From assembly GCA_021771715.1 (NCBI GenBank), contig JAETOO010000004.1, forward strand, positions 124,001-188,000: 64,000 nucleotides of DNA, given 5' to 3'. Made by a program: the position numbers and the translations under genes. Below are positions 1 through 64,000 of this stretch, in pieces. The notes under the pieces are model-generated. The model did not search any database. It saw nothing but the letters and a program-made list of their open reading frames with translations, and was not told the DNA's origin. The first letter of the stretch is position 1; each line of letters starts with the position of its first letter. Origin of the DNA: Oscillospiraceae bacterium (GTDB taxonomy: Bacteria > Bacillota > Clostridia > Lachnospirales > Lachnospiraceae).

Positions 1-661
1 GCAGCTGCTCTAATCGCTGGATCCTGCTCATGGCCTCCACATACTGTTCCATCCGCAACGTGTAGCGTTCCAGCCGATCAAGCGCCTGTTCATCTGAAAT
101 GCCTTGCCGCAACAATTTTACTGTCCCTTTCAGCACAGTAATGGGATTGCGTAAATCGTGGGAAAAAGCTGCATTTAACCGCTTGCGTTCCTCTGCCTGC
201 CGCCATAACTCCTGATTGGTTTTAAGAAGTTCCATCCGCATTGTTTCAAACGCCGCACAAATTTGACCAAGTTCATCCGATGAAACGGCCGGAGTCGTAA
301 AATCAAGGTCATGCTTCAAGATGCGCTCTGTGCCAGCCTGCAAAACGGAAATAGGTGTTTTCAGCTTTATGCGGTAAAACAAAATGCCTGCCACACCCAG
401 GCCGCAGACAGGGAGAAAAAGACAGGAAAGCCATTGAACAGCAGTCAATATGGTTAAGATCCGTTGCTGTCCTGATGTTGGCTGTTCTAAAGGTATCACA
501 GCGCCATTTGCGCCCAGTTCCACACCACCGGATGGATAGCTGCCGCTGATCGCATGGCAGACAAGAAACACCAGCAAGACAAGCAACAGCGAGGAGCATA
601 CACAGCATACGGACAAGAGGAAAAAAGACTTCTTCAGTCCCATGTTTTTCAAGCGTTCCAT
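1..661 (-). CDS. Sensor histidine kinase, N-terminal 220 residues (3' end outside window)
   Basis: Membrane histidine kinase that would phosphorylate the response regulator encoded just upstream. The visible part has a hydrophobic helix at about residues 12–36, a short outside loop, a second helix at about 70–96, a HAMP-like linker at 97–150 and a HisKA dimerisation helix with the motif FSHDLRNP, which puts the phosphoacceptor at His168. The catalytic ATPase domain lies beyond position 1. The ATG at 661 overlaps the regulator's stop by 13 bases, so the two are translationally coupled. The short sensor loop resembles VanS- or lantibiotic-type kinases, but the signal cannot be read. Codon use is clearly more AT-rich than in most of the window. 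Confidence 0.9.
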   Translation of the reverse strand, partial: MERLKNMGLKKSFFLLSVCCVCSSLLLVLLVFLVCHAISGSYPSGGVELGANGAVIPLEQPTSGQQRILTILTAVQWLSCLFLPVCGLGVAGILFYRIKLKTPISVLQAGTERILKHDLDFTTPAVSSDELGQICAAFETMRMELLKTNQELWRQAEERKRLNAAFSHDLRNPITVLKGTVKLLRQGISDEQALDRLERYTLRMEQYVEAMSRIQRLEQL

Positions 662-1320
662 TTATATCCACACCCCCAGACCGTATCAATATAGCTGTGG
701 AGTGTACGCGCAGCCAGTTTCGCTCGAATTTTCCTGATATGTTCCATGACCGTATCGCTGTTTCCGTCCCCATCAATCCCCCATACCGTTTCATAGATTC
801 TTTCACGGTCAAACACCTGCCCGGCATGAAGAGAAAGCAATTCTACAATATCAAATTCTCTCTTTGATAAAACAACGGGTTCACCGGCTACTGTAATGGT
901 ACGTGCTGAATAATCAATCGTCAAATCACCAAAGAAGCGTGCTGTTGTATTGTTTCTATGCCGTTGCTCTCTCCGCAAATGTGCGGCAACCCGCGCTCCT
1001 AATTCATCCAGATCAAAGGGCTTACTAATATAATCATCCGCCCCAACCTGGAATCCATTGATTTTGTCAGCGGATTCCACACGCGCCGTAAGAAAAAGAA
1101 TGGGGCAGGTAATGAACTCCCGTATCTTCCGGCAGAGGGTCAGCCCATCCATTTCCGGCATATTGATGTCCAGCAAAATCAGGTCAGGCTTATTCGCTAC
1201 CTTTTGCAGTGCATCGTTGCCATCATAGGCAGTGAATACTTCATAATGAGGGGAAAAATAGCTTGCCATCATATCTACAATGCCGTGTTCATCGTCCACA
1301 ATCAGTATCTTTTGCTTCAA
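649..1320 (-). CDS. OmpR/VanR-type response regulator
   Basis: DNA-binding response regulator of 223 aa. The receiver domain (about 1–115) has the acidic pocket Asp9/Asp10, the phosphorylation site Asp51 in LLDINMPEMDG, and the conserved Lys in YISKPFD. The C-terminal half (about 125–223) is a winged helix of the OmpR/PhoB class ending in TVWGCGYKW. Translation appears to start at a TTG, with GGAG about 11 bases upstream. It forms a two-gene unit with the overlapping kinase. Its targets would normally lie nearby, probably beyond the left edge. The AT-rich codon use suggests acquisition by transfer. Confidence 0.92.
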   Translation of the reverse strand: MKQKILIVDDEHGIVDMMASYFSPHYEVFTAYDGNDALQKVANKPDLILLDINMPEMDGLTLCRKIREFITCPILFLTARVESADKINGFQVGADDYISKPFDLDELGARVAAHLRREQRHRNNTTARFFGDLTIDYSARTITVAGEPVVLSKREFDIVELLSLHAGQVFDRERIYETVWGIDGDGNSDTVMEHIRKIRAKLAARTLHSYIDTVWGCGYKWNA

Positions 1321-1424
1321 TTATGATCATCTCCATTCCCTGCATATACGATATTATATCAGCTAAATCTCAAAAAACGCTCAAAACAACGTTTTCTTTT
1401 TTCCCAAATTTTCCGAACGAAACC

Positions 1425-1453
1425 TTTACTTAAACGGCTCCCGATGATATACT
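1425..1453 (+). promoter_or_regulatory. Predicted sigma-A promoter of the radical SAM gene
   Basis: TTTACT, a 17-base spacer and TATACT. It leaves a leader of about 160 bases before the radical SAM start codon, and this leader holds a tandem repeat. Confidence 0.6.
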
Positions 1454-1507
1454 TTTTAACATATGCGGACAGACGATCCTGAACGGACTCTAATTTGCAT
1501 CATGACG

Positions 1508-1600
1508 GAGAAGAGACTACTTCTGTATTGCGGCAGAGAGTATAGGAAACCGTTTCTGCGTCGCCGCAGAGAAGATAGGAGACAGATTCTGCGCTCGGCA
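1508..1600 (+). repeat. Tandem array, three units of about 28–33 bp, in a 5' leader
   Basis: Three adjacent degenerate units begin at 1508, 1536 and 1569. Each begins GAGA, carries TTCTG in the middle and ends in GGCA or CGCA. The array lies between the predicted promoter (1425–1453) and the ATG at 1618, so it should be transcribed. The unit lengths (28, 33, 32) match those of other arrays in this window. Confidence 0.6.
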
Positions 1601-1617
1601 GAAGGAAAGGCGGGCTC

Positions 1618-2583
1618 ATGCGCTGGGGAGACAAGCCGTATCACGCTCTTGATTTTGAGATGAAGCGCCGTTTCGGCGAGAAGGTGTACCGGCTCGCGCT
1701 GAACGGCGGCATGACCTGTCCGAACCGCGACGGCACCGTCGGAAGAGGCGGCTGCATATTCTGCAGCGCGGGCGGCTCCGGCGATTTCGCGGCCCCGGCC
1801 TCTCTCTCCATCCCGGAGCAGCTTCGGCAGCAAAAGGCCGGGATCCGGCAGAAACGGCCGGTGCGCAAGTTTATCGCCTATTTTCAGGCCTACACAAACA
1901 CGTACGCACCCGTCGAGTATCTGGAGCGGATTTTTACGGAGGCAATCCTCGATCCCGAGGTCGTCGTCCTCTCGATTGCCACGAGACCGGACTGTCTCGG
2001 GGACGATGTGCTCGCGCTTCTCGCGCGGCTGAACCGGATCAAGCCGGTCTGGGTCGAGCTCGGCCTGCAGACCATCCACGAGGATACGGCGCGGTTCATC
2101 CGGCGCGGCTATCCGCTCTCCTGCTTTGACCGCGCAGTCCATGCGCTCCGCAGGTGCGGGATCGAGGTGATCGTCCACGTGATCCTCGGCCTGCCGCACG
2201 AGACAGCCAAACAGATGCTGCAGACCTGCATCTATCTGAACCACATGGACATCCAGGGGATCAAGCTGCAGATGCTCCACATTTTAAAGGGCACCGATCT
2301 GGCGCTTTACTATGAACAGCAGGCCGCCAGGGACGCTTTTTCCGTCCTTGGCCGCGACGCCTATATCGATCTCGTCATCCGGTGCGTGGAGCAGCTCTCG
2401 CCCGACATCGTGATCCACCGGCTCACCGGCGACGGTCCCGCCGAGCTTCTCATCGCTCCCGCCTGGAGCGCGCACAAGCGCACCGTGCTCAACCAACTGC
2501 ACGCCGAGCTGAAGCGGCGCGATGCCTGGCAGGGAAAATACTTTGCGGGCGTTTCGCACGCAGACGACTACATGCAGAGCTGA
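1618..2583 (+). CDS. TIGR01212-family radical SAM protein (YhcC-like)
   Basis: Iron-sulfur enzyme that cleaves S-adenosylmethionine to make a radical; the physiological substrate of this family is not established. The N-terminus carries the cluster cysteines Cys34, Cys46 and Cys49 in CPNRDG...GGCIFC, the spacing typical of the YhcC family rather than the classical CX3CX2C. The middle has TRPDCL and GLQT motifs of the radical SAM barrel. At 321 aa it matches the usual family size. AGGAAAGG lies just upstream of the ATG. The next gene (DUF4364) follows after 115 bases on the same strand and may be co-transcribed. Confidence 0.9.
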   Translation: MRWGDKPYHALDFEMKRRFGEKVYRLALNGGMTCPNRDGTVGRGGCIFCSAGGSGDFAAPASLSIPEQLRQQKAGIRQKRPVRKFIAYFQAYTNTYAPVEYLERIFTEAILDPEVVVLSIATRPDCLGDDVLALLARLNRIKPVWVELGLQTIHEDTARFIRRGYPLSCFDRAVHALRRCGIEVIVHVILGLPHETAKQMLQTCIYLNHMDIQGIKLQMLHILKGTDLALYYEQQAARDAFSVLGRDAYIDLVIRCVEQLSPDIVIHRLTGDGPAELLIAPAWSAHKRTVLNQLHAELKRRDAWQGKYFAGVSHADDYMQS

Positions 2584-2698
2584 AGCGCGCAATATTCGCC
2601 AATAAATTGATTCGCAAGATCGACTCACATAAAAAATACAGATTCACCGAACGAACTAACGCCGGTCCTATCCCCGGCCATACTCAGGAGGCACCCTT

Positions 2699-3211
2699 AT
2701 GTCAGAACCAGTCACTCTATACAAGCTGATTATCTTGTACATGCTGCAGAAGGTCGATTTTCCGCTGACCACCTCTCAGATTTCCTCATTTATTCTGGAT
2801 CGCGGATATACCTCCTATTTTACCCTGCAGTCGGTGCTCTCTGAGCTCTCCGAGACCGGGATGGTGCGCCTCGAAAAGATCCGCAACACCTCCTACTACA
2901 CGATCACGCAGCCGGGCGAGGAGGCGCTCCGCTATTTCCAGGGCCGCATCTCCCGCGAGATCCGCGATGACATCGACCGGTACATGCAGGAAAACAAGAT
3001 CCAGCTGCGCGACGAGGTGTCCATCATCTCCGACTACTACCGCAACACCGCGGACGAATACTCCGTTCACTGCGTCGTAAAAGAAAAATACGCCAACCCG
3101 ATCGACCTGACCATCACCGTCCCGGACGAGGCACAGGCAAAGGCCGTCTGCAATAACTGGCGGAAAAAATGTCAGGAGATCTATGAGTTTGTGATGAAGG
3201 AGCTGCTGTGA
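2699..3211 (+). CDS. DUF4364 family protein, predicted winged-helix regulator
   Basis: Small protein (170 aa) of a family common in Clostridia. Residues about 1–75 look like a winged helix (LYKLIILYMLQ..., then TLQSVLSELSETGMV as recognition region and a beta wing around YYTIT). The rest is a compact alpha/beta domain of unknown role. The start is set by AGGAGG 8 bases upstream. It probably acts as a DNA-binding regulator, but no target can be deduced. No signal peptide or membrane segment is present. Confidence 0.88.
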   Translation: MSEPVTLYKLIILYMLQKVDFPLTTSQISSFILDRGYTSYFTLQSVLSELSETGMVRLEKIRNTSYYTITQPGEEALRYFQGRISREIRDDIDRYMQENKIQLRDEVSIISDYYRNTADEYSVHCVVKEKYANPIDLTITVPDEAQAKAVCNNWRKKCQEIYEFVMKELL

Positions 3212-3327
3212 GATAAAATACGCTTCTCACATAGCACGCTCTGATCGCGTCTATATGACAAAGTAAAAACACAGCAGTTCATGACAAGCTGTATCTTGAA
3301 AGCGGATATGGCAGGTTTTTGCATGTA

Positions 3328-4968
3328 TCAGATCATCTCCTCAGCTATCCTCGCTCTCAGAACCTCTACCTTACACCTGTGATGTTTTTTCTCCTTATCA
3401 TACCCAATCCCAACGCCCAACACTCTGCCTGTATATTGGGCGTTTTCTCCAAGTTTCCCCAAAAACCGCAGCATATAGTTCTTTTCCTTAATTTGCGAAA
3501 TCGCTTCTTCAGGAGTGTGGTCAACCTTCAATTCAAGAATGATCCCATCGGCGCTCCTGTCCGCTTTTGGATAAAAGATAAAATCCACATACCCAACTCC
3601 GCCTTTCTCTTCGCGCTCGACATCATAAGAATCCCTCGCCGACAGATAGACCAGGTTCACAACAGCGGATAATTCGGCTTCACTGTTGTAGGCAAGTAAC
3701 GGTGATTCTGTATTATGTGCATACTCCAAAATCTCTGCCATCGTTTTCGTGTCCCCGGATAACGTCGCAGCGAGCATACGCTCTGATTCCCTGGCAAGTC
3801 GATTGATATATCCCAGAGAAGTTTCCTTATGCACCATATCAGAAAAACGGTCCATCAGCTCTTTGTTGGGAATGCTTACCTTTCCCTTTTCATAACTCAG
3901 GAATCCGTATACAACCATCGCTGAAAAAATTTCATCCTTTGTCTGCAAATTCATGGAAGTCGCCGCATACTCCTGTACTTTTGCCGGCACTGCTTCCCCC
4001 GCGACCATCAAAGCCAGATCATTGCGGACATCCGCAATATTATTTCGAATGTAATAAAAAATCTCATCATACGGCCCCGAACTGGTCCAATAATTAGCCA
4101 GCTGGTTGTATCCCAGCGCCGCCACCACGGAACGGGGGTTATACACTCTTTCCCCGGACGCTGTATGATAGCCGTTGTACCAGTCTCTAAGCCCTTCCAT
4201 ACTCACATTTAATGGAGAGGATGTTCTGTTTCGATATCTCTGATACAACTCACGGACTTCTGCCTCTGTAAATCCAAAATAATTGCTGAAGCTCTGCTGC
4301 GTGACCATTGAAAACTCAATAAACATATTCAGCTCGGAACCGCTCGAGTATTTTGCAATCGGCAGAATTCCTGTCATATAGGTCAGCGAAACATAAGGCT
4401 TATCCTTCAGCAGATTGCTCAGAAACGAGATATAATCCTGCCGGTCTTCTTTTGTAATAAAATCTCTGTGAAAAATAAAATCCCACTCATCCAGTACAAA
4501 AACAAACTTCTCCCCACTGGCTGCAAACACTTGTGTAAGAGCATCCCATACCGCATCGTCTTCCGATATCCTGCATTCAGGATACGTCTCCCGCAGATCA
4601 CAAATCAGCCTTGTTTCAATCCGGCGAATATATTCCCCGTAGGATTTGCACATCCGGGGCATTTCGTTAAAGGAAATGTAAATCACGTTATACTGATTCA
4701 CGTGCTCCATAACTGCGTTTTCTTTTCCGATCAACAGCTTGGAAAAAAGTGATCTGCCATCCTCCCTTTTTCCAAAAAACGCGCCTATCATATTCGCCAT
4801 AACCGTTTTCCCGAATCGGCGCGGTCTGGTAATGCAGACGTGATTATTCCCCTGCTCTGCCAACGGGAGCAGTTCCTTTATAATCATGCTCTTGTCCACA
4901 AAATAGGGCTTGCTGCATTCACTTTTGTACATCGTATAGGGTCCTGCACTGTTCAGATAAACTCCCAT
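3328..4968 (-). CDS. AAA-ATPase-like protein with PD-(D/E)XK nuclease-fold C-terminus (DUF1703 type)
   Basis: Belongs to the large AAA-ATPase_like/PDDEXK_9 family found in many copies in gut Bacillota and Bacteroidota. The N-terminal half has a P-loop-like segment (RPRRFGKTV) and a Walker B-like stretch (FVFVLDEWD). The C-terminal domain has the nuclease-type residues (YVDFIFYP..., then IILELKVD). Family function is unproven; nucleic-acid processing or defence has been suggested. I chose the ATG at 4968 (546 aa) because GGAGGG sits 6 bases upstream; an in-frame start at 5022 lacks a site. The gene is AT-richer than its neighbours, which suggests transfer. Confidence 0.88.
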   Translation of the reverse strand: MGVYLNSAGPYTMYKSECSKPYFVDKSMIIKELLPLAEQGNNHVCITRPRRFGKTVMANMIGAFFGKREDGRSLFSKLLIGKENAVMEHVNQYNVIYISFNEMPRMCKSYGEYIRRIETRLICDLRETYPECRISEDDAVWDALTQVFAASGEKFVFVLDEWDFIFHRDFITKEDRQDYISFLSNLLKDKPYVSLTYMTGILPIAKYSSGSELNMFIEFSMVTQQSFSNYFGFTEAEVRELYQRYRNRTSSPLNVSMEGLRDWYNGYHTASGERVYNPRSVVAALGYNQLANYWTSSGPYDEIFYYIRNNIADVRNDLALMVAGEAVPAKVQEYAATSMNLQTKDEIFSAMVVYGFLSYEKGKVSIPNKELMDRFSDMVHKETSLGYINRLARESERMLAATLSGDTKTMAEILEYAHNTESPLLAYNSEAELSAVVNLVYLSARDSYDVEREEKGGVGYVDFIFYPKADRSADGIILELKVDHTPEEAISQIKEKNYMLRFLGKLGENAQYTGRVLGVGIGYDKEKKHHRCKVEVLRARIAEEMI

Positions 4969-5068
4969 CGTCTTCCCTCCATTCAGACCACACCGCTTTT
5001 CTCTGCTTAATAATATCTCCAATTACTTCCCCTCTGTACAGAAAAAGCAGGAAAACCACTTACCAGAA

Positions 5069-5097
5069 AGTATAACACAGGATTCGCTGTCCTGCAA
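5069..5097 (-). promoter_or_regulatory. Predicted promoter of the AAA-ATPase gene
   Basis: Minus-strand TTGCAG, 17-base spacer, TATACT, about 100 bases upstream of the start codon at 4968. Confidence 0.65.
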
Positions 5098-5112
5098 TTT
5101 ATACTGGCAGAA

Positions 5113-5144
5113 AGGCCCTGCGGATGTGCTCATCCACAGGGCCT
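5113..5144 (-). terminator. Intrinsic terminator of the SleB-like gene
   Basis: The stem AGGCCCTG/CAGGGCCT encloses a second small stem (GGATG/CATCC) and is followed on the minus strand by TTTCTG. It lies 30 bases past the hydrolase stop. Confidence 0.7.
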
Positions 5145-5174
5145 CGCTATATGGTATCTTCTGCAGTAAAGTCA

Positions 5175-6536
5175 TTAATAGAACTGGTGGGCTCCGATCT
5201 TTGTGCCTTTTCCGGATCCGGTGTTGAAGTAGAGGGCTCCGCCCACCGGATTCTCTCCGCCGATCGCTGCTGCCGCCGCGTCATAGCAGGTGCTGGGGAC
5301 ACCGTTTGCAAGCGCGCTGGCAAGTGCGCCGCTCGACGCCGGCGTGAACTGGCCGCCCTGGTAGATGACCTCGCTGATCGTGCCCGGGAAGGACGGGCTG
5401 AACACACGGTTCATGACGACCGCGCCTACCGCTACCATTCCCTCATAGCTCTGATTGCCTGCCTCGCAGTAGATCAATGCCGCCAGCAAGGACACATCGT
5501 CTGTGCTGCCGCTTGACGCTGCCTCGGTCTGCGGAGCTTCGGTCTGGGGTGATTCCGTCTCCACATACGCTTCCGTCTCTACGTACGCCTCGGTCTGCCA
5601 TGCCTCTGTCTCGACATACGCCTCGGTGTAGGTCGTCTCATAGCCTGCATCGTACTGATTCGTCACGACATTGCCGTTCGCATCGTAGTACGTATCTGTA
5701 TCGGCATCGTAATAGCCGCCATCGCTGTCATCCGCTGACGTCTCCTCGGTCCAGGTGCTGCCGTCATCGACCGCCTCGGTCTCCACGTACGCCTCGGTCT
5801 GCGTCACCTCCGGCTCCACGTACGCTTCGGTCTCCGTGTAGGAGGTATCATACGACGGCTCTGTGTAGGAAGTCTCGTAGGACGGCTCCGTATAGGTCTC
5901 CTCATAGGATGGCTCCGTGTAAGTATCAGCCGCCGAAGCGCCTCCGTCGTACACCTCATCCTTTGCCGCCGCCGTGTCCAGAATCAGGACTCTCGCGACA
6001 TCCTCGTTCGACACGCACGCTGTATCGTCCGCCGAGCGCTGAATCGTCAGCCAGTGGCCGCCGTCCGCGACCAGCGGATAGTATGCGCCGCTGTCGATCG
6101 TCTCCACCACATCCGAGCTGCCGTCCTCGGCCGCATACAGCTTCACGTCATTCCAGGTCGTCGCCACGCCCTCACGCCCATAGTGATCCGCAAGGCCGAT
6201 CACGTCGCGGCCATACAGCAAATACTCATTCTTCACAAATCCGGTCAGATCGCCGGAACAAATCTCTGTCCAGGTCTCCCCCTTATTGATGACCCAGGCC
6301 GCACCGCCCTGATACAGATATCCGATGATCTCCCCGTTCTCATCGGCTGTCGCGCGGATATTGATCCCCGTCGTGACTGCGTCATCATTTGTCATCGCCA
6401 GCTCGTCCCATGCCCCTTCCTGCAGGTACGGAACTGCGATCCGATCCGATTCCGCCATCGCCGCGCTGCCCGCCATCGTCGAAAACCCGATCACGGAAGC
6501 CGTACACAAAATCGCCCGCACACTCCTTCTCTTCAT
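5175..6536 (-). CDS. Secreted SH3-domain protein with SleB-type cell wall hydrolase domain
   Basis: Predicted exported peptidoglycan hydrolase. Residues 1–28 are a signal peptide (MKRR, hydrophobic core, AMA/E cleavage). Two SH3b-like domains follow at about 50–110 and 125–185. A long Thr/Glu/Tyr/Val-rich linker at about 200–340 is built from repeats such as TEPSYETSY and AYVETE. The C-terminal domain (about 348–453) is Hydrolase_2/SleB-like: LLAALIYCEAGNQSYEGM, VVMNRV and the closing ALYFNTG. It may act in cell separation or wall remodelling; a spore role cannot be assumed. A strong promoter lies upstream and GGAGGAG precedes the ATG. Confidence 0.9.
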   Translation of the reverse strand: MKRRSVRAILCTASVIGFSTMAGSAAMAESDRIAVPYLQEGAWDELAMTNDDAVTTGINIRATADENGEIIGYLYQGGAAWVINKGETWTEICSGDLTGFVKNEYLLYGRDVIGLADHYGREGVATTWNDVKLYAAEDGSSDVVETIDSGAYYPLVADGGHWLTIQRSADDTACVSNEDVARVLILDTAAAKDEVYDGGASAADTYTEPSYEETYTEPSYETSYTEPSYDTSYTETEAYVEPEVTQTEAYVETEAVDDGSTWTEETSADDSDGGYYDADTDTYYDANGNVVTNQYDAGYETTYTEAYVETEAWQTEAYVETEAYVETESPQTEAPQTEAASSGSTDDVSLLAALIYCEAGNQSYEGMVAVGAVVMNRVFSPSFPGTISEVIYQGGQFTPASSGALASALANGVPSTCYDAAAAAIGGENPVGGALYFNTGSGKGTKIGAHQFY

Positions 6537-6613
6537 TACTTATCTCCTCCTCGGAAAGTTTTTAACATTTCATTTAAATTTGTTACGTAATTGTTAAATC
6601 ATGTTACGGGCAT

Positions 6614-6642
6614 ATTATAATATGTTTAATAAGGCTTGTCAA
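6614..6642 (-). promoter_or_regulatory. Strong predicted promoter of the SleB-like gene
   Basis: Minus-strand TTGACA, exactly 17 bases, then TATAAT. This consensus sigma-A promoter gives a leader of about 75 bases. Confidence 0.85.
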
Positions 6643-6741
6643 GCCTTTCTTCATAATTCCTTCATAATTGGCCTCACCAGTTCAGCCATGCAAAAAAATG
6701 GGAAGACAGACCGCCTGAACCTCACATTTTATCCCCCCGCG

Positions 6742-6770
6742 AAAAAGGAGCAGGATCTCCATCCTGCTCC
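6742..6770 (-). terminator. Intrinsic terminator of the hemerythrin gene
   Basis: Perfect 10-bp stem GGAGCAGGAT/ATCCTGCTCC followed on the minus strand by TTTTT, 28 bases past the stop codon. Confidence 0.85.
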
Positions 6771-6797
6771 CAATATAACGCTTACCCACAAACGCCC

Positions 6798-7199
6798 TTA
6801 CGCCTTCACAAACTGCGCCACCTGCTTGTCCCACACACAGATGTGGTTCAGCAGCCAGTCTACGACATTCTTCTTCACAGCCTCCACAAACGCCTCGCTG
6901 GGGCCTTCCTCCTCGACCAGCATCTCCTCGAGCTCCTCCACCTGCTTCACAAAAGCAGCGTGCTGCGCCTTGTGCGCATCCAGCAGCGGGTACTGATTGT
7001 CCTCCTGCAGCTTTTCCTCATCCGCAAAATGCTTGTTCGTGTAGTCCAGCAGGAAACCGAGCGTGTTCGCAGCCACCGTCTTCTCTGTGCCCGGCTTGCA
7101 TCCCTCCGTCAGCTTGTTCACTCTGGCGATCAGCTCCTGGTGCTGCGTATCAATCAGTTCATTTCCCGTCTTCAGTGCCTCATCAAATACAATAGCCAT
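6798..7199 (-). CDS. Bacteriohemerythrin
   Basis: Single-domain hemerythrin (133 aa) that binds O2 at a non-heme di-iron centre. All expected ligands are visible: His20, His57, Glu61, His76, His80, His119 and Asp124. There is no signal peptide or membrane part, so it is cytoplasmic; in an anaerobe it likely scavenges or senses oxygen. It is a single-gene transcript with its own promoter (7339–7367) and terminator (6742–6770). The AGGAGG-type site upstream supports the ATG at 7199. Confidence 0.95.
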   Translation of the reverse strand: MAIVFDEALKTGNELIDTQHQELIARVNKLTEGCKPGTEKTVAANTLGFLLDYTNKHFADEEKLQEDNQYPLLDAHKAQHAAFVKQVEELEEMLVEEEGPSEAFVEAVKKNVVDWLLNHICVWDKQVAQFVKA

Positions 7200-7338
7200 T
7201 TTTCTTACCTCCTATGATTCACCGGAAGCTCCCGCTCCCTGTTTCACCGTGTATCACCGTCGTTCTGACCGTACACCGGCTCTTGCAAATACCCAGACAG
7301 GCGGCGTCCGCCCACAAGGCCTGCCGCAACTCCCTGCT

Positions 7339-7367
7339 ATTATAGCAAACAGCAGGCGGAAATGCAA
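7339..7367 (-). promoter_or_regulatory. Predicted promoter of the hemerythrin gene
   Basis: Minus-strand TTGCAT, 17-base spacer, TATAAT. It leaves a leader of about 135 bases in which I see no known riboswitch. Confidence 0.75.
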
Positions 7368-7431
7368 TTATCTCACATACAAAAGTTGCAGTTCAGCTGC
7401 AATTACACACGCGCAATCCCGCAACTGAGCA

Positions 7432-7460
7432 TGGACAATTTGAGATACGTAGTTTATACT
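7432..7460 (+). promoter_or_regulatory. Predicted promoter of the glycosyltransferase pair
   Basis: TGGACA, 17-base spacer, TATACT, 65 bases before the start at 7525. The gap 7200–7524 thus holds two divergent promoters and no gene. Confidence 0.65.
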
Positions 7461-7524
7461 AAAACGTATGGAAACAACCCCTATATAAATATAGAAGTAA
7501 AACAAAAAGAAAGGTGAACCCCCT

Positions 7525-9738
7525 ATGCACTATGAGAAACCGATTCAAAAGGGAGGGAATTTTCCCGAACGTTTCTACGCATTTTCGTACCGAACCATCC
7601 TGGCAGTCGTGCTGTTCTGCACGGTCTTTATCTGTATGGGAACGATTTCGCTCGCCCACAACGTCCTCTTCGAGGAGCTGTTTTCCTCTGCGGTACGCCT
7701 CCTGTTCCCCTTCCTGCTGACGGGGCTTCTCTGCCTGCTAATCGTCGTGCTCTTTCACTGCTTCCGTCGTTTTAACCGCCGACAGCTCCTCATCAGCTCA
7801 GCCGTGCTCTTCCTGTTCATAGCATCCGTCTTCGCGGTCATCCTGTGCAATTTCCGCCCGACTCCCTACTCGGACTCCCTGAATGTCCTGGACGGCGCCA
7901 TGTATTTCGCAAAGACAGGGGACAGACCCCTTTCTCCTGACTCGTCGCATGCCGCCTATTTCGGGCGTTACGGCAACAATTATTTTATCACATTGGTGTT
8001 CTCCCTCTTGTTCCGGCTGCTGGAGCGGCTCGGGATTCAGGACATCACTCTGCCGCTGCTTTTGCTGACCACAGGCGGCATCATGGCGGCGACCGTATTT
8101 CTGTACCTCATCGGCGTCCGGACCGCCGGGCTCCGCGGCGGTGTGAGGATTCTGACTCTGTGCGCGCTGAACCCTACCTACTATCTTCTGTCCCTCTGGG
8201 TGTACACAAACGTGCTCAGCGTTCCGTTTATGGCTGCCGTGCTCTATTTCGGTATCTGTATCTACCAGGAGCAGCGCAGAGGGAGACGCATCCTTTTCTG
8301 CACTCTGGAAGCGATCATGGCCGTCATCGGAGGGTTCGTCCGCCCTACTGTCCTCATTCCTCTCATTGCGCTGATTCTCTGCGCCCTGCTATGGGGAATC
8401 CGGGAAAAACAGAATTTCCGCAGACTCTTGTCCTGCGCGCTCCTCTGCCTCCTCGTGGCGGCTCCGCTGTTCCATCTGATCTCCCGGTGGAACGACAGTT
8501 ATTTCCACACGGTCTCCGACCAGAACTACCCCGCTACCCACTGGATCATGCTCGGCTCACACGGCTCCGGAGAACACAACAAGGCAGACGTAAAATACAC
8601 CGCCGGCTTCGAGACAAAGGCGGAAAAAACCCAGGCCAACCTCCAGAAGATCGCTGAGAACTACAGTCAGTACGGCATCACCGACCTGGCTGCCTTTCTC
8701 CACAGAAAGCTGCTTCTCTCTTGGAGTATCGGAGACAACGGGGAACTATTTTCCAAGGCCTCTCAGGATAAAAAACTGACTGGTCTCTATCCCTGGGTTC
8801 TGGGAAAGCGGAGAGACCTCCTGCGCTCCTATTTCTACGCCTTCCGAATCACCGCCTGCATTCTGATGCTCGCCGGCCTTGGGCATCTTCTTGGCAAAAA
8901 AGAGAAAGACAAATACCAGTTTCTCTTTGTGCTCTCCCTTCTTGGCGGAATTTTGTTCTACTCCTTCTGGGAAGTAAAGGGTTCCTACTCTGCGCCCTTC
9001 CTCACCGTGATGCTGCTGATCGCCGCACACGGCGGTAACGTGCTGGACGATATGCTGATCCAGCACTTCCGGGTCGCCGGGGATGGCAGAAATCTCCCCG
9101 TTCACCTGACTGCTCTGGCTTGCGTTCTGTCTGTGTGCTGTCTGATTTATCAGGGCATGTCGCACACCCTCGTCACACACCAGCTCTGGAGTGTCCGCAG
9201 CTGCTCGGAAGCTTCCCAGCAGTTTATCAAAAACACAGAGGAGGAATTTTTGATCGAGCAGACCTTTTTTGCGGAAAAGCCCTTCCAGACGATCCAAATA
9301 CGGGCCGGGGCAGACGAGGCGGCAAAGGAGGCAAACAGCGGCTTTGCACTCACGCTGACAGACGAGGCAGGGCAGACGCTGTACTCCAGTCAGTTTTTTG
9401 CAGACCAACTCCCCAAAGACGAAAACCTTCGGGTTCCGGTGGGCGAAATCGTGCCTGCGGGCCGGCAGTCCTACACGCTGAGGCTGACCTCGATTCCGGG
9501 CAGTCAGGGAACGTTCCAGTTCCGCGAGCGCACGAACTCCTACATTGATCTCTACGACGGAACGCTGTCAGTCAACGGCACAGCACGCATGAACGACCTG
9601 TGGCTCCAGGTGTACAAGGAATACGAGGCCCCCTGGTGCTCCAAACAGGCGGCACTTCTGATTTGCGGCGGGCTCTTTGCACTCGCCCTCAGTCTATATG
9701 CCGGACTTTTGCACATCAAAAAAATGATACGAGGATAA
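7525..9738 (+). CDS. Large membrane glycosyltransferase (GT-C fold, GT39/ArnT-like)
   Basis: 737-aa polytopic protein with about ten to eleven hydrophobic helices, mostly in residues 20–520, and a last one near 710–730. The first extracytoplasmic loop carries an acidic motif (PYSDS, then DGAMYFAKTG and RYGNNYF) in the position of the catalytic Asp of GT-C enzymes such as PMTs and ArnT. Residues about 560–700 form a soluble outer domain. It probably transfers a sugar from a polyprenyl-phosphate carrier to a cell-surface acceptor. The GT2 gene 4 bases downstream would make that lipid-linked donor. The acceptor is unknown. AAAGGTG precedes the ATG. Confidence 0.8.
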   Translation: MHYEKPIQKGGNFPERFYAFSYRTILAVVLFCTVFICMGTISLAHNVLFEELFSSAVRLLFPFLLTGLLCLLIVVLFHCFRRFNRRQLLISSAVLFLFIASVFAVILCNFRPTPYSDSLNVLDGAMYFAKTGDRPLSPDSSHAAYFGRYGNNYFITLVFSLLFRLLERLGIQDITLPLLLLTTGGIMAATVFLYLIGVRTAGLRGGVRILTLCALNPTYYLLSLWVYTNVLSVPFMAAVLYFGICIYQEQRRGRRILFCTLEAIMAVIGGFVRPTVLIPLIALILCALLWGIREKQNFRRLLSCALLCLLVAAPLFHLISRWNDSYFHTVSDQNYPATHWIMLGSHGSGEHNKADVKYTAGFETKAEKTQANLQKIAENYSQYGITDLAAFLHRKLLLSWSIGDNGELFSKASQDKKLTGLYPWVLGKRRDLLRSYFYAFRITACILMLAGLGHLLGKKEKDKYQFLFVLSLLGGILFYSFWEVKGSYSAPFLTVMLLIAAHGGNVLDDMLIQHFRVAGDGRNLPVHLTALACVLSVCCLIYQGMSHTLVTHQLWSVRSCSEASQQFIKNTEEEFLIEQTFFAEKPFQTIQIRAGADEAAKEANSGFALTLTDEAGQTLYSSQFFADQLPKDENLRVPVGEIVPAGRQSYTLRLTSIPGSQGTFQFRERTNSYIDLYDGTLSVNGTARMNDLWLQVYKEYEAPWCSKQAALLICGGLFALALSLYAGLLHIKKMIRG

Positions 9739-9742
9739 ACAT

Positions 9743-10711
9743 ATGAGAAAAGAAACACAGCCACCCATTCTATATATCGTGATTCCCTGCTACAACGAGG
9801 AGCACGTGCTGCCCCTCACCGCGCCTCTGTTTCTGGACAAGCTCAGTCAGCTTGCCGCAAAGGGCAGGATCAGCGCGGACAGCCGCATCTTATTTGTCAA
9901 TGACGGGTCAAAGGACCGCACCTGGCAGATCATCACAGAGCTCGCCAGAAAGGATCCCCACTATATCGGCATCTCCCAGAGCCGGAACCGCGGCCATCAG
10001 AATGCCGTGCTGGCGGGTCTGATGGAGGCAAAAGAACGCTGTGACATCACCATCTCCATCGACTGCGACGGCCAGGATGACATCAACGCGATGGATGCGA
10101 TGGTCGAGGAATACCGAAACGGCTGCGAGATCGTCTACGGTGTGCGCGCAAAGCGCGATACCGACACCCTCTTCAAGCGGTCCACCGCAGAGCTGTTTTA
10201 CAAGCTGCTGAACTGGATGGGCGCAGAAGTGGTGTTCAACCACGCCGATTACCGCCTGCTCTCTGCCAGAGTCCTGCGGGAACTGCAGAACTACAGGGAG
10301 GTAAACATCTTCCTCCGCGGGATGATTCCCCTGGTGGGCTTCAAGAGCACCTCCGTCTACTATGACCGCTCTGAGCGCATCGCCGGGGAGAGCCATTATC
10401 CGCTGCGAAAAATGCTGGCTCTTGCCTTCGAGGGCATTACAAGCCTGTCCGTGAAGCCGCTCCGCCTGATCACCCTTTTCGGCTTTCTGGTAGCGCTGCT
10501 CGGCTTTGCCGGAATCCTCTGGGCAGTCGTCGGCTACTTTATGGGAAAAACCGTCTCCGGCTGGGCAAGCATCGTCTGCATTGTCTGCCTGATGGGCGGT
10601 ATCCAGCTGCTCTGCCTGGGCGTCATCGGCGAGTACATCGGAAAAATTTACCTGGAGACCAAAGGGCGTCCCCGGTATATTATCAGTGAAAGAACCTACG
10701 ATGCCTCCTGA
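9743..10711 (+). CDS. Family 2 glycosyltransferase, GtrB/DPM1-like polyprenyl-phosphate sugar synthase
   Basis: Transfers a sugar from a nucleotide donor to undecaprenyl phosphate on the inner membrane face. The GT-A domain (about 1–225) shows VIPCYNEEHVLP, VNDGSKDRT, SRNRGHQNAV, and the metal motif in SIDCDGQDD. Two transmembrane helices at about 240–265 and 275–300 match GtrB-type enzymes. It starts 4 bases after the GT-C gene, with GAGG in the overlap, so the two form an operon. A GtrA-type flippase gene is not present here. Confidence 0.9.
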   Translation: MRKETQPPILYIVIPCYNEEHVLPLTAPLFLDKLSQLAAKGRISADSRILFVNDGSKDRTWQIITELARKDPHYIGISQSRNRGHQNAVLAGLMEAKERCDITISIDCDGQDDINAMDAMVEEYRNGCEIVYGVRAKRDTDTLFKRSTAELFYKLLNWMGAEVVFNHADYRLLSARVLRELQNYREVNIFLRGMIPLVGFKSTSVYYDRSERIAGESHYPLRKMLALAFEGITSLSVKPLRLITLFGFLVALLGFAGILWAVVGYFMGKTVSGWASIVCIVCLMGGIQLLCLGVIGEYIGKIYLETKGRPRYIISERTYDAS

Positions 10712-10713
10712 CC

Positions 10714-10743
10714 ATTTCGCAATCATTCCCGAAATTTTTTTTG
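10714..10743 (+). terminator. Weak intrinsic terminator after the glycosyltransferase pair
   Basis: A short 6-bp stem ATTTCG/CGAAAT runs directly into a tract of eight or more T residues. Confidence 0.45.
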
Positions 10744-10756
10744 TGAATATTTCTGA

Positions 10757-10786
10757 TTGACATTCGAAAAAAAAAGTACCTATAAT
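10757..10786 (+). promoter_or_regulatory. Strong predicted promoter of the PII-like/antiporter operon
   Basis: TTGACA, an 18-base A-rich spacer, then TATAAT, 45 bases before the ATG. AAAGGAGG precedes the start. Confidence 0.85.
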
Positions 10787-10831
10787 GCTCAACGAAGCAA
10801 GGTACAAGATACATAGCAAAGGAGGATTTTT

Positions 10832-11176
10832 ATGCAGTTACTTATCCTTATATTAAAGGAGCTTGACCTCGTCGATGAGCTGATCCGGGAGCTCGCTGAG
10901 AACGGTGTGCACGGCGGGACGATCATCGACAGCACCGGCATGGCAAACGTGCTCGGAAATCTCGACGATCTACCGATGTTCGGCATGCTCCGCAAGGTAA
11001 TCAACAAGGAAGAAGGCACAAAAGAGACCTGCAAGACGATGCTCTTCGTCCTCAAGGAGAACGAGGTCACCAATGTCAAGAAGGTCATCCGCGGTGTACT
11101 GGGCGACCTGAGCAAGCCGAACACAGCCGTCATGTTCGCCGTCCCGGTACTCTGGGTAGAAGGGCTCGGTGAGTGA
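10832..11176 (+). CDS. PII-like small signalling protein
   Basis: 114 aa with the layout of a PII-superfamily ferredoxin-like fold: an opening strand (LLILILKELD), a helix (VDELIRELAENGVHG), a strand with GTIIDSTGMA, a mobile loop region at about 45–65, then TMLFVLKE and a closing strand (AVMFAVPVLWV). It lacks the classical uridylylation-site T-loop of GlnB. Such proteins usually sense nucleotides and bind a membrane partner. The antiporter gene starts within a few bases of the stop, so a regulatory subunit role is inferred. The family assignment rests on pattern, not on a search. Confidence 0.75.
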   Translation: MQLLILILKELDLVDELIRELAENGVHGGTIIDSTGMANVLGNLDDLPMFGMLRKVINKEEGTKETCKTMLFVLKENEVTNVKKVIRGVLGDLSKPNTAVMFAVPVLWVEGLGE

Positions 11177-11178
11177 TC

Positions 11179-12351
11179 ATGAATTTGAATATACTGACTT
11201 ACCTCGCGATCTGTCTGTTCGCCGGGCTGATCGCCGGCAAGATCGTCAAGCAGATCAAGCTGCCAAACGTCACCGGTTATCTGATCATCGGCATCATCGT
11301 CGGGCCGTGCTGTCTGAAGCTCGTGCCGCGCGAGGTCGTGGAGAGCTTCGACATCATCTCCGAGATGGCGCTCGGCTTCATCGCGTTCTCGATCGGCGGC
11401 GAGTTCAAGCTGGACTACCTGAAGAAGATCGGCAAGTCCCCGATCGTCATCGCGATCTTTGAGTCCTTTGTCGCCGTGCTCTTTGTGGACACCGTGCTGA
11501 TCGCGACCGGCCACAGCGTCCCGTTCTCGCTGTGCCTCGGCGCCATCGCGGCAGCGACTGCACCGGCGGCGACGCTGATGGTCGTGCGGCAGTACAAGGC
11601 GGACGGCCCGGTCACCAGAACACTGCTCCCGGTAGTCGCAATCGACGATGCGACCGCGCTGATGGCATTCGGCATCTCGGTCGCTGTCGCAAAGGCTCTG
11701 ACCGCCACCGGCGGCTCCAGCTTCCTCGCGACGCTGCTCGATCCGGTCTACGAGATCGGCGGGGCATTTCTGTTCGGCGGACTGCTCGGCGTCGGGCTCG
11801 CATTCCTGACCCGCTTTTACCACAGCCGCAGCAACCGGCTCTCCGGCGCGATCGCCTTTATCTTCCTCTGTGAGGGTGTCTGCGATCTCGCGGGCTTTTC
11901 CTCGCTGCTCGCCTGCATGGTCATGAGCGCCGTGTTTGTCAATCTCTCCAACGAGTACGGCAAGGTGTTCGAGCAGGTGGACCGCATCACGCCGCCGCTG
12001 TTCATGCTGTTCTTCCTGGTGTCCGGCGCGGATCTGGACATCTACATCATCCCGACCGTCGGCATGGTCGGCATCCTCTATGTCGTCTTCCGCGTGATCG
12101 GAAAGGTGATCGGCAGCAGCATCGGCTCGGCCCTCTCGCACACGGACCCCGTCGTGCGCAAATGGCTCGGCTTCACGCTGATCCCGCAAGCGGGCGTCGC
12201 CATCGGTCTCTCGAGCATCGCGATGCAGGTCGTCCCGGCCTACGGAGAGCAGATCCGCGCGGTCATCCTCTGCGGCACCGTCATCTATGAGCTCACCGGC
12301 CCGGTCATCACCAAGCTGGCGCTCACGAAAGCGGGGGAAATAAAGGCGTAA
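11179..12351 (+). CDS. CPA2-type cation/proton antiporter
   Basis: 390-aa membrane protein of the Na+/H+ exchanger (PF00999) superfamily with about 11–13 hydrophobic helices. Visible features are KLPNVTGYLIIGIIVGP in helix 2, the GFIAFSIGGEF segment, and a VVAIDDATALMAF helix in the place of the ion-binding Asp motif. It ends after the last helices without the RCK/TrkA domain seen in KefB-type proteins, so the PII-like neighbour may replace that regulatory part. The ATG at 11179 lies 2 bases after the PII-like stop; a GTG at 11173 is an alternative. The 3' end overlaps the convergent methyltransferase gene by 29 bases. Confidence 0.9.
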   Translation: MNLNILTYLAICLFAGLIAGKIVKQIKLPNVTGYLIIGIIVGPCCLKLVPREVVESFDIISEMALGFIAFSIGGEFKLDYLKKIGKSPIVIAIFESFVAVLFVDTVLIATGHSVPFSLCLGAIAAATAPAATLMVVRQYKADGPVTRTLLPVVAIDDATALMAFGISVAVAKALTATGGSSFLATLLDPVYEIGGAFLFGGLLGVGLAFLTRFYHSRSNRLSGAIAFIFLCEGVCDLAGFSSLLACMVMSAVFVNLSNEYGKVFEQVDRITPPLFMLFFLVSGADLDIYIIPTVGMVGILYVVFRVIGKVIGSSIGSALSHTDPVVRKWLGFTLIPQAGVAIGLSSIAMQVVPAYGEQIRAVILCGTVIYELTGPVITKLALTKAGEIKA

Positions 12352-13396
12352 CTGCCCGTCTCTGCCGATTCGCCTCGTACATCAATATGGCGGAGGCGAC
12401 TGCGGCGTTCAGGGATTCTACCCTCCCGCACATCGGAATACGGATATAGTAATCGGCGAGAGCCGCGGTCTCATCAGTCAGGCCGCGGCTCTCGTTTCCG
12501 ATGAGAAAGCCGGTCGGCCCCGTGTAGTCCTGCTGGTCGTGCGCGTCCGTCCCCTTCAGGTGCGCCGCGTACCACCTCACGCCTGAGCGCTTCAGCAACT
12601 GCAGTGTCCCACGGAAATCCGTGACATAGCAAAACGGCATCCGGTAGATGGAGCCCATCGTCGAACGGATGACCTTCGGATTGTAGAGATCCACACAGGT
12701 GTCCGACAGCAGAATCCCCGTCACCCCAGCTCCCTCCGCCGTGCGCACGATCGTGCCCAGGTTGCCCGGATCCTGCAGGTTCTCAAGTGCCATAACCAGC
12801 GGCTGTCTGTGCGCCGATTCCTGCGCACAGCCTTGCACCGCCTCTCGCGTCATCTCCTCCGCACAGCCTTTCACCGCTCCTCGCGCCCCTTCTGGCGCAC
12901 AGCCTTCCACCGCTCCTTGCGTCCCTTCTGGCGCACAGCCTTCCACCACTCCTCGCGCAGCCTCTTGCACACGGCCTTTCACCGCTCTTCGCACAACCTC
13001 CTGCTCGCGACCTTCCACTGTTCCTCGCGCATTCTCTTGCACACAGCCTTCCACCGCAGTTCCCTCTCCCAGCAGCTCCCGCCACGTGTAGTGCGACTGG
13101 CGCACCAGGCAGAGGATGCCCTGCGGGGATCTGGTGTCGGAGACGCTCTCGAATACGCGGTCGGACAGCAGCGTAAGCGGTCCTCCGTCCGCCGGAAGCA
13201 GCTCCCTGTGCTTCTGGTAAAAGCTCTCGGAGGCGTACGTCGCGATCAGCCGGCCGCGCGGCGCTTCCTGGTACATCTTGATTCCCTCGACGATAAAAAG
13301 ATCCTGCTCATCCCGCAGCTTCGGCTTTTTCATGAGCTGTGCGAGCTGCCGGATTGCAGGGTTTGATGTGCTCGTTATTTTTTTCAGTTCTGCCAT
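12323..13396 (-). CDS. SpoU/TrmH-family RNA 2'-O-methyltransferase with an internal repeat insert
   Basis: SAM-dependent methyltransferase likely acting on rRNA or tRNA ribose. The N-terminal substrate-binding part (about 1–100) has STSNPAIRQL and LFIVEGIKM. The SPOUT domain (about 195–350) has the knot motifs NLQDPGNLGTIVRTAEGAG, FLIGNESRGL and VESLNAAVASAILMYE. Between them, residues about 110–194 are seven 12-aa repeats, which explains 357 aa where about 270 is usual. The ATG at 13396 is preferred over an in-frame start at 13447 because AGAGGAAA precedes it. The last gene of a minus-strand run, it overlaps the antiporter end. Confidence 0.9.
   Translation of the reverse strand: MAELKKITSTSNPAIRQLAQLMKKPKLRDEQDLFIVEGIKMYQEAPRGRLIATYASESFYQKHRELLPADGGPLTLLSDRVFESVSDTRSPQGILCLVRQSHYTWRELLGEGTAVEGCVQENARGTVEGREQEVVRRAVKGRVQEAARGVVEGCAPEGTQGAVEGCAPEGARGAVKGCAEEMTREAVQGCAQESAHRQPLVMALENLQDPGNLGTIVRTAEGAGVTGILLSDTCVDLYNPKVIRSTMGSIYRMPFCYVTDFRGTLQLLKRSGVRWYAAHLKGTDAHDQQDYTGPTGFLIGNESRGLTDETAALADYYIRIPMCGRVESLNAAVASAILMYEANRQRRAVTPLFPPLS
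12815..13066 (-). repeat. Seven 36-bp tandem repeats inside the TrmH-type gene
   Basis: Units begin at 12826, 12862, 12898, 12934, 12970, 13006 and 13042, exactly 36 bp apart, mostly marked by CACAGCCTT on the plus strand. They keep the frame and encode variants of VEGCAPEGARGA. The units at 12898 and 12934 are nearly identical; the outer ones are more diverged. Confidence 0.92.
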
Positions 13397-13419
13397 TGAT
13401 GCTTTCCTCTCATAGACAG

Positions 13420-13515
13420 AGGGTGTCGCAAAATGTGGCAAATCCACAATGACTGGTATCTGCGCGATTCATCGTACACCAGTCGTGGTAGTTGTCAACA
13501 ATTTTGCAACACCCT
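13420..13515. mobile_element. 96-bp MITE-like inverted-repeat element
   Basis: The ends AGGGTGTCGCAAAAT (13420–13434) and its complement (13501–13515) match at 14 of 15 bases. An inner pair GACTGGT/ACCAGTC lies exactly 31 bases in from each end. The symmetric layout and the GGGTGTYGCAAAA end, which resembles insertion sequence termini, suggest a non-autonomous transposon or the two joined ends of a deleted insertion sequence. It sits between pfkA and the methyltransferase gene. It has no coding capacity. Confidence 0.6.
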
Positions 13516-13576
13516 CCTAAATTCTGCCATCTCTTACCGTTCAGCTGACAGCCAAACGATTCAGCCACTCCATGCG

Positions 13577-14551
13577 TCAGATCGTCATCGCCTTCGCGAC
13601 TCTCACCATGTAGTCGGAGATCTCCTTCTGCATGTTCAGCGCATCGTCGATGTCGAAATCCGTGTACTCTCCGCCGCGGAACGCCACGACACGGTTCGTC
13701 TTGCCCTCGGCGAGCAGATCCGCCGCATAGGCGCCCATCACGGACGCGTAGACGCGGTCACGGCACGTCGGGCTGCCGCCGCGCTGCATGTGTCCGAGGA
13801 TCGTCGCGCGCGTCTCCACGCCCGTCGCCGCCTCGATCCGGCGCGCCATACTCGTGGAATGGCCGATGCCCTCCGCGTTGATAATGATATGGTGCTTCTT
13901 GCCGCGCTTCCGGTTGTTGATAATGTTGTTGATCAGCTCCTGCTCATCGTAATTGTACCGCTCCGGCAGAAGAATGTCCTCCGCGCCGTTCGCGATGCCG
14001 CACCAGAGCGCAATGTAGCCGGCATTCCTGCCCATGACCTCAATGATACTGCAGCGCTCATGCGAGGTCGAGGTGTCGCGCACCTTGTCGATCGCATCCA
14101 TCGCCGTGTTCACCGCCGTGTCAAACCCGATCGTGTAGTCCGTGCAGGCAATGTCCAGGTCAATCGTGCCCGGCACGCCGATCGTGTTGATCCCGCGCGC
14201 CGCGAGCTTCTGCGCACCGGCAAAGGAACCGTCGCCGCCGATGACGACAAGGCCGTCGATCCCGTGCTTCTCACAGATCCTCGCGCCCTCATCCTGGCCT
14301 TCCTCCGTGCGGAATGCCGAACAGCGCGCAGTATAGAGAATCGTGCCGCCCTTCGAGATCGTATCCGAGACGGAGCGCGCATCCATATCAATGATCTCCT
14401 CATTCAACAGGCCTCTGTAGCCCTGATGGATTCCCTTCACCTTCAGACCGCGTGACAGTGCCTTGCGGACCACGGCACGAATCGCCGCATTCATACCCGG
14501 CGCATCGCCGCCGCTCGTCAGCACACCGATCGTCTTAACTTCCTTTGCCAT
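13577..14551 (-). CDS. pfkA: ATP-dependent 6-phosphofructokinase
   Basis: Glycolytic enzyme making fructose 1,6-bisphosphate in the cytoplasm. At 324 aa it has the usual bacterial size. TSGGDAPGMNAAIR binds ATP, GGDGS is the ATP-type signature, and PGTIDLD carries the catalytic Asp. A Gly precedes this motif where PPi-dependent enzymes have Lys, which supports ATP use. The residue after the catalytic Asp is Leu instead of the Asn of the E. coli motif. MGRNAGYIA and HMQRGGSPTC form the sugar site. GGAGG precedes the ATG. It follows dnaE by 80 bases on the same strand. Confidence 0.97.
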   Translation of the reverse strand: MAKEVKTIGVLTSGGDAPGMNAAIRAVVRKALSRGLKVKGIHQGYRGLLNEEIIDMDARSVSDTISKGGTILYTARCSAFRTEEGQDEGARICEKHGIDGLVVIGGDGSFAGAQKLAARGINTIGVPGTIDLDIACTDYTIGFDTAVNTAMDAIDKVRDTSTSHERCSIIEVMGRNAGYIALWCGIANGAEDILLPERYNYDEQELINNIINNRKRGKKHHIIINAEGIGHSTSMARRIEAATGVETRATILGHMQRGGSPTCRDRVYASVMGAYAADLLAEGKTNRVVAFRGGEYTDFDIDDALNMQKEISDYMVRVAKAMTI

Positions 14552-14632
14552 ATCGTCCCTCCTGCAAAAGCGTTCTCATTTTTATTTATTGTAAACTTTT
14601 TTCCCCTGTTTGTAAAGAAAACTTTCGCACGG

Positions 14633-17600
14633 TTACTGCTTTTTCTGCGTCAGCCTGACATTTTCCTTTCCGAATGCCGCCCCCAGGCGCGCCAGCAGCG
14701 ATTCGTCCGCTTTCACGGTCCAGTTCTCGCCGAGGCGGCGGACCGCGCGCGCGCTACGCACATAAATCGCGACATAGTCTTTCCCGTCCGAGTCGCGCAG
14801 AATGTCAAAGAGCTCCTTTTCCCGCTCACGGTACGCGTCCATGTCCGCAAACTGCACCCAGAGCTCCTGCGGCACCTCCGCGAACTTCCAGATCTTCTCG
14901 CAGATCAGCTTGCTGGGCTTGTCGTCTTCGCTGCTGACGCGGCCGCGCACAAAGACACGCTCGTCCTCGTTCAGGTACTGCTGGTTCTTCTCGTAATCCT
15001 TCGGGAACACTACGACCTCCACGGTCCCGACCAGATCTTCAATCGTCAAAAAGGCCATCGTCTTGTTTGTCTTCGTGTACTTCACCGTCTTGCCCGTGAT
15101 CATGCCGCCGATCACCGCCTTGCTCCCGTCCGTGACCTTCGACCGCCCCGTCTCCTCGTCCAGCGCAAAATCCGAGGTCACGTTCGAGATCCCGCGCCGC
15201 CACAGCTGCTCATATTTTTCCAGCGGGTGGCCGCTGACGTAGATGCCGAGCACTTCCTTCTCAAAGGCGAGCAGCTGCTCCTTGTCGTACTCTCCGACGT
15301 TCGGCAGCTGGACCTCGTATTCCTTCTTCCCCTCGTCGTCCAGCAGGTCAAACAGCGTCATCTGCCCGGTCATCGAGCTCTTCTTCTCCTGGATCACCCG
15401 GTCCATAATGTCCGCATAGACCAGCATGAACTGCTTGCGCGTGCCGCCCAGAGAGTCAAACGCGCCGGACTTGATGAAATTCTCGATCGTGCGCTTGTTC
15501 GTCTCCTTGCCGGTCAGGCGCTCGACGAAATCCTTCAGGCTGCGGTACGGCCCGCCGAGGTTGCGCTCCTCCACGATCGCGTCGATGACGGGGCGCCCGA
15601 TGCTCTTGATCGCCGACAGGCCGTAGCGGATATTTTTTCCGTCGACCGTAAAGCCGTACTCCCCGACGTTGATGTCCGGGGGCAGAATCCCGATGCCCAT
15701 CTGGCGGCAGGTGAGGATATACTCGGCGACCTTGGAGGGATTGTCGATCACCGAGGTCATCAGCGCCGCCATGAACTCAACCGGGTAATAGTATTTCAGG
15801 TACGCGGTCTGGTAGGCCACGAGCGCGTACGCCGCCGCGTGCGATTTGTTGAACGCGTACTTCGCGAAATCGGTCATGTCGTCGTAGATCTTGTTCGCCG
15901 TCTGCTCGCTGATCCCGTTCGCGATACAGCCCGGCACCTGCTCCTCGGGGTTGCCGTAGACAAAATTCTGCCGCTCCTTCGCCATCACTGCGGCCTTCTT
16001 TTTCGACATCGCGCGGCGCACCAGATCGCTGCGGCCCAGCGTGTAGCCGCCCAGATCCCGCACGATCTGCATGACCTGCTCCTGGTACACAATACAGCCG
16101 TACGTCGGCTCGAGAATCGGCTCGAGCTGCGGGCAGTCGTACGTGATCGTCTCCGGGTGGTTTTTCCCGCGGATGTACTGCGGAATAAAGTCCATTGGGC
16201 CCGGGCGGTACAGCGAGATGCCTGCGATGATGTCCTCCAGGCTCTGCGGCTTCAGCTCCTTCATGAAGCTCTTCATCCCGCCGCTCTCGAGCTGGAACAC
16301 GCCCTCGGTCTTCCCCGTCCCGATCGAGTCCAGCACTTTTTTGTCATTGTAATCGATCTTCAGCATGTCGAGGTGCACGCCGGTGGCCCGCTCCACGAGG
16401 CGCACCGCGTTTTCGATCACCGTCAGCGTGCGAAGCCCCAGGAAATCCATTTTCAGAAGTCCCAGCTCCTCCAAGGTCGTCATCGTGAACTGCGTCACGA
16501 TCGTGCCGTCGGCGGCCCGGGAGAGCGGCACGTACTCGTCGACCGCCTTCTGGCTGATCACGACGCCGGCCGCATGCATCGAGGTGTGGCGCGGCAGCCC
16601 CTCCAGGCGCTTCGACATGTTGATGAGCTCCTTGATTTTCTCGTCCGTCTCGTACAGCGTCCGGAGCTCCTGGTTCATCTCCAGCGCCTTGTCGATCGTG
16701 ATGTTGAGCTCCTGCGGCACCATCTTCGCGATCGTGTCACACAGGTTGTACGGCAGGTCCATCACGCGGCCGACATCGCGGATGACGCCGCGCGCCGCCA
16801 TCGTACCGAACGTCACAATCTGCGCGACGCAGTCCTTCCCGTACTTGCGCACTACGTACTCGATCACCTCCTGCCGCCGCTCAAAGCAGAAATCGACGTC
16901 GATATCCGGCATCGAGACGCGCTCCGGATTCAGGAAGCGCTCAAACAGAAGGTTGTAGCGGATCGGGTCGAGCTGCGTGATGCCAAGTGTGTACGACACG
17001 ATGCTGCCCGCCGCCGAGCCCCGCCCCGGCCCGACCGGGATGCCCTGGTCGCGCGCGTAGCGGATGAAGTCCCAGACGATCAGGAAGTAATCGACGTAGC
17101 CCATTGTCCGGATCGTGTTCAGCTCGTACGAGAGCCGCGGTTTGAGCTCCTCGGCCTGCGCGCCGTAGTGCTCCTCCAACCCCTCATAGCAGAGCTTGTT
17201 CAGGTACTCCCACGCGGTATACGGAGCCGGCACGTCGAAGCGCGGCAGCTTCGTCACGCCGAACTCGATCTCCACATGGCAGCGCTCGGCGATCCGGTGC
17301 GTATTCTCGAGCGCCTGCGGCGCGTAGCGGAACAGCGATGCCATCTGCTCCTCCGATTTCACAAAATACTGTCCGCCCTCGTAGCGCATGCGATCCTCGT
17401 CGGCCAGCTTCTTCCCGGTCTGGATGCAGAGCAGGATATCGTGCGCCGCCACGTCGTCCTCGTACGTATAGTGGACGTCGTTCGTCGCCACCAGCGGGAT
17501 GTCGAGCTCCTGGCTCATCCGCAGAAGCTGCTGATTCACCAGCTTCTGCTGCGGAATCCCGTGGTCCTGCAGCTCGAGGAAAAAATTGCCCTTCCCAAAG

Positions 17601-18094
17601 ATCTCCTGGTAGCGCAGCGCCGCCTGCCGCGCCTCATCGTAAAGGCCGCGCGTCAGATAGCGCGGCACCTCGCCCGCAAGGCACGCGCTCAGCGCGATGA
17701 TCCCCTCGTGGTACGTCTCCAGCGTCTCCTTATCGACCCGCGGACGGTAGTAAAAGCCCTCGACGAAGCCGATCGAGACGATCTTCATCAGGTTCGCATA
17801 GCCCTGATTGTTCTCGGCGAGCAGCACGAGGTGGTAATAGCGGTCCTCATCGCTCCCCACCTCGCGGTCCAGCCGCGAATTCGGCGCGACGTAGACCTCA
17901 CAGCCCAGGATCGGGTTGATCCCCGCCGCCTTCGCCTCGCGGTAAAAATCAATCACGCCGTACATCACACCGTGATCCGTGATCGCCGCGCTGTCCATCC
18001 CCAGTTCTTTCACGCGCGCGACGTATTCCTTTATCTTATTCGAACCGTCCAGCAGACTGTACTCCGTGTGGACGTGCAAATGTGTAAATGCCAC
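14633..18094 (-). CDS. dnaE: DNA polymerase III subunit alpha
   Basis: Replicative polymerase of the DnaE class, 1153 aa. The order is an N-terminal PHP domain (FTHLHVHTEYSLLDGS, ITDHGVMYG), the C-family polymerase core with VGPGRGSAAGS, PDIDVDFCFERR and the later AFNKSHAAAYALVAYQ, a helix-hairpin-helix region, and a C-terminal OB fold (about 970–1060, GMITGKTVKYTKTNKTMAFL). The start is a GTG with GGGAGG 5 bases upstream. It follows cvfB by 19 bases, so the two are likely co-transcribed. Confidence 0.97.
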   Translation of the reverse strand: MAFTHLHVHTEYSLLDGSNKIKEYVARVKELGMDSAAITDHGVMYGVIDFYREAKAAGINPILGCEVYVAPNSRLDREVGSDEDRYYHLVLLAENNQGYANLMKIVSIGFVEGFYYRPRVDKETLETYHEGIIALSACLAGEVPRYLTRGLYDEARQAALRYQEIFGKGNFFLELQDHGIPQQKLVNQQLLRMSQELDIPLVATNDVHYTYEDDVAAHDILLCIQTGKKLADEDRMRYEGGQYFVKSEEQMASLFRYAPQALENTHRIAERCHVEIEFGVTKLPRFDVPAPYTAWEYLNKLCYEGLEEHYGAQAEELKPRLSYELNTIRTMGYVDYFLIVWDFIRYARDQGIPVGPGRGSAAGSIVSYTLGITQLDPIRYNLLFERFLNPERVSMPDIDVDFCFERRQEVIEYVVRKYGKDCVAQIVTFGTMAARGVIRDVGRVMDLPYNLCDTIAKMVPQELNITIDKALEMNQELRTLYETDEKIKELINMSKRLEGLPRHTSMHAAGVVISQKAVDEYVPLSRAADGTIVTQFTMTTLEELGLLKMDFLGLRTLTVIENAVRLVERATGVHLDMLKIDYNDKKVLDSIGTGKTEGVFQLESGGMKSFMKELKPQSLEDIIAGISLYRPGPMDFIPQYIRGKNHPETITYDCPQLEPILEPTYGCIVYQEQVMQIVRDLGGYTLGRSDLVRRAMSKKKAAVMAKERQNFVYGNPEEQVPGCIANGISEQTANKIYDDMTDFAKYAFNKSHAAAYALVAYQTAYLKYYYPVEFMAALMTSVIDNPSKVAEYILTCRQMGIGILPPDINVGEYGFTVDGKNIRYGLSAIKSIGRPVIDAIVEERNLGGPYRSLKDFVERLTGKETNKRTIENFIKSGAFDSLGGTRKQFMLVYADIMDRVIQEKKSSMTGQMTLFDLLDDEGKKEYEVQLPNVGEYDKEQLLAFEKEVLGIYVSGHPLEKYEQLWRRGISNVTSDFALDEETGRSKVTDGSKAVIGGMITGKTVKYTKTNKTMAFLTIEDLVGTVEVVVFPKDYEKNQQYLNEDERVFVRGRVSSEDDKPSKLICEKIWKFAEVPQELWVQFADMDAYREREKELFDILRDSDGKDYVAIYVRSARAVRRLGENWTVKADESLLARLGAAFGKENVRLTQKKQ

Positions 18095-18113
18095 CTTGGC
18101 CTCCCTTCACGCT

Positions 18114-18953
18114 TCAATTTACTTTTCGGATCCGGTTCTCCGTAATCTCGATCCGGCCCTCTTTCAGCAGCCGTCCGACCGCGCGCTTGAACGCATTTTT
18201 GCTCAGCCCGAATTCTCTGCGTATCGTCTCCGGATTCGCCTTGTCGCTAAACGGCAGCACGCCGTCAAACTCCTCGATGACCTGCATCACGTACTCCGCG
18301 TCCTCGTCCATCTGCAGATACGCCTTCTCCCGGATGCTCAGGTCGAGCTTTCCGTCCTCCTTGACCCCGGTCACACGCGCGTGGACCCGGTCTCCGACCT
18401 TGAGCTCTTCCACGCCGCTCTCCCGCCTGGGGACCAGCCCCGAGTACCGGTCGTCGACCGCGACAAACGCACCGAAATTGCCGCTGAGCTCATACACCCG
18501 GCCGTGCACCTCATCGCCCGGGCGGTACGGCGAATTTTTCAAAAGATACGGGTAGACCCGCATCGTCGCACACAGACGGCTGCTCTTGTCGAGGTACAGC
18601 GCCACCAGGCACTCCTCCCCCGGATAGACCTTCGCCGTCTGCTCGTGAAACGGCAGCAGCAGGTCCTTCTCCAGGCCCCAGTCGAGGAACGCGCCGATCT
18701 TCGTCACGTCCTTCACCTTCAGCACCGCCGTCTTCCCCAGCGTCAGCACCGGCTCGCGCCGCGTCGCGATCAGGCGGTCACTCGAGTCGCGGTAGAGAAA
18801 GACCTCCAGCGCATCCCCCAGCCTCGCCTGCGCGCCGACCTCCTTTTTGGGGAGCAGCACGCGCTCCGCGCTCTCCTTGCTCTCCGCCAGATAGACGCCA
18901 AAGCCCGTCTCCTTTACAATCACTAAGTTCTGTTTCTCACCTGCCTGCAGCAT
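18114..18953 (-). CDS. cvfB: CvfB-like S1 RNA-binding protein
   Basis: 279-aa protein of the CvfB/YitL family: tandem S1-like OB folds (including VKDVTKIGAFLDWGLEKDLLLP and HARVTGVKEDGKLDLSIR) followed by a winged helix (ETIRREFGLSKNAFKRAVGRL). CvfB binds RNA and affects virulence gene expression in staphylococci; the role here is unknown. GGGAGG sits 4 bases before the ATG at 18953, which decides this start over an in-frame ATG at 18998. It is followed by dnaE after 19 bases. Confidence 0.9.
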   Translation of the reverse strand: MLQAGEKQNLVIVKETGFGVYLAESKESAERVLLPKKEVGAQARLGDALEVFLYRDSSDRLIATRREPVLTLGKTAVLKVKDVTKIGAFLDWGLEKDLLLPFHEQTAKVYPGEECLVALYLDKSSRLCATMRVYPYLLKNSPYRPGDEVHGRVYELSGNFGAFVAVDDRYSGLVPRRESGVEELKVGDRVHARVTGVKEDGKLDLSIREKAYLQMDEDAEYVMQVIEEFDGVLPFSDKANPETIRREFGLSKNAFKRAVGRLLKEGRIEITENRIRKVN

Positions 18954-19055
18954 ATGGCCTCCCTCAATTCTTTCTCTTCTCTCTCGTTCTGTTTCCAAGA
19001 GCCGTTACCGATCCCCTGTATGCTTCGCCTCTCGGGGTACGGCCTTTCACGCGTC

Positions 19056-19775
19056 TTATTTCCGCACGACTCCTCTGTGCTCCAGCACCGCGTAGGGCTT
19101 GCCCGCCTCGTCCTCCAGGCTCACCGTTACGCAGCCGTCCTCCCTGTGCACGCACGGCACAATCACGTCGTGCAGCCTTGCCTGCTGCCGGTACTCCACC
19201 TGCAGCCGCTCCGTCTCAAAGCCTCCCGGCAGATACTCCTCCGCCATCCGGATGTACTGCCCGTTGTTCACATGGTAGTTCGTGTCCAGATGGTGGCGGC
19301 ACACGGTGAACGGCTCACACTTCACGCACGCCTCCGGCACCTTCAGCTTGCGGGAGCCGTACTCCATCTCCAGCTTTTCCTCCATCGGATAGCACGCGAC
19401 ATGCTCCGGGAGCACCTTGACCGGCTTCCCGCTCTCCATGTCGATCAGCGCCCAGACACTGTTCGCCTTCGCCAGATACCTTCGCTCGCCGTCCAGCAGC
19501 GCGTAGTTCCGGTATCCGAAAAACGCCTTAAACCCGTACGGCCACGTCTGCGCGAAAATCCGCTCCCCGAGCTTCGGCCTCCGGAGAATCTCGATCTGCC
19601 ACGACAAAATCATCCAGGCCTGTCCGAGGTCGCTCAGGTACCGCATCCCGACGCCGCAGTCCTCCGACTGGAACGTCGACGCGTCCTGAAAATAATCCAC
19701 CAAAGACACCAGCGTCAGTTTCTCCTCCGGATCCGTCTCACTGTACCGGACCCGGCTCTCAAATTCAAACGGCAT
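19056..19775 (-). CDS. Acyl-ACP thioesterase
   Basis: 239-aa double-hotdog thioesterase (FatA/FatB-like, PF01643) that releases fatty acids from acyl carrier protein in the cytoplasm. The first hotdog opens with RVRYSETDPEEKL and has LVDYFQDAS. The second has the catalytic-type motif DTNYHVNNGQYIRMAEE, the Asn/His pair of this family. It is followed by cvfB after about 100 bases. Its own promoter (19989–20018) and a repeat-filled leader lie upstream. The ribosome site is weak (GTGAGACGGT). Confidence 0.9.
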   Translation of the reverse strand: MPFEFESRVRYSETDPEEKLTLVSLVDYFQDASTFQSEDCGVGMRYLSDLGQAWMILSWQIEILRRPKLGERIFAQTWPYGFKAFFGYRNYALLDGERRYLAKANSVWALIDMESGKPVKVLPEHVACYPMEEKLEMEYGSRKLKVPEACVKCEPFTVCRHHLDTNYHVNNGQYIRMAEEYLPGGFETERLQVEYRQQARLHDVIVPCVHREDGCVTVSLEDEAGKPYAVLEHRGVVRK

Positions 19776-19807
19776 ACCGTCTCACTTTCCTTTCTCTGCT
19801 TCCTGCA

Positions 19808-19950
19808 TGCCTCAAAAATTCCCTATTCCATGCCCACGGGATGCCCCCAAACGCTTCCTTTTCCCATATCCGCAGAAGCCCTCAACTGTTTCATTTTCCC
19901 ATGTCTACAAGCTTCCCTCAAACGTTCCATTCTCCATGCCGGGATACCAC
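19808..19950 (-). repeat. Tandem array, four units of 35–36 bp, in the thioesterase leader
   Basis: Four degenerate units begin near 19811, 19846, 19881 and 19917. Each has CYCAAA at one end, then TTCC and CCATG or CCATA. The array lies between the promoter (19989–20018) and the start codon (19775). Confidence 0.65.
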
Positions 19951-19988
19951 AAGGGCCTTCTTTCCGGACATCCAGGACACATTTTATT

Positions 19989-20018
19989 ATTATAGCATCT
20001 TTTACAGATTACTTCCAA
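19989..20018 (-). promoter_or_regulatory. Predicted promoter of the thioesterase gene
   Basis: Minus-strand TTGGAA, 18-base spacer, TATAAT, just past the stop of the LTA-synthase-like gene. Confidence 0.7.
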
Positions 20019-20035
20019 CCATTTTTCCGGCCATT

Positions 20036-22549
20036 TTACCCGAAAAACGTCTCCGCCCCCGCGATCCTTCCGAACAGGTTCGCGTACTGCAGCGTCTGAT
20101 ACTGCTCCACCAGCTCCAGGCGCGCCTCATCGAGCTGCTCAGCCTCGTCCACGTACAGCCCGTCCGCGTCCACATACCCGAGCGCATCGATCACCGGCAC
20201 CTCCTGCGCAGCCTTCCGCAGAAACCTCTGATACCCGTTTTCCGGCACGCCCGCCGTCCGCAGGAGCAGCTCTCCGAGATAATTTGCGCTCAGGCGCTCG
20301 ATCTGCGCCTCCTCGATGTCGTAATTCGCCCAGATGACAAACGGTGTCGTGTACTTGTTCTGGTTCTTCTCGAGCGCGCCGACCTCCCCGGCCTGATTTG
20401 CCATCGCGCTGATAAAGCGGTTGTTCAGCCGCGGCCAGTGGTCTCCGAACATCAGAATCACCGTCGGCTCCTGCTCTTTTTCAAAATAGGAGACGAGCTC
20501 CTCGAATGCCCGGTCAGACTCCCGCAGCAGGGACAGATACTCCTCCACATCGTCCGCCGTCTGCCCGCCCGTATAGTGCGGCGCATCCGGGCTGCGGTAC
20601 CCGGAGACGTAGCCGCCGTGATTCTGGATCGTCACGTTAAAGCAGAAGAAATGCTCCGTCTCCCCGGACTCCTTCCACGACTCATAGTACTCCAGAAGCT
20701 TCCGGTAGTTCTCACTGTCGGACGGATACCCGTGAATCTCCTCCAGCTCTCCCGCGTCCTCCTCCGACAAATATGTGTCAAAACCGAGCAGCGGGTAGAC
20801 CTTGTGCCGGTTCCAGTTCGTCCGGTTCGCAAAATGGCAGACGAGAGACGTATAGTCCAGCGTCTTCAGGTAGGATGCCAGCGACGGCAGCTCCCGCTTC
20901 ACGTACGCCTGGTACGGCGTGCTGCCCCGCGGCAGAAACTGCATCGTGCTCCCGGTCAGGAACTCGAACTCCGTGTTCGCCGTCCCCCCGCCAAACACGG
21001 AGACGTACAGGTTCCCGCGCACGGTATTCTCCTCGAGCGAATCCAGAAACGGCGTCACTGGCTGGGACGTCTCAAGGCCGCCGACGGCTGCGAAATCGGC
21101 GAATGATTCATTCATCACAACGATGATGTTCGGAAGCTGCTCAGAATCCGATGATTCTGCTGCGCGCTCCTGCTCAGTCTCCCACGTCTCTGTCGCATAC
21201 TCATGCTCAGTCTGTGATGTCTCTGTCGCACGCTCATGCTCAGTCTCCGATGTCTCCGCCCCCTCCAACCTGGCGATCAGTTCGAGCACTCCCTCCTGCG
21301 AGTAGTCCTTGGGCTTCTCGACCACCTGGTAGCTCTCGTAGATGTAGGTCCCCAGAAAATACCCGTACTTCTCATACGACGATGCGAGATCCCAGAAGAA
21401 TCCCCCGTTGTTCCCCGTCGCCAGCAGCGGCAGAGACCGCAGGTAGAAAAAGCTCCCGACCCCGAGCAGCAGGAGCGCACCCCGGAAGACCAGCCTCCGC
21501 CTGACCGGATACCGCCGGAACCGCACCTTGTGCTCCACCGCAAACACGGCCAGCATCACAAAAAGCGCCGCGAGCATCTCGACCGGAATGTCAAACCGGT
21601 ACGCCCCGCTGACCTCGCTGGCCGTCCCCGCGCTCCGAAGATCGGCAAGCACAAGCGGAGTCCCGCGGAACTCCAGCACATAGTACTCTGCCACCCCCAG
21701 CACAAAGCACAGGACGGTCCCCGCCTTGAGCCACACGCCGCCCCTCCAGAGCAGCAGCGACAGCGCAAGAAACAGCCATCCGCACAGCAGCGCGTTGTAC
21801 CAGTACCGCTTCGCGCCAAGCTCCGCCACCGCCGTCCCGGCCGCAAGTTCCAGCAAAAAGACGCCCAGCACCACATGCACCGCCAGAAACACCGGCAGCA
21901 GTCTCGTCTCCCACACCGGCAGCACCGGGTAGAGAGCCGCGTAGAGCAGCATCACCAGCGCGACCGCCACACAGACTCGCCACGCAAAGCTCTGCGTGTA
22001 GTACGACTGATACACAAACAGCCCGTAGATCGGCTGCTCCTGCTTTGTCCCGTTCACATAGAGCGCGCCGAGTTCTCCTTCGCTCAGGCAGGGCGCCGTC
22101 CGGATCACCGGGTACGCGTCCTCGACGCCCGAGAACGTGATCGTATACGAATATTCTGCCCCGGGCGTCACCCGCACATTCACATGGATTCCCTGCGCAC
22201 CGCTCTCCACCAGCTGCGCGCACGGAAGCTCCCGCACCGCGACCGTCGCCCCGGCCGCATCGCGGACCGTCACGACCATGCTTCCCGTCTGTCCATGCCC
22301 GTCCACCGCGACGTAGATCAGATTCAGAATCCCATCCTGCGCAAAAAACACCTGCCGGATCTCCGTATCCGGACCGATCCCGGCGATCTCACCCGGCGAT
22401 ACCGTCGTATCCCAGCCGATCGCCGTCTCCTTCTGCTCCCCGTAAAAGTCCTGCCGCCGCATCCCGGCGACATAAAATAGAACCAGCAAAAAAACAACCA
22501 GCACTCCCCGAAACGGAGTCCATGATTTTCTTCCCAATAGCTTCCTCAT
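20036..22549 (-). CDS. LTA synthase-like membrane sulfatase-fold protein
   Basis: Alkaline-phosphatase-superfamily protein related to lipoteichoic acid synthase; it probably transfers glycerol-phosphate or phosphoethanolamine groups outside the cell. One N-terminal helix is followed by an outer domain (about 45–190), then about six helices (200–400), then the sulfatase domain (about 480–810). The metal-binding start NIIVVMNESFADF, the catalytic Thr523 in GGGTANTEFEF, and MFGDHWPRL are visible. A repeat linker at about 429–470 separates membrane and catalytic parts. The extra beta domain after helix 1 is unlike classical LtaS. The ATG at 22549 is chosen because it follows the AraC stop by 10 bases with GAGGG upstream. 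Confidence 0.85.
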   Translation of the reverse strand: MRKLLGRKSWTPFRGVLVVFLLVLFYVAGMRRQDFYGEQKETAIGWDTTVSPGEIAGIGPDTEIRQVFFAQDGILNLIYVAVDGHGQTGSMVVTVRDAAGATVAVRELPCAQLVESGAQGIHVNVRVTPGAEYSYTITFSGVEDAYPVIRTAPCLSEGELGALYVNGTKQEQPIYGLFVYQSYYTQSFAWRVCVAVALVMLLYAALYPVLPVWETRLLPVFLAVHVVLGVFLLELAAGTAVAELGAKRYWYNALLCGWLFLALSLLLWRGGVWLKAGTVLCFVLGVAEYYVLEFRGTPLVLADLRSAGTASEVSGAYRFDIPVEMLAALFVMLAVFAVEHKVRFRRYPVRRRLVFRGALLLLGVGSFFYLRSLPLLATGNNGGFFWDLASSYEKYGYFLGTYIYESYQVVEKPKDYSQEGVLELIARLEGAETSETEHERATETSQTEHEYATETWETEQERAAESSDSEQLPNIIVVMNESFADFAAVGGLETSQPVTPFLDSLEENTVRGNLYVSVFGGGTANTEFEFLTGSTMQFLPRGSTPYQAYVKRELPSLASYLKTLDYTSLVCHFANRTNWNRHKVYPLLGFDTYLSEEDAGELEEIHGYPSDSENYRKLLEYYESWKESGETEHFFCFNVTIQNHGGYVSGYRSPDAPHYTGGQTADDVEEYLSLLRESDRAFEELVSYFEKEQEPTVILMFGDHWPRLNNRFISAMANQAGEVGALEKNQNKYTTPFVIWANYDIEEAQIERLSANYLGELLLRTAGVPENGYQRFLRKAAQEVPVIDALGYVDADGLYVDEAEQLDEARLELVEQYQTLQYANLFGRIAGAETFFG
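21138..21262 (-). repeat. Four 33-bp tandem repeats inside the LTA-synthase-like gene
   Basis: Units start at 21138, 21171, 21204 and 21237, each beginning TGCTCAG on the plus strand. They encode variants of the 11-aa unit ETSQTEHEYAT in the linker between membrane and enzymatic domains. Confidence 0.9.
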
Positions 22550-22559
22550 ATTCCTGCCC

Positions 22560-23429
22560 TCACAAATTCGCATCTCCACTGTACATCGTCCGGAACTCCG
22601 TCGGCGTGCAGTGATTCAGCAGCTTGAACATCCGCAGAAACGCCGACAAACTCGAAAAGCCCGACGCGAGCGCGACCTCAATCACCGTGAGCTCCGGGTT
22701 CAAAAGCAGCGATTTCGCATGGTCGATCCGTTTCTGGTTCAGATATTTGTAGAACGACGTGTCCGCATACTGCCGGAACAGCCGCGTAAAGTGATACTTG
22801 CTGAAGCCCGCAAGCGCAGCCGCTTGATCCAGCGTCAGATCCTCCGTAAAATGCTCATTGATATAGTTGCAGACGTACTGAAATTTTTCCATGTACTCGA
22901 CCTGCTTCGTGTGCTTCGCCTCAAAGCTCTGCCGCGCCGACTCCGCATGATTCCGGCCGATCAGCAGCAGAATCTCGAGAAACTGCGCATAAATTGAGAC
23001 CTCCGAGTACGGCCGGTTCCCCGAATATTCCTTATAAATATCCATCATCAGCCGGTAAATCCGCCCGTGAATCTTCGGGCAGGTCTCCGGCGTGATCAGG
23101 ATCGCCGGGTGAATGATCGACGTGATCAGGCCGAGATCCCGCAGTCCGATCTGGGCGATCGACGGCTGGAAGAAAATCCGCTGCCCTTCCCCCGGCGAAA
23201 ACAGCTCATGGATCACGCAGGGGCATATGACCAGGATATCCCCCTCGTTCATCTCAAAATTCTTATCCCCGCACTCCACGCGATACGTATTCTCAAACGG
23301 CATGATTACCTCAAACGGCGTGTGCCAGTGCGGCGGAAAGCACTCACTGGACGTGTTATAGTGCAGGCATATCTGCATATCCGTGCGGTAATTGACCGTC
23401 TCATGTGTTCCATTCAGATTCTCAATCAT
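22560..23429 (-). CDS. AraC-family regulator with cupin sensor domain
   Basis: 289-aa transcription regulator. The N-terminal cupin (about 20–130: HWHTPFEVIMPFENTYRV, GDILVICPCVIHEL) likely binds a sugar. The C-terminal AraC DNA-binding domain (about 185–285) has two helix-turn-helix units (DLTLDQAAALAGFSKYHFTR and VIEVALASGFSSLSAFLRMF). GAGAGGG precedes the ATG. It is divergent from the GH3 gene 580 bases away and may control it; the LTA-synthase-like gene follows directly downstream. Confidence 0.92.
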   Translation of the reverse strand: MIENLNGTHETVNYRTDMQICLHYNTSSECFPPHWHTPFEVIMPFENTYRVECGDKNFEMNEGDILVICPCVIHELFSPGEGQRIFFQPSIAQIGLRDLGLITSIIHPAILITPETCPKIHGRIYRLMMDIYKEYSGNRPYSEVSIYAQFLEILLLIGRNHAESARQSFEAKHTKQVEYMEKFQYVCNYINEHFTEDLTLDQAAALAGFSKYHFTRLFRQYADTSFYKYLNQKRIDHAKSLLLNPELTVIEVALASGFSSLSAFLRMFKLLNHCTPTEFRTMYSGDANL

Positions 23430-23567
23430 AAGTCCCTCTCACTGTCCTTTATCCAATGTCCTGCCGCGGATCAGCAGCTACTAAAAATTGCTCAAAACAG
23501 CGGTCTCTTCCTGCTACTATATCAAAAATGCGGGAAAAAGCAAGAATTACAGAGCAAAAAAATTGAA

Positions 23568-23877
23568 ACTCTGGTATACTGGGGGTGTGGTTTGGGTAAG
23601 CCGGACGAGAAGATTGCCGATCCGTCTGAAGGCTCCGAATCGCTCGTCTACAAGTACTAAGGCCTCAGAAGGCCTGCGCATCTGCCGCTGGCAACTCGGA
23701 AAATGTGCCGAATGCACATTTTCCTCAGACAGGGCCAGCTAAAAATCCTGCAAGAAAGCAGGATTTTTACAGATGCTCCGGCCTTCTGAGACCTAAGTAC
23801 TTGTAAAGACTCGCTAAAGTCGCGTTCAGACGGATCGGCAATCTTCTCTGACGGTGGCTGACTGAACTGTAACATGG
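23568..23877. repeat. Palindromic structured repeat, copy 1
   Basis: The core runs 23607–23848 (242 bp). A perfect 24-bp inverted repeat forms its ends (GAGAAGATTGCCG... and its complement). Inside are further paired blocks (GCTCG/CGAGC-like, GTACTAAGGCCTCAGAAGG with its partner, GCATCTG/CAGATGC, GCTGGC/GCCAGC) and two local hairpins: AAAATGTGC/GCACATTTT and TAAAAATCCTGC/GCAGGATTTTTA. Weaker similarity extends to about 23568 and 23877. A second copy in the opposite orientation lies at 30485–30778. No plausible protein is encoded. The rest of the gap 23430–24009 holds no gene. Confidence 0.88.
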
Positions 23878-23935
23878 TTATAGGAATCACGCAGATGGTC
23901 CGTACAAAAAGGATGTGCAGTAGTGTATTCTTGCT

Positions 23936-23954
23936 GGACATCCGGTAGATGTCC
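23936..23954 (+). promoter_or_regulatory. Small inverted repeat upstream of the GH3 gene
   Basis: GGACATC-CGGTA-GATGTCC, a perfect 7-bp palindrome 56 bases before the GH3 start. It could be an operator or a leader hairpin; no convincing promoter was found beside it. Confidence 0.4.
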
Positions 23955-24009
23955 GTTTAGGAAGAATCAAAAATACCCGCTCTATGCGGTGATATAAGGA
24001 GGAATATCT

Positions 24010-26184
24010 ATGAACAGAGAGGAAGCAAGAAAGAAGGCGGAGGCGCTTGTCGCGCAGATGACGCTTGAGGAGAAGGCCAGCCAGCTGCGCTATGATGCGC
24101 CGGCGATCAAGCGGCTCAATGTCCCTGCCTACAACTGGTGGAATGAGGGGCTTCACGGGGTGGCGAGAGCCGGGCAGGCGACTGTATTTCCGCAGGCGAT
24201 CGGAGTTGCGGCGACCTTCGACCCGGAGCTCGTGGGCGAAATGGCGGACGTGATCGCGACCGAGGGCCGCGCGAAGTACAATGCCTACTCCGCGCAGGGC
24301 GACCGCGATATCTACAAGGGGCTGACCTTCTGGTCCCCGAATGTCAACATTTTCCGCGACCCGCGCTGGGGGCGCGGCCATGAGACGTACGGCGAGGATC
24401 CCTTCCTGACCAGCCGCCTCGGCGTCGCGTTTGTCGAGGGGCTGCAGGGCGACGGCGAGACCATGAAGGCCGCTGCCTGTGCAAAGCACTTTGCTGTCCA
24501 CTCCGGCCCGGAGGCTGTTCGCCACGAGTTTAACGCTGAGGCGAGCGCGAAGGATATGGAGGAGACCTACCTCCCGGCTTTCCAGGCGCTCGTGGAGGAG
24601 GCCGGCGTCGAGGCCGTCATGGGCGCGTACAACCGCACAAACGGCGAGCCGTGCTGCGGCAGCCCGTCCCTGCAGAAAAAACTGCGCGGCGAGTGGGGCT
24701 TCGAGGGCCACTTTGTTTCCGACTGCTGGGCGATTAAGGACTTCCACGAGAATCACCACGTCACCAACAACGCGATGGAGTCCGCAGCGCTCGCGATCAA
24801 CAACGGGACGGATGTGAACTGCGGCAATACCTACCTCCACATCTTAAATGCGTACAAGCACGGGCTTGTGACCGAGGAGACGATCACGCAGTCCGTCGTC
24901 CGGCTGTTCACGGCGCGCTACCTGCTCGGCCTGTTCGACGGCAGCGAGTACGACTCCATCCCGTACCTGGAGGTCGAGTCGGCCGAGCACCTGGCCCTGT
25001 CCCGGAAGGCAGCCGAGGAGAGCTTTGTCCTCCTGAAAAATGACGGCATCCTGCCGCTTGACAAGTCTGCCTTAAAGACCGTCGGCGTGATCGGACCGAA
25101 CGCAAACAGCCGCGCCGCATTGATCGGAAATTACCACGGAACCGCTTCCCGGTACATCACGGTGCTCGAGGGCATCCAGGACTATCTCGGGGCTGATGTG
25201 CGCGTCCTGACCTCGATCGGCTGCGAGCTCACAAAGGAAAAGACGGAGAATCTCGCGTACGCCGGCGACCGCCTCTCGGAGGCCAGAATCGTCGCCGAGA
25301 ACAGCGATGTCGTACTGCTGTGCGTCGGCCTCGACGAGACGCTCGAGGGCGAGGAGGGAGATACCGGCAACAGCTACTACTCCGGCGACAAGGGCGACCT
25401 GCAGCTGCCGAAGGTGCAGCGCGATCTGATCGAGGCCGTCACCGGGACCGGCAAGCCGGTTGTACTGCTTCTGATGGCGGGCAGCGACATTGACCTCTCC
25501 TGCGCAGCCTCCTGCAACGCGATCCTCCAGCTCTGGTACCCGGGCAGCGAGGGCGGCAAGGCGGCGGCGCGCGTCCTCTTCGGGGAAGTGTCACCTTCCG
25601 GAAAGCTCCCCGTTACCTTCTATGAGTCATTGGATGAGCTTCCGGAGTTCACCGACTACCGCATGGCAGGACGCACCTACCGTTACATGGACGGCGCCGC
25701 ACAGTACCCGTTCGGCTACGGCCTGACGTACGCGGACGTCACTGTCACCGATGCGAAGCTGGTCGAGACCGCTGCCGAGACGCCGTGTGCCGGCGCAGCT
25801 GCCTCCTGGCGCGGCGCCGCTAACGGACATGCGGCAGACGCAGACCGCTACGGCTGCGGTGTCACCGTGGAAGTGACCGCGACCAACAGCGGCAGCTGCG
25901 CGACAGACGAGGTGCTGCAGGTCTACGTCAAGAACCTCGACTCCGCGGCTGCGGTGAAGAACCCGTCTCTCGGCGGCTTCCTGCGCATCCACCTCGCAGC
26001 CGGCGAGACAGGCACGTTCCGCGTCGCCGTCTCTCCGCTCGCTTTCACCGTCGTCGACGAGGACGGCCATCGCTCCGAGGCAAAGGGCGACCGCCACACC
26101 CTCTACGTCGGCACCAGCCAGCCCGACGCAAAGAGCGCCGCACTGACCGGAAAGAAGCCGGTCGAGATTGGCTATACCCGCTGA
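24010..26184 (+). CDS. Glycoside hydrolase family 3, beta-xylosidase/beta-glucosidase type
   Basis: 724-aa cytoplasmic exo-glycosidase (no signal peptide). The TIM-barrel domain (about 1–300) has NWWNEGLHGVARAG, DPRWGRGHETYGEDP, AKHFAVHSGPE and the nucleophile Asp238 in FVSDCWAI. The alpha/beta sandwich (about 340–560) and the C-terminal fibronectin-III-like domain (about 565–724) follow. The NWWNEGLHG motif and overall order are closest to bacterial xylan-acting GH3 enzymes, so xylo-oligosaccharides are a likely substrate. An Ala/Gly-rich insert at about 590–620 interrupts the last domain. AAGGAGG precedes the ATG. Confidence 0.92.
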   Translation: MNREEARKKAEALVAQMTLEEKASQLRYDAPAIKRLNVPAYNWWNEGLHGVARAGQATVFPQAIGVAATFDPELVGEMADVIATEGRAKYNAYSAQGDRDIYKGLTFWSPNVNIFRDPRWGRGHETYGEDPFLTSRLGVAFVEGLQGDGETMKAAACAKHFAVHSGPEAVRHEFNAEASAKDMEETYLPAFQALVEEAGVEAVMGAYNRTNGEPCCGSPSLQKKLRGEWGFEGHFVSDCWAIKDFHENHHVTNNAMESAALAINNGTDVNCGNTYLHILNAYKHGLVTEETITQSVVRLFTARYLLGLFDGSEYDSIPYLEVESAEHLALSRKAAEESFVLLKNDGILPLDKSALKTVGVIGPNANSRAALIGNYHGTASRYITVLEGIQDYLGADVRVLTSIGCELTKEKTENLAYAGDRLSEARIVAENSDVVLLCVGLDETLEGEEGDTGNSYYSGDKGDLQLPKVQRDLIEAVTGTGKPVVLLLMAGSDIDLSCAASCNAILQLWYPGSEGGKAAARVLFGEVSPSGKLPVTFYESLDELPEFTDYRMAGRTYRYMDGAAQYPFGYGLTYADVTVTDAKLVETAAETPCAGAAASWRGAANGHAADADRYGCGVTVEVTATNSGSCATDEVLQVYVKNLDSAAAVKNPSLGGFLRIHLAAGETGTFRVAVSPLAFTVVDEDGHRSEAKGDRHTLYVGTSQPDAKSAALTGKKPVEIGYTR

Positions 26185-26248
26185 GTTACTTACATACCCG
26201 CAAGTGACTGGCTAAGTCCCCTGCGGGTATGTACAGATATCCGGAAAC

Positions 26249-26305
26249 GGCGTCTTCGTCCTCTTCGCATAAGGAAGTGAGCGGACGGAGACGCCTCTTT
26301 TCTTG
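26249..26305 (+). terminator. Intrinsic terminator of the GH3 gene
   Basis: GGCGTCTTCGTCC and GGACGGAGACGCC pair at 12 of 13 positions and are followed by TCTTTTCTT. A second perfect 12-bp hairpin (26191–26202 with 26222–26233) lies just before it but has no T tract. Confidence 0.75.
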
Positions 26306-26403
26306 CAATCCGAATCTAATTTAATTATTTTTTCTATTTACATCTCTTTGTTTTTCATATATGATAAGATATCATCTCAGGATATAGAAACCAGAATGCA
26401 TAC

Positions 26404-26432
26404 TTGCAAATACCAAGAGCCATCACTATAAT
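26404..26432 (+). promoter_or_regulatory. Predicted promoter of the 56-aa small gene
   Basis: TTGCAA, 17-base spacer, TATAAT, 37 bases before the GTG start. Confidence 0.75.
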
Positions 26433-26469
26433 AAAGATATCTTATAGAAGTGAAAGGCGGTGAAAGAAG

Positions 26470-26640
26470 GTGGAAGAAACGAACAGCAATGAAATGATCG
26501 GAATCTACATGGACACTTACAAAGAATTACTGCGACTCAAACATGCACCGGACAAAGACGCCGAAATCGCATTTCAGTTGAAAATGATTCTCGCAAAGCT
26601 GGAGGCCTGCGGAGTTGTAACTGAGAATTTTGAAAAGTGA
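26470..26640 (+). CDS. Small acidic hypothetical protein, 56 aa
   Basis: A short reading frame with a GTG start, GAAAGGCGG about 9 bases upstream, a consensus promoter 37 bases upstream and a strong hairpin 25 bases past the stop. The predicted protein is soluble, rich in Glu, Lys and Leu, and helical throughout (IYMDTYKELLRLKHAP and IAFQLKMILAKLEACG as two amphipathic helices), compatible with a helical hairpin. One Cys is present. I do not recognise the family. It lies alone between GH3 and leuS. Confidence 0.7.
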   Translation: MEETNSNEMIGIYMDTYKELLRLKHAPDKDAEIAFQLKMILAKLEACGVVTENFEK

Positions 26641-26664
26641 AACCTGTTTTGTATGCATTCACAC

Positions 26665-26710
26665 AGAAGGGGCTGTGAAAAATGAGGGAATCATTTTCAC
26701 AGCCCCTTCT
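26665..26710. terminator. Hairpin between the small gene and leuS
   Basis: About 20 bp of stem (AGAAGGGGCTGTGAAAA and complement, one bulged A). It is placed to serve both convergent genes. T tracts on either side are weak, so termination strength is uncertain. Confidence 0.6.
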
Positions 26711-26719
26711 CCTCTCTAT

Positions 26720-29122
26720 TTATTTGATCACAAGATTGACAATCTTATTCGGCACATAGATTTCTTTGACAACGTTCTTGCCCTCCATCAGCGCCGCGAT
26801 CTTCGCATCCGCTTTTGCGGTCGCGAGCGCGTCCTCCTTCGAGCAGCCGTTCGGGATCACGATCGTGGTCTTGAGCTTGCCGTTCACCTGCACGCCGATC
26901 TCGAGCTTCGCCTCGACGGTCTTCGCCTCGTCGTACTCCGGCCACTTCGCCAAGGACAGGAAGCCCTCGCCGCCGATGCTCTCCCAGATCTCCTCGCACA
27001 GATGCGGGGCAAACGGGCAGAGCAGCTTGATGAAGATCACCAGATCCTCCCGGCTGAGTTTTCCGGCCGCATAAATGTCGTTGATCAGCGTCATCAGGCA
27101 CGCGATCGCCGTGTTGAACTTCGTCGCTTCGATGTCGGAGCTGACCTTCTTGATCGCCTTGTGGAACTTTACCTCCATGTCCGGATCCACCGCCCCGTCG
27201 GTCACGAGATCCGTCAGGCCCGCCACTCGCTCGAGGAAGCGCTTGCAGCCCTTCACGGAGCTGTCATTCCACGGAGCCGCAGCGCCGTAGTCACCCATAA
27301 AGAGCACATACGTGCGCAGTGCATCCGCGCCGTACTCCTTCACGATGTCAAGCGGATCGACCACATTCCCCTTTGATTTGCTCATCTTATCGCCGTCCGG
27401 CCCGAGGATCAGGCCCTGGATCGAGCGCTTCGCGTACGGCTCCTTCGTGTTCACCACGCCGATGTCGTACAGAAAACGGTGCCAGAACCGGGAGTAGATC
27501 ATATGTCTGGTCACATGCTCCATGCCGCCGTTGTACCAGTCTACCGGCATCCAGTAGTTCAGCTTGTCCATCGCCGCGAGCTCATCGTCATTGTGCGGAT
27601 CAATGTAGCGCAGGAAGTACCACGACGATCCCGCCCACTGCGGCATCGTGTCCGTCTCGCGCTTCGCATCGTGGCCACACTTCGGACACTTGCAGTTCAC
27701 ATACGACTCGATCCGCGCGAGCGGAGACTCGCCGTCCTCACCCGGCTGGAAGTCCTCGACATCCGGCAGACGGAGCGGCAGCTCCTCATACGGCACCGCG
27801 ACATCGCCGCACACCGGGCAGTGCACAATCGGAATCGGCTCGCCCCAGTATCTCTGACGGTTGAACGCCCAGTCCTTCATCTTATACTGCACGCCTGCCT
27901 CACCGATGCCCTTCTTCTCGATCTCCTCGAGCATCCGGTGAATCGAATCCTTCTTATTTGTATAGCCGTTCAGGAAATCGGAATTGATCATCTCGCCGTC
28001 GCCCGCGTAGGCTTCCTTCGAGATGTCGCCGCCCTGGATGACCTGGATGATGTCAATGCCAAACTTCTTCGCAAAATCATAGTCTCTCTGGTCGTGCGCC
28101 GGCACTGCCATGATCGCTCCGGTACCGTAGCCCATCATGACATAGTCCGCGATGTAGATCGGGATCTGCTTTCCGTTCACCGGATTGATCGCGGTCAGGC
28201 CGTCGATGCACACGCCGGTCTTGTCCTTGACGAGCTGCGTCCGCTCGAACTCCGTCTTCTTTGCGCACTCCGCCCGGTATGCACAGAGCGCGTCGTAATT
28301 CGCGATGCGGTCCTTGTACTTGTCGATCAGCGGGTGCTCCGGCGCGATGACCATGAAGGTCACGCCGAACAGCGTATCCGGCCGCGTCGTGTAGATGCGC
28401 AGCTGATCCTCAATCCCCTCGACCGAGAAATTCACAAAGGCGCCGGTCGACTTTCCGATCCAGTTCACCTGCTGCTGCTTGACATTTGCCGGGTAGTCTA
28501 CCTTCTCCAGCCCCTCGAGCAGCTTGTCCGCATACTCGGTGATCCGCAGATACCAGACATCCTTCGACTTCTGGATGACATCGCTGTGGCAGATGTCGCA
28601 CTTTCCGCCCTGGCTGTCCTCATTCGAGAGGACGACCTTGCACGACGGGCAGTAGTTCACGAGCGTCTTGTCGCGAAATACGAGGCCGTGCTCAAACATT
28701 TTCAGGAAAATCCACTGCGTCCACTTATAGTAATCCGCATCCGTCGTGTCAATCACGCGGCTCCAGTCAAACGAGAAGCCGACGCTCTTGAGCTGCTCGG
28801 AAAACTTTCGGATATTCTTGTCCGTGATGATTCTCGGATGGGTCGACGTCTTGATCGCGTAATTCTCCGTCGGCAGGCCGAACGCGTCGAAGCCGATCGG
28901 GAAGAGCACATTGTAGCCCTCCATACGACGTTTCCGCGCCACCACCTCGATACTGGAGTACGCCTTGATGTGTCCGACGTGCATCCCCGCCCCGCTCGGA
29001 TACGGGAACTCGACAAGGCCGTAGAATTTCGGCTTCTCCCCGCCGTCTACCGCCTTGAAAATCTCCTGCTCGGCCCATTTTTTCTGCCATTTGGGCTCAA
29101 TCTTTTTAAACTCGTGTCTCAT
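26720..29122 (-). CDS. leuS: Leucyl-tRNA synthetase
   Basis: Class I aminoacyl-tRNA synthetase, 800 aa, charging tRNA-Leu. The HIGH motif appears as HVGH in YPSGAGMHVGHIKAYS and the KMSKS motif as DKMSKSKGNVVDP. The zinc-like cysteine clusters (CPSCKVVL...CDICH and CPVCG...CPKCGH) and an editing domain (about 220–400, YTTRPDTLFGVTFMVIAPEHP) are present. The ATG at 29122 gives the standard start RHEFKKIEPKWQ and has GGAGGAA upstream; the frame is open further 5' but without the family's sequence. The leader has a structured segment (29229–29277). Confidence 0.97.
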   Translation of the reverse strand: MRHEFKKIEPKWQKKWAEQEIFKAVDGGEKPKFYGLVEFPYPSGAGMHVGHIKAYSSIEVVARKRRMEGYNVLFPIGFDAFGLPTENYAIKTSTHPRIITDKNIRKFSEQLKSVGFSFDWSRVIDTTDADYYKWTQWIFLKMFEHGLVFRDKTLVNYCPSCKVVLSNEDSQGGKCDICHSDVIQKSKDVWYLRITEYADKLLEGLEKVDYPANVKQQQVNWIGKSTGAFVNFSVEGIEDQLRIYTTRPDTLFGVTFMVIAPEHPLIDKYKDRIANYDALCAYRAECAKKTEFERTQLVKDKTGVCIDGLTAINPVNGKQIPIYIADYVMMGYGTGAIMAVPAHDQRDYDFAKKFGIDIIQVIQGGDISKEAYAGDGEMINSDFLNGYTNKKDSIHRMLEEIEKKGIGEAGVQYKMKDWAFNRQRYWGEPIPIVHCPVCGDVAVPYEELPLRLPDVEDFQPGEDGESPLARIESYVNCKCPKCGHDAKRETDTMPQWAGSSWYFLRYIDPHNDDELAAMDKLNYWMPVDWYNGGMEHVTRHMIYSRFWHRFLYDIGVVNTKEPYAKRSIQGLILGPDGDKMSKSKGNVVDPLDIVKEYGADALRTYVLFMGDYGAAAPWNDSSVKGCKRFLERVAGLTDLVTDGAVDPDMEVKFHKAIKKVSSDIEATKFNTAIACLMTLINDIYAAGKLSREDLVIFIKLLCPFAPHLCEEIWESIGGEGFLSLAKWPEYDEAKTVEAKLEIGVQVNGKLKTTIVIPNGCSKEDALATAKADAKIAALMEGKNVVKEIYVPNKIVNLVIK

Positions 29123-29228
29123 GCTATTCCTCCATCGTCCGCGCCAGGGCGACACCGCACCCGGCTTGGAATCTGTCTCTTCTATATTATATAAGGTTGT
29201 GCTCCCGCTTCGCAGGCACCACCACGTA

Positions 29229-29277
29229 TGAAAGCCACGGATTGCTCCGTGCTTCGCACTCCCGCAACTGGCTTTCA
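29229..29277 (-). ncRNA. Structured segment in the leuS leader
   Basis: TGAAAGCCA/TGGCTTTCA (9 bp) closes a small fold that also contains CGGA/TCCG and TGC/GCA hairpins. It lies about 107–155 bases upstream of leuS. It lacks a T-box motif, so a tRNA-Leu-sensing leader is not supported. It could be a processed or regulatory leader, or the 3' end structure of the upstream AraC gene. Confidence 0.35.
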
Positions 29278-29296
29278 CAATAAATCAGCTTTCATT

Positions 29297-30316
29297 CTAA
29301 TCCAATGACTGTGGTTTGTCAATGCGGTTTCTCGCCTTCGAGGGCGGCTGGCCGTACTTTTTGCGGAATGCCTTGCTCAGATGAAACTCATCATAAAACC
29401 CAAAGTTCAGCGCCGCCTCGTGCAGCTTTGCATCCGGCTGACTGCGCAGGAACTCGCGCACCATCTCAAGCTTCAGATCCATCTGAAACGCGGAAAACGT
29501 CATCCCGCACGCCCTCTGAAACCGGTTGTTCAGGGTGCGCGGACAGATATAAAACTGATCCGCCATCTCCTTCGCCCGGTAAAACATCTGCGGATTCGAC
29601 GAGACCCTCTCCCGCACCGCCGCCACAATCGGATCCGTCTTTGCCGCCCGGGACCCGCAGTCGGCCTGCGCGCCGATCAGCTCCAGCAAAAACAAGTTGA
29701 ACAGCAGCGTCAGCCGTTCTTCCCGCAGCGGCTCCTGCGACCAGTACGATGCGATCAGCTCCTGAAAACACCGGCGCACCTGCGGCGCGTGCTGACAGTG
29801 GACAAGCGTAGCACTCTCAAACAAGGGGGACGGCTGTCGCGGCGCTTCCATTTCATCCATGAACGTTTCTGTTCGGATCACATGCTCCTGCGAAGATTCC
29901 ACGACCATCTCCAAATTTCCGGAATCCTGCTCCTTTGCGAAACGCATGCCCGCCTTCAAGTCTTCAGCTCTCTTCTTCTGTTCTCGCTCGCAAACTGGAC
30001 GCGGGTCTTCCTTCAAATCATCAGTGCACATCTTCTCTCGCTCACGCTCCGTCGGCTCCACATGGAAATACATGTGCCGGTTCCCCGCGCTGCACAATCT
30101 CTTCCCGTAATGATGTCTCCCCGCAGCGAGGATCAGCAGATCGTCCGTCCGCATCTCATACCGCTGCCCCTCCTCCCAGATCTCCCACTCCCCGTCCAGC
30201 ACATACAGAAAGTCATGCTCCTCCATCACCCGGTCCGGATGCACCATCCCGTTCACCGCCGTCGTATAATTCGCTCCCGTAATTTTCCGCGGAGCCATTT
30301 TCTCAATGTATAGCAT
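29297..30316 (-). CDS. AraC-family regulator with cupin domain and variable linker
   Basis: 339-aa regulator. The cupin sensor (about 1–105) includes VMEEHDFLYVLDGEWEIW, DDLLILAAGRHHYG and YFHVEP. The DNA-binding domain (about 235–335) has PQMFYRAKEMADQFYICPRT and LHEAALNFGFYDEFHLSKAF. Between them is a long charged stretch rich in Glu, Lys and Arg. The start at 30316 is preferred (GGGAGG 8 bases upstream). It is divergent from GH127, with a structured repeat copy between, and probably regulates it. Confidence 0.88.
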   Translation of the reverse strand: MLYIEKMAPRKITGANYTTAVNGMVHPDRVMEEHDFLYVLDGEWEIWEEGQRYEMRTDDLLILAAGRHHYGKRLCSAGNRHMYFHVEPTEREREKMCTDDLKEDPRPVCEREQKKRAEDLKAGMRFAKEQDSGNLEMVVESSQEHVIRTETFMDEMEAPRQPSPLFESATLVHCQHAPQVRRCFQELIASYWSQEPLREERLTLLFNLFLLELIGAQADCGSRAAKTDPIVAAVRERVSSNPQMFYRAKEMADQFYICPRTLNNRFQRACGMTFSAFQMDLKLEMVREFLRSQPDAKLHEAALNFGFYDEFHLSKAFRKKYGQPPSKARNRIDKPQSLD

Positions 30317-30484
30317 CCTCGTCGCCTCCCTATTTGCGCCAATAGCGCCAGAATGTTCCGTTCCCACCCGTATACATCCAGTTTCCCTGCCCCTATCCCT
30401 AGCGCATCCCTTTCCATATTTTACATGCGATCTTCCATTATGGCAATGGTTTCTTCCCCCTCCTCCTGCTAGAATATAGCTCAC

Positions 30485-30778
30485 ATGGTTACCGTTCAGC
30501 CAGCCACTGCCAGAGAAGATTGCGAGACTGTCAGAAAGCGACTATCGTGAGTCTTTACAAGCACTTAGGTCTCAGAAGGTCGGAGCATCTGTAAAAATTC
30601 TGCCTTCCGGCAGAATTTTTAGCTGGCCCTGTCTGAGCAAAATGTGCATCAGGCACATTTTGTGAGTTGCCAGCGGCAGATGCGCAGGCCTTTTGAGACC
30701 TTAGTGCTTGTAGACGAGCGATTCGGAGCTTTCCGACGGCCTCGCAATCTTCTCGTCCGGGTCGACTGAATTGTACCA
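30485..30778. repeat. Palindromic structured repeat, copy 2 (inverted)
   Basis: The core 30513–30754 is 242 bp, exactly the length of copy 1, in opposite orientation. Sequence differences fall in pairs that keep the stems. The outer arm is GCGAG..GTC.GAAAGC here against GCCGATCCGTCTGAA in copy 1, changed on both sides. The AAAAATCCTGC stem became AAAAATTCTGCC, with the opposite strand changed to match. The end at 30778 is only about 16 bases before the GH127 ribosome site, so the element must lie inside or upstream of that transcript's leader. The remaining gap 30317–30484 holds no gene. Confidence 0.88.
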
Positions 30779-30804
30779 TCTATTTTCTCACACAGGAGGT
30801 TTCT

Positions 30805-32955
30805 ATGGACAGACATGATTTTTCCTCTCCGCTCTCCCTGCGCCAGGTGCAGGTGACGGATGCATTCTGGAAAAAGGAGATGGAGCTGGTGCGCACGGAG
30901 GTCATTCCGTACCAGTGGGACGCGCTGAATGACCAGGTCGAGGGTGCTGCCCCGAGCTTCTGCATGCACAATTTCAGGGCCGCAGGAAAGCTGAATCAAA
31001 AAAAGCGCAGACAGGGAACTGCCTTCCAACCGCCGGTCTACACCTTCCGCGGCTTTGAAGCGCTGCCGGAGGACCCGGAGCATCTGGAGGAGGACAAATT
31101 TTACGGCTTCGTCTTTCAGGACAGCGATTTCTACAAATGGATCGAGGCGGTCGGCTACTCTCTGACCCAGCACCCGGATCCAAAGCTCGAGCAGATCGCG
31201 GACGGCGCAATCGACATCGTCTGTGCGGCACAGCAGGAGGACGGCTATCTCGACACCTACTATATCCTGAACGGAAAGGACCGTATTTTCACGGATCTGC
31301 GCGACCACCACGAGCTCTACTGCCTCGGCCATCTGCTGGAGGGGGCCGTCGCCTACTACCAGGCGACCGGAAAGGACAAGCTGCTGAACACGGCGCGCCG
31401 CTATGCGGACTACGTCGCCGATTTCTTCGGGCCGGAGGACGGAAAGTGCAAAGGCTATCCCGGACATGAGATCGCGGAGATGGCTCTGGTCCGCCTCTAC
31501 GAGACGACGCAGGATCAGAAGTATCTCGACCTCGCGAAATATTTTATCGACGAGCGCGGCAGCCGTCCCTACTATTTCGACCGGGAGCACCCGGATGAGA
31601 TCAAGAACGGCCCGGACGGACTGCGCTACGCCTACAACCAGGCCCATCTCCCGGTGCGCGAGCAGGACGAGGCCGTCGGGCACGCGGTGCGCGCCGTCTA
31701 CCTCTACTCCGGCATGGCGGACATCGCACGGCTGACAGAGGATGAATCGCTTCTGCGCGCCTGCCGCACGCTCTGGAACAATCTGGTGGACAAGAAGCTC
31801 TACATCACCGGCGGGATCGGCGGCACGCACATCGGCGAGTCCTTTTCCTTCAACTACGACCTGCCGAACGACACGGCTTACGCGGAGACTTGCGCCTCGA
31901 TCGGCCTCGTCTTCTTCGCGCGCCGCATGCTCGAGCTCTGCCCGGATTCCCACTACGCGGATGTCATGGAGCAGGCGCTCTACAACACCGTCCTCTCCGG
32001 CATGGCGCTGGACGGCAAGAGCTTTTTCTACGTGAACCCGCTCGAGGTGCTGCCTGAGGCCTGCCACAAGGACGCGCGCAAAGAGCACGTAAAGCCGGTG
32101 CGCCAGAAATGGTTCGGCTGCGCCTGCTGCCCGCCGAATCTCGCGCGGACCATCAGCTCCGTCAGCTCCTACGCGTTCACCGAGAAGGAGGACACGCTCT
32201 TTGTCCACCTGTACGTCGGCAGCGACATCGCAAAGAAGGTCAACGGAACCGATGTGACCGTCCACATCACCTCCGGCTTCCCGTGGGACGGAACCGTGCA
32301 GATCCACGCGGACAGCTGCGGAACGCCGTTCACGCTGGCGCTTCGCATCCCGGGATGGTGCACCGGAGCCTCCGTGAAGCTTGGCAAAAGAGACGGGACA
32401 TCTATCGCCACGATCTCCGGTGCCTGCAGCAGTCAGACACTATGTTCCGCAAACAGCACCGACAGTGCAAAGACAGCGGCTGCCACCACCTGCAATCTGC
32501 CGGAATCCGAGTGCACGTTCCGCGACGGCTATCTCTACATCACGCGCTGCTGGTCCGAGGATGAGACGCTGACGCTCGATTTCCCGATGGAGGTGCGCAT
32601 CTGGCAGGCAGACCCGCGTGTCCGCGAGGACATCGGCAAAGCGGCCGTGACCCGCGGCCCAATCACCTACTGCCTCGAGGAGGCCGACAACGGCTCCAAC
32701 CTGCACCTGCTCACCCTCGACGCAGACAGCGCTGCCACCGAGCCCGCTGTCGTCTCCGGCCAGACGATAGCCGGTGAGCCCGTTCTCGCCGTCTCTCTGA
32801 AGGGCTGGCGCGAGGAGCTCCCGGCGGAGGGCAGCGGCCTCTATCAGCCGCTCACACGCCCGAACAGAACGCCCACCACGCTCCGCTTCATCCCCTACTA
32901 TACCTGGGCAAACCGCGGGGAGAACGAGATGAGCGTGTGGGTGCGCGTACAGTGA
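30805..32955 (+). CDS. GH127 beta-L-arabinofuranosidase (DUF1680)
   Basis: 716-aa cytoplasmic glycosidase that removes beta-linked L-arabinofuranose from plant glycans. The (alpha/alpha)6 barrel spans about 1–470. The Zn/thiolate catalytic residues match the HypBA1 pattern: Glu361 and Cys363 in AETCASIG, and Cys441/Cys442 in WFGCACCPPNLART, so the nucleophile Cys should be 441. Beta domains follow. A Ser/Thr/Ala-rich insert at about 530–570 (SIATISGACSSQ...) interrupts the C-terminal part. ACAGGAGG precedes the ATG. The upstream structured repeat probably forms its leader. Confidence 0.93.
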   Translation: MDRHDFSSPLSLRQVQVTDAFWKKEMELVRTEVIPYQWDALNDQVEGAAPSFCMHNFRAAGKLNQKKRRQGTAFQPPVYTFRGFEALPEDPEHLEEDKFYGFVFQDSDFYKWIEAVGYSLTQHPDPKLEQIADGAIDIVCAAQQEDGYLDTYYILNGKDRIFTDLRDHHELYCLGHLLEGAVAYYQATGKDKLLNTARRYADYVADFFGPEDGKCKGYPGHEIAEMALVRLYETTQDQKYLDLAKYFIDERGSRPYYFDREHPDEIKNGPDGLRYAYNQAHLPVREQDEAVGHAVRAVYLYSGMADIARLTEDESLLRACRTLWNNLVDKKLYITGGIGGTHIGESFSFNYDLPNDTAYAETCASIGLVFFARRMLELCPDSHYADVMEQALYNTVLSGMALDGKSFFYVNPLEVLPEACHKDARKEHVKPVRQKWFGCACCPPNLARTISSVSSYAFTEKEDTLFVHLYVGSDIAKKVNGTDVTVHITSGFPWDGTVQIHADSCGTPFTLALRIPGWCTGASVKLGKRDGTSIATISGACSSQTLCSANSTDSAKTAAATTCNLPESECTFRDGYLYITRCWSEDETLTLDFPMEVRIWQADPRVREDIGKAAVTRGPITYCLEEADNGSNLHLLTLDADSAATEPAVVSGQTIAGEPVLAVSLKGWREELPAEGSGLYQPLTRPNRTPTTLRFIPYYTWANRGENEMSVWVRVQ

Positions 32956-33081
32956 TCACTCGTCTTTTTGGCCACCTACAAACGAAATCTTGCGCAAAAT
33001 AGCGAAATTGGGAGTTCCGGTTTATCCGAGTCAGATTACCATTTACGATTCGGAACCGTGAAAATATTCAAGCACAAACAT

Positions 33082-33122
33082 GGCCACAGCAGACAAAGCT
33101 CTCACTTCTATCTGCTGTGGCC
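33082..33122. terminator. Hairpin between GH127 and the amidohydrolase
   Basis: Perfect 12-bp stem GGCCACAGCAGA/TCTGCTGTGGCC with GTTTCT after it on the plus strand. It is well placed to serve both convergent genes. Confidence 0.65.
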
Positions 33123-33144
33123 GTTTCTATGTCCGGGGACGCCC

Positions 33145-34296
33145 CTACTCCTGGTAGCACACCTTCCCGTCTATGATCGTGTACAGGATCCGCGTGCTCG
33201 AGATCATCGGGTCGCCGTCCGCGATGACCACATCGCCGTCCTTGCCCTCCTCGAGCGATCCGACCCGGTCCTCGATGCCCAGGTGCTTCGCCGGATTGAT
33301 CGTGATCGCCTGGAGCGCCGCGAACGGGTCCATGCCGCTCTTCACCGCCAGGCCTGCGCACAGCGGCAGATACTGCTGCGGGATCACCGGGGAATCCGTG
33401 ATGATCGACACGCGGCAGCCCGCCTTCGCCAGGACGCCCGGCGTCTCAAAGCTCTTGTTCTTCAGCTCGATCTTCGTCGCATGCCCGAAGCTCGGCCCCA
33501 CGCAGACCGGGAAACCCTCCGCCGCGAGCTCGTCCGCGATCAGGCTGCCGTCCGTGCAGTGCTCCAGCGTCAGCTTCACGCCGAACTCCTTCGCAATCCG
33601 GATCGCCGTGAAGATGTCGTTCGCCTGGTGCGCGTGCGCCTTGAGCGGGATCTCACCTGCGAGCACCGGCAGCAGCGCCTCCAGCTTCGCATTGTACTTC
33701 GGGCGCTCCTTCGCCGTCTTCGCCTCCCCAAGGAGCGCCTGATACTCCTGCGCCTCACGCAGCATCACGCGCAGCTTCGCCGCCGTAGACATTCTCGAGT
33801 AATTGTTCTTGTCCTTATAGCACCGCTTCGGGTTCTCGCCGAACGCACACTTCATCGCGACCGGAAATTTCACGATCATGTCGTCCACGCGCTTGCCCTC
33901 CGTCTTCAGCGCGGCAAACATGCCGCCCAGCACATTCGCGCTGCCCGGGCCGGTGCCCACGCAGGTCACACCGCCCTCGCGCGCGAGCTTGAACGTCTCA
34001 TCCTGCGGGTTCACCGCATCGATCACGCGCAGCTCCGGCGTGAGGATCTCCGTCATCTCGTTGCAGTCGTCGCCCTCAAAGCCCATCGCATACCCGTCCA
34101 CGCCGATGTGGCAGTGCGCGTCCACAAAGCCCGGGTACACCTGCTGCCCCGACGCGTCAATCACCTCCGCATCCGCCTCCTCAATCCCCGGCGCGATCCG
34201 CACGATCTTTCCGTCGCGCAGCAGAAGATCCGCCTGATAACTCTCCTCGTGGACCGCATCGTGGATGCAGCCATTTTTGATCAATAAAGCCTTCAT
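33145..34296 (-). CDS. Amidohydrolase-superfamily enzyme (imidazolonepropionase-like)
   Basis: 383-aa metal-dependent hydrolase, cytoplasmic. The N-terminal beta sandwich (about 1–55) leads into PGFVDAHCHIG with the first metal His pair. Later ligands are likely in HAHQANDIF, LEHCTDG and the final Asp in ITDSPVIP. The C-terminus GSLEEGKDGDVVIADGDP is typical of the superfamily. The substrate, a cyclic amide or peptide-like compound, cannot be read. It is divergent from citXG but has its own promoter, so a link with citrate metabolism is not implied. Confidence 0.9.
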   Translation of the reverse strand: MKALLIKNGCIHDAVHEESYQADLLLRDGKIVRIAPGIEEADAEVIDASGQQVYPGFVDAHCHIGVDGYAMGFEGDDCNEMTEILTPELRVIDAVNPQDETFKLAREGGVTCVGTGPGSANVLGGMFAALKTEGKRVDDMIVKFPVAMKCAFGENPKRCYKDKNNYSRMSTAAKLRVMLREAQEYQALLGEAKTAKERPKYNAKLEALLPVLAGEIPLKAHAHQANDIFTAIRIAKEFGVKLTLEHCTDGSLIADELAAEGFPVCVGPSFGHATKIELKNKSFETPGVLAKAGCRVSIITDSPVIPQQYLPLCAGLAVKSGMDPFAALQAITINPAKHLGIEDRVGSLEEGKDGDVVIADGDPMISSTRILYTIIDGKVCYQE

Positions 34297-34330
34297 AACT
34301 AGCCTCCTGTTTATTCATTTTTCGATCTTT

Positions 34331-34359
34331 ACTATACCAGCTTTTTGCGCATCCCACAA
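34331..34359 (-). promoter_or_regulatory. Predicted promoter of the amidohydrolase
   Basis: Minus-strand TTGTGG, 17-base spacer, TATAGT, with GGAGG before the ATG at 34296. The facing plus strand has a TATAGTATGAT stretch that may drive citXG. Confidence 0.6.
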
Positions 34360-34462
34360 GATGCAGCTAAAAAAGCAAGGGCTTCTCAGAAACCTTTTTT
34401 TATAGTATGATGTAGGAAATACCACACGCTAACGCGCATACCCCGCGCGGTCAGGAGGAACT

Positions 34463-35818
34463 ATGGAGCACCCGGTAACGCTATCAGAAATGCTTGCTGC
34501 GAGAGAAAAACGCGCCTTCAGACAACGGCAGCTGCTGGACAAATACAAGAGCACCCTGATCTGCTTTACTATGAATATTGCAGGCCCCGTCAAAAACAGT
34601 CCGCTGATCCAAAGCGGATTTGCCCTGGGAAAGCGGCTTTTGGAAGAACGGTTGGCCGCACAGAACATCTCCCTCCTGCATCAGGAGGAATCCTGCACTG
34701 CCACCGGATGCGAGGCTTTCTATGTGCTCGCGCAGGATCCGCTGACGGTCAAGGAACTCACTTCCGACATTGAGGAGGGATCTGAACTCGGCAGACTGTT
34801 TGACATGGACGTCCTTGGCACAGGCGGAGAAAAAATCGACCGCTCCGAGCTTGGGCTTGCCCCCAGGATCTGCCTTCTCTGCGGCCGACCCGCAAAGGAA
34901 TGTGCCCGCAGCCGCGCACATACCGTAAAAGAACTTTCCCTTCGGACCGATCAGCTGCTCTTGGAGGCGGTAGACGAGACAGATGCTGCGGATATCGCAG
35001 GGCTTGCCTGCAAATCGCTTCTCTACGAGGTCTGCACAACGCCAAAGCCGGGGCTTGTCGACCGTGTCAACAGCGGCAGCCACAAGGATATGGATATTTT
35101 TACCTTCCTGGACAGTGTCTGCTCCCTGCAGCCCTACTTCAAAGTATGTGCCAGGATCGGACGACAGACGGCCGCGCTTCCGGCGACCGAGACCTTTCCG
35201 CCTCTGCGCCGGGCCGGAAAAAAGGCCGAAGCCGATATGTTCTCCGCCACCCGAGGGGTCAACACGCACAAAGGCGCTGTTTTTTCTGTCGGCATTCTCT
35301 GCGCTGCCCTTGGCCGCCTGTCCAGAGCGCAGTGGACGCAGCCGGAGACGGTGCTCCGGGAATGCGCCGCAATCGCACACGGAATTGTCGATGCAGATTT
35401 CTCCGGTCTCACCAGCCAGAACGCCTGCACTGCCGGCCAGCGGCTCTACCTGCAGTACCATATCACCGGAATCCGGGGACAGGCAGAAGCAGGGTTCCCG
35501 GCCGTGCGTGATGTCGGTCTCCCCGTGCTCAGAGAAGGGCTTGCGCGGGGACTCACTATCAATGACGCCGGCTGCGCCGCGCTGCTTGCCATCATGACCG
35601 CAGCCACGGACACGAATCTGATCACCCGAAGCAGCGTCGCCACGCAGCAGCAGATCACCGCAGCGCTCAAAGCGCTTCTGCAGAAAACACCTTACCCGGA
35701 CCGGACGTCTCTCGAGAAGCTTGACCGTGCATTCATCGAAAACAATCTGTCCCCGGGCGGAAGTGCCGATTTACTTGCCATCTGCTATTTCCTGCATTTT
35801 TTAGAAAGTGAGGCGTAA
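34463..35818 (+). CDS. citXG: CitX–CitG fusion for citrate lyase prosthetic group
   Basis: 451-aa bifunctional protein. Residues about 1–165 are CitX, which attaches the phosphoribosyl-dephospho-CoA group to the acyl carrier CitD. Residues about 170–451 are CitG, which makes its precursor from ATP and dephospho-CoA (CTTPKPGLVDRVNSGSHKDM, TRGVNTHKGAVFS and SPGGSADLLA). Fused CitXG proteins are known from other bacteria. AGGAGG precedes the ATG. The stop overlaps the citC ribosome site, so the two genes are coupled. Confidence 0.94.
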   Translation: MEHPVTLSEMLAAREKRAFRQRQLLDKYKSTLICFTMNIAGPVKNSPLIQSGFALGKRLLEERLAAQNISLLHQEESCTATGCEAFYVLAQDPLTVKELTSDIEEGSELGRLFDMDVLGTGGEKIDRSELGLAPRICLLCGRPAKECARSRAHTVKELSLRTDQLLLEAVDETDAADIAGLACKSLLYEVCTTPKPGLVDRVNSGSHKDMDIFTFLDSVCSLQPYFKVCARIGRQTAALPATETFPPLRRAGKKAEADMFSATRGVNTHKGAVFSVGILCAALGRLSRAQWTQPETVLRECAAIAHGIVDADFSGLTSQNACTAGQRLYLQYHITGIRGQAEAGFPAVRDVGLPVLREGLARGLTINDAGCAALLAIMTAATDTNLITRSSVATQQQITAALKALLQKTPYPDRTSLEKLDRAFIENNLSPGGSADLLAICYFLHFLESEA

Positions 35819-35819
35819 C

Positions 35820-36863
35820 ATGTCCGACTACACCATCTCCCGGGTTTTCCCAACCGACCGGCGCAGCCTGCTGCAAATTGACGCGCTGCTTGAGCAGGAA
35901 GGCATTCAAAGGGATGCCAACCTCGACTATACGTGTGCCATGTACGATGAGCATGCTCACGTCATCGCTACAGGGAGCTGCTTCGGCAATACGCTTCGCT
36001 GTATCGCCGTCAGCGGCAGCCACCAGGGCGAGGGACTTATGAGCGAGCTCCTCACGCACCTGACAGAGGTGCAGTATCAGCGAGGCATCTTACACCTGTT
36101 TGTCTACACGAAGCTGGCAGCGGCTGACTTCTTCCGCAGCTTCGGCTTTTACGAGATCGCCAGAGTCGAGCAGCGGCTGGTCTTTATGGAGAACCGCCGG
36201 GACGGATTTTCCCGCTATCTTGCCGCGCTCGCAGACACAAAAAGCGGCGGAAGATCCGCCGCACTTGTGATGAACGCCAATCCGTTCACCCTTGGACATC
36301 AATATCTTGTGGAGAAGGCCGCCTCGGAATGCGATGTACTCCATCTGTTCCTCGTCAGTGAGGATGCCAGTCTGATTCCGTTTTCCATCCGAAAGAGACT
36401 TGTCACGGAAGGCATTGCGCACCTCCCCAATGTCATCTGCCATGACAGCGGCCCCTACATCATCAGCAACGCCACCTTCCCCAGCTATTTTCTAAAAGAT
36501 GCGGATTCCGTAATCGAGAGCCATGCCAGACTGGATCTGGCCGTCTTCCGGAACATTGCGCAGGCTCTGTCGCTGACATGCCGCTACGTCGGAGACGAGC
36601 CGACCAGCCGGACCACCAGGCTCTACAACCAGGTCATGGCCGAATCGCTCCCGGCCGCCGGCATAGACTGCATCATCGTCCCGCGCAGGGAGGCCCACGG
36701 AAAGCCGATCAGCGCCTCCAACGTGCGCCTGCTCCTCCAGCGAAGAGACTTTGACGCCCTGCAGGATCTGGTCCCGGTCTCCACTCTGAATTACTTCAAG
36801 AGCCCTGCCGCCCTCCCCGTGCTCGGGCGGATCGACCGCGCATCCCATGTCATTCATGACTGA
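35820..36863 (+). CDS. citC: [Citrate (pro-3S)-lyase] ligase
   Basis: Acetylates the thiol of the CitD prosthetic group with ATP and acetate, switching citrate lyase on. The N-terminal GNAT-like part (about 1–125) is followed by the nucleotidyltransferase domain with ALVMNANPFTLGHQYLVE, where the GH is the ATP-binding pair, and RREAHGKPISASNVR near the end. At 347 aa it has the usual length. The ATG at 35820 is chosen because GAGG precedes it by 7 bases; a GTG at 35808 is possible. Its 3' end overlaps the convergent citF by 10 bases. Confidence 0.95.
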   Translation: MSDYTISRVFPTDRRSLLQIDALLEQEGIQRDANLDYTCAMYDEHAHVIATGSCFGNTLRCIAVSGSHQGEGLMSELLTHLTEVQYQRGILHLFVYTKLAAADFFRSFGFYEIARVEQRLVFMENRRDGFSRYLAALADTKSGGRSAALVMNANPFTLGHQYLVEKAASECDVLHLFLVSEDASLIPFSIRKRLVTEGIAHLPNVICHDSGPYIISNATFPSYFLKDADSVIESHARLDLAVFRNIAQALSLTCRYVGDEPTSRTTRLYNQVMAESLPAAGIDCIIVPRREAHGKPISASNVRLLLQRRDFDALQDLVPVSTLNYFKSPAALPVLGRIDRASHVIHD

Positions 36864-38428
36864 CCCTCCGTCTGCGCAAACGCAAACGGCTGAATCTGCC
36901 GTACGACATCCATGATGGTGCCGTCCCGCCCCTCGATGATGCCGACAATGCGCTCGCCGAACTGCACCCGTTCCGGCTCGCCCGCGATCGAGTACGCGAT
37001 ATCGCGCAGCTCCTCAATCGTCCGGAACGGCAGATCGACATTGCGCATCGCTTCGATCAGGTCCTGCCGCCTCGGATTAATCGCAATCCCATAATCTGTA
37101 ATCACAACATCAATCGACTCTCCCGGCGTCGTCACAGTCGTCACATCCGTGCAGATCGCCGGGATCCTGCCCTGCAGCAGCGGGACGATGACAATCGTAC
37201 ATTTCGCTCCCTCCGCCGTATCGGGATGTCCGCCCTGTGCTCCGGTGATCACCCCGTCTGAACCCACCACCACGTTACAGTTGAACTGCACATCGACCTC
37301 AAGCGCCGCCAGAATGACGAAATCCAGCTTGTTCACAACTGCACCCTTGTTGAACGGGTCCGCATATTCCCCGGCGCTGATCCGGAAATGGCGCAGATCC
37401 TTCACAGACTCCACCGCATCCAGATCAAAATCCTGTGTATCCAGCAGGCAATCCACCTGACCGTTGATCAGCAGATCGCACATCGGCTTCGTCAGTCCGC
37501 CCACACCAAACCGCATGCGGATATTCCGCTCCTTCATGATCTTCGCAAGAGAGATCGTCGACGCGATCGACGCGCCGCCCACGCCAGTCTGGTAGGAGAA
37601 ACCGTCCCGGAAATACGGTGTATTCACCACGAACTGTGTGCAGTAATCTGCCATCATCAGCTTGCGCATGTCCGTCGTCGGCTTCGCCGCGCCCGTCGCG
37701 ATCTTCTTCGGATCTCCGATCTCATCCACCACGACAACATAGTCGACCTTCGTCATGGAGATGTGCGCCGGGAAATTCGGAAACGGCACCAGACAGTCCG
37801 TGATCGCGACCACCTTGTCCGCGTAGTCTGCATCCACCATCGCATAGGAGAGCACGCCGCAGTTGCTCTTGCCGCCGATTCCGCGGCAGTTCCCGTAATC
37901 GTCGCAGGTCGGTGTCCCGATAAACGCAATGTCGACGCGCGTCTCCCCGCTCTCGATGGCCCGCACGCGCCCGCCGTGTGAGCGCATAATCGCCAACCCC
38001 TTCAGCTTTCCGTTTGAGATCGCCTCGCCGATCTTGCCGCGCACACCAGAGGACTCGATACTCGTGATGGTGCCATCCTCAATGTAGGGGACGATCGGAT
38101 CGTGCGCCTTGCCCAGCGAGCTCGCGCAGATCGTGATGTCGCGGATCCCCATCCGGTGCACCTCCTCCATCACCATATTCACCACATAATCGCCCTCGCG
38201 GAAATGATGGTGAAAGCCCAGCGTCATGCCGTCGCGGATCCCGCATTTTACGAGCGCGTCGTGAATATTGTCCACCAGCTTGCTCCCGCCGGAATGGATG
38301 ACGCACCGCGTGACCGGCCCGTCTTTCCTGTACTCATAGCCGTCATAGTAATGATTTCCGTGAAAGACCTCCTTGCCCGTCGCCTGAAGAATCTCCTCCG
38401 GAATCTCTCTTCCCACCGCGTTTTTCAT
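36854..38428 (-). CDS. citF: Citrate lyase alpha subunit
   Basis: Citrate:acetyl-ACP transferase, 524 aa. It moves citrate onto the CitD carrier with release of acetate. The sequence is collinear with CitF throughout: HSGGSKLVDNIHDALVKCG near the start, GGKSNCGVLSYAMVDADYA in the middle, VVGSDGVITGAQGGHPDTA in the second half. The ATG at 38428 follows GGGGGAG. citE ends one base upstream, so citD–citE–citF are tightly coupled. Confidence 0.96.
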   Translation of the reverse strand: MKNAVGREIPEEILQATGKEVFHGNHYYDGYEYRKDGPVTRCVIHSGGSKLVDNIHDALVKCGIRDGMTLGFHHHFREGDYVVNMVMEEVHRMGIRDITICASSLGKAHDPIVPYIEDGTITSIESSGVRGKIGEAISNGKLKGLAIMRSHGGRVRAIESGETRVDIAFIGTPTCDDYGNCRGIGGKSNCGVLSYAMVDADYADKVVAITDCLVPFPNFPAHISMTKVDYVVVVDEIGDPKKIATGAAKPTTDMRKLMMADYCTQFVVNTPYFRDGFSYQTGVGGASIASTISLAKIMKERNIRMRFGVGGLTKPMCDLLINGQVDCLLDTQDFDLDAVESVKDLRHFRISAGEYADPFNKGAVVNKLDFVILAALEVDVQFNCNVVVGSDGVITGAQGGHPDTAEGAKCTIVIVPLLQGRIPAICTDVTTVTTPGESIDVVITDYGIAINPRRQDLIEAMRNVDLPFRTIEELRDIAYSIAGEPERVQFGERIVGIIEGRDGTIMDVVRQIQPFAFAQTEGQS

Positions 38429-38429
38429 C

Positions 38430-39332
38430 TCACAGCTCCCCCTTATACACACCGGACGCCTTTGCCAGCTCGATCGTCCGCTTTGCCCCGTCGTAAAATG
38501 CAATATCAATCATTTTTCCGTCCACCGTGAACACACCGATCCCCATCGCTTTCTTCGCGTCAATCTCCCGCACGACCTTCTCGGCAAACACGATCTCCCG
38601 CTCGGAAGGGGTAAAAATCTCATGCACAATCCGGATCTGGCGCGGGTTGATGATCGACTTCCCGTCAAATCCCATCACGTGAATGGTCTCCACATCCTCG
38701 CGCAGGCCCTCCATATTGTTCAGGTCCGTGTACACGGTGTCAAAGCACTGCACCCCGGCTGCCCGCGCCGCGATCACAAGATTCTGCCGCGCACCCATCA
38801 GCTCAATCCCGGTTCCCGTGATATGCGTCTGCAGATCTTTCGTGTAGTCCCCTCCGGAGAGCGCAATCCCAAAGAGCCGCTCGGACGACTCACAGATCTC
38901 CAGCGCCTTCATGACGCCGCGCGCCGACTCGATCGCCGCCATAATCAGCACACTTCCCTCCGGCCTGCCAAACTCCTGCTCCGCCGCAGCCACTGCCTCC
39001 TCGACCAGCCGGACGTCGCCAGCGCTCTCCGTCTTCGGAATGCGGATGGAATCACACCCGCCCGCCACCGCACAGCGAATGTCCTCCCGCCAGTACGGCG
39101 TGTCAAGTCCATTGATCCGAACCACACGCTCACACCCGTGATAATCGATCGTGCGCAACGCGTGATACAGGGAAAACCGTGCCGCATCCTTCTGATTCTC
39201 CGCGACCGCATCCTCGAGATCCAGCATAATCGAGTCCGGCCCGTAGAGAAACGGATCCTTCAGAAGTCCCGGCTTCTGTGCATTTAAAAACATCATCGTT
39301 CTTCTCAGACGTTTTTTATTCGGATTGTTCAT
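38430..39332 (-). CDS. citE: Citrate lyase beta subunit
   Basis: Citryl-ACP lyase, 300 aa. It splits the citryl thioester into oxaloacetate and acetyl-ACP. TIM-barrel features of the HpcH/CitE family are RTMMFLNAQKPGLLKDP, DSIMLDLEDAVAENQKD with the Mg-binding acidic residues, RINGLDTPYW, and GFDGKSIINPRQI. The ATG at 39332 overlaps the citD stop (ATGA), which supports this start and translational coupling. Confidence 0.96.
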   Translation of the reverse strand: MNNPNKKRLRRTMMFLNAQKPGLLKDPFLYGPDSIMLDLEDAVAENQKDAARFSLYHALRTIDYHGCERVVRINGLDTPYWREDIRCAVAGGCDSIRIPKTESAGDVRLVEEAVAAAEQEFGRPEGSVLIMAAIESARGVMKALEICESSERLFGIALSGGDYTKDLQTHITGTGIELMGARQNLVIAARAAGVQCFDTVYTDLNNMEGLREDVETIHVMGFDGKSIINPRQIRIVHEIFTPSEREIVFAEKVVREIDAKKAMGIGVFTVDGKMIDIAFYDGAKRTIELAKASGVYKGEL

Positions 39333-39628
39333 CGGATTGCACCTCCCCACGGCAAGTCGTCCATCTGACCCGCAGACCGGTAAACGGCGGCCTCCACCCG
39401 CGCACGGATCGTGCAGTCAAGCGCGCCCTTGTCCACAATCGCAATGCGCACATTCTCCACACCCAGATCCGACAGCGTCTCATAGACCACCTTGCGGATC
39501 TGATTCCCGTACTGATGGATCACCGAGCTCTCCAAAGAGAAGTCGATCCGCCCGTTGCCCTCCTCCACAGTGACCTGGCAGTCACTCGATTCCAGTGTCC
39601 CGGCCATCGCCGGCTTTCTTATCTCCAT
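39329..39628 (-). CDS. citD: Citrate lyase acyl carrier protein
   Basis: 99-aa gamma subunit that carries the phosphoribosyl-dephospho-CoA arm. Ser14 in AGTLESSDCQV is the expected attachment residue. The start at 39628 gives the family-standard N-terminus and follows GGGAGG; longer in-frame starts do not. It is first of the citDEF unit. A small hairpin lies just upstream. Confidence 0.95.
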   Translation of the reverse strand: MEIRKPAMAGTLESSDCQVTVEEGNGRIDFSLESSVIHQYGNQIRKVVYETLSDLGVENVRIAIVDKGALDCTIRARVEAAVYRSAGQMDDLPWGGAIR

Positions 39629-39646
39629 CTCCTGTCCTCCCACACC

Positions 39647-39668
39647 GACAGCCGTCCGCGCGGCTGTC
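39647..39668 (-). promoter_or_regulatory. Hairpin upstream of citD
   Basis: GACAGCCG/CGGCTGTC, perfect 8-bp stem ending 19 bases before the citD start, beside the ribosome site. It could limit translation or act as an operator. No T tract follows. Confidence 0.4.
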
Positions 39669-39760
39669 GTTTCTCTCCTGCATTTCTGTTTCCCAGCTAA
39701 TGAAACCGTCCAGACCGGAACGCTCACGTTCCTGTCCGCCCCCGCAATCTGTCGGAATCC

Positions 39761-40711
39761 TCAGTCTGACTTCAATTCGCACAGCAGTGTGATCAGCCGT
39801 CTTCCCTCCTCGGGCAGATCCCCTCTCCGATACACCGCCGCAAATCTCCGCCGTACTGTATCGGTCCCGGCAGGATACACCGAGAACACCCTTGGCATCC
39901 CACCAAACCGCAGCACAAAGTCACTCACCAGGCAGGCGCCGCAGCCCTGCGCCGCCAGTGCGAGCGCCGTTTGTACTCCGTACTCTCTGATTCCCCGGTA
40001 CAGCGCCGCCTCTTCTCGGCCCTCACCACACAAAAAGGCGCAGCATGCCGCGCCGCGCGCCACCATCAGCGGCCGCCTCCGAAATGATTCCAGCGCGCAG
40101 TCCCGCCTGCAGCAGAAAACCGGCCGTTCCTCCACAAGATCTTCCCTGCACAGCAGATTTCCTCCAGCCTCCGGATTCTCCGCATACATCTGGTCGTCAT
40201 GCGCCTCCTCACTCCTCGTGTGCCTTCCCGTCTCCCCTTCTCCTGCGTGCCACCCGGCATTCCCGCAGAAGGTCAGAAAAGCCAGATCGACGCGGCCGTC
40301 TGCCAGCAGCCGTTCCAGCTCCTCCTCAGGTTCCTCCGACACCTCCAGCTCACACTCCGGGCAGGCCTTTGCAAATGTCTGCGCGAGCCTGGGCCAGAGC
40401 CAGGTTCCGTACTCCCCTGCCATCCCGACCCGCAGTCTCCTTGGCTGGATACCGGCCAGTTCCTCTGCTCTCCGCTCAAATTCCCGCCGGATCGCAAGCA
40501 CGGACCGCGCCATCTCCACGTACGCCTCCCCAAACGGCGTCAGCTGATAGGACCGGTCTCCCTTCTGGAACACCGGACCGCCCAGCTGCTTTTCCAGGCG
40601 GCCCAGGAAGCGGCTCAGCGCAGGCTGCGAAATATACAGCCGCTGCGCCGCCCGCGAAATTGATTTTTCTTCCGCCACCGCCAGAACATATTCCAGCTCC
40701 TTAAAATCCAT
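39761..40711 (-). CDS. LysR-family regulator, probably of citrate lyase
   Basis: 316-aa regulator. The winged helix (about 1–62) has the LysR signature ISRAAQRLYISQPALSRFLG. The effector domain follows (LRVGMAGEYGTWLWPRLAQ...). About 40 extra charged residues (roughly 170–210) lie in the hinge region of the effector domain, which is unusual. The ATG at 40711 is preferred over 40726 for its GGGAG site. It precedes citDEF on the same strand with a 132-base gap, so control of citrate genes is likely but inferred. Confidence 0.85.
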   Translation of the reverse strand: MDFKELEYVLAVAEEKSISRAAQRLYISQPALSRFLGRLEKQLGGPVFQKGDRSYQLTPFGEAYVEMARSVLAIRREFERRAEELAGIQPRRLRVGMAGEYGTWLWPRLAQTFAKACPECELEVSEEPEEELERLLADGRVDLAFLTFCGNAGWHAGEGETGRHTRSEEAHDDQMYAENPEAGGNLLCREDLVEERPVFCCRRDCALESFRRRPLMVARGAACCAFLCGEGREEAALYRGIREYGVQTALALAAQGCGACLVSDFVLRFGGMPRVFSVYPAGTDTVRRRFAAVYRRGDLPEEGRRLITLLCELKSD

Positions 40712-40789
40712 CCCGCTCCCTGCCATCCTCCGTCCCGCTGCGCCGTCTCACAGCTTCCCGTCCGCCGGCCAACCGCCTGCCGGTCGTTT

Positions 40790-41593
40790 CTAATCCGCCT
40801 GTCCCTTCAGCTTCATCCAGTTCAGAATCCGCTGGATGTACTCGTCAAAAAACACATCATCGTGCCGCCCGTGTCCGTGCTCGAACGTCAGCGGGACGCC
40901 GATCCGGTCCGCGAACTCCTTTAAATCCACAGAGTCCTGATATCTCCGGTCCTCCGTACCGCAGCAGGTGTACAGACGCGGGATCTCGCGCCCGGATTTT
41001 TTCAGGTTCTCCAGCATCGTGAAGATATCGTGCACCTCGGGCGTGATCGCGGGCGGGTCGCCGTAGAGCGCCTCACACAGCGTCGACACCGTGTTCACCT
41101 TGCCCTGATACCGGTACTCCGCATGATAGGAACCCGCCACGCCGCCGATCGCCGCGAACTTCTCCGGGAAGCTCAGCCCGAACTTGTACGCGCCATAGCC
41201 GCCCATCGACATGCCCGCCACGAACCGGTCCTCACGCTTCGTCGACACCGGAAAGGTCCGCTCGACGAAGTCCATCAGCTCCTTCGAGAGATACGTGAAA
41301 TAATCCATCCCATACTTCATATCGGTGTAGGCGCTATTGTAGACGCTCGGCATCACGACCAGCACCTGGTGCTCATCCGCGTATTTCTCGATCTTCGACG
41401 TACGCAGATAGCTCAGATGATCCCCGGTGAATCCGTGCAGCAGATACAGCGTCTGATACTTCACCGGCGTATGCTCACCGGCCTGCAGCTGGCGAACCCG
41501 CTCTCCCTCCGGAATCAGGATCGACACGTCAACGCTCATCCGCAGAATCATCGAGTGAAAATTGCAATGCACATATGCAGCCATACCATTCAC
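40790..41593 (-). CDS. Esterase D-type alpha/beta hydrolase (acetylesterase-like)
   Basis: 267-aa cytoplasmic esterase of the PF00756/tributyrin-esterase group. LYLLHGFTGDHLSYLR forms the oxyanion region, Ser129 in GMSMGG is the nucleophile, and HGHGRHDD carries the probable catalytic His. It is the last gene of the sugar ABC locus, starting directly after the permease stop. Removing acetyl or acyl groups from imported oligosaccharides is a fitting role. Confidence 0.88.
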   Translation of the reverse strand: MNGMAAYVHCNFHSMILRMSVDVSILIPEGERVRQLQAGEHTPVKYQTLYLLHGFTGDHLSYLRTSKIEKYADEHQVLVVMPSVYNSAYTDMKYGMDYFTYLSKELMDFVERTFPVSTKREDRFVAGMSMGGYGAYKFGLSFPEKFAAIGGVAGSYHAEYRYQGKVNTVSTLCEALYGDPPAITPEVHDIFTMLENLKKSGREIPRLYTCCGTEDRRYQDSVDLKEFADRIGVPLTFEHGHGRHDDVFFDEYIQRILNWMKLKGQAD

Positions 41594-42487
41594 CTAACCT
41601 TTCACAGCGCCCACTACGACGCCCTTGATAAAATACTTCTGCAGCATCGGGTAAATAATCAGAATCGGCAGCACCCCGACGAACGCGAGCGCCATGCGGA
41701 TCGAGTTGCCAGGCAGCGTCACCGCCGCGCCCTCCGCCGTCATCTCAGCCGCTCCGGTGCGCAGATACTCAATGTTCTTCATGATGCGCATCAGCAGGTT
41801 CTGGATCCCGAAATACTTCGGGTCCCGCACATAATACAACGCGTTCGTCCAGCTGTTCCAGTACGCCAGCCCCGAAAACAGAGAGATCGTCGCCACCACC
41901 GGCTTCGCCAGCGGGAACACCACTTTCGAGAAAATACCGAACTCTGACGCCCCGTCCAGCTGCGCTGCCTCGTACAGCTCCTCCGGAAGGCTGTTCGTAT
42001 AGTAATTCCGCACCAGGAAGACATTAAACGCCGTCATCAGAAGGTTCGGGAAAATCAGCGCCGCGTACGTATCGCGGATGTGGAAAAATGTCGTCCACAT
42101 GATGTACTGCGGCACCAGACCGCCGTTGAACAGCATCGTGAAATACACGAAAAAGGACAGCACATTCCGGTACTTAAAGCATCTGCGCGCCATCGGATAA
42201 GCGATCGATGTCGTGAGCAGCACACTCAGGCTCGTGCCCACCGCCGTCGTCCCGATCGTCACCAAGTAAGCGCGCACAATCGTCGGCGCCTGCTTCCACA
42301 TGTAGGTGTACGCCTCCAGGCTGAGCTTTTTCGGCAGGATCTGATAGCCGTGCACAATCAGCTCATTCTCATCCGTGAACGAAGCGACTACGAGCAGTAC
42401 CATAGGGAACAGTGCGACAATCCCGACAACTGCCAGGATGAGCGTCGCCGCAAAGCGGAATTTTTTTTCATCAGTCATACCAGTCAT
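41594..42487 (-). CDS. Sugar ABC transporter permease, LplC/YtcP type
   Basis: 297-aa inner-membrane permease with six hydrophobic helices and the ABC docking loop (EELYEAAQLDGASEFGIFSKVVFPLAKP). It pairs with the LplB-type permease upstream. No ATPase gene is present in the locus, as is usual for this class, which shares an MsmK-type ATPase. It starts 15 bases after the upstream permease. Confidence 0.94.
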   Translation of the reverse strand: MTGMTDEKKFRFAATLILAVVGIVALFPMVLLVVASFTDENELIVHGYQILPKKLSLEAYTYMWKQAPTIVRAYLVTIGTTAVGTSLSVLLTTSIAYPMARRCFKYRNVLSFFVYFTMLFNGGLVPQYIMWTTFFHIRDTYAALIFPNLLMTAFNVFLVRNYYTNSLPEELYEAAQLDGASEFGIFSKVVFPLAKPVVATISLFSGLAYWNSWTNALYYVRDPKYFGIQNLLMRIMKNIEYLRTGAAEMTAEGAAVTLPGNSIRMALAFVGVLPILIIYPMLQKYFIKGVVVGAVKG

Positions 42488-42502
42488 CCTCTCATCCTCC
42501 CT

Positions 42503-43417
42503 TTAGAACAGCGCATTCTCCGGATCCTTTTTGCGCACGACAAAGTTTGCAAGCATCACGAGCACAAAACCTACCAGCGACTGATACACGCCCGCTGCGG
42601 AGGACATCGCGATATTTCCCTGCTCCATCAGTCCGCGGTATACGTACGTATCGATCGTCTGCGTCGTAGAATACAGCGCGCCCGTGTTCAGCGGCACCTG
42701 ATAGAACAGTCCGAAATCCGAGTAGAAAATCCTTCCGATCGCCATCAGCGTCATGATGATGATCGTCGGCCTCAGAAGCGGAAGCGTGATCGAGAAAATC
42801 TGTCGGAGCTTGCCCGCGCCGTCGATCTTTGCCGCCTCATAGATGCCTTTGTCAATCCCGGCAATTCCCGCCATGTAGACGATCGCATTGTAGCCGGCAT
42901 TTTTCCAGAGATATACGATAATCAGAACCAATGGCCAGTATGCAGGTTTTCCATACCAGTCCGGTCCTCCGCCGCCCAGCAACGTATTATTCACAAAGCC
43001 GTTGCTCGAGCTCAGCAGCGCGTACACCAGATACGCAGTGACGACCCAAGAGAGAAGATGCGGGAACAACAGCACCGACTGAAAAAATTTCCCGCGCAGC
43101 ATCTCACCCAGCTCGTGCAGCAGGATCGCCAGCAGCACCGAGAACGCCGTGCCGATCACAATGAACGCAAAATTGTACAGGATCGTATTTCTCGTTATGA
43201 TCCAGGCATCATTTGTGATAAACAGGAAACGGAAATTGTCCAGCCCCACCCACGGGCTCTTCCAGATTCCCTTCGCGTAGCTGAAATTCTTAAATGCGAT
43301 GAAAATGCCCAGAATCGGTATGTAGTTATTGATCAGCAGATATACCATGCCTGGCAGCCCGATTAGAAACAGCGAAACAGTACTGTTGCTGACGCGCTTT
43401 TTCTTTTTTCTTTCCAT
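42503..43417 (-). CDS. Sugar ABC transporter permease, LplB type
   Basis: 304-aa permease with six helices; the docking motif is GIYEAAKIDGAGKLRQIFSITLP. The ATG at 43417 has GGAGGAG upstream and gives the usual Lys-rich N-terminus MERKKKKR. It lies 70 bases downstream of the binding-protein gene; a hairpin in this gap probably lowers permease expression relative to the binding protein. Confidence 0.94.
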   Translation of the reverse strand: MERKKKKRVSNSTVSLFLIGLPGMVYLLINNYIPILGIFIAFKNFSYAKGIWKSPWVGLDNFRFLFITNDAWIITRNTILYNFAFIVIGTAFSVLLAILLHELGEMLRGKFFQSVLLFPHLLSWVVTAYLVYALLSSSNGFVNNTLLGGGGPDWYGKPAYWPLVLIIVYLWKNAGYNAIVYMAGIAGIDKGIYEAAKIDGAGKLRQIFSITLPLLRPTIIIMTLMAIGRIFYSDFGLFYQVPLNTGALYSTTQTIDTYVYRGLMEQGNIAMSSAAGVYQSLVGFVLVMLANFVVRKKDPENALF

Positions 43418-43438
43418 GAGAACTCCTCCTCTCAGAGA

Positions 43439-43464
43439 AAGGGATGCGAAAGTCCGCATCCCTT
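43439..43464 (-). terminator. Attenuating hairpin between binding protein and permeases
   Basis: AAGGGATGCG/CGCATCCCTT followed on the minus strand by TCTCT. Partial termination here would keep binding protein in excess over permeases, a common arrangement. Confidence 0.6.
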
Positions 43465-43487
43465 CATAGCTGTCCCTTCTGTCACAC

Positions 43488-44978
43488 TCATGACTGGCTT
43501 GCAAGCCAAGCATCCAGCTGGTCCTGCTTCAGTGCAAGCAGCTTGTCCAACCCTGCCGCGTACAGTCTCTTATTCATCTCCTCGAGCGTCTCATCCACGT
43601 CGACCGCGCCTACCCACAGTGCTTTCTTGTACTCATTCACAATATTCGTGCACGCCGTGTACTCCGCCTGCAGGCTGCTGTAATCGAACGGGAACCCGTA
43701 GTATCTGGAATGCTCGCCTGCGTAGTTGCGCTCCATCGTCGCCTTGAGCGCATCGCCGCTCTCTCCGCCCGGCACCGGATGTGCCAGCCACTTATTGCCC
43801 CAGTAGAAATAGTCCATATTGTTCGTGTACTTCACACTGTTCAGATCGGTGTATCCCTCCGGCGCTACCGCGAAGCCTTCCTCGTTCATCACGTAGTCCA
43901 CGCCTTCCTCACCGAAGATCAGCAGGTTGTCCACATAAGAGTCGGTATAGAGAAGATTCAGGAACTTGCAGGCCGCGGACGGCGCCTCGCTCATCGAGTT
44001 GACCATCCAGCCGTCGCTGCTGCCGGCCCACACCATCGACTCCGCAATCTGTACATTGTCAAACGGGTGACCATAGTTGTTCGTGTACTGCGACGCAATC
44101 TTCGGATTGCCCAGACCACAGAACGTACCAAAGCAATTTCCGGACATCAGAAGCTCCGCCATCGTCGCCGTCGTCGTCGCCGCGTCGCTCGCATAGTAGC
44201 CTGCCTCATACCAGCTTCTGGTCAGATTGCACAGCTCCTTAAAATCATCCGTCTCAAACAGGTTCACGACGGTCGGATCATCCTGGTATGCAACTCCTGC
44301 GATCGGGTACGCGATATTATCGCTGAGCGGGTCAATGCCGAGCATCTTGCCCAGATAATTCTCCAGCAGCGCATTTGCACGGTTCGGATCGATGATGATC
44401 ATATCCGGATACGCCTCTTTTACCGCGGCGAACACTGCGGTCATGTCCATCGGCGTCTTCACCTGACTCATGTCGATGCCGAGCTCCTCGACGATATCCG
44501 AACGGTAGATAAAGCCGCCCGGCACATAGTTCGAACCCATGCTGATAATTCCATATACTCTTCCGTCTACCGTAGTCGGATTCAACATGCCGTCGTAGAT
44601 AATCTCCTTAGTCTCCTTGAGCTCGTCCTCGAAGTAATCGGTGATATCCAGCGCCGTGCCGTCCTGGATGTACGGCAGGTTCGAGGTGCCCTGTGCCTTG
44701 AACAGATCGACCTGTTCGCCGGATGCCAGCATCAGATTGACCTGGTTCATATAGTCTGCGTTGGAAAAAAGTACGAGATCGACCTTGGTGTTGATCTTTT
44801 CCACCGTGTACTCGTTGATCAGATCCTCGATCCGCTGCAGCTCGCTCGCTTCCGGGATGTTGTTCTGCGTCATGTACGCGAACACGATCTCCTCCACGTC
44901 TCCCTCCGCCGCTGCCATCGGAGCCATCGCCCCGGCCATCAGCACTGCCGTCAGCGCGGCAATCCTTGATTTCTTCAT
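43488..44978 (-). CDS. Extracellular solute-binding protein of the sugar ABC system
   Basis: 496-aa protein of the LplA class. Residues 1–24 are a signal peptide (MKKSRIAAL, hydrophobic core, MAAAEG) that looks like a standard signal-peptidase I site. No lipobox Cys follows, which is unusual for a Gram-positive binding protein. The mature protein opens with IVFAYMTQNNIPEASE, and its Trp/Tyr-rich second half fits sugar binding. AAAGGAGG precedes the ATG. The upstream YesM/YesN system is the probable regulator. The substrate is unknown. Confidence 0.9.
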   Translation of the reverse strand: MKKSRIAALTAVLMAGAMAPMAAAEGDVEEIVFAYMTQNNIPEASELQRIEDLINEYTVEKINTKVDLVLFSNADYMNQVNLMLASGEQVDLFKAQGTSNLPYIQDGTALDITDYFEDELKETKEIIYDGMLNPTTVDGRVYGIISMGSNYVPGGFIYRSDIVEELGIDMSQVKTPMDMTAVFAAVKEAYPDMIIIDPNRANALLENYLGKMLGIDPLSDNIAYPIAGVAYQDDPTVVNLFETDDFKELCNLTRSWYEAGYYASDAATTTATMAELLMSGNCFGTFCGLGNPKIASQYTNNYGHPFDNVQIAESMVWAGSSDGWMVNSMSEAPSAACKFLNLLYTDSYVDNLLIFGEEGVDYVMNEEGFAVAPEGYTDLNSVKYTNNMDYFYWGNKWLAHPVPGGESGDALKATMERNYAGEHSRYYGFPFDYSSLQAEYTACTNIVNEYKKALWVGAVDVDETLEEMNKRLYAAGLDKLLALKQDQLDAWLASQS

Positions 44979-45186
44979 TTCCTGTTTCCTCCTTTATGCG
45001 TTGTGTAGACAGGCATTCCGCCCCACTTTGGCCACCGCACAGACTTCCATCCGCCTGCGGCGACGCTCTTTTTGATGTCTCTACTATAGCAGGAAAAAAA
45101 AGAAAGTTCTTATGCGAATCGGCACAAAAACTTTCATTTTTTTGACTGATTTTCCTGATCGGATTCCGCCCGCGCCGCACTCCAAT

Positions 45187-46794
45187 CTATGAAATTCCCC
45201 CTCCTCCATCCTGCCGGCAGCGCCGCTTATACTCGGCCGGAGATACCCCGGCATATCGCTTGAAGGTGGCGGAAAAATACGGCATGTTCTCGTAGCCCAG
45301 GTCCAGCGCGATCTCCGTAATCTTCCGGTTCGTCGTCCGCAGCAGCTGCTTCGCCCTGTCTGTGCGCAGTGTGTGGATGTAATCGTTGATATTCAGTCCG
45401 ACCTCCTTTTTGAATACCTTACCCACGTACTCGGGGGAAAAGTGGACCAGATCGGCGAGCTCCGCCCGCGAGATCGGTTCCGTATAGTGCTGCCGGATAT
45501 AGTCGATCAGCACATCCGCCACACCCTTTCCCGTCTCCCGGTCGCGGATTTCGTCGAACGCCTTGTTCACAGCACCCGCACACCACCGTATCATGCCAAG
45601 CTCTGATGTCAGCGCGCGCTCCCGCATTTTCATATAGCCCTCGTCTGAGATAAATACCCCGGCGTCGAGCTGATGCTTCCACAGAAATATGTCGATCATC
45701 CTCGTCAGCTCGAGCTGAAAATACTGCATATACGCCAGGCTGTGATTTTTCCGGTTCTCAGAGAGCACCGACTGCAGATATTCCAGAAGCCGGACCCGCT
45801 CCCCCTTTTCCAGATACTGCAGCACCACCTGTCCGTCCAGCGGATTGCCGTCTAAATGTCTGCTCTCCCGCCGCTCCTCGAAAAAGATGATCTCTCCGTC
45901 GTCGTACACGTGCGCTCCGTCAAACTCCTGCATTCTCGTTTTCTGATGCGCCAGCTCTGTCAGCCGGCACTCCTCTGAGATATAACCCGCGAGAAGCGCA
46001 TGCTGCAGCCCTCCGCCGTACATCTTCAGTGTCTCCTGCAGCCTGGAACACCTCTCCTGAAGCTCCTCCCGCGCATACTGCGACGCGAGCGCCATGTAGT
46101 ACTCAATCTCCGCCCGGCCCTCCCAGGAAACGACGCGCTCCATGTTGATATCCGGCGTGAACAGCTCCGCTGCCGTATTCTCCAGGATAAACTGATAGGC
46201 CCGCCTGCTCCCCGGTTCCTCCAAAAGCTCCGGATTGACACGGAACAACAGCAGACGCCAGTGCTCCCCGAGATCGATCCCCAGCTCCACCAGTTCCAGC
46301 TCCCGGCGAAGCTGCTCCGGATCCTCCGGCGTCCTTCCCTGCAGCAGCCGTCTCCAGAAATCCTGCTGCAGTTTGCGCCTGCCGTAGCTCTGTTGGCTCT
46401 TCATGCGTTCCAGCTGTTTCCGCTTCCGGATCCGCTCGGTCACGGCAAAGAGCGCATTGTTAATCTTCTGCAGGTCGATCGGCTTGACCAGGTAGTTCGC
46501 CGCGCCGGTGCGGACCGCCTCCACGGCGTACTCAAACTTCTCATGGCTCGTCAGAAAGACACACTCCGTCCCGGCACAGTGCTCCCGCACCCAGGAGAAC
46601 AGCGACAGACCGCTCTCCCCGGGCATCTCAATATCACACAGCAGCAGCTCGACCGCTGCGCGCTGCAGGATCTCCCGCGCTCCGCACGCATCGTACGCCG
46701 TGTAGATCTCATCAATTCCCAGTCTCTCCCGATCCAGATTCTCCCGCAGCACCTCTGTTGTAATTACCTCATCATCCACGATCAGTAAGTTCAT
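45187..46794 (-). CDS. YesN-type response regulator with AraC output domain
   Basis: 535 aa. The receiver (about 1–125) has Asp7/Asp8, phosphorylation site Asp54 in LCDIEMPGESG, and Lys in YLVKPIDL. A long middle domain of about 290 residues is typical of the YesN group. The C-terminal AraC domain (about 430–530) has ISRAELADLVHFSPEYVGKVF and ITEIALDLGYENMPYFSATF. It starts one base after the yesM stop. It should activate the binding-protein/permease genes about 210 bases downstream. Confidence 0.93.
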   Translation of the reverse strand: MNLLIVDDEVITTEVLRENLDRERLGIDEIYTAYDACGAREILQRAAVELLLCDIEMPGESGLSLFSWVREHCAGTECVFLTSHEKFEYAVEAVRTGAANYLVKPIDLQKINNALFAVTERIRKRKQLERMKSQQSYGRRKLQQDFWRRLLQGRTPEDPEQLRRELELVELGIDLGEHWRLLLFRVNPELLEEPGSRRAYQFILENTAAELFTPDINMERVVSWEGRAEIEYYMALASQYAREELQERCSRLQETLKMYGGGLQHALLAGYISEECRLTELAHQKTRMQEFDGAHVYDDGEIIFFEERRESRHLDGNPLDGQVVLQYLEKGERVRLLEYLQSVLSENRKNHSLAYMQYFQLELTRMIDIFLWKHQLDAGVFISDEGYMKMRERALTSELGMIRWCAGAVNKAFDEIRDRETGKGVADVLIDYIRQHYTEPISRAELADLVHFSPEYVGKVFKKEVGLNINDYIHTLRTDRAKQLLRTTNRKITEIALDLGYENMPYFSATFKRYAGVSPAEYKRRCRQDGGGGIS

Positions 46795-46795
46795 C

Positions 46796-48745
46796 TTATC
46801 CTCCGTCCTCTGTTTCTTTCAGGTCCGCACAAGCTGCCTTTGTCGTGGGATGCTGACCGGTCAGCCCCTTTCGCACGCTGCGAGGGATCCACACAAGGAT
46901 GCGCTTACCCTCCTCGCTCTCGTTCTCCAGCCGCAGCAGCCCCTCCTGCTCATACATGATCCACAGAATATTCTTCGTGTGTGCCAGCCCGATCCCCTGG
47001 CCGTCAGGCCGTTTCTGTACATCCTCCCCCGGACGCTCCACGTCACCCGGCCGTGCATTTTCTCCGTTGATCCGCTCCACCACCTCCTCGGGGAAGCGTT
47101 TTCCGGAATCCATGATCGCAATCCGCAGCATCTCCTGCCCATTGTGCAGGTCCGCAGAACACACCACGAAGATATCCAGGAATGCATTCTGTCCCGCCGC
47201 GTGCTTGAACACATTTTCCATGAAGGTGTGCAGGAGCATCTGCGGTACCGGATAACCCCGCAGCTCATCCGGCACCTGAAAATACGCGTAAAAGCTCTCC
47301 CCATACAGAAAGCGCTGCATACTCAGATATTTTGACACACCGTCAAGCTCCTCCGAGAGCGGCACGGTGTACAGCCCCGCCCGGAACATATAGCGGATAT
47401 TTTCGGAAAATGCCTGCACAAACCGTCGTATCTCCTCTGTCTTTCCCTGATATGCCATACTGTTGATCGTCGAGAGCGCATTGAGGAAAAAGTGCGGCTT
47501 CAGCTGCATGTGCAGGTATTTCAGCTCCGAATCCTTCAGCAGAAGCTTCTCCTCATACTCCCTGACCTTCAACTCCAGAATCGTGTCCAGCATCGTCCCG
47601 TACGCCTCTCTCATCTCTCTAAGCTCCCTGCTCCTGCAGACATAGGAGGGGCGTACCTTGAGATCCCCCTGCTGAATCTTCTCCGAGGTCTCAAAGAGAT
47701 CACGGATCGGCGCCACGACCTCCCGCCGGATAAAGCGCAGATACCAGCCCAGGAACAGCACGGACGAAAGCAGCAGCACCAGAATCAACACAAACAGCGG
47801 CGACTGGCCCAGCAGATCCGGCGTTTCCATCCGGCAGACCACATAGTATGCCCCGTCCAGGATCGCTCGCTCCTGATACGCATATCTTGCGCTTTTTCCC
47901 TGCTCATCCCATCTCGCCCCAAACTCCAGCAGCGCCTCCGCCTGGTCCGTCCCCTGCTGCTTTGGCCTGCCTGCTCCCTGTTGCGGCAGCGCCTCCGCCG
48001 CCCGATCTGCCTCCTGCTGCTCTGGCTGGTCTGCTCCCTGCTGCGGCAGCGTCTCCGGCTCGTCCGATCCCTGCTGCGAATTTGAGCTGCAGATGAGTCG
48101 GTGGGAGCCATCGAGAATAAAAAAGTCGACCGTCTGGTCCGGCCTCGTCAGATCCTGCCCATAGGTCAGAATCTGGCGGATCCGGTCCTCCGAAATCAAC
48201 GCCGCCAGCACCACCTCTCCATAACAGAAGTACGTCTTTACCAGATAGCCTCTTCCATTCAGCTGCGCCGCGCGCCAGCGGCTGTCCTCCTCCTCCCGGT
48301 CCAGCTCCGCCCGCAGGTAGGCAGAGACCTCCGTCAGATCCTGGTAGCTGATATTCCCGCTGCGCGAGATCATCAGATCCGAGCTCTCTCCCAGTATGGC
48401 GTATGCATCCGTCCGTCCCGAGGCATCTCGGCATTCCTCCAGCCGCTCCAGCAGGCGGTTCGTGATCCGCCAGCGCTGCAGTGAGGAGGCGCTCTTCAGC
48501 TGGCGGAACCCGCTGCGTTCCGAGAGCAGTTCCCGCAGATTCCGCTCCGTCTCGACCAACGCCTCCTCCAGATTGGCGCAGTACATATTCTGGATATATC
48601 TCATCGCCTCCTCGCTGCGCTCCTGCATCATCATCGACCCATAGCAGCCGTAGACGCCCATCATCAAAAGCTGCAGCACCAAGAGCAGAATCAGCGCCAG
48701 TATCAAAATCCGCCCCAACCTCAGCCGTCTGTCCTTCTCCCTCAT
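46796..48745 (-). CDS. YesM-type sensor histidine kinase with repeat-bearing sensor domain
   Basis: 649 aa. TM1 at about 10–32, an outer sensor domain to about 310, TM2 at about 312–335, HAMP (about 335–390), the His_kinase domain with His418 in QLKPHFFLNAL, and an ATPase domain near the end (GQGIGLAHTKNILWIMYE). Residues about 223–272 of the sensor are a Gln/Glu/Ala/Pro-rich tandem insert. The start at 48745 is set by GGGGAGG 5 bases upstream. Cotranscribed with yesN. It likely senses extracellular oligosaccharide or binding-protein state. Confidence 0.92.
   Translation of the reverse strand: MREKDRRLRLGRILILALILLLVLQLLMMGVYGCYGSMMMQERSEEAMRYIQNMYCANLEEALVETERNLRELLSERSGFRQLKSASSLQRWRITNRLLERLEECRDASGRTDAYAILGESSDLMISRSGNISYQDLTEVSAYLRAELDREEEDSRWRAAQLNGRGYLVKTYFCYGEVVLAALISEDRIRQILTYGQDLTRPDQTVDFFILDGSHRLICSSNSQQGSDEPETLPQQGADQPEQQEADRAAEALPQQGAGRPKQQGTDQAEALLEFGARWDEQGKSARYAYQERAILDGAYYVVCRMETPDLLGQSPLFVLILVLLLSSVLFLGWYLRFIRREVVAPIRDLFETSEKIQQGDLKVRPSYVCRSRELREMREAYGTMLDTILELKVREYEEKLLLKDSELKYLHMQLKPHFFLNALSTINSMAYQGKTEEIRRFVQAFSENIRYMFRAGLYTVPLSEELDGVSKYLSMQRFLYGESFYAYFQVPDELRGYPVPQMLLHTFMENVFKHAAGQNAFLDIFVVCSADLHNGQEMLRIAIMDSGKRFPEEVVERINGENARPGDVERPGEDVQKRPDGQGIGLAHTKNILWIMYEQEGLLRLENESEEGKRILVWIPRSVRKGLTGQHPTTKAACADLKETEDGG
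47930..48075 (-). repeat. 60-bp tandem repeat inside the YesM-type gene
   Basis: About 2.3 units of 60 bp; CTGCTCCCTG recurs at 47971 and 48031. In frame, the unit encodes variants of ALPQQGAGRPKQQGTDQAEA (20 aa) in the extracellular sensor region. Confidence 0.8.
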
Positions 48746-48789
48746 CACAGCCTCCCCACACACCGCGGCGCAACCCGCGTTTTCTGTCT

Positions 48790-48920
48790 CTTCCCGGTAC
48801 AATTCGTTTCTTCTATATATGATTCTTCCCGGTACAATCTGTTTCTTCTATATATATAATCCTTCCCGGTACAATTCGTTTCTTCTATTGTAATTCCTCC
48901 CGGTACAATCCGTTTCTTCT
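48790..48920 (-). repeat. Tandem array, four units of 34–37 bp, in the yesM leader
   Basis: Units begin near 48790, 48825, 48862 and 48896, each with the block TCCCGGTACAATYYGTTTCTTCTAT and an AT-rich tail (given here as one degenerate consensus of the four). The array lies between the promoter (48921–48949) and the yesM start. Each unit's AT tail resembles a -10 box on the minus strand. Confidence 0.88.
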
Positions 48921-48949
48921 ATTATAATTATAGTCCGTCTTTGATGCAA
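48921..48949 (-). promoter_or_regulatory. Predicted promoter of the yesM–yesN operon
   Basis: Minus-strand TTGCAT, 17-base spacer, TATAAT. The last repeat tail merges with the -10 box, so the array may have grown from it. Confidence 0.7.
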
Positions 48950-49032
48950 TTACTCAAAAGTTATGTCTTTCCCGGTAATTATTACACGATGGCATCTTCC
49001 TATCTGCCGCGGCAGCCGCTGCACCGGAAATG

Positions 49033-49069
49033 AAAAACGAGAGGTCGCCTTTCCTCAAGGTGCCTCTCG
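49033..49069 (-). terminator. Intrinsic terminator of the GH13 gene
   Basis: CGAGAGG/CCTCTCG with an extended inner stem, followed on the minus strand by TTTTTCATTT, 120 bases past the stop. Nothing else is seen in 48950–49188. Confidence 0.75.
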
Positions 49070-49188
49070 CTGATTCCTGTTTCTGTCCCTGACTTCCCTG
49101 TGCCCGTCTTTTCCTCTGTGTCCCGAAAGTGCGCTGTCTCATCATCAGCCAACCGCGACCGACACCACTTACCTGTCAGTTTCAAGCC

Positions 49189-51246
49189 TCAATGCTCCAG
49201 CTTTTTCAAATAATAGTACCCAAACGCCGGGATATCCACGCCGCACGCCTTCATCTGCCTGCCGGAGATCAGATCGACATAGTCCCCGTCATTCTCGTTG
49301 ATCCACGCGGTCTTGTCGTACTCGCTGAAATTGAACAGCCCGTAGATCTTGTCCCCGTCATAGTAGCGGCCGATACACAGGACGCCCTTCTCCCAGGTCT
49401 CGACCGTCCAGGTGTCCGCGTAGGACACAAAGACCTTCTCCTCCCTGCGCAGCTGCTCGAGCTTTTGCAGGCCCTGGAACAGTTTTCCCTCTACCGTTTC
49501 CGGATCGTTTCTCCGCCCGGCCAGTTCCCAGTTCAGCGCGCCGCGGTGGATGTAGCGGGAATCCTCCGCCTTGTGCGGGTCATCCTTGTAGGTATAGTCA
49601 TTGAGCTGCGCGATCTCATCGCCGGAGTAGAGCACCGGGATTCCCGACTGCATGAACATGTACGCGTGCAGCATCAGATCCTTGCGGATCGCCAGCTCCA
49701 TCGCCGCGTCGTCCTGCTCAAAGCCGGCCTTCTCCACGCCACACATCGAGGCGGTCGTCCCGCAGAAGCGCGCATCCCCGCTGACCGGGTCAGAATTGTA
49801 CAGCTCGCCGCGGCTCGTGCTCGCCCCGGCATACCCCTGGAAATAATCGTTCAGGTACTGCTTATGCGAGCGCTCTCCCATGCCCTGGGATGCCAGCGTC
49901 GGGTAATCCAGCCCCCAGCCGATATCGTCATGGCAGCGCAGATAGTTCAGGAACACGTACTCCTTCGGCAGACCGTTTACGATATCCAGCTGTTTTTTCA
50001 GCAGACTGACATCGCGCGTCGCAACTGTGTGCCACGTCGTCGCCATCGTCGTCACATTGTAGAGCATGTGGCACTCCGGCTTCTCGACCGTCCCGAAGTA
50101 CGGCACGACCTTCTCCGGCTCCATGACGACCTCGCCGAGCAGCAGGATGCCCGGGCAGACGATCTCGCCGATCATGCGCATCATACGCACGATCGTGTGC
50201 ACCTGCCTCAGATTGCGGCACTGCGTTCCCAGTTCCTTCCAGATATACGGCACCGCGTCGATCCGGATGATATCGATTCCCTTGTTCGCCAGGAACAGGA
50301 AATTGTACATCATCTCATTGAAAACCCGCGGATTGCGGTAATTCAGGTCCCACTGATACGGATAGAACGAGGTCATGACGTAATGTCCGGCATCCGGCAG
50401 CCAGGTGAAATTGCCGGGCGCCGTCGTCGGAAATACCTGCGGCACCGTCTTCTCAAACTCCGCCGGAATCGCCCAGTTGTCAAAGAAGAAGTAGCGGCTC
50501 ATGTACTCTCCATCGCCCTGGCGCGCCTTTTTCGCCCACTCGTGGTCCTCCGAGGTGTGGTTCATCACAAAATCCATGCAGACGTTGATCTTTCTCTCAT
50601 GGCACGCGCCGGTCAGGCTCTCGAGATCCTCCATCGTGCCGAGCTTCTCCTGCACCTTGCGAAAATCCGACACCGCATAACCGCCGTCCGAGCGCCCCTC
50701 CGGCGTGTCGAGGAACGGCATCAGATGGATGTAGTTCACACCGCACTGCTCGATATAGTCGAGCTTCGCCTCGACGCCCTTCATGTTCCCGGCAAAATTG
50801 TCGATGTAGAACATCATGCCCATCATGTCATTCTGCTTGTACCAGTCCGGGCGTGCCTCGCGCTCCGCATCGGAAGCGCGCAGCTGCGCATCCCGCTCCA
50901 GATAAAACTGCTTCATATTGTCGCACAGCTCCGCGAACATCGAACCGTTATTGTAGAGCTCCATGTACAGCCAGCGCAGCTCCTCCAAATGCCGCGCAAA
51001 CCGCCGGTCATACACCGCCTCCGCCGACTCATGCATCGCCTGTGCGCCGGAGGGCTTGCTCTCAGCCTTTCCTTCAACGGCCCGATTTCCCTCCTGTGCA
51101 TCAGTGGGCTCGCTCTCGGCCTTTATCTCGACCGCCTGAGCCTCTGCACGCACCTCCTCGGTCTGCTCCGCCGCTACCGGCTTGCTCTGCGCAGCCTTCG
51201 CCTTCACAGTTCTCTTTGTGTTTCCTGCTTTCTTTCCCTTTTTCAT
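49189..51246 (-). CDS. Amylosucrase-family glycoside hydrolase (GH13, subfamily 4-like)
   Basis: 685-aa alpha-amylase-fold enzyme. Order and motifs match amylosucrase or sucrose hydrolase: NDMMGMMFYIDNFAGNMKG, RSDGGYAVSDFRKV, DFVMNHTSEDHEWA, then nucleophile Asp330 in IIRIDAVPY, acid/base Glu372 in LLGEVV and Asp440 in RCHDDIGW, all present. It may split sucrose or transfer its glucose to a glucan. The first 75 residues are Lys/Ala/Glu-rich, disordered-looking and partly repeated; no signal peptide is evident, so it is cytoplasmic. A single-gene transcript with its own terminator. Confidence 0.9.
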   Translation of the reverse strand: MKKGKKAGNTKRTVKAKAAQSKPVAAEQTEEVRAEAQAVEIKAESEPTDAQEGNRAVEGKAESKPSGAQAMHESAEAVYDRRFARHLEELRWLYMELYNNGSMFAELCDNMKQFYLERDAQLRASDAEREARPDWYKQNDMMGMMFYIDNFAGNMKGVEAKLDYIEQCGVNYIHLMPFLDTPEGRSDGGYAVSDFRKVQEKLGTMEDLESLTGACHERKINVCMDFVMNHTSEDHEWAKKARQGDGEYMSRYFFFDNWAIPAEFEKTVPQVFPTTAPGNFTWLPDAGHYVMTSFYPYQWDLNYRNPRVFNEMMYNFLFLANKGIDIIRIDAVPYIWKELGTQCRNLRQVHTIVRMMRMIGEIVCPGILLLGEVVMEPEKVVPYFGTVEKPECHMLYNVTTMATTWHTVATRDVSLLKKQLDIVNGLPKEYVFLNYLRCHDDIGWGLDYPTLASQGMGERSHKQYLNDYFQGYAGASTSRGELYNSDPVSGDARFCGTTASMCGVEKAGFEQDDAAMELAIRKDLMLHAYMFMQSGIPVLYSGDEIAQLNDYTYKDDPHKAEDSRYIHRGALNWELAGRRNDPETVEGKLFQGLQKLEQLRREEKVFVSYADTWTVETWEKGVLCIGRYYDGDKIYGLFNFSEYDKTAWINENDGDYVDLISGRQMKACGVDIPAFGYYYLKKLEH
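51030..51130 (-). repeat. Two 54-bp repeats in the GH13 N-terminal extension
   Basis: Two in-frame 54-bp units (TGTGC anchors at 51041 and 51095) encode EIKAESEPTDAQEGNRAV and EGKAESKPSGAQAMHESA. Confidence 0.75.
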
Positions 51247-51367
51247 CCTTCTGCCTCTCGTTTCCTATATTCAATCGCTTTCGCGTAATTTCCTGTCTTA
51301 CATGAGCGCTCTGCCGACATTCCACGCTGTATCGCCATCAGTTTCTCAGTCTTTTCCCTGTCTTCCG

Positions 51368-52213
51368 TCAGCCCAGCTTCTCTTTAAAGAATTTCGTTAT
51401 GATCTCCCACACCTCTCTCTGGAAAAATGGCAGATCCGCATGGTCTGCGCCCTCGAGGGCGATCAGCGAGACATCGGCGCCCGCCTGCTCCAGCGCCTCG
51501 TACATTCTCTCGCTCTGCTCGTACGGCACCGTATGGTCGTCTGTACCGTGCAGCAGCAGCATCGGCGGCGCATCCTTCGCCGCATAGCTGATCGGACTGG
51601 CGCTCAGCGCATCCTCTGCGTGGATCACAGCGTGCTTCCCGATCAGAAGCGACTCCGGCGCTGCCGCCAGCTCATCCGGATCTCCGCACGGCATTTTGCT
51701 AAGATCCGCGGGCAGATACCACGGGATGGCCGCCTGCACCTCGCTCGAATACTCCAGATACGCGCCCCTGTCGAACTCCTTTCGCTTTCCGGTCAGCGCC
51801 GTCATCGCCGTCAGATGCCCTCCTGCAGACTCGCCCATCACGCCAAAGTGCTCCGGATCGATTCCATAAAAATCACTGTGCGCCCGCAGATAGCGGATCG
51901 CCGCCTTCACATCCTCCAGCTGGCCCGGGAATTTCACCTCATTGCTCGTGCGGTACTGCACGCTCGCAACTACAAATCCCTGCCGCGCCAGATCGCACAG
52001 ATACACCAAATGTGCGCTCTTCTCCATCTCCACCCACGCACCGCCGCAGATCCACACGATACATGGACGCTTCTCTGCGTGCTCTGGATAGATGATATCG
52101 AGCTTCAGATCCTGCTTCATATGGCCAAACCATTTGTCAACCTGCGCATACGTCACATCGGTATCCACGAGATACTGCGGCTCCTTGACTTCCACCTTGA
52201 TCAGTTGCTTCAT
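51368..52213 (-). CDS. BD-FAE-like alpha/beta hydrolase (carbohydrate esterase type)
   Basis: 281-aa cytoplasmic hydrolase with the HSL-like layout: IVWICGGAWVEM is the oxyanion loop, GESAGGHL holds the nucleophile Ser, LLLHGTDDHTVPYEQ the acid Asp and ALEGADHADLPFF the His. It resembles bifunctional acetylxylan/feruloyl esterases found beside xylan genes. AAGGAGG precedes the ATG. Separated from the GH13 gene by 120 bases on the same strand. Confidence 0.88.
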   Translation of the reverse strand: MKQLIKVEVKEPQYLVDTDVTYAQVDKWFGHMKQDLKLDIIYPEHAEKRPCIVWICGGAWVEMEKSAHLVYLCDLARQGFVVASVQYRTSNEVKFPGQLEDVKAAIRYLRAHSDFYGIDPEHFGVMGESAGGHLTAMTALTGKRKEFDRGAYLEYSSEVQAAIPWYLPADLSKMPCGDPDELAAAPESLLIGKHAVIHAEDALSASPISYAAKDAPPMLLLHGTDDHTVPYEQSERMYEALEQAGADVSLIALEGADHADLPFFQREVWEIITKFFKEKLG

Positions 52214-52256
52214 TATATAAGACCTCCTTTTTCTTGCATTTATTTCTCATGCCGTC

Positions 52257-53120
52257 CTACGCGCCTTCCTCCACAAACATGCCCGTCAAGAGCGGCACGT
52301 CAAAACGCTTTGTGAACAACTCGCACTTGCACAGGAACGAATAGAAAATATGTCTGCCCTGTCCGGCCAGAGATTCATAGTTTCCCTGCCCCTTTGCCAG
52401 AATCACATCCGCGCCGTCGAGCACTGCCCGCGCCTCGTCCGGCAGCATTTCGTAGATGGTGCCGGCGACGGCGCTCCCATTCGAGCGAAGCTGAGCCTCC
52501 CGGTCCAGCCCCACATAGACTGCATCCTCCAAAGTCGCATCGTTTAACGCCTCCGCTCCGCGCACCAGCACATGCACCGCGAGCTGTGGAAAACGCTTCT
52601 TCAGCTGACGCACAAACAGCTTGTCCAGAACGATCTCCCCGCAATTATCCGCAATCAAAAGAAACCGCCGCGCCTCCTCACACTGCCTTACAAAAGAGCG
52701 GTACGTCTCCTGATCCCCGGCGCTCACGCGGACACTGTGCACCAGCTCCAAAAAGCAATCCTTGTCTACGTGGTTCATCGCCCCAAAATCAATATAATTT
52801 CCGACCCTCGCATAAAACAAGGCCTCCGCAAGCGGATCCTGCGCCCGCTCAATCTCCGCCTCGATCTCCTGCTCGATCGCCAGCACCAGGTCATTGTACT
52901 CCTTTTTGATCGCAGTATAGCTCTTCTGCCCGCCAAACCGCCGCTCAAACAAATCATTGAACCGGTACACCATGTAGGGCGACGTATCCGCCTCTCCCCG
53001 GTGCGCCAGCAGCTCCCTGACCTCCTCCAGATATTGCTCCCGCTCCTCCTTCGGAAAATCTCTGACCCGCGCGGTCTGCTTGTCATAGAGACATTCCGCG
53101 CAGCTGTCCGTAATTCTCAT
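52257..53120 (-). CDS. DUF89/ARMT1-like protein (damage-control phosphatase family)
   Basis: 287-aa cytoplasmic protein. The N-terminal Cys motif (SCAECLYDKQ) and the metal-binding segment LLIADNCGEIVLDKLF mark the DUF89 family, some of whose members dephosphorylate damaged phosphometabolites. A second acidic motif is in DVILAKGQGNYESL. The ATG at 53120 fits the family N-terminus and has GGGAGA upstream; a longer in-frame start at 53204 does not. The exact substrate is unknown. Confidence 0.88.
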   Translation of the reverse strand: MRITDSCAECLYDKQTARVRDFPKEEREQYLEEVRELLAHRGEADTSPYMVYRFNDLFERRFGGQKSYTAIKKEYNDLVLAIEQEIEAEIERAQDPLAEALFYARVGNYIDFGAMNHVDKDCFLELVHSVRVSAGDQETYRSFVRQCEEARRFLLIADNCGEIVLDKLFVRQLKKRFPQLAVHVLVRGAEALNDATLEDAVYVGLDREAQLRSNGSAVAGTIYEMLPDEARAVLDGADVILAKGQGNYESLAGQGRHIFYSFLCKCELFTKRFDVPLLTGMFVEEGA

Positions 53121-53204
53121 ACATCTCCCTCCGTCTCGCAGCCGGCCGAACCCATCCCTACTGTCGCTTTGCCGCCCGCTTTTGCCCGAATCCACACCAA
53201 ACAC

Positions 53205-53475
53205 CTGGGATACTTTCGTCGATGCTCCGTTCCGTCTGCTTTCTTCGCATAGCCCTCCTGCGGATTCCGCTCAAACCTCGTTCTTCACTCCGCATTGATT
53301 CTCTGCCAAATTCCGATTCTTCCCTTGTCCGGCTTCACAGATTTTCTCAGTTTGCCTCCGTCCATGTCCACGGCTGCCTCATACGCTTCCCTTGTCCGGC
53401 TTCGCAAATTTTTCCTGCTACATTCTGCAAGGTTCTTTTCCCGGCTCACACACGGCCTCCGCCAAATTTTTACCG
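53205..53475 (-). repeat. Degenerate repeats in the gap upstream of the DUF89 gene
   Basis: TCCCTTGTCCGGCTTC occurs at 53321 and 53388, with a weaker match near 53361. GCAAATTTTTCC/GCCAAATTTTTACC recur further right. Unit boundaries are blurred. No gene is seen between 53121 and 53481. Confidence 0.45.
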
Positions 53476-53481
53476 CACACT

Positions 53482-54282
53482 TTACGACCTGGTCGTTCTC
53501 TCCTGCAGCCCTGATATCTTCTGCAGCAGTTCTTCACAGATTTCCATCACATGCTTCCCCGACGTGTCGACAATCACGTCCGCCGCGGCAACGTACTTTT
53601 CGCGCCTGCTCTCCATCAGCTCCTGGATATACTCGAGATTCATGTGTCCGTTCAGAAGCGGCCGCGCGGTGCTGTGCTTTACGCGCGAAAGAATCGTCTT
53701 CGGGTCCGCAGTCAGCCACACGGCATAGCCGTTTTCCTTCATCAGCCGCACATTCTCCGACCGAAGCGGCACACCGCCCCCGCACGAGATGACCACATGA
53801 TCCTTCTTCCGCAGTTCAATCAGCGTATTGCTCTCACAATTCCGGAAATACTCTTCTCCGTAGACCTCAAAGATCTTGCTGATCTTCATGCCCTCCTTCG
53901 CCTCAATATAGGCGTCCATCTCAACCGTCTCCATCGCGAGCATCCTCCCGAGGCAGGCCGCCACCGTCGACTTCCCGGCTCCCATAAACCCGATCAGCAA
54001 AATATTCCGGTCAAACAGCGATTTCGCCTGAATCTTCCGGCTGTTCTCGATAATCCCCTCAAAAATATGTAAAATTTCTTCTCCAAACGGAGCGTCCTTC
54101 ACCATCCGCCCTACCGCATCGAGCTGCACCTTCTCCTGCTCCGGCTGCAGCACCGGCATACCATGCCTCCGCTTGTACTGAATGATCCCCTCAATACATT
54201 CCATGCGCTTCTTCAGTGCGCGCGTAATCTCCTCATCGCACTCCCCAAGCACCGCTCTGAGTGCCGTCAAATCCTGTTCCAT
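53482..54282 (-). CDS. Chorismate mutase–shikimate kinase fusion
   Basis: 266-aa protein with two shikimate-pathway domains. Residues about 1–85 are an AroQ-type helical chorismate mutase (DLTALRAVLGECDEEITRAL, IIQYKRRHGMPV). Residues about 93–266 are shikimate kinase with P-loop IGFMGAGKST, the shikimate-binding VEMDAYIE and ISCGGGVPLR, and the lid (RPLL). It would catalyse two non-consecutive steps around chorismate. I chose the ATG at 54282: AGGAG lies 7 bases upstream. No other aromatic genes are adjacent. Confidence 0.9.
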   Translation of the reverse strand: MEQDLTALRAVLGECDEEITRALKKRMECIEGIIQYKRRHGMPVLQPEQEKVQLDAVGRMVKDAPFGEEILHIFEGIIENSRKIQAKSLFDRNILLIGFMGAGKSTVAACLGRMLAMETVEMDAYIEAKEGMKISKIFEVYGEEYFRNCESNTLIELRKKDHVVISCGGGVPLRSENVRLMKENGYAVWLTADPKTILSRVKHSTARPLLNGHMNLEYIQELMESRREKYVAAADVIVDTSGKHVMEICEELLQKISGLQERTTRS

Positions 54283-54638
54283 CCGCATACTCCTGTTCTC
54301 TTCCGCAGATCCCCACTGTTTTCCGTACTCTCTGCGAAATCCTTTAAAGTTCAAACTTCTATTCAAAACCGCTGCATTTTCAACACCTATAGCTTACTAT
54401 AAACGCTTCCAATGGTCAACTCAACTTTTTTCACCATCGAATTTTTACTGCCGTAAATCTCCCCGATTTTGTCCATATTCATTTTCTCCGTATGGTAATT
54501 TGTGATGTGTTTCATCTGCTGTCTACAGAAAAGAAATCAAAAAAGCCCGCTGGTTGCCCTCCTTCCGACAGATTTCTCTGCCGGTTAGATAGCCGTCCGG
54601 CGCGCTGATCATAAAAAATCTTATCTCTTAGTTATACT
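54283..54638. other. AT-rich gap without a recognised gene
   Basis: Sequence changes from GC-rich to AT-rich near 54340. I see no convincing promoter, RNA or coding frame. It separates the shikimate kinase fusion from the Panacea remnant and probably marks a foreign or decayed insert. Confidence 0.5.
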
Positions 54639-55120
54639 CTAAGTGCCAAGTTTCTCAATCACAATATTAAGTATATTCCTATCGTCATCTGTAAAAACCG
54701 GGAAGGATACTACATCTTTTAATCAAAATGATAAGCATTCGTTTCTCCCATGTCGACTTCCTCACATGGCACATCTTTCAAATCAATAATTGAATTATGC
54801 CCTACCGGAACAGCTCCCATAAGTAATGCCTGATACACCAAACCAGTTATCGCAAAACCTCTAAGTTTATATGATAAAGCATCCGCATACCACATAAGCT
54901 TCATAAGCTTAACCTTATATAAGGAGGTTATTATTGGAGAGGCAGCAAAATATCGAATTACATCCACCACTTTATCTAATGATAGATTTGTATTTCCATG
55001 AAAAAGTTGATTTCCCTGAAATCTTGCATAACTGGCCTCAATAGCTTTTCTAAGGTAGGAATCCTGATTTTCTTCATACAATGCTGTAGCCGCGTTCAAA
55101 TACTTTTGATAAGATTCCAT
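54639..55120 (-). pseudogene. Remnant of a Panacea-domain (DUF4065) gene
   Basis: The open part (54719–55120, 133 aa) matches the middle of DUF4065 proteins: KLMKLMWYADALSYKLRGFAITGLVYQ and an upstream helical region. After HFD the frame ends, but in a shifted frame the sequence continues as LKDVVSFPVF and DRNILNIVIEKLG to a stop at 54639, the expected next family segment. The usual N-terminal zinc-ribbon/HTH part and the last C-terminal helices are missing. Panacea proteins serve as antitoxins or defence components; this one is probably broken. Strongly AT-rich. Confidence 0.75.
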
Positions 55121-55288
55121 CGATTGTGATTGACTCCATTATACTTGATTCCACCTGAAAAGTATAGCAGGTTTTCAATGAAGCGCTGTTCCGTTGCCGC
55201 AGTCAAACGGCGCCCCTCCCTCTTCCTGCAGCGCCCGAATCCCAACCATCAGTTGGAAAAAAACCCTCCTTTTTGTCCTGATCGTCCG

Positions 55289-55317
55289 TTCCGTTTTCCC
55301 CTCCTCCATGCTACAAT
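55289..55317 (+). promoter_or_regulatory. Predicted promoter of the XRE–ABC operon
   Basis: TTCCGT, 17-base spacer, TACAAT, 28 bases before the ATG, with a GGAGGTGA ribosome site. The -35 box is weak. Confidence 0.5.
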
Positions 55318-55345
55318 AGTTCCATAAACACGGAGGTGATTCACC

Positions 55346-56443
55346 ATGAAGTCAAGCTTCTCAGAAAATATCAAAGCGCTTCGCAGGGAGCGGCGCATCA
55401 CCCAGGAGCAGTTCGCGGAGGTCATGGGGGTCTCGGCGGGGGCAATCTACAAGTGGGAGCAGGCGATTTCCACGCCGGACATCGAGGTAATCATGGAGAT
55501 CGCCGGCTTCTTCGGGGTCTCCGTGGACGCGCTGGTGGGGTATCGGATGTGCTCCAACGACCGCGGCCGCATCCTGCAGGAACTAAAACGCATCAAGCTG
55601 GAAAAGTCCTATGAGGGCTGCTGGGACGAAGTGGAGAAATGGCTGCGCCGGTATCCCAACGACTTTGACATCGTGTACGCAGGCGGAGTCCTCTACACTC
55701 TGGCGGGCATCGAGACGGGAGACCGGACGCAGCTCCTTCGCTCCGTCGATCTCCTGAGCCATGCCTGCACGCTCATCGCGCAGAACCGGGACCCCAAGCT
55801 CAGCGAAACCGAGCTTCACCGGGACATCGCCATCGCGTATCTGGCTATGGGGGAATGGGAGAAGGGAATCGAGCAGCTGAAAGAGAACAACCCCTGCGGC
55901 ATCCACGACGACATCATCGGGCAGGAGCTGGCCACAAATCCCAGGCGGCGGGCAGACGCGCTTCCTTATCTGACAAGCGCGCTACTTCGCTGCACCGCCA
56001 GCCTGTACCGCACCGTCATCGGCTTTGTCAATCTGTTCGTTTCCCGGAAAGACTACGCTTCGGCCATTGAAATTCTGAGCTTCATGAGCCGGTATCTGAG
56101 CGGTCTCAAGACAGAGCAGCGCGTAAGCTTTCTGGATAAGGACCATGCGCTGCTGCTGGCTCTGTGCGGAGCGGTGTATCAAAAGATGGGGGAATCAGGC
56201 AAGGCGAGGGAGTGTCTGAGAAAGGCCCGCCAAATTGCCGTGGAATTTGACGCAGCCCCGAGTTATACCAGCCGGAACATCCGTTACTGTGAAAACGCCG
56301 AGCCAAGCGCGGCCTACGACAACATCGGCAGGACCGCTATGGATTCGATCTCGAACGTTCTTGCCGGGGAATTAGAAGATCCGGAGGAATCGCTTCTTGG
56401 ATTATGGGAGGAGATATGCCATGAGACATCCGCTGCGCCGTGA
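55346..56443 (+). CDS. XRE-family regulator with TPR-like C-terminus
   Basis: 365 aa. The helix-turn-helix (about 5–62: ITQEQFAEVMGVSAGAIYKWE) is followed by about 300 residues of alpha-helical repeats (e.g. IAIAYLAMGEWEKGIEQL, LCGAVYQKMGESGKARECL), a layout seen in peptide- or ligand-sensing regulators. It is the first gene of a four-gene unit and overlaps the ABC transporter start by 23 bases, so it probably controls that operon. Confidence 0.9.
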   Translation: MKSSFSENIKALRRERRITQEQFAEVMGVSAGAIYKWEQAISTPDIEVIMEIAGFFGVSVDALVGYRMCSNDRGRILQELKRIKLEKSYEGCWDEVEKWLRRYPNDFDIVYAGGVLYTLAGIETGDRTQLLRSVDLLSHACTLIAQNRDPKLSETELHRDIAIAYLAMGEWEKGIEQLKENNPCGIHDDIIGQELATNPRRRADALPYLTSALLRCTASLYRTVIGFVNLFVSRKDYASAIEILSFMSRYLSGLKTEQRVSFLDKDHALLLALCGAVYQKMGESGKARECLRKARQIAVEFDAAPSYTSRNIRYCENAEPSAAYDNIGRTAMDSISNVLAGELEDPEESLLGLWEEICHETSAAP

Positions 56444-58130
56444 CTATACCGCACAGTTTTACAGACGGAACCACATCCTCTACTGGATTTCGATGAGTAT
56501 GTCCGTCTGCACCATCACCTTAAACTTCGGCATCACCTGGCTCATGCAGCAGATGCTGGACACCGTTTCCAGGGTGCAGGGCGCGCTTTCCCTTGCAAGC
56601 CTTGGGATGCTGACAGCCGGAATCCTCCTGCTGATCGTCCTCTTCAAGCAGATTGATTACTGGACCACGCCGCGTTTTATCCAGCGGGCTATGGTGCAGT
56701 ACAAGGACTACGCCTTCGGCAGACTCACGAAAAAAAATCCGGCCGCCTTCCGCCGGGAGCGTGTCGCCGACTATCTCTCCGGTTTTTCCAATGACCTCCA
56801 TACCGTTGAAACCGACTACCTGAGAGCGCAGTTTGAGATTGTAGTCAATCTCATCACGCTCGCAGGAGCGACGCTGATGATGCTGTGGTACAGCCCGGTT
56901 ATGGCGGTCATCGCCGTGGGCTTCTGCGCGCTGCCCGTTGTGGCGGCGATCTTCACCGGCAACAAGCTGGAGGAGGCCGAGAAACTCGTCTCCTCGAAGA
57001 ACGCCGGTTTTCTCGCCGCACTCAAGGATGCGCTTGGCGGCTTTCCCGTCATGAAGAGCTTTCAGGCGGAAACAGAGATCGCCCGGATTGTAGGGCAGGG
57101 CAGCCGCCAGGCAGAAGAAGCCAAATGCCGCAGGAACAAGCTCCACACACTCCTCGACATGATCGGCGCGGTGGCCGCTGTGATCGCCCAGCTCGGCACG
57201 TTTCTCGCGGGCTGTGCCCTGAGCCTCTCGAACGACGCGATCACGCCCGGCAAGCTGGTCGCATTTCTTGACCTGACCGGTCTTTTCATCATGGGCGTGC
57301 GCGCGCTGCCGGTTCTCCTTGCAAAGCGCGGCGCTGCCCTGGGACTGATCGACAAGCTGGCGGCGACCCTGGAGGAACACACCGAGGACCACGGTTTGGC
57401 GCTTGACGGGCCTCTGCATCAGGAAATCCGGCTTTCCCACCTGTCTTTCGCATACGACCCGGAACGGCCGGTGCTGCAGGACATCAGCTGCTCCTTCGAG
57501 ATGGGGAAAAGCTACGCCATTGTGGGAGCCTCCGGCAGCGGCAAATCCACCCTCTTGACGCTCCTTGCGGGCTGCGACCGTTACGAGGGAAGCATCCGCT
57601 TCGACGCGCAGGAGCTGCGGGACATCAGCAGCAAATCCCTCTGCGACGCGATCTCCGTGATCCAGCAGAATGTCTTTGTCTTCAACGCCTCCATCCGGGA
57701 CAACATCACCATGTTCAAGGAGTTTCCAAACGCACAGGTGGACGAGGCCATCCGGCTCTCCGGGCTCCCTGCCCTGATTGCCGAGAAGGGCGAGCACTAC
57801 CTCTGCGGTGAAAATGGCTGCAACCTCTCCGGCGGCGAAAAGCAGCGAATCTCCATCGCCAGGAGCCTCCTGAGAAACGCCCAGATCCTGCTGGCCGATG
57901 AGGCAACCGCCGCGCTGGACGCCGAAACGGCCTACCAGGTCAGCGATGCCATACTGAACCTCTCGGGGATGACGAGGATCGTCGTGACCCACGCCCTGGA
58001 CCAGGCGCTTCTTCGCCGGTATGACGCCATCCTCGCGATGAAGTCCGGCCGAATCGTGGAATCCGGAAGCTTTGACGAGCTGATGAAGCGGAAAGGCTAT
58101 TTCTATTCGCTCTACACCGTGTCCCAGTAA
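56421..58130 (+). CDS. ABC exporter, fused membrane and ATPase domains
   Basis: 569-aa half-transporter acting as a dimer. The six-helix membrane domain (about 15–310) is followed by the ATPase domain: Walker A VGASGSGKSTLL, Q-loop SVIQQNVFVF, signature LSGGEKQRISIARSLL, Walker B ILLADEATAALD and the H-loop in VVTHAL. The substrate may be a lipid, peptide or drug. GAGGAG precedes the ATG at 56421, which overlaps the regulator gene; the earlier ATG at 56397 lacks a site. Confidence 0.93.
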   Translation: MRHPLRRDYTAQFYRRNHILYWISMSMSVCTITLNFGITWLMQQMLDTVSRVQGALSLASLGMLTAGILLLIVLFKQIDYWTTPRFIQRAMVQYKDYAFGRLTKKNPAAFRRERVADYLSGFSNDLHTVETDYLRAQFEIVVNLITLAGATLMMLWYSPVMAVIAVGFCALPVVAAIFTGNKLEEAEKLVSSKNAGFLAALKDALGGFPVMKSFQAETEIARIVGQGSRQAEEAKCRRNKLHTLLDMIGAVAAVIAQLGTFLAGCALSLSNDAITPGKLVAFLDLTGLFIMGVRALPVLLAKRGAALGLIDKLAATLEEHTEDHGLALDGPLHQEIRLSHLSFAYDPERPVLQDISCSFEMGKSYAIVGASGSGKSTLLTLLAGCDRYEGSIRFDAQELRDISSKSLCDAISVIQQNVFVFNASIRDNITMFKEFPNAQVDEAIRLSGLPALIAEKGEHYLCGENGCNLSGGEKQRISIARSLLRNAQILLADEATAALDAETAYQVSDAILNLSGMTRIVVTHALDQALLRRYDAILAMKSGRIVESGSFDELMKRKGYFYSLYTVSQ

Positions 58131-58190
58131 ATGGCACAAGCCGGAACCCATGCATATGATAAAGCAAAATCCCCAAAAGAGACATTTCCT

Positions 58191-59069
58191 ATGTATCTAT
58201 TTTCTGGCTTGTTATTCCTCGTATGCGTGGTCTTTTTTATCATAAATCATCACCGGAAAAAGCGCATTCTGAAGAAACTTTGCTGCATGGACTCCTGCGG
58301 GAAAATGCAGCTGCTCGATAAGCTGGCGGAGCCCTTTGGATTTTCCTATCTCTGCCAGGACGATATCCTGACATCCAGGCAGGATGCCTGGCAGCGGCAG
58401 TTCGGCTACTGTTCCCTGTTCGACCGGTCGGCTTCCCGGTTTCACATGGTCTTCGACTGTGAGCCGGTCTATTTTTTCTATGACGACCGGACGTGGCTGA
58501 TTGAATTCTGGAAAGGACAGTACGGAATCAACACGGGCGCGGAGATCGGCATCTACCAGGCGGACGCGCACGTCTCCCCGGAGCACTGCTCTGACACCCT
58601 GTTCCACAGCATTTCAGACAGCGAGCTTCTGCCGCTCTCGATGGAGCTCTCTGTGCACGGGAAACGCCTGTTTCGCGTCGACGAAGCGCACTGGTGGCTG
58701 ACCGGCTTTTGCATGGGGCGCTATTCCAGGCCGAAGGACCTCGTTCTGAACTGCTCCCTCACGTTTCCCAACCCCTGCATGATGGAGCGCTTTCTCTCCG
58801 GAATGCTCCGCGCGGGCTACAAAAGCTGCGACTTGACGGTCTGCAACCTCACGGTCTCCTTCTGCTTCTCGTCGCCCAGAACGAGACAGCCGAGACGTTG
58901 CCGTCTTCGCGTCTGGTGGGTCAGCCTGCAAAACCGCCTGTTCTGCCGCATCTACCGGATCATCACCCGGCCGTGCGACTGTACGCTCGATCGGATCCTC
59001 TATCTGTACTACTATCTGCCGGCTGCGTTCCGCCGCATGCTGCGCCTGAAAAGAGGGTTTCGCCCATGA
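58191..59069 (+). CDS. DUF4474 protein, membrane-anchored, unknown function
   Basis: 292 aa with one N-terminal helix (MYLFSGLLFLVCVVFFII) and a soluble domain conserved in Clostridia: PFGFSYLCQDDILTSRQDAW, RQFGYCSLFDR, WLIEFWKGQYGINTGAEIG and HWWLTGFCMG. The C-terminal region is Cys-, Tyr- and Arg-rich. Function is unknown. The ATG at 58191 places the helix at the start; an in-frame ATG at 58131, directly after the ABC stop, is the alternative. It overlaps the phosphoesterase start (ATGA). Confidence 0.8.
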   Translation: MYLFSGLLFLVCVVFFIINHHRKKRILKKLCCMDSCGKMQLLDKLAEPFGFSYLCQDDILTSRQDAWQRQFGYCSLFDRSASRFHMVFDCEPVYFFYDDRTWLIEFWKGQYGINTGAEIGIYQADAHVSPEHCSDTLFHSISDSELLPLSMELSVHGKRLFRVDEAHWWLTGFCMGRYSRPKDLVLNCSLTFPNPCMMERFLSGMLRAGYKSCDLTVCNLTVSFCFSSPRTRQPRRCRLRVWWVSLQNRLFCRIYRIITRPCDCTLDRILYLYYYLPAAFRRMLRLKRGFRP

Positions 59070-59980
59070 GCATCGATTCCCGCCTTTCCAGAACATTTGA
59101 GGAAGCCCTGCGGCTTCCTCTCAATTACCAGACACACTATATTCTGTTCTCCGACTGCCACCGCGGAACCGGCAGCGCGAACGACAACTTCCTCAAAAAC
59201 GAGTACCTGTACCTCGCCGCTCTGTCGCACTACTACCGCAGAGGCTTCACCTACCTGGAGCTCGGCGACGGGGATGAGCTCTGGGAAAACCGCTCCTTCA
59301 GGAAGATCAAGGAGATGCACCGGCAGAGCTTTGACCTGATGGCAAAATTCTACGAGTCCGGGCGGTTTTACGCCGTCTACGGCAATCACGACATGGCAAA
59401 GAGCCGTTCCGGCTATCCCGAAACCTACTGCCGCACCTACTACTGTGACCATGCGCTGGGAGAACGCCCTCTTTTTCCCGGAATCCGATTCTACCCCGGC
59501 ATCATCCTCTGCGACTGTCTGCACAAAAGCGATATCTACCTCACCCACGGCCATCAGGCCGATCCGCTCAACAGCACCTTCTGGCTCCTGGCGCGCTTTC
59601 TCGTGCGCTACCTCTGGAAGCCGCTCGAGCGCATCGGCGTCCCCGACCCGACCAGCGCAGCAAAAAATAACAAGAAGAAAAAACAGTCCGAACAGCGCTT
59701 AGCCGACTGGGCCAGGCAGAATCACCATATTCTGATTTCCGGCCATACGCATCACCCTATGGCAGGGAGCGCCGATTCGCCCTACCTGAATACCGGGAGC
59801 TGCATTCACCCTTCCGGCATCACCGGGATTGAAATTGAGAACCGCTGCATGACGCTTGTGAAATGGAGCGTCGCCGCCCGCGATGACTTGTCCCTCTGCG
59901 CCTCCCGCGAGGTCCTGGGGAACACCGTCTGCGTCGACGAAGTGACCGGCTTCCTGCCAAAGTCAGATCCCCCGCAGTAA
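59066..59980 (+). CDS. Calcineurin-like metallophosphoesterase
   Basis: 304-aa binuclear-metal phosphoesterase. Ligand motifs appear in order: FSDCHRGTG, LELGDGDELWE, YGNHDMA, TYLTH-type YLTHGHQADP and ISGHTHHPM. The C-terminal STGSC-like NTGSCIHPSGITGIE strand closes the fold. It resembles UDP-diacylglucosamine pyrophosphatase-like or cell-envelope phosphoesterases, but the substrate is not determined. It is the fourth gene of the XRE–ABC–DUF4474 unit, overlapping DUF4474 by 4 bases. Confidence 0.9.
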   Translation: MSIDSRLSRTFEEALRLPLNYQTHYILFSDCHRGTGSANDNFLKNEYLYLAALSHYYRRGFTYLELGDGDELWENRSFRKIKEMHRQSFDLMAKFYESGRFYAVYGNHDMAKSRSGYPETYCRTYYCDHALGERPLFPGIRFYPGIILCDCLHKSDIYLTHGHQADPLNSTFWLLARFLVRYLWKPLERIGVPDPTSAAKNNKKKKQSEQRLADWARQNHHILISGHTHHPMAGSADSPYLNTGSCIHPSGITGIEIENRCMTLVKWSVAARDDLSLCASREVLGNTVCVDEVTGFLPKSDPPQ

Positions 59981-59997
59981 GCTACGGGGGATCTGAC
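59962..59997 (+). terminator. Hairpin at the end of the phosphoesterase operon
   Basis: Perfect 13-bp stem GTCAGATCCCCCG/CGGGGGATCTGAC that spans the stop codon. There is no T tract, so it may stabilise the mRNA end rather than terminate. Confidence 0.5.
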
Positions 59998-60033
59998 CCT
60001 CGCGGCAGTCGCAAAATACCCATGCAAGCATGG

Positions 60034-61419
60034 CTACTTGGCTCGTTGCTCGCGGGAAGAAAGACCGGGACGCGCTCTCCCCCGCATTCGGTTCAGGTAG
60101 GGCACGAACAGGCAGAGCGCCACGAACAGCGCGAGCCAGTCCGCGAGCGGGATGGCCCAGGCGATGCCCCGGATGCCGATCAGGCCATTCAGGCCCAGCA
60201 TGAGCGGGATGTCCAGGCTGCCCTTGCGCAGAAAGGAGAGCACGAGCGGCTGTATTTTCTGCTTCGTCGCCTGGAACACCGTGATGATCATAAAATTGAC
60301 GGCGGTCGATGGGCATGTAAAGCAGATCACCTTCAGGAACGCTCTCCCGTAGGCTACCGTCGCATCGTTGTCGATAAAACACCGCGTGATCGGCGCCGCG
60401 AAGAGAAACAGCGCCACCGTCGCGGTGCACGCCATCACCAGCGTGTACGTAAGCGTCACCCGGATCGCCTGCGTCATCCGCTTCTGATTGCCCGAAGCGT
60501 AGTTATACGCGATCAGCGGCAGCACGCCCTGCGTCATCCCCTGTGCGACGGAGAACGCGATCATGTCAATTTTCTTGGCAATCCCCATCCCCGCCATCGC
60601 CTCATTCGAGTAGGAGGTCACGAGACGGTTCAGGACGTTGTTCGACAGACAGCCCAGCATCATCATGATAAAGCTCGGCAGCCCGCCCACCACCACATCG
60701 CCCGGAATCCCGCCGGATATCCTGTAGTACCTCGGGTCCGGCGTGATGACAGTCTTTCGCCTGATCTTGTACAGGAACCGGAAGAAGTACAGCATCGCGG
60801 CCGTGTTGGAGAGCATGGTCGCCACGGCTGCGCCTGTGATTTCCATCCGGAACAGGAAGATAAAGACCGGGTCAAGCGCAATATTCAGCACTCCGCCGAA
60901 GGCGACCCCGAACCCGGCCTGCCTCGCGTAGCCCTCTGTGCGGATCAGATGCGCCAGCTCCGCATTCAGCACCGTGGGCACGGCCCCCACGACGATCGTC
61001 CAGAAAATGTAGTCGGAACAGAATGCATACGTCTCCGCGTTCGTCCCAAGCATGGACAGCAGCCACGGCCGCGCCGCGAACACCAGAGCGCCGTAGCACA
61101 GCGCCACCGCAAGCGCCGTCCAGATGCAGAACGAGGCCGTGCGCTTCGCCGTCTCGTCTTCTCCCTTCCCGAGGCAACGGGCAATCTTGCTCGCGCCTCC
61201 GATTCCGAACAGGTTCGAAAGCGCGGTCAGTGCGACAAACGCGGGCATCGCCACCGTCGCGGCAGCCACCTGGTTCGGGTCATTCAGTTGCCCGATAAAG
61301 AAGGTATCCGCCATATTGTAGATGACGGTAATCATCTGGCTGATCACAGTCGGAACTGCCAGGGAGAGCACTGCCTTCCGCACAGGCATCTCACGAAATA
61401 TGGAATCATTGTCCCTCAT
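60034..61419 (-). CDS. MATE-family efflux transporter
   Basis: 461-aa, 12-helix multidrug/toxin extruder of the DinF/MepA-like group. N-terminal features are KAVLSLAVPTVISQMITVIYNMADTFFIGQL (family-defining helix 1) and ASKIARCLGKGE. The start has AAGGAGGT upstream and overlaps the tetR stop by 14 bases. Expression is probably controlled by that TetR. It likely exports cationic drugs or metabolites using Na+ or H+. Confidence 0.94.
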   Translation of the reverse strand: MRDNDSIFREMPVRKAVLSLAVPTVISQMITVIYNMADTFFIGQLNDPNQVAAATVAMPAFVALTALSNLFGIGGASKIARCLGKGEDETAKRTASFCIWTALAVALCYGALVFAARPWLLSMLGTNAETYAFCSDYIFWTIVVGAVPTVLNAELAHLIRTEGYARQAGFGVAFGGVLNIALDPVFIFLFRMEITGAAVATMLSNTAAMLYFFRFLYKIRRKTVITPDPRYYRISGGIPGDVVVGGLPSFIMMMLGCLSNNVLNRLVTSYSNEAMAGMGIAKKIDMIAFSVAQGMTQGVLPLIAYNYASGNQKRMTQAIRVTLTYTLVMACTATVALFLFAAPITRCFIDNDATVAYGRAFLKVICFTCPSTAVNFMIITVFQATKQKIQPLVLSFLRKGSLDIPLMLGLNGLIGIRGIAWAIPLADWLALFVALCLFVPYLNRMRGRARPGLSSREQRAK

Positions 61420-61996
61420 ATTGACCTCCTTCGATTTCTGCGTGGAGTCCGCTCAAAAAGCATCGAAGCGCCATCTGGTAGCTGACCTCCACACTGGCCG
61501 GATAGTGCCGGAAGAACCCCGCCTCCTCCTGCGTCAAAAATCCGTGTATGATGCTGCGCAGGATGCGCTGCCAGTGTATCATCTGCTCCTCGTCAAGCCC
61601 GTATTTGGAAAGCGCCAGAAAAATAGGCTCCGCGATCGCTGCGGCGGCCTGTCCGGACGCGTCATCCCGGAGATCGGAGAGCGAGACGGTCACCTTGTAC
61701 AGCCCTGTATGCTCCTTGGCGAATCTGCGGTACGCAGACGCCAGCGCGCCCAGTGCCTCGTCCCTGCTTTTCCCTTTGATCGCGGCGAGCTGCGCCTGTC
61801 TCAGCTCCTCCGCCGCATAGCGGCTGATGTCCGCGTATAGCTCTCCCATACTCTTCACGTGGTTGTAAAGGGACGGCGTCCTGATCTCCAGCGCCTCCGC
61901 CAGCTCCCGCATCGAGAGTGCCGCGGTCCCGTTCCTCTCAATCAGCTCAATCGCTTTCCTGAGAACTGTCTCCCTGCTGATTCCCTTCTGAGCCAA
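61406..61996 (-). CDS. TetR/AcrR-family repressor with WHG-type C-terminus
   Basis: 196 aa. The N-terminal helix-turn-helix (about 8–55: ALSMRELAEALEIRTPSLYNHV) and a C-terminal ligand domain (about 80–185) of the TetR_C_13/WHG type. Translation begins at a TTG with GGAGGG 6 bases upstream. Its promoter contains a perfect 15-bp palindrome in the spacer, so it probably represses itself and the MATE gene until a substrate binds. Confidence 0.92.
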   Translation of the reverse strand: MAQKGISRETVLRKAIELIERNGTAALSMRELAEALEIRTPSLYNHVKSMGELYADISRYAAEELRQAQLAAIKGKSRDEALGALASAYRRFAKEHTGLYKVTVSLSDLRDDASGQAAAAIAEPIFLALSKYGLDEEQMIHWQRILRSIIHGFLTQEEAGFFRHYPASVEVSYQMALRCFLSGLHAEIEGGQYEGQ

Positions 61997-62032
61997 AGAA
62001 ATCCCTCCTTACATAAAACTAACGCCATTTGC

Positions 62033-62062
62033 ATTATATAACTAACAGCGTTAGTCTGTCAA
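62033..62062 (-). promoter_or_regulatory. tetR–MATE promoter with built-in operator
   Basis: Minus-strand TTGACA, 18 bases, TATAAT. The spacer holds the palindrome ACTAAC-AGC-GTTAGT (62041–62055), and a half site CTAACGC lies at 62019–62025 downstream. This is a classic TetR operator layout blocking polymerase. Confidence 0.85.
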
Positions 62063-62074
62063 CACGCTCTGCGC

Positions 62075-62116
62075 AAAACGGGCGGCAGCTCCCTCTTTCT
62101 GGGAAAACTGCCGCCC
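62075..62116 (-). terminator. Intrinsic terminator of the GNAT gene
   Basis: GGGCGGCAG/CTGCCGCCC stem with an inner CCCTC-type pairing, followed on the minus strand by GTTTTG. Confidence 0.7.
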
Positions 62117-62145
62117 GCCGAATTCTATTTTCTGTTATAGATTCC

Positions 62146-62601
62146 CTATCCTTCGCGGTTCCGGTCTCCTCCTCTTACCTGGCGGATATCCTTCACCAGA
62201 AACAGCTCCATCGGCTGCTCATATCCCGGCACATCGACCAGCAGGCCGCCGCAGTCTCTGTAGCCCAGCCGCCGGTAAAAGTGCTGGGCCTCCTCGTCCA
62301 CCTGCGTGGAGGTCAGCAGCATCCCGTAGCCCTGCGCCCGCATGTCCTGCTCCCAGTGCTCCATCAATTTCCTGCCGTAGCCCCTGTGCTGGAACTCCCG
62401 GGCCACGTACAGCAGGGTGCAAAACGGGGTATTGTCCCAGAACAGGTTGTACCGCAGCACTCCGACCGGGATTTCCCCCTCCCGCAGCACGTACCCGCGC
62501 CGCTCCCGGACCTTCCGCTCAAACTCCGCCTCCGGCAGATGCCGGTCAAGCTGATACCAGAACGCTCTGTCGCTCTCCTGCACATAACTGATTCTTGTCA
62601 T
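62146..62601 (-). CDS. GNAT-family N-acetyltransferase
   Basis: 151-aa acetyl-CoA-dependent acetyltransferase. Motif A with the CoA pyrophosphate loop is REFQHRGYGRKLMEHWE, and the C-terminal part has HFYRRLGYRDCGG. The ATG at 62601 is chosen because it fits the family N-terminus and lies just past the diguanylate cyclase stop; a longer frame to 62670 overlaps that gene. The acceptor is unknown. Confidence 0.88.
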   Translation of the reverse strand: MTRISYVQESDRAFWYQLDRHLPEAEFERKVRERRGYVLREGEIPVGVLRYNLFWDNTPFCTLLYVAREFQHRGYGRKLMEHWEQDMRAQGYGMLLTSTQVDEEAQHFYRRLGYRDCGGLLVDVPGYEQPMELFLVKDIRQVRGGDRNREG

Positions 62602-62602
62602 T

Positions 62603-63754
62603 TTATCCCACGACCCATTGATCCCTTCCGCTGTTCTTCGCTCTGTACAACGCCTTGTCCGCCTCCTCAATGTACGCCGACCATTCCGGCGCCTCCGCGG
62701 GAAGCCTCGTGTAGATCCCGATACTGATCGTAATGCCGCGCCGGTCCTGCTCAGAGGGGCCGATGATCAGCTCCCTGATCACTTGGTTGAACCGCGCTCC
62801 CTTCTCGAGCGCGCGCTTCGCGTCGACTCCGACCCCGATGTAGAGAAATTCCTCCCCGCCGTAGCGGATCAGATACTCGGTCTCCTCGTCCACCTCCTGC
62901 TCCAGTCTCCACGCCATGCGGCGCAGACACTCATCCCCCTGCGGGTGCCCGTACGTGTCATTGTAGATCTTGAAATGATCGATGTCCATCATCATCACCG
63001 TCAAGGGGACCCCTGCATCCGCACACCGCCTGTACAGCCCTTCCATCTGTTCATCCAGAAACCTGCGGTTCCACAGCCGCGTCAGAGAGTCCCGGACCGC
63101 CGCATCGGACAGGCACCGGTTCTGCTCCATGATGATCTGCTCATCGAGGTAGTGCCTCCGGCCCGAGATATAGCGGTAGACGCTGATGAAGACAGCCATC
63201 AGCGTCATGACCGCCAGATTGACCTGATTTCCGTAATTGTCTCCCGGCACGCCCCGGAGCACAGGGAGCAGGAAGTACAGCGCAATCAGGAGGCCGCCGT
63301 ACGCCGCCACGGCCTGAACCGGCGTAAAGTAGACAAGCATCGCCACGGTGAGCGCGATCATGAGGTAGACACTGATGCTGTCGGACACGCGCTGGTCATA
63401 GACGGTTACGCACGCGCCCCAGATCATCAGGAGCATCCCGTACGCCACCTGCAGCCGGACGGTGCATCTGGCACGCTCCGGCAGATGTTGTTTCAGATAC
63501 CGCCTCAGCACCAGACCGATCACCGACACCAGAAAAAGCGCCACGTAAAGCGTCATATAGACACGGCTCGCCCTCGAGTGCAGCCTCCAGCCCGTGTACG
63601 CCAGCGTGTAGAGGATGTTGTAACTCTGGACTCCCAGAATCGCCAAAAGAAAGTATCCGTTGTAGCGCAGAATGCGCTCTGCGCAGGACACGGTGTAGCC
63701 CGCCTCCTGCTCCGGAGACAGCACGCACACGCGCTTTTTCCACATCGAACCCAT
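62603..63754 (-). CDS. Membrane diguanylate cyclase (GGDEF)
   Basis: 383 aa. About five to six hydrophobic helices (roughly 28–215) form an uncharacterised sensor. A short coiled region is followed by the GGDEF domain (about 222–383) with RDSLTRLWNRRFLDEQ, MMMDIDHFKIYNDTYGH and the active loop as GGEEF in RYGGEEFLYI, which is a competent variant. It should make c-di-GMP. GGGAGG precedes the ATG. The GNAT gene follows without a gap. Confidence 0.92.
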   Translation of the reverse strand: MGSMWKKRVCVLSPEQEAGYTVSCAERILRYNGYFLLAILGVQSYNILYTLAYTGWRLHSRASRVYMTLYVALFLVSVIGLVLRRYLKQHLPERARCTVRLQVAYGMLLMIWGACVTVYDQRVSDSISVYLMIALTVAMLVYFTPVQAVAAYGGLLIALYFLLPVLRGVPGDNYGNQVNLAVMTLMAVFISVYRYISGRRHYLDEQIIMEQNRCLSDAAVRDSLTRLWNRRFLDEQMEGLYRRCADAGVPLTVMMMDIDHFKIYNDTYGHPQGDECLRRMAWRLEQEVDEETEYLIRYGGEEFLYIGVGVDAKRALEKGARFNQVIRELIIGPSEQDRRGITISIGIYTRLPAEAPEWSAYIEEADKALYRAKNSGRDQWVVG

Positions 63755-63870
63755 ATGGTTCCTCCCATTTCTCTATAGAACATCCGCCAAATCGCAAAGA
63801 TCCGATGCAAAACAGCCTGTCTTTGCCGCGAATTCTTCTCTCCGCCCTGAATCTCATTCCTGCTCCATGA

Positions 63871-63899
63871 ATTATATCAGACATCCCGCCAAAAGAAAA
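63871..63899 (-). promoter_or_regulatory. Predicted promoter of the GGDEF–GNAT operon
   Basis: Minus-strand TTTTCT, 17 bases, TATAAT, with TGA extending the -10 box. It leaves a leader of about 110 bases without a recognised riboswitch. Confidence 0.55.
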
Positions 63900-63907
63900 C
63901 ATTTTTT

Positions 63908-63960
63908 GAAAAAATAACAGGCCGCCGACAGCTCTTCTCTAAGCTGCCCTGCGGCCTGTT
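63908..63960 (-). terminator. Terminator of a gene beyond the right edge
   Basis: AACAGGCCGC/GCGGCCTGTT with an inner CAGCT/AGCTG pair, followed on the minus strand by TTATTTTTTC. It must end a minus-strand transcript that enters from past 64000. The last 40 bases are too short to identify its gene. Confidence 0.75.
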
Positions 63961-64000
63961 CTCTTTTCCAATCACATAAGCTTTGACGTGACGCAACAGA

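Follow-up and report, generated by a model that had tools for sequence, protein, structure and literature searches.

A palindromic MITE-like family in a Lachnospiraceae genome, with IS66-like ends and strongly covarying hairpin stems

Two palindromes and the family to which they belong

The window, a 64,000-nucleotide stretch of contig JAETOO010000004.1 (positions 124,001 to 188,000; assembly GCA_021771715.1, Oscillospiraceae bacterium), contains two long palindromes in opposite orientation, both of which sit between divergent genes. An earlier note had placed two such palindromes here with cores of 242 bp; their positions and inverse orientation are borne out by the sequence and by alignment, and the 242-bp cores fall inside the aligned 247-nt cores, but the element itself is longer, at approximately 290 bp. 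The features are as follows.

23584..23873, + strand: copy 1, whole element, ~290 bp, delimited by alignment to young copies
23603..23849, + strand: copy 1, aligned hairpin core, 247 nt, with a long outer stem, asymmetric internal loops and two inner hairpins
23650..23804, + strand: copy 1, inner 155-nt part; covariance model R1, 178.8 bits (copy 1 is in the training set)
23861..23873, + strand: copy 1, right terminal inverted repeat ACTGAACTGTAAC
30488..30777, - strand: copy 2, whole element, 290 bp, with both ends recognisable (GTTACCGTTCAGCC and GGTACAATTCAGTC)
30512..30758, - strand: copy 2, aligned hairpin core, 247 nt
30557..30711, - strand: copy 2, inner 155-nt part; model R1, 179.6 bits (copy 2 is in the training set)

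The outer ends of the window copies are partly decayed. At the outer left end of copy 1, 8 of 17 bases equal the young consensus (by eye), and its right end, CTGAACTGTAAC, is intact; the 8-mers flanking copy 2 still agree at only 3 of 8 bases. Folded as 291-nt stretches with short flanks, copy 1 reaches -161.5 kcal/mol (z = -14.5) and copy 2 -147.4 kcal/mol (z = -12.7); none of 200 shuffles folded as well. In copy 1, 88 of 90 pairs are Watson-Crick and one is A·C; in copy 2, 86 of 90 are Watson-Crick, with two G·T and two A·C. The aligned cores have 31 differences. That these differences are paired, as had been claimed, is mostly right: six pairs changed on both sides and are Watson-Crick in both copies, however three pairs changed on one side and three on both sides without being Watson-Crick in both; ten differing positions are unpaired. 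The reported change of hairpin AAAAATCCTGC to AAAAATTCTGCC, with a matching alteration of the partner strand, is correct in the sequence.

The source genome (G000; 4.18 Mb in 54 contigs) contains the family at 40 distinct places, with 40 candidates scored; a divergent copy used as the query returned the identical 40 places (again with 40 scored), and a pattern search together with a covariance model (64 scored) gave no place in G000 beyond these. Some of the 40 are halves, because six contig ends fall inside copies; incompleteness kept nine of the 40 (L020, L022, L023, L026 and L053-L057) out of the 36-row alignment. L002 and L051, the cores of which could not be mapped back base for base, are also absent from alignment A2, leaving it with 34 rows; alignment A1 comprises 32. 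The half copies L023, at the start of contig C5, and L055, at the end of C37, may be one copy split by the assembly because a 9-bp flank, TACGGTATA, is common to both; a short remnant with flank ACGGTATA adjoins L023. The right flanks of L017, L021, L051 and L004 display local tandem duplications of the outer arm or of the flank beside the element.

A BLAST search of the first relative set, scoring at most 12 candidates per genome, gave no matches in 59 other genomes. G069, of the same genus, holds a second population that is more diverged and for the most part fragmented, with 53 match rows of which five are nearly full-length; the covariance model of the inner 155 nt finds matches in four of 47 genomes of the genus, namely G000, G069, G024 and G004. 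Plasmids and phages gave no match to the family. The inner-hairpin pattern was not found in GTDB genome contigs or IMG/VR, a search that near records possibly lay outside and a negative that is weak evidence because the pattern misses the one-base-shorter loop of the G069 copies. Literature searches (MITEs with IS66, palindromic Lachnospiraceae MITEs, 8-bp IS66 MITEs) did not have the family among the matches listed, and no paper in the collection searched contained GTTACAGTTCAGCC.

For the 34 copies with both neighbours, the flanking genes are divergent in 14, tandem in 16 and convergent in 4; the window baseline for gene gaps of at least 60 bases is 8 divergent, 12 tandem and 7 convergent. 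The gene call is rough, and because frames overlapping a copy were skipped it cannot reveal an interrupted gene. This context suggests nothing that would point to a fixed regulatory role.

Terminal repeats, target duplications and a probable IS66-like transposase

Young copies span GTTACAGTTCAGCCAACCCGGACGAG to CTCTGGCAGTGGCTGGCTGAACTGTAAC with small variations, and carry terminal inverted repeats in the form of GTTACAGTTCAGCC-type ends on both sides; the element is non-coding, ~290 bp long and multi-copy, as is characteristic of a MITE. Full-length copy L012 is flanked by an exact 8-bp target duplication, TCGCCTGT (8/8); it is the one copy with an exact duplication among five full-length copies with both ends recognisable, the flanks of the others agreeing at 6/8 (L003), 5/8 (L011), 3/8 (L010) and 1/8 (L006) bases. 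Centre-less derivatives of 141, 124, 110 and 49 bp have exact duplications of their own (CCTCCGCT, CTCTTGAC, GAATTTTT and GATTTTTA), the derivatives with 8/8 being L057, L059, L061 and L074; another 110-bp derivative, L060, has a 7/8 duplication. Two 110-bp derivatives have one common deletion junction at different sites, and this form has probably itself moved; because the 110-bp forms combine the same junction with different sites and their own duplications, the inner hairpins are suggested to be dispensable for movement. The 49-bp form with its exact duplication hints that the ends alone may suffice, with deletion in place being possible. Across all collected loci, 17 of 75 listed end pairs have an 8/8 flank match and 8 of 75 have 7/8, in a list that includes overlapping and false pairings and against a chance of 1 in 65,536 for an 8-match.

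The palindromes are almost certainly a MITE family. The earlier note had offered a MITE-like element as one possibility and proposed an inspection of the flanks for target duplications; the former is supported by the terminal inverted repeats, the exact 8-bp duplications on young copies and derivatives, the copy number and the lack of a gene, and the latter uncovered the exact duplications on L012 and the four derivatives. What it had named as contrary evidence, an absence of other copies or differences that break pairing, was not encountered: 40 places are known and pairing is kept. A composite transposon formed by the two window copies was rejected, the outer flanks disagreeing by eye.

Other short elements with such features were seen. 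G000 contains a second MITE family of 185-287 bp with several hairpins and GTTACAGTTCAGCC-type ends with GCATGGCTGAACTGTAAC (G000:C41:7775-8061, C31:197338-197522, C42:68546-68730 and others; L068, L069, L079, L078); relatives carry ends similar to those of this second family. One uncultured Clostridiaceae MAG has palindromes as short as 30 and 32 bp, at L149 5730-5759 and L150 2636-2667 (GTAACAGTTCAG...CTGAACTGTTAC and similar), flanked by the exact 8-bp duplications GATAAAAT and AAGGATTT. The stretches L148 1587-1661 (75 bp) and L201 4860-5002 (143 bp), from Ruminococcus sp. MAG_3 and Faecalicatena contorta, have identical 14-base flanks, part of the inner hairpin having been lost or gained in place.

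IS66-family insertion sequences (PF03050 DDE_Tnp_IS66, NF033517) usually make an 8-bp target duplication. The exact end GTAACAGTTCAGCC lies 30 bp past the stop codon of C-terminal pieces of IS66-like transposases at L218 and L220, in two genomes; the stretches align without gaps (by eye). The transposase gene there is cut at the locus end or broken off, and none of the elements seen with exactly this end was intact. The complete element L146 measures 2267 bp, has ends GTTACTATTCAC and duplication ACTATTTT (8/8), and contains a 102-aa frame and a 520-aa IS66-like transposase; this transposase is divergent, scoring 140 bits against NF033517 (cut-off 180) and 41 bits against PF03050 (cut-off 23.1). 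Related ends surround IS66-like genes at L212 (GTTACTGTTCAG, flanks 2/8) and L214 (GTAACTATTCAG, flanks 3/8), and lie at both termini of the 3010-bp locus L209, which also holds an IS66-like gene. The ends of intact IS66-like elements are thus related to the MITE ends, not identical. The family resembles IS66-family insertion sequences in its same or near ends and in the 8-bp duplication seen for L146; it differs in that the MITEs carry no gene.

End GTWACAGTTCAGCC is present in 15 of 47 genomes of the genus, and GTDB genomes contain GTTACAGTTCAGCCATGC in 60 stretches, many of them labelled Lachnospiraceae or Clostridia (for example Faecalicatena contorta and Mobilisporobacter senegalensis); the few matches from other phyla may be chance. 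Relatives of the L146 transposase occur in 10 of 344 genomes of the order, at 13 loci, 12 of which have GTWACNRTTCA near the gene, versus three matches within control loci totalling 96,752 bp. Among 30 general PF03050 loci of the genus, a GTWACNRTTCA end is present at only three, and therefore the MITE-like ends belong to an IS66 subgroup; none of these 30 loci has GTTACAGTTCAGCC within two mismatches. The link to IS66 was at first doubted and was revived because of L146 and then L218 and L220.

No intact IS66-like parent was found in G000, which is 97.7% complete: it has one short PF03050 match below the cut-off, and no match to the L146 transposase at 1e-10. The short, weak IS66 transposase match L138 (G000:C41:203554-203646) is on the contig that also holds the window, and no GTTACAGTTCAGCC-type end is close to it. 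As G000 holds only this weak IS66 remnant, its copies are probably orphans now; an autonomous partner within the same genome is not required of an old MITE family. Two candidate parents were rejected: L084 (2585 bp) is an accidental end pair with other genes between, none of them recognised as a transposase by eye, and L199 is likewise accidental. We infer strongly that the MITEs were moved in trans by an IS66-like transposase recognising their ends, a reading considered very likely. Through this family, short palindromic repeats found in Lachnospiraceae and relatives are connected with an IS66-like transposase.

Covariation and mismatch balance of the stems

Across the 34 copies from two genomes, 96.6% of 3058 cells are paired, and 58 of 90 pairs have changes on both sides, a number reached by none of 500 shuffles; these counts support the proposal that the fold is maintained. 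When partners are slid by 1-3 columns pairing falls to 35-44%. Both controls lean towards the structure: the sliding one because the structure was derived from these very sequences, the shuffles because the copies are related.

The mismatches are balanced in kind. Among 3238 cells from 36 copies, 3081 are Watson-Crick, 51 G·T, 61 A·C and 45 other; the RNase P control, aligned and folded alike from 24 genomes of the same genus (24 of 30 returned loci used), has 311 G·T versus 7 A·C. In the extended stems of the relatives, with five sequences each, G004 has 17 G·T and 17 A·C and G024 has 18 G·T and 15 A·C; a model-fitted alignment of all 12 G004/G024 matches has 4 G·T and 18 A·C. The consensus fold of the opposite strand gives 122 G·T and 48 A·C, a mild bias that is far from the RNase P control, and a weak wobble bias on that strand may exist. 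A fold kept as RNA on the strand read should give counts like those of RNase P. As there is no RNase P-like excess of G·T over A·C, the covariation apparently does not come from selection on a one-strand RNA; pairing is likely kept at the DNA level instead. Paired stem changes are commonly taken as all but proving a functional RNA, and this family displays very strong covariation without an RNA-like strand preference in its mismatches; counts of G·T versus A·C would be a cheap filter for covariation screens.

The kinds of substitution are informative as well. Parsimony on the tree gives 172 double Watson-Crick changes, 86 transition-type and 86 transversion-type; at unpaired columns there are 74 transition-type versus 58 transversion-type changes, a small gap to the doubles. 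In the 18 closest pairs, double changes are 79 transition-type and 79 transversion-type, one-sided stem changes 84 transitions versus 21 transversions, and unpaired changes 59 versus 38; the ratio for double changes differs from that for one-sided changes (Fisher p = 7e-7) and not significantly from that for unpaired ones (Fisher p = 0.09). Double changes are modestly clustered, with 20 neighbouring in the 16 closest pairs versus 13.1 under the null (sd 2.7; 2/500), and one-sided changes are not (7 versus 8.7). The 1:1 ratio and the clustering are better explained by arm-to-arm copying than by independent mutations on the two sides that pass through tolerated intermediates. Change is also uneven along the element: the inner hairpin with its A- and T-tracts has 19 changes in 24 columns versus 233 in 38 columns of the outer stem.

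Origin of the paired changes

Published work describes template switching as giving rise to compensatory changes that are instantaneous (PMC8794818, and likewise PMC8604942). It is hypothesized that the element folds back during replication or transposition; one arm could then be copied from the other through template switching or hairpin-templated repair. This would alter the two arms together, in short tracts and with no G·U intermediates, and inserted copies would afterwards decay neutrally, so that G·T and A·C mismatches become equally numerous. Template copying is given even chances of being the chief source of the paired changes. Selection is suggested to act on parts of the fold too, because bulges and loops are conserved; asymmetric bulges persist in four genomes, and template copying alone would erase them. 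The joint reading of a MITE family with IS66-like mobilisation and a hairpin paired at the DNA level is considered fairly probable, and the many copies are a natural data set for separating selection from template-switch correction.

The available text of PMC8794818 describes hairpins maintained by template switching with simultaneous Watson-Crick to Watson-Crick stem changes, which the present family resembles; for its RNA genes, 78.5% of two-step changes pass via G-U and 61% of instantaneous ones are transition-type, whereas in the present family, a mobile DNA element, 50% of the doubles are transition-type and G·U is not in excess.

A rather less probable alternative is that the hairpin is a folded DNA recognised by a protein, with selection keeping the pairing and with bulges and loops giving specificity. 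The hairpins of G004 and G024 are longer than those of G000, and their stems and ends are different; single-sequence folds from G000, G004 and G024 nevertheless all keep a 9-bp and a 4-bp helix with a bulge of 2-3 nt between them on the 3' strand, and four genomes have the motif ACTC-stem-loop ending GAT-stem-TC(A/G)(A/G)ACA despite differing stems (by eye). The ends around this hairpin vary, being GTTACAG in G000 and G069 and different in G004 and G024, and the lack of a wobble preference also speaks for this alternative. However, the two 110-bp derivatives with one junction have probably moved without inner hairpins, and two independent mutations under selection should favour transitions beyond the observed 1:1. 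Integron attC sites are recognised as folded single strands; the family may be analogous, its pairing and bulges being conserved and its stem sequence free.

Extended further, the idea becomes a doubtful one: a folded-DNA module of ~240-370 bp whose shape is what is recognised and which travels in two or more unrelated kinds of mobile element, with stems free and bulges and loops fixed. The candidate module is single inside IS66-type ends in G000 and G069; in G024 it would be an inverted pair with other ends, L228 (G024:C166) having two hairpins in inverted orientation around an AT-rich spacer. If true, the module would be a DNA counterpart of a structured RNA, with stems evolving by whole-pair changes. 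L228 and, from G004, L223, L232, L236 and L240 are large elements in which one or two long hairpins border an AT-rich spacer, and their ends are TTCGTGTTTAG or GGGCTTT(A/C)GTTA; no clear target duplication was seen for these five by eye.

Returning to the palindromes themselves, a structured RNA, bidirectional terminator or insulator is improbable, even though selection on both strands could hide a G·U signature. The inner hairpin with its flanking A- and T-tracts (AAAAATCCTGC...GCAGGATTTTT) is among the most constant parts, terminator-like hairpins lie just inside the ends of IS66-like elements (by eye), and the opposite-strand fold has the 122 versus 48 G·T bias. Against this stand the 51 G·T to 61 A·C of the family, set beside 311 to 7 in RNase P, the T-tract broken (GATTTC) in most G024 copies, and the mixed gene contexts (14 divergent, 16 tandem, 4 convergent); a terminator scan was empty in both cores, though its rule wants a T-run after the stem. 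The structured RNA class raised by the earlier note has no Rfam match at the gathering score in the window and lacks the G·U excess over A·C that RNase P displays. Its other suggestion, an IS200/IS605-type element moved as single-stranded DNA by a Y1 transposase, is highly improbable: the elements are palindromic and gene-free, and the G004/G024 relatives have no clear target duplication by eye, but IS200/IS605 elements are not known to have terminal inverted repeats or target duplications, and the G000 family has both, the latter exact and of 8 bp, as well as ends in common with IS66-like elements, whose transposase is the matching one.

The MITE family can be set beside bacterial MITEs with long stem-loops, such as YPAL/RU-2 of Yersinia, ERIC and Correia/NEMIS (PMC2229807, PMC2267715). 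Judged by the available portions of these papers, it is similar in being short, non-coding, repeated and folded into a stable stem-loop; YPAL duplications are of 3-26 bp and most other such MITEs are TA-ended (PMC2229807), unlike the IS66-type ends, 8-bp duplication, branched hairpin and extensive wobble-free covariation seen here. The family was not found named in the literature or Rfam searches made, and the preservation of a hairpin at the DNA level is unusual. A minor feature of the left arm (window 23603-23660) is an open frame, probably a by-product of the conserved bases, ending at a TAA/TAG that nearly all copies have.
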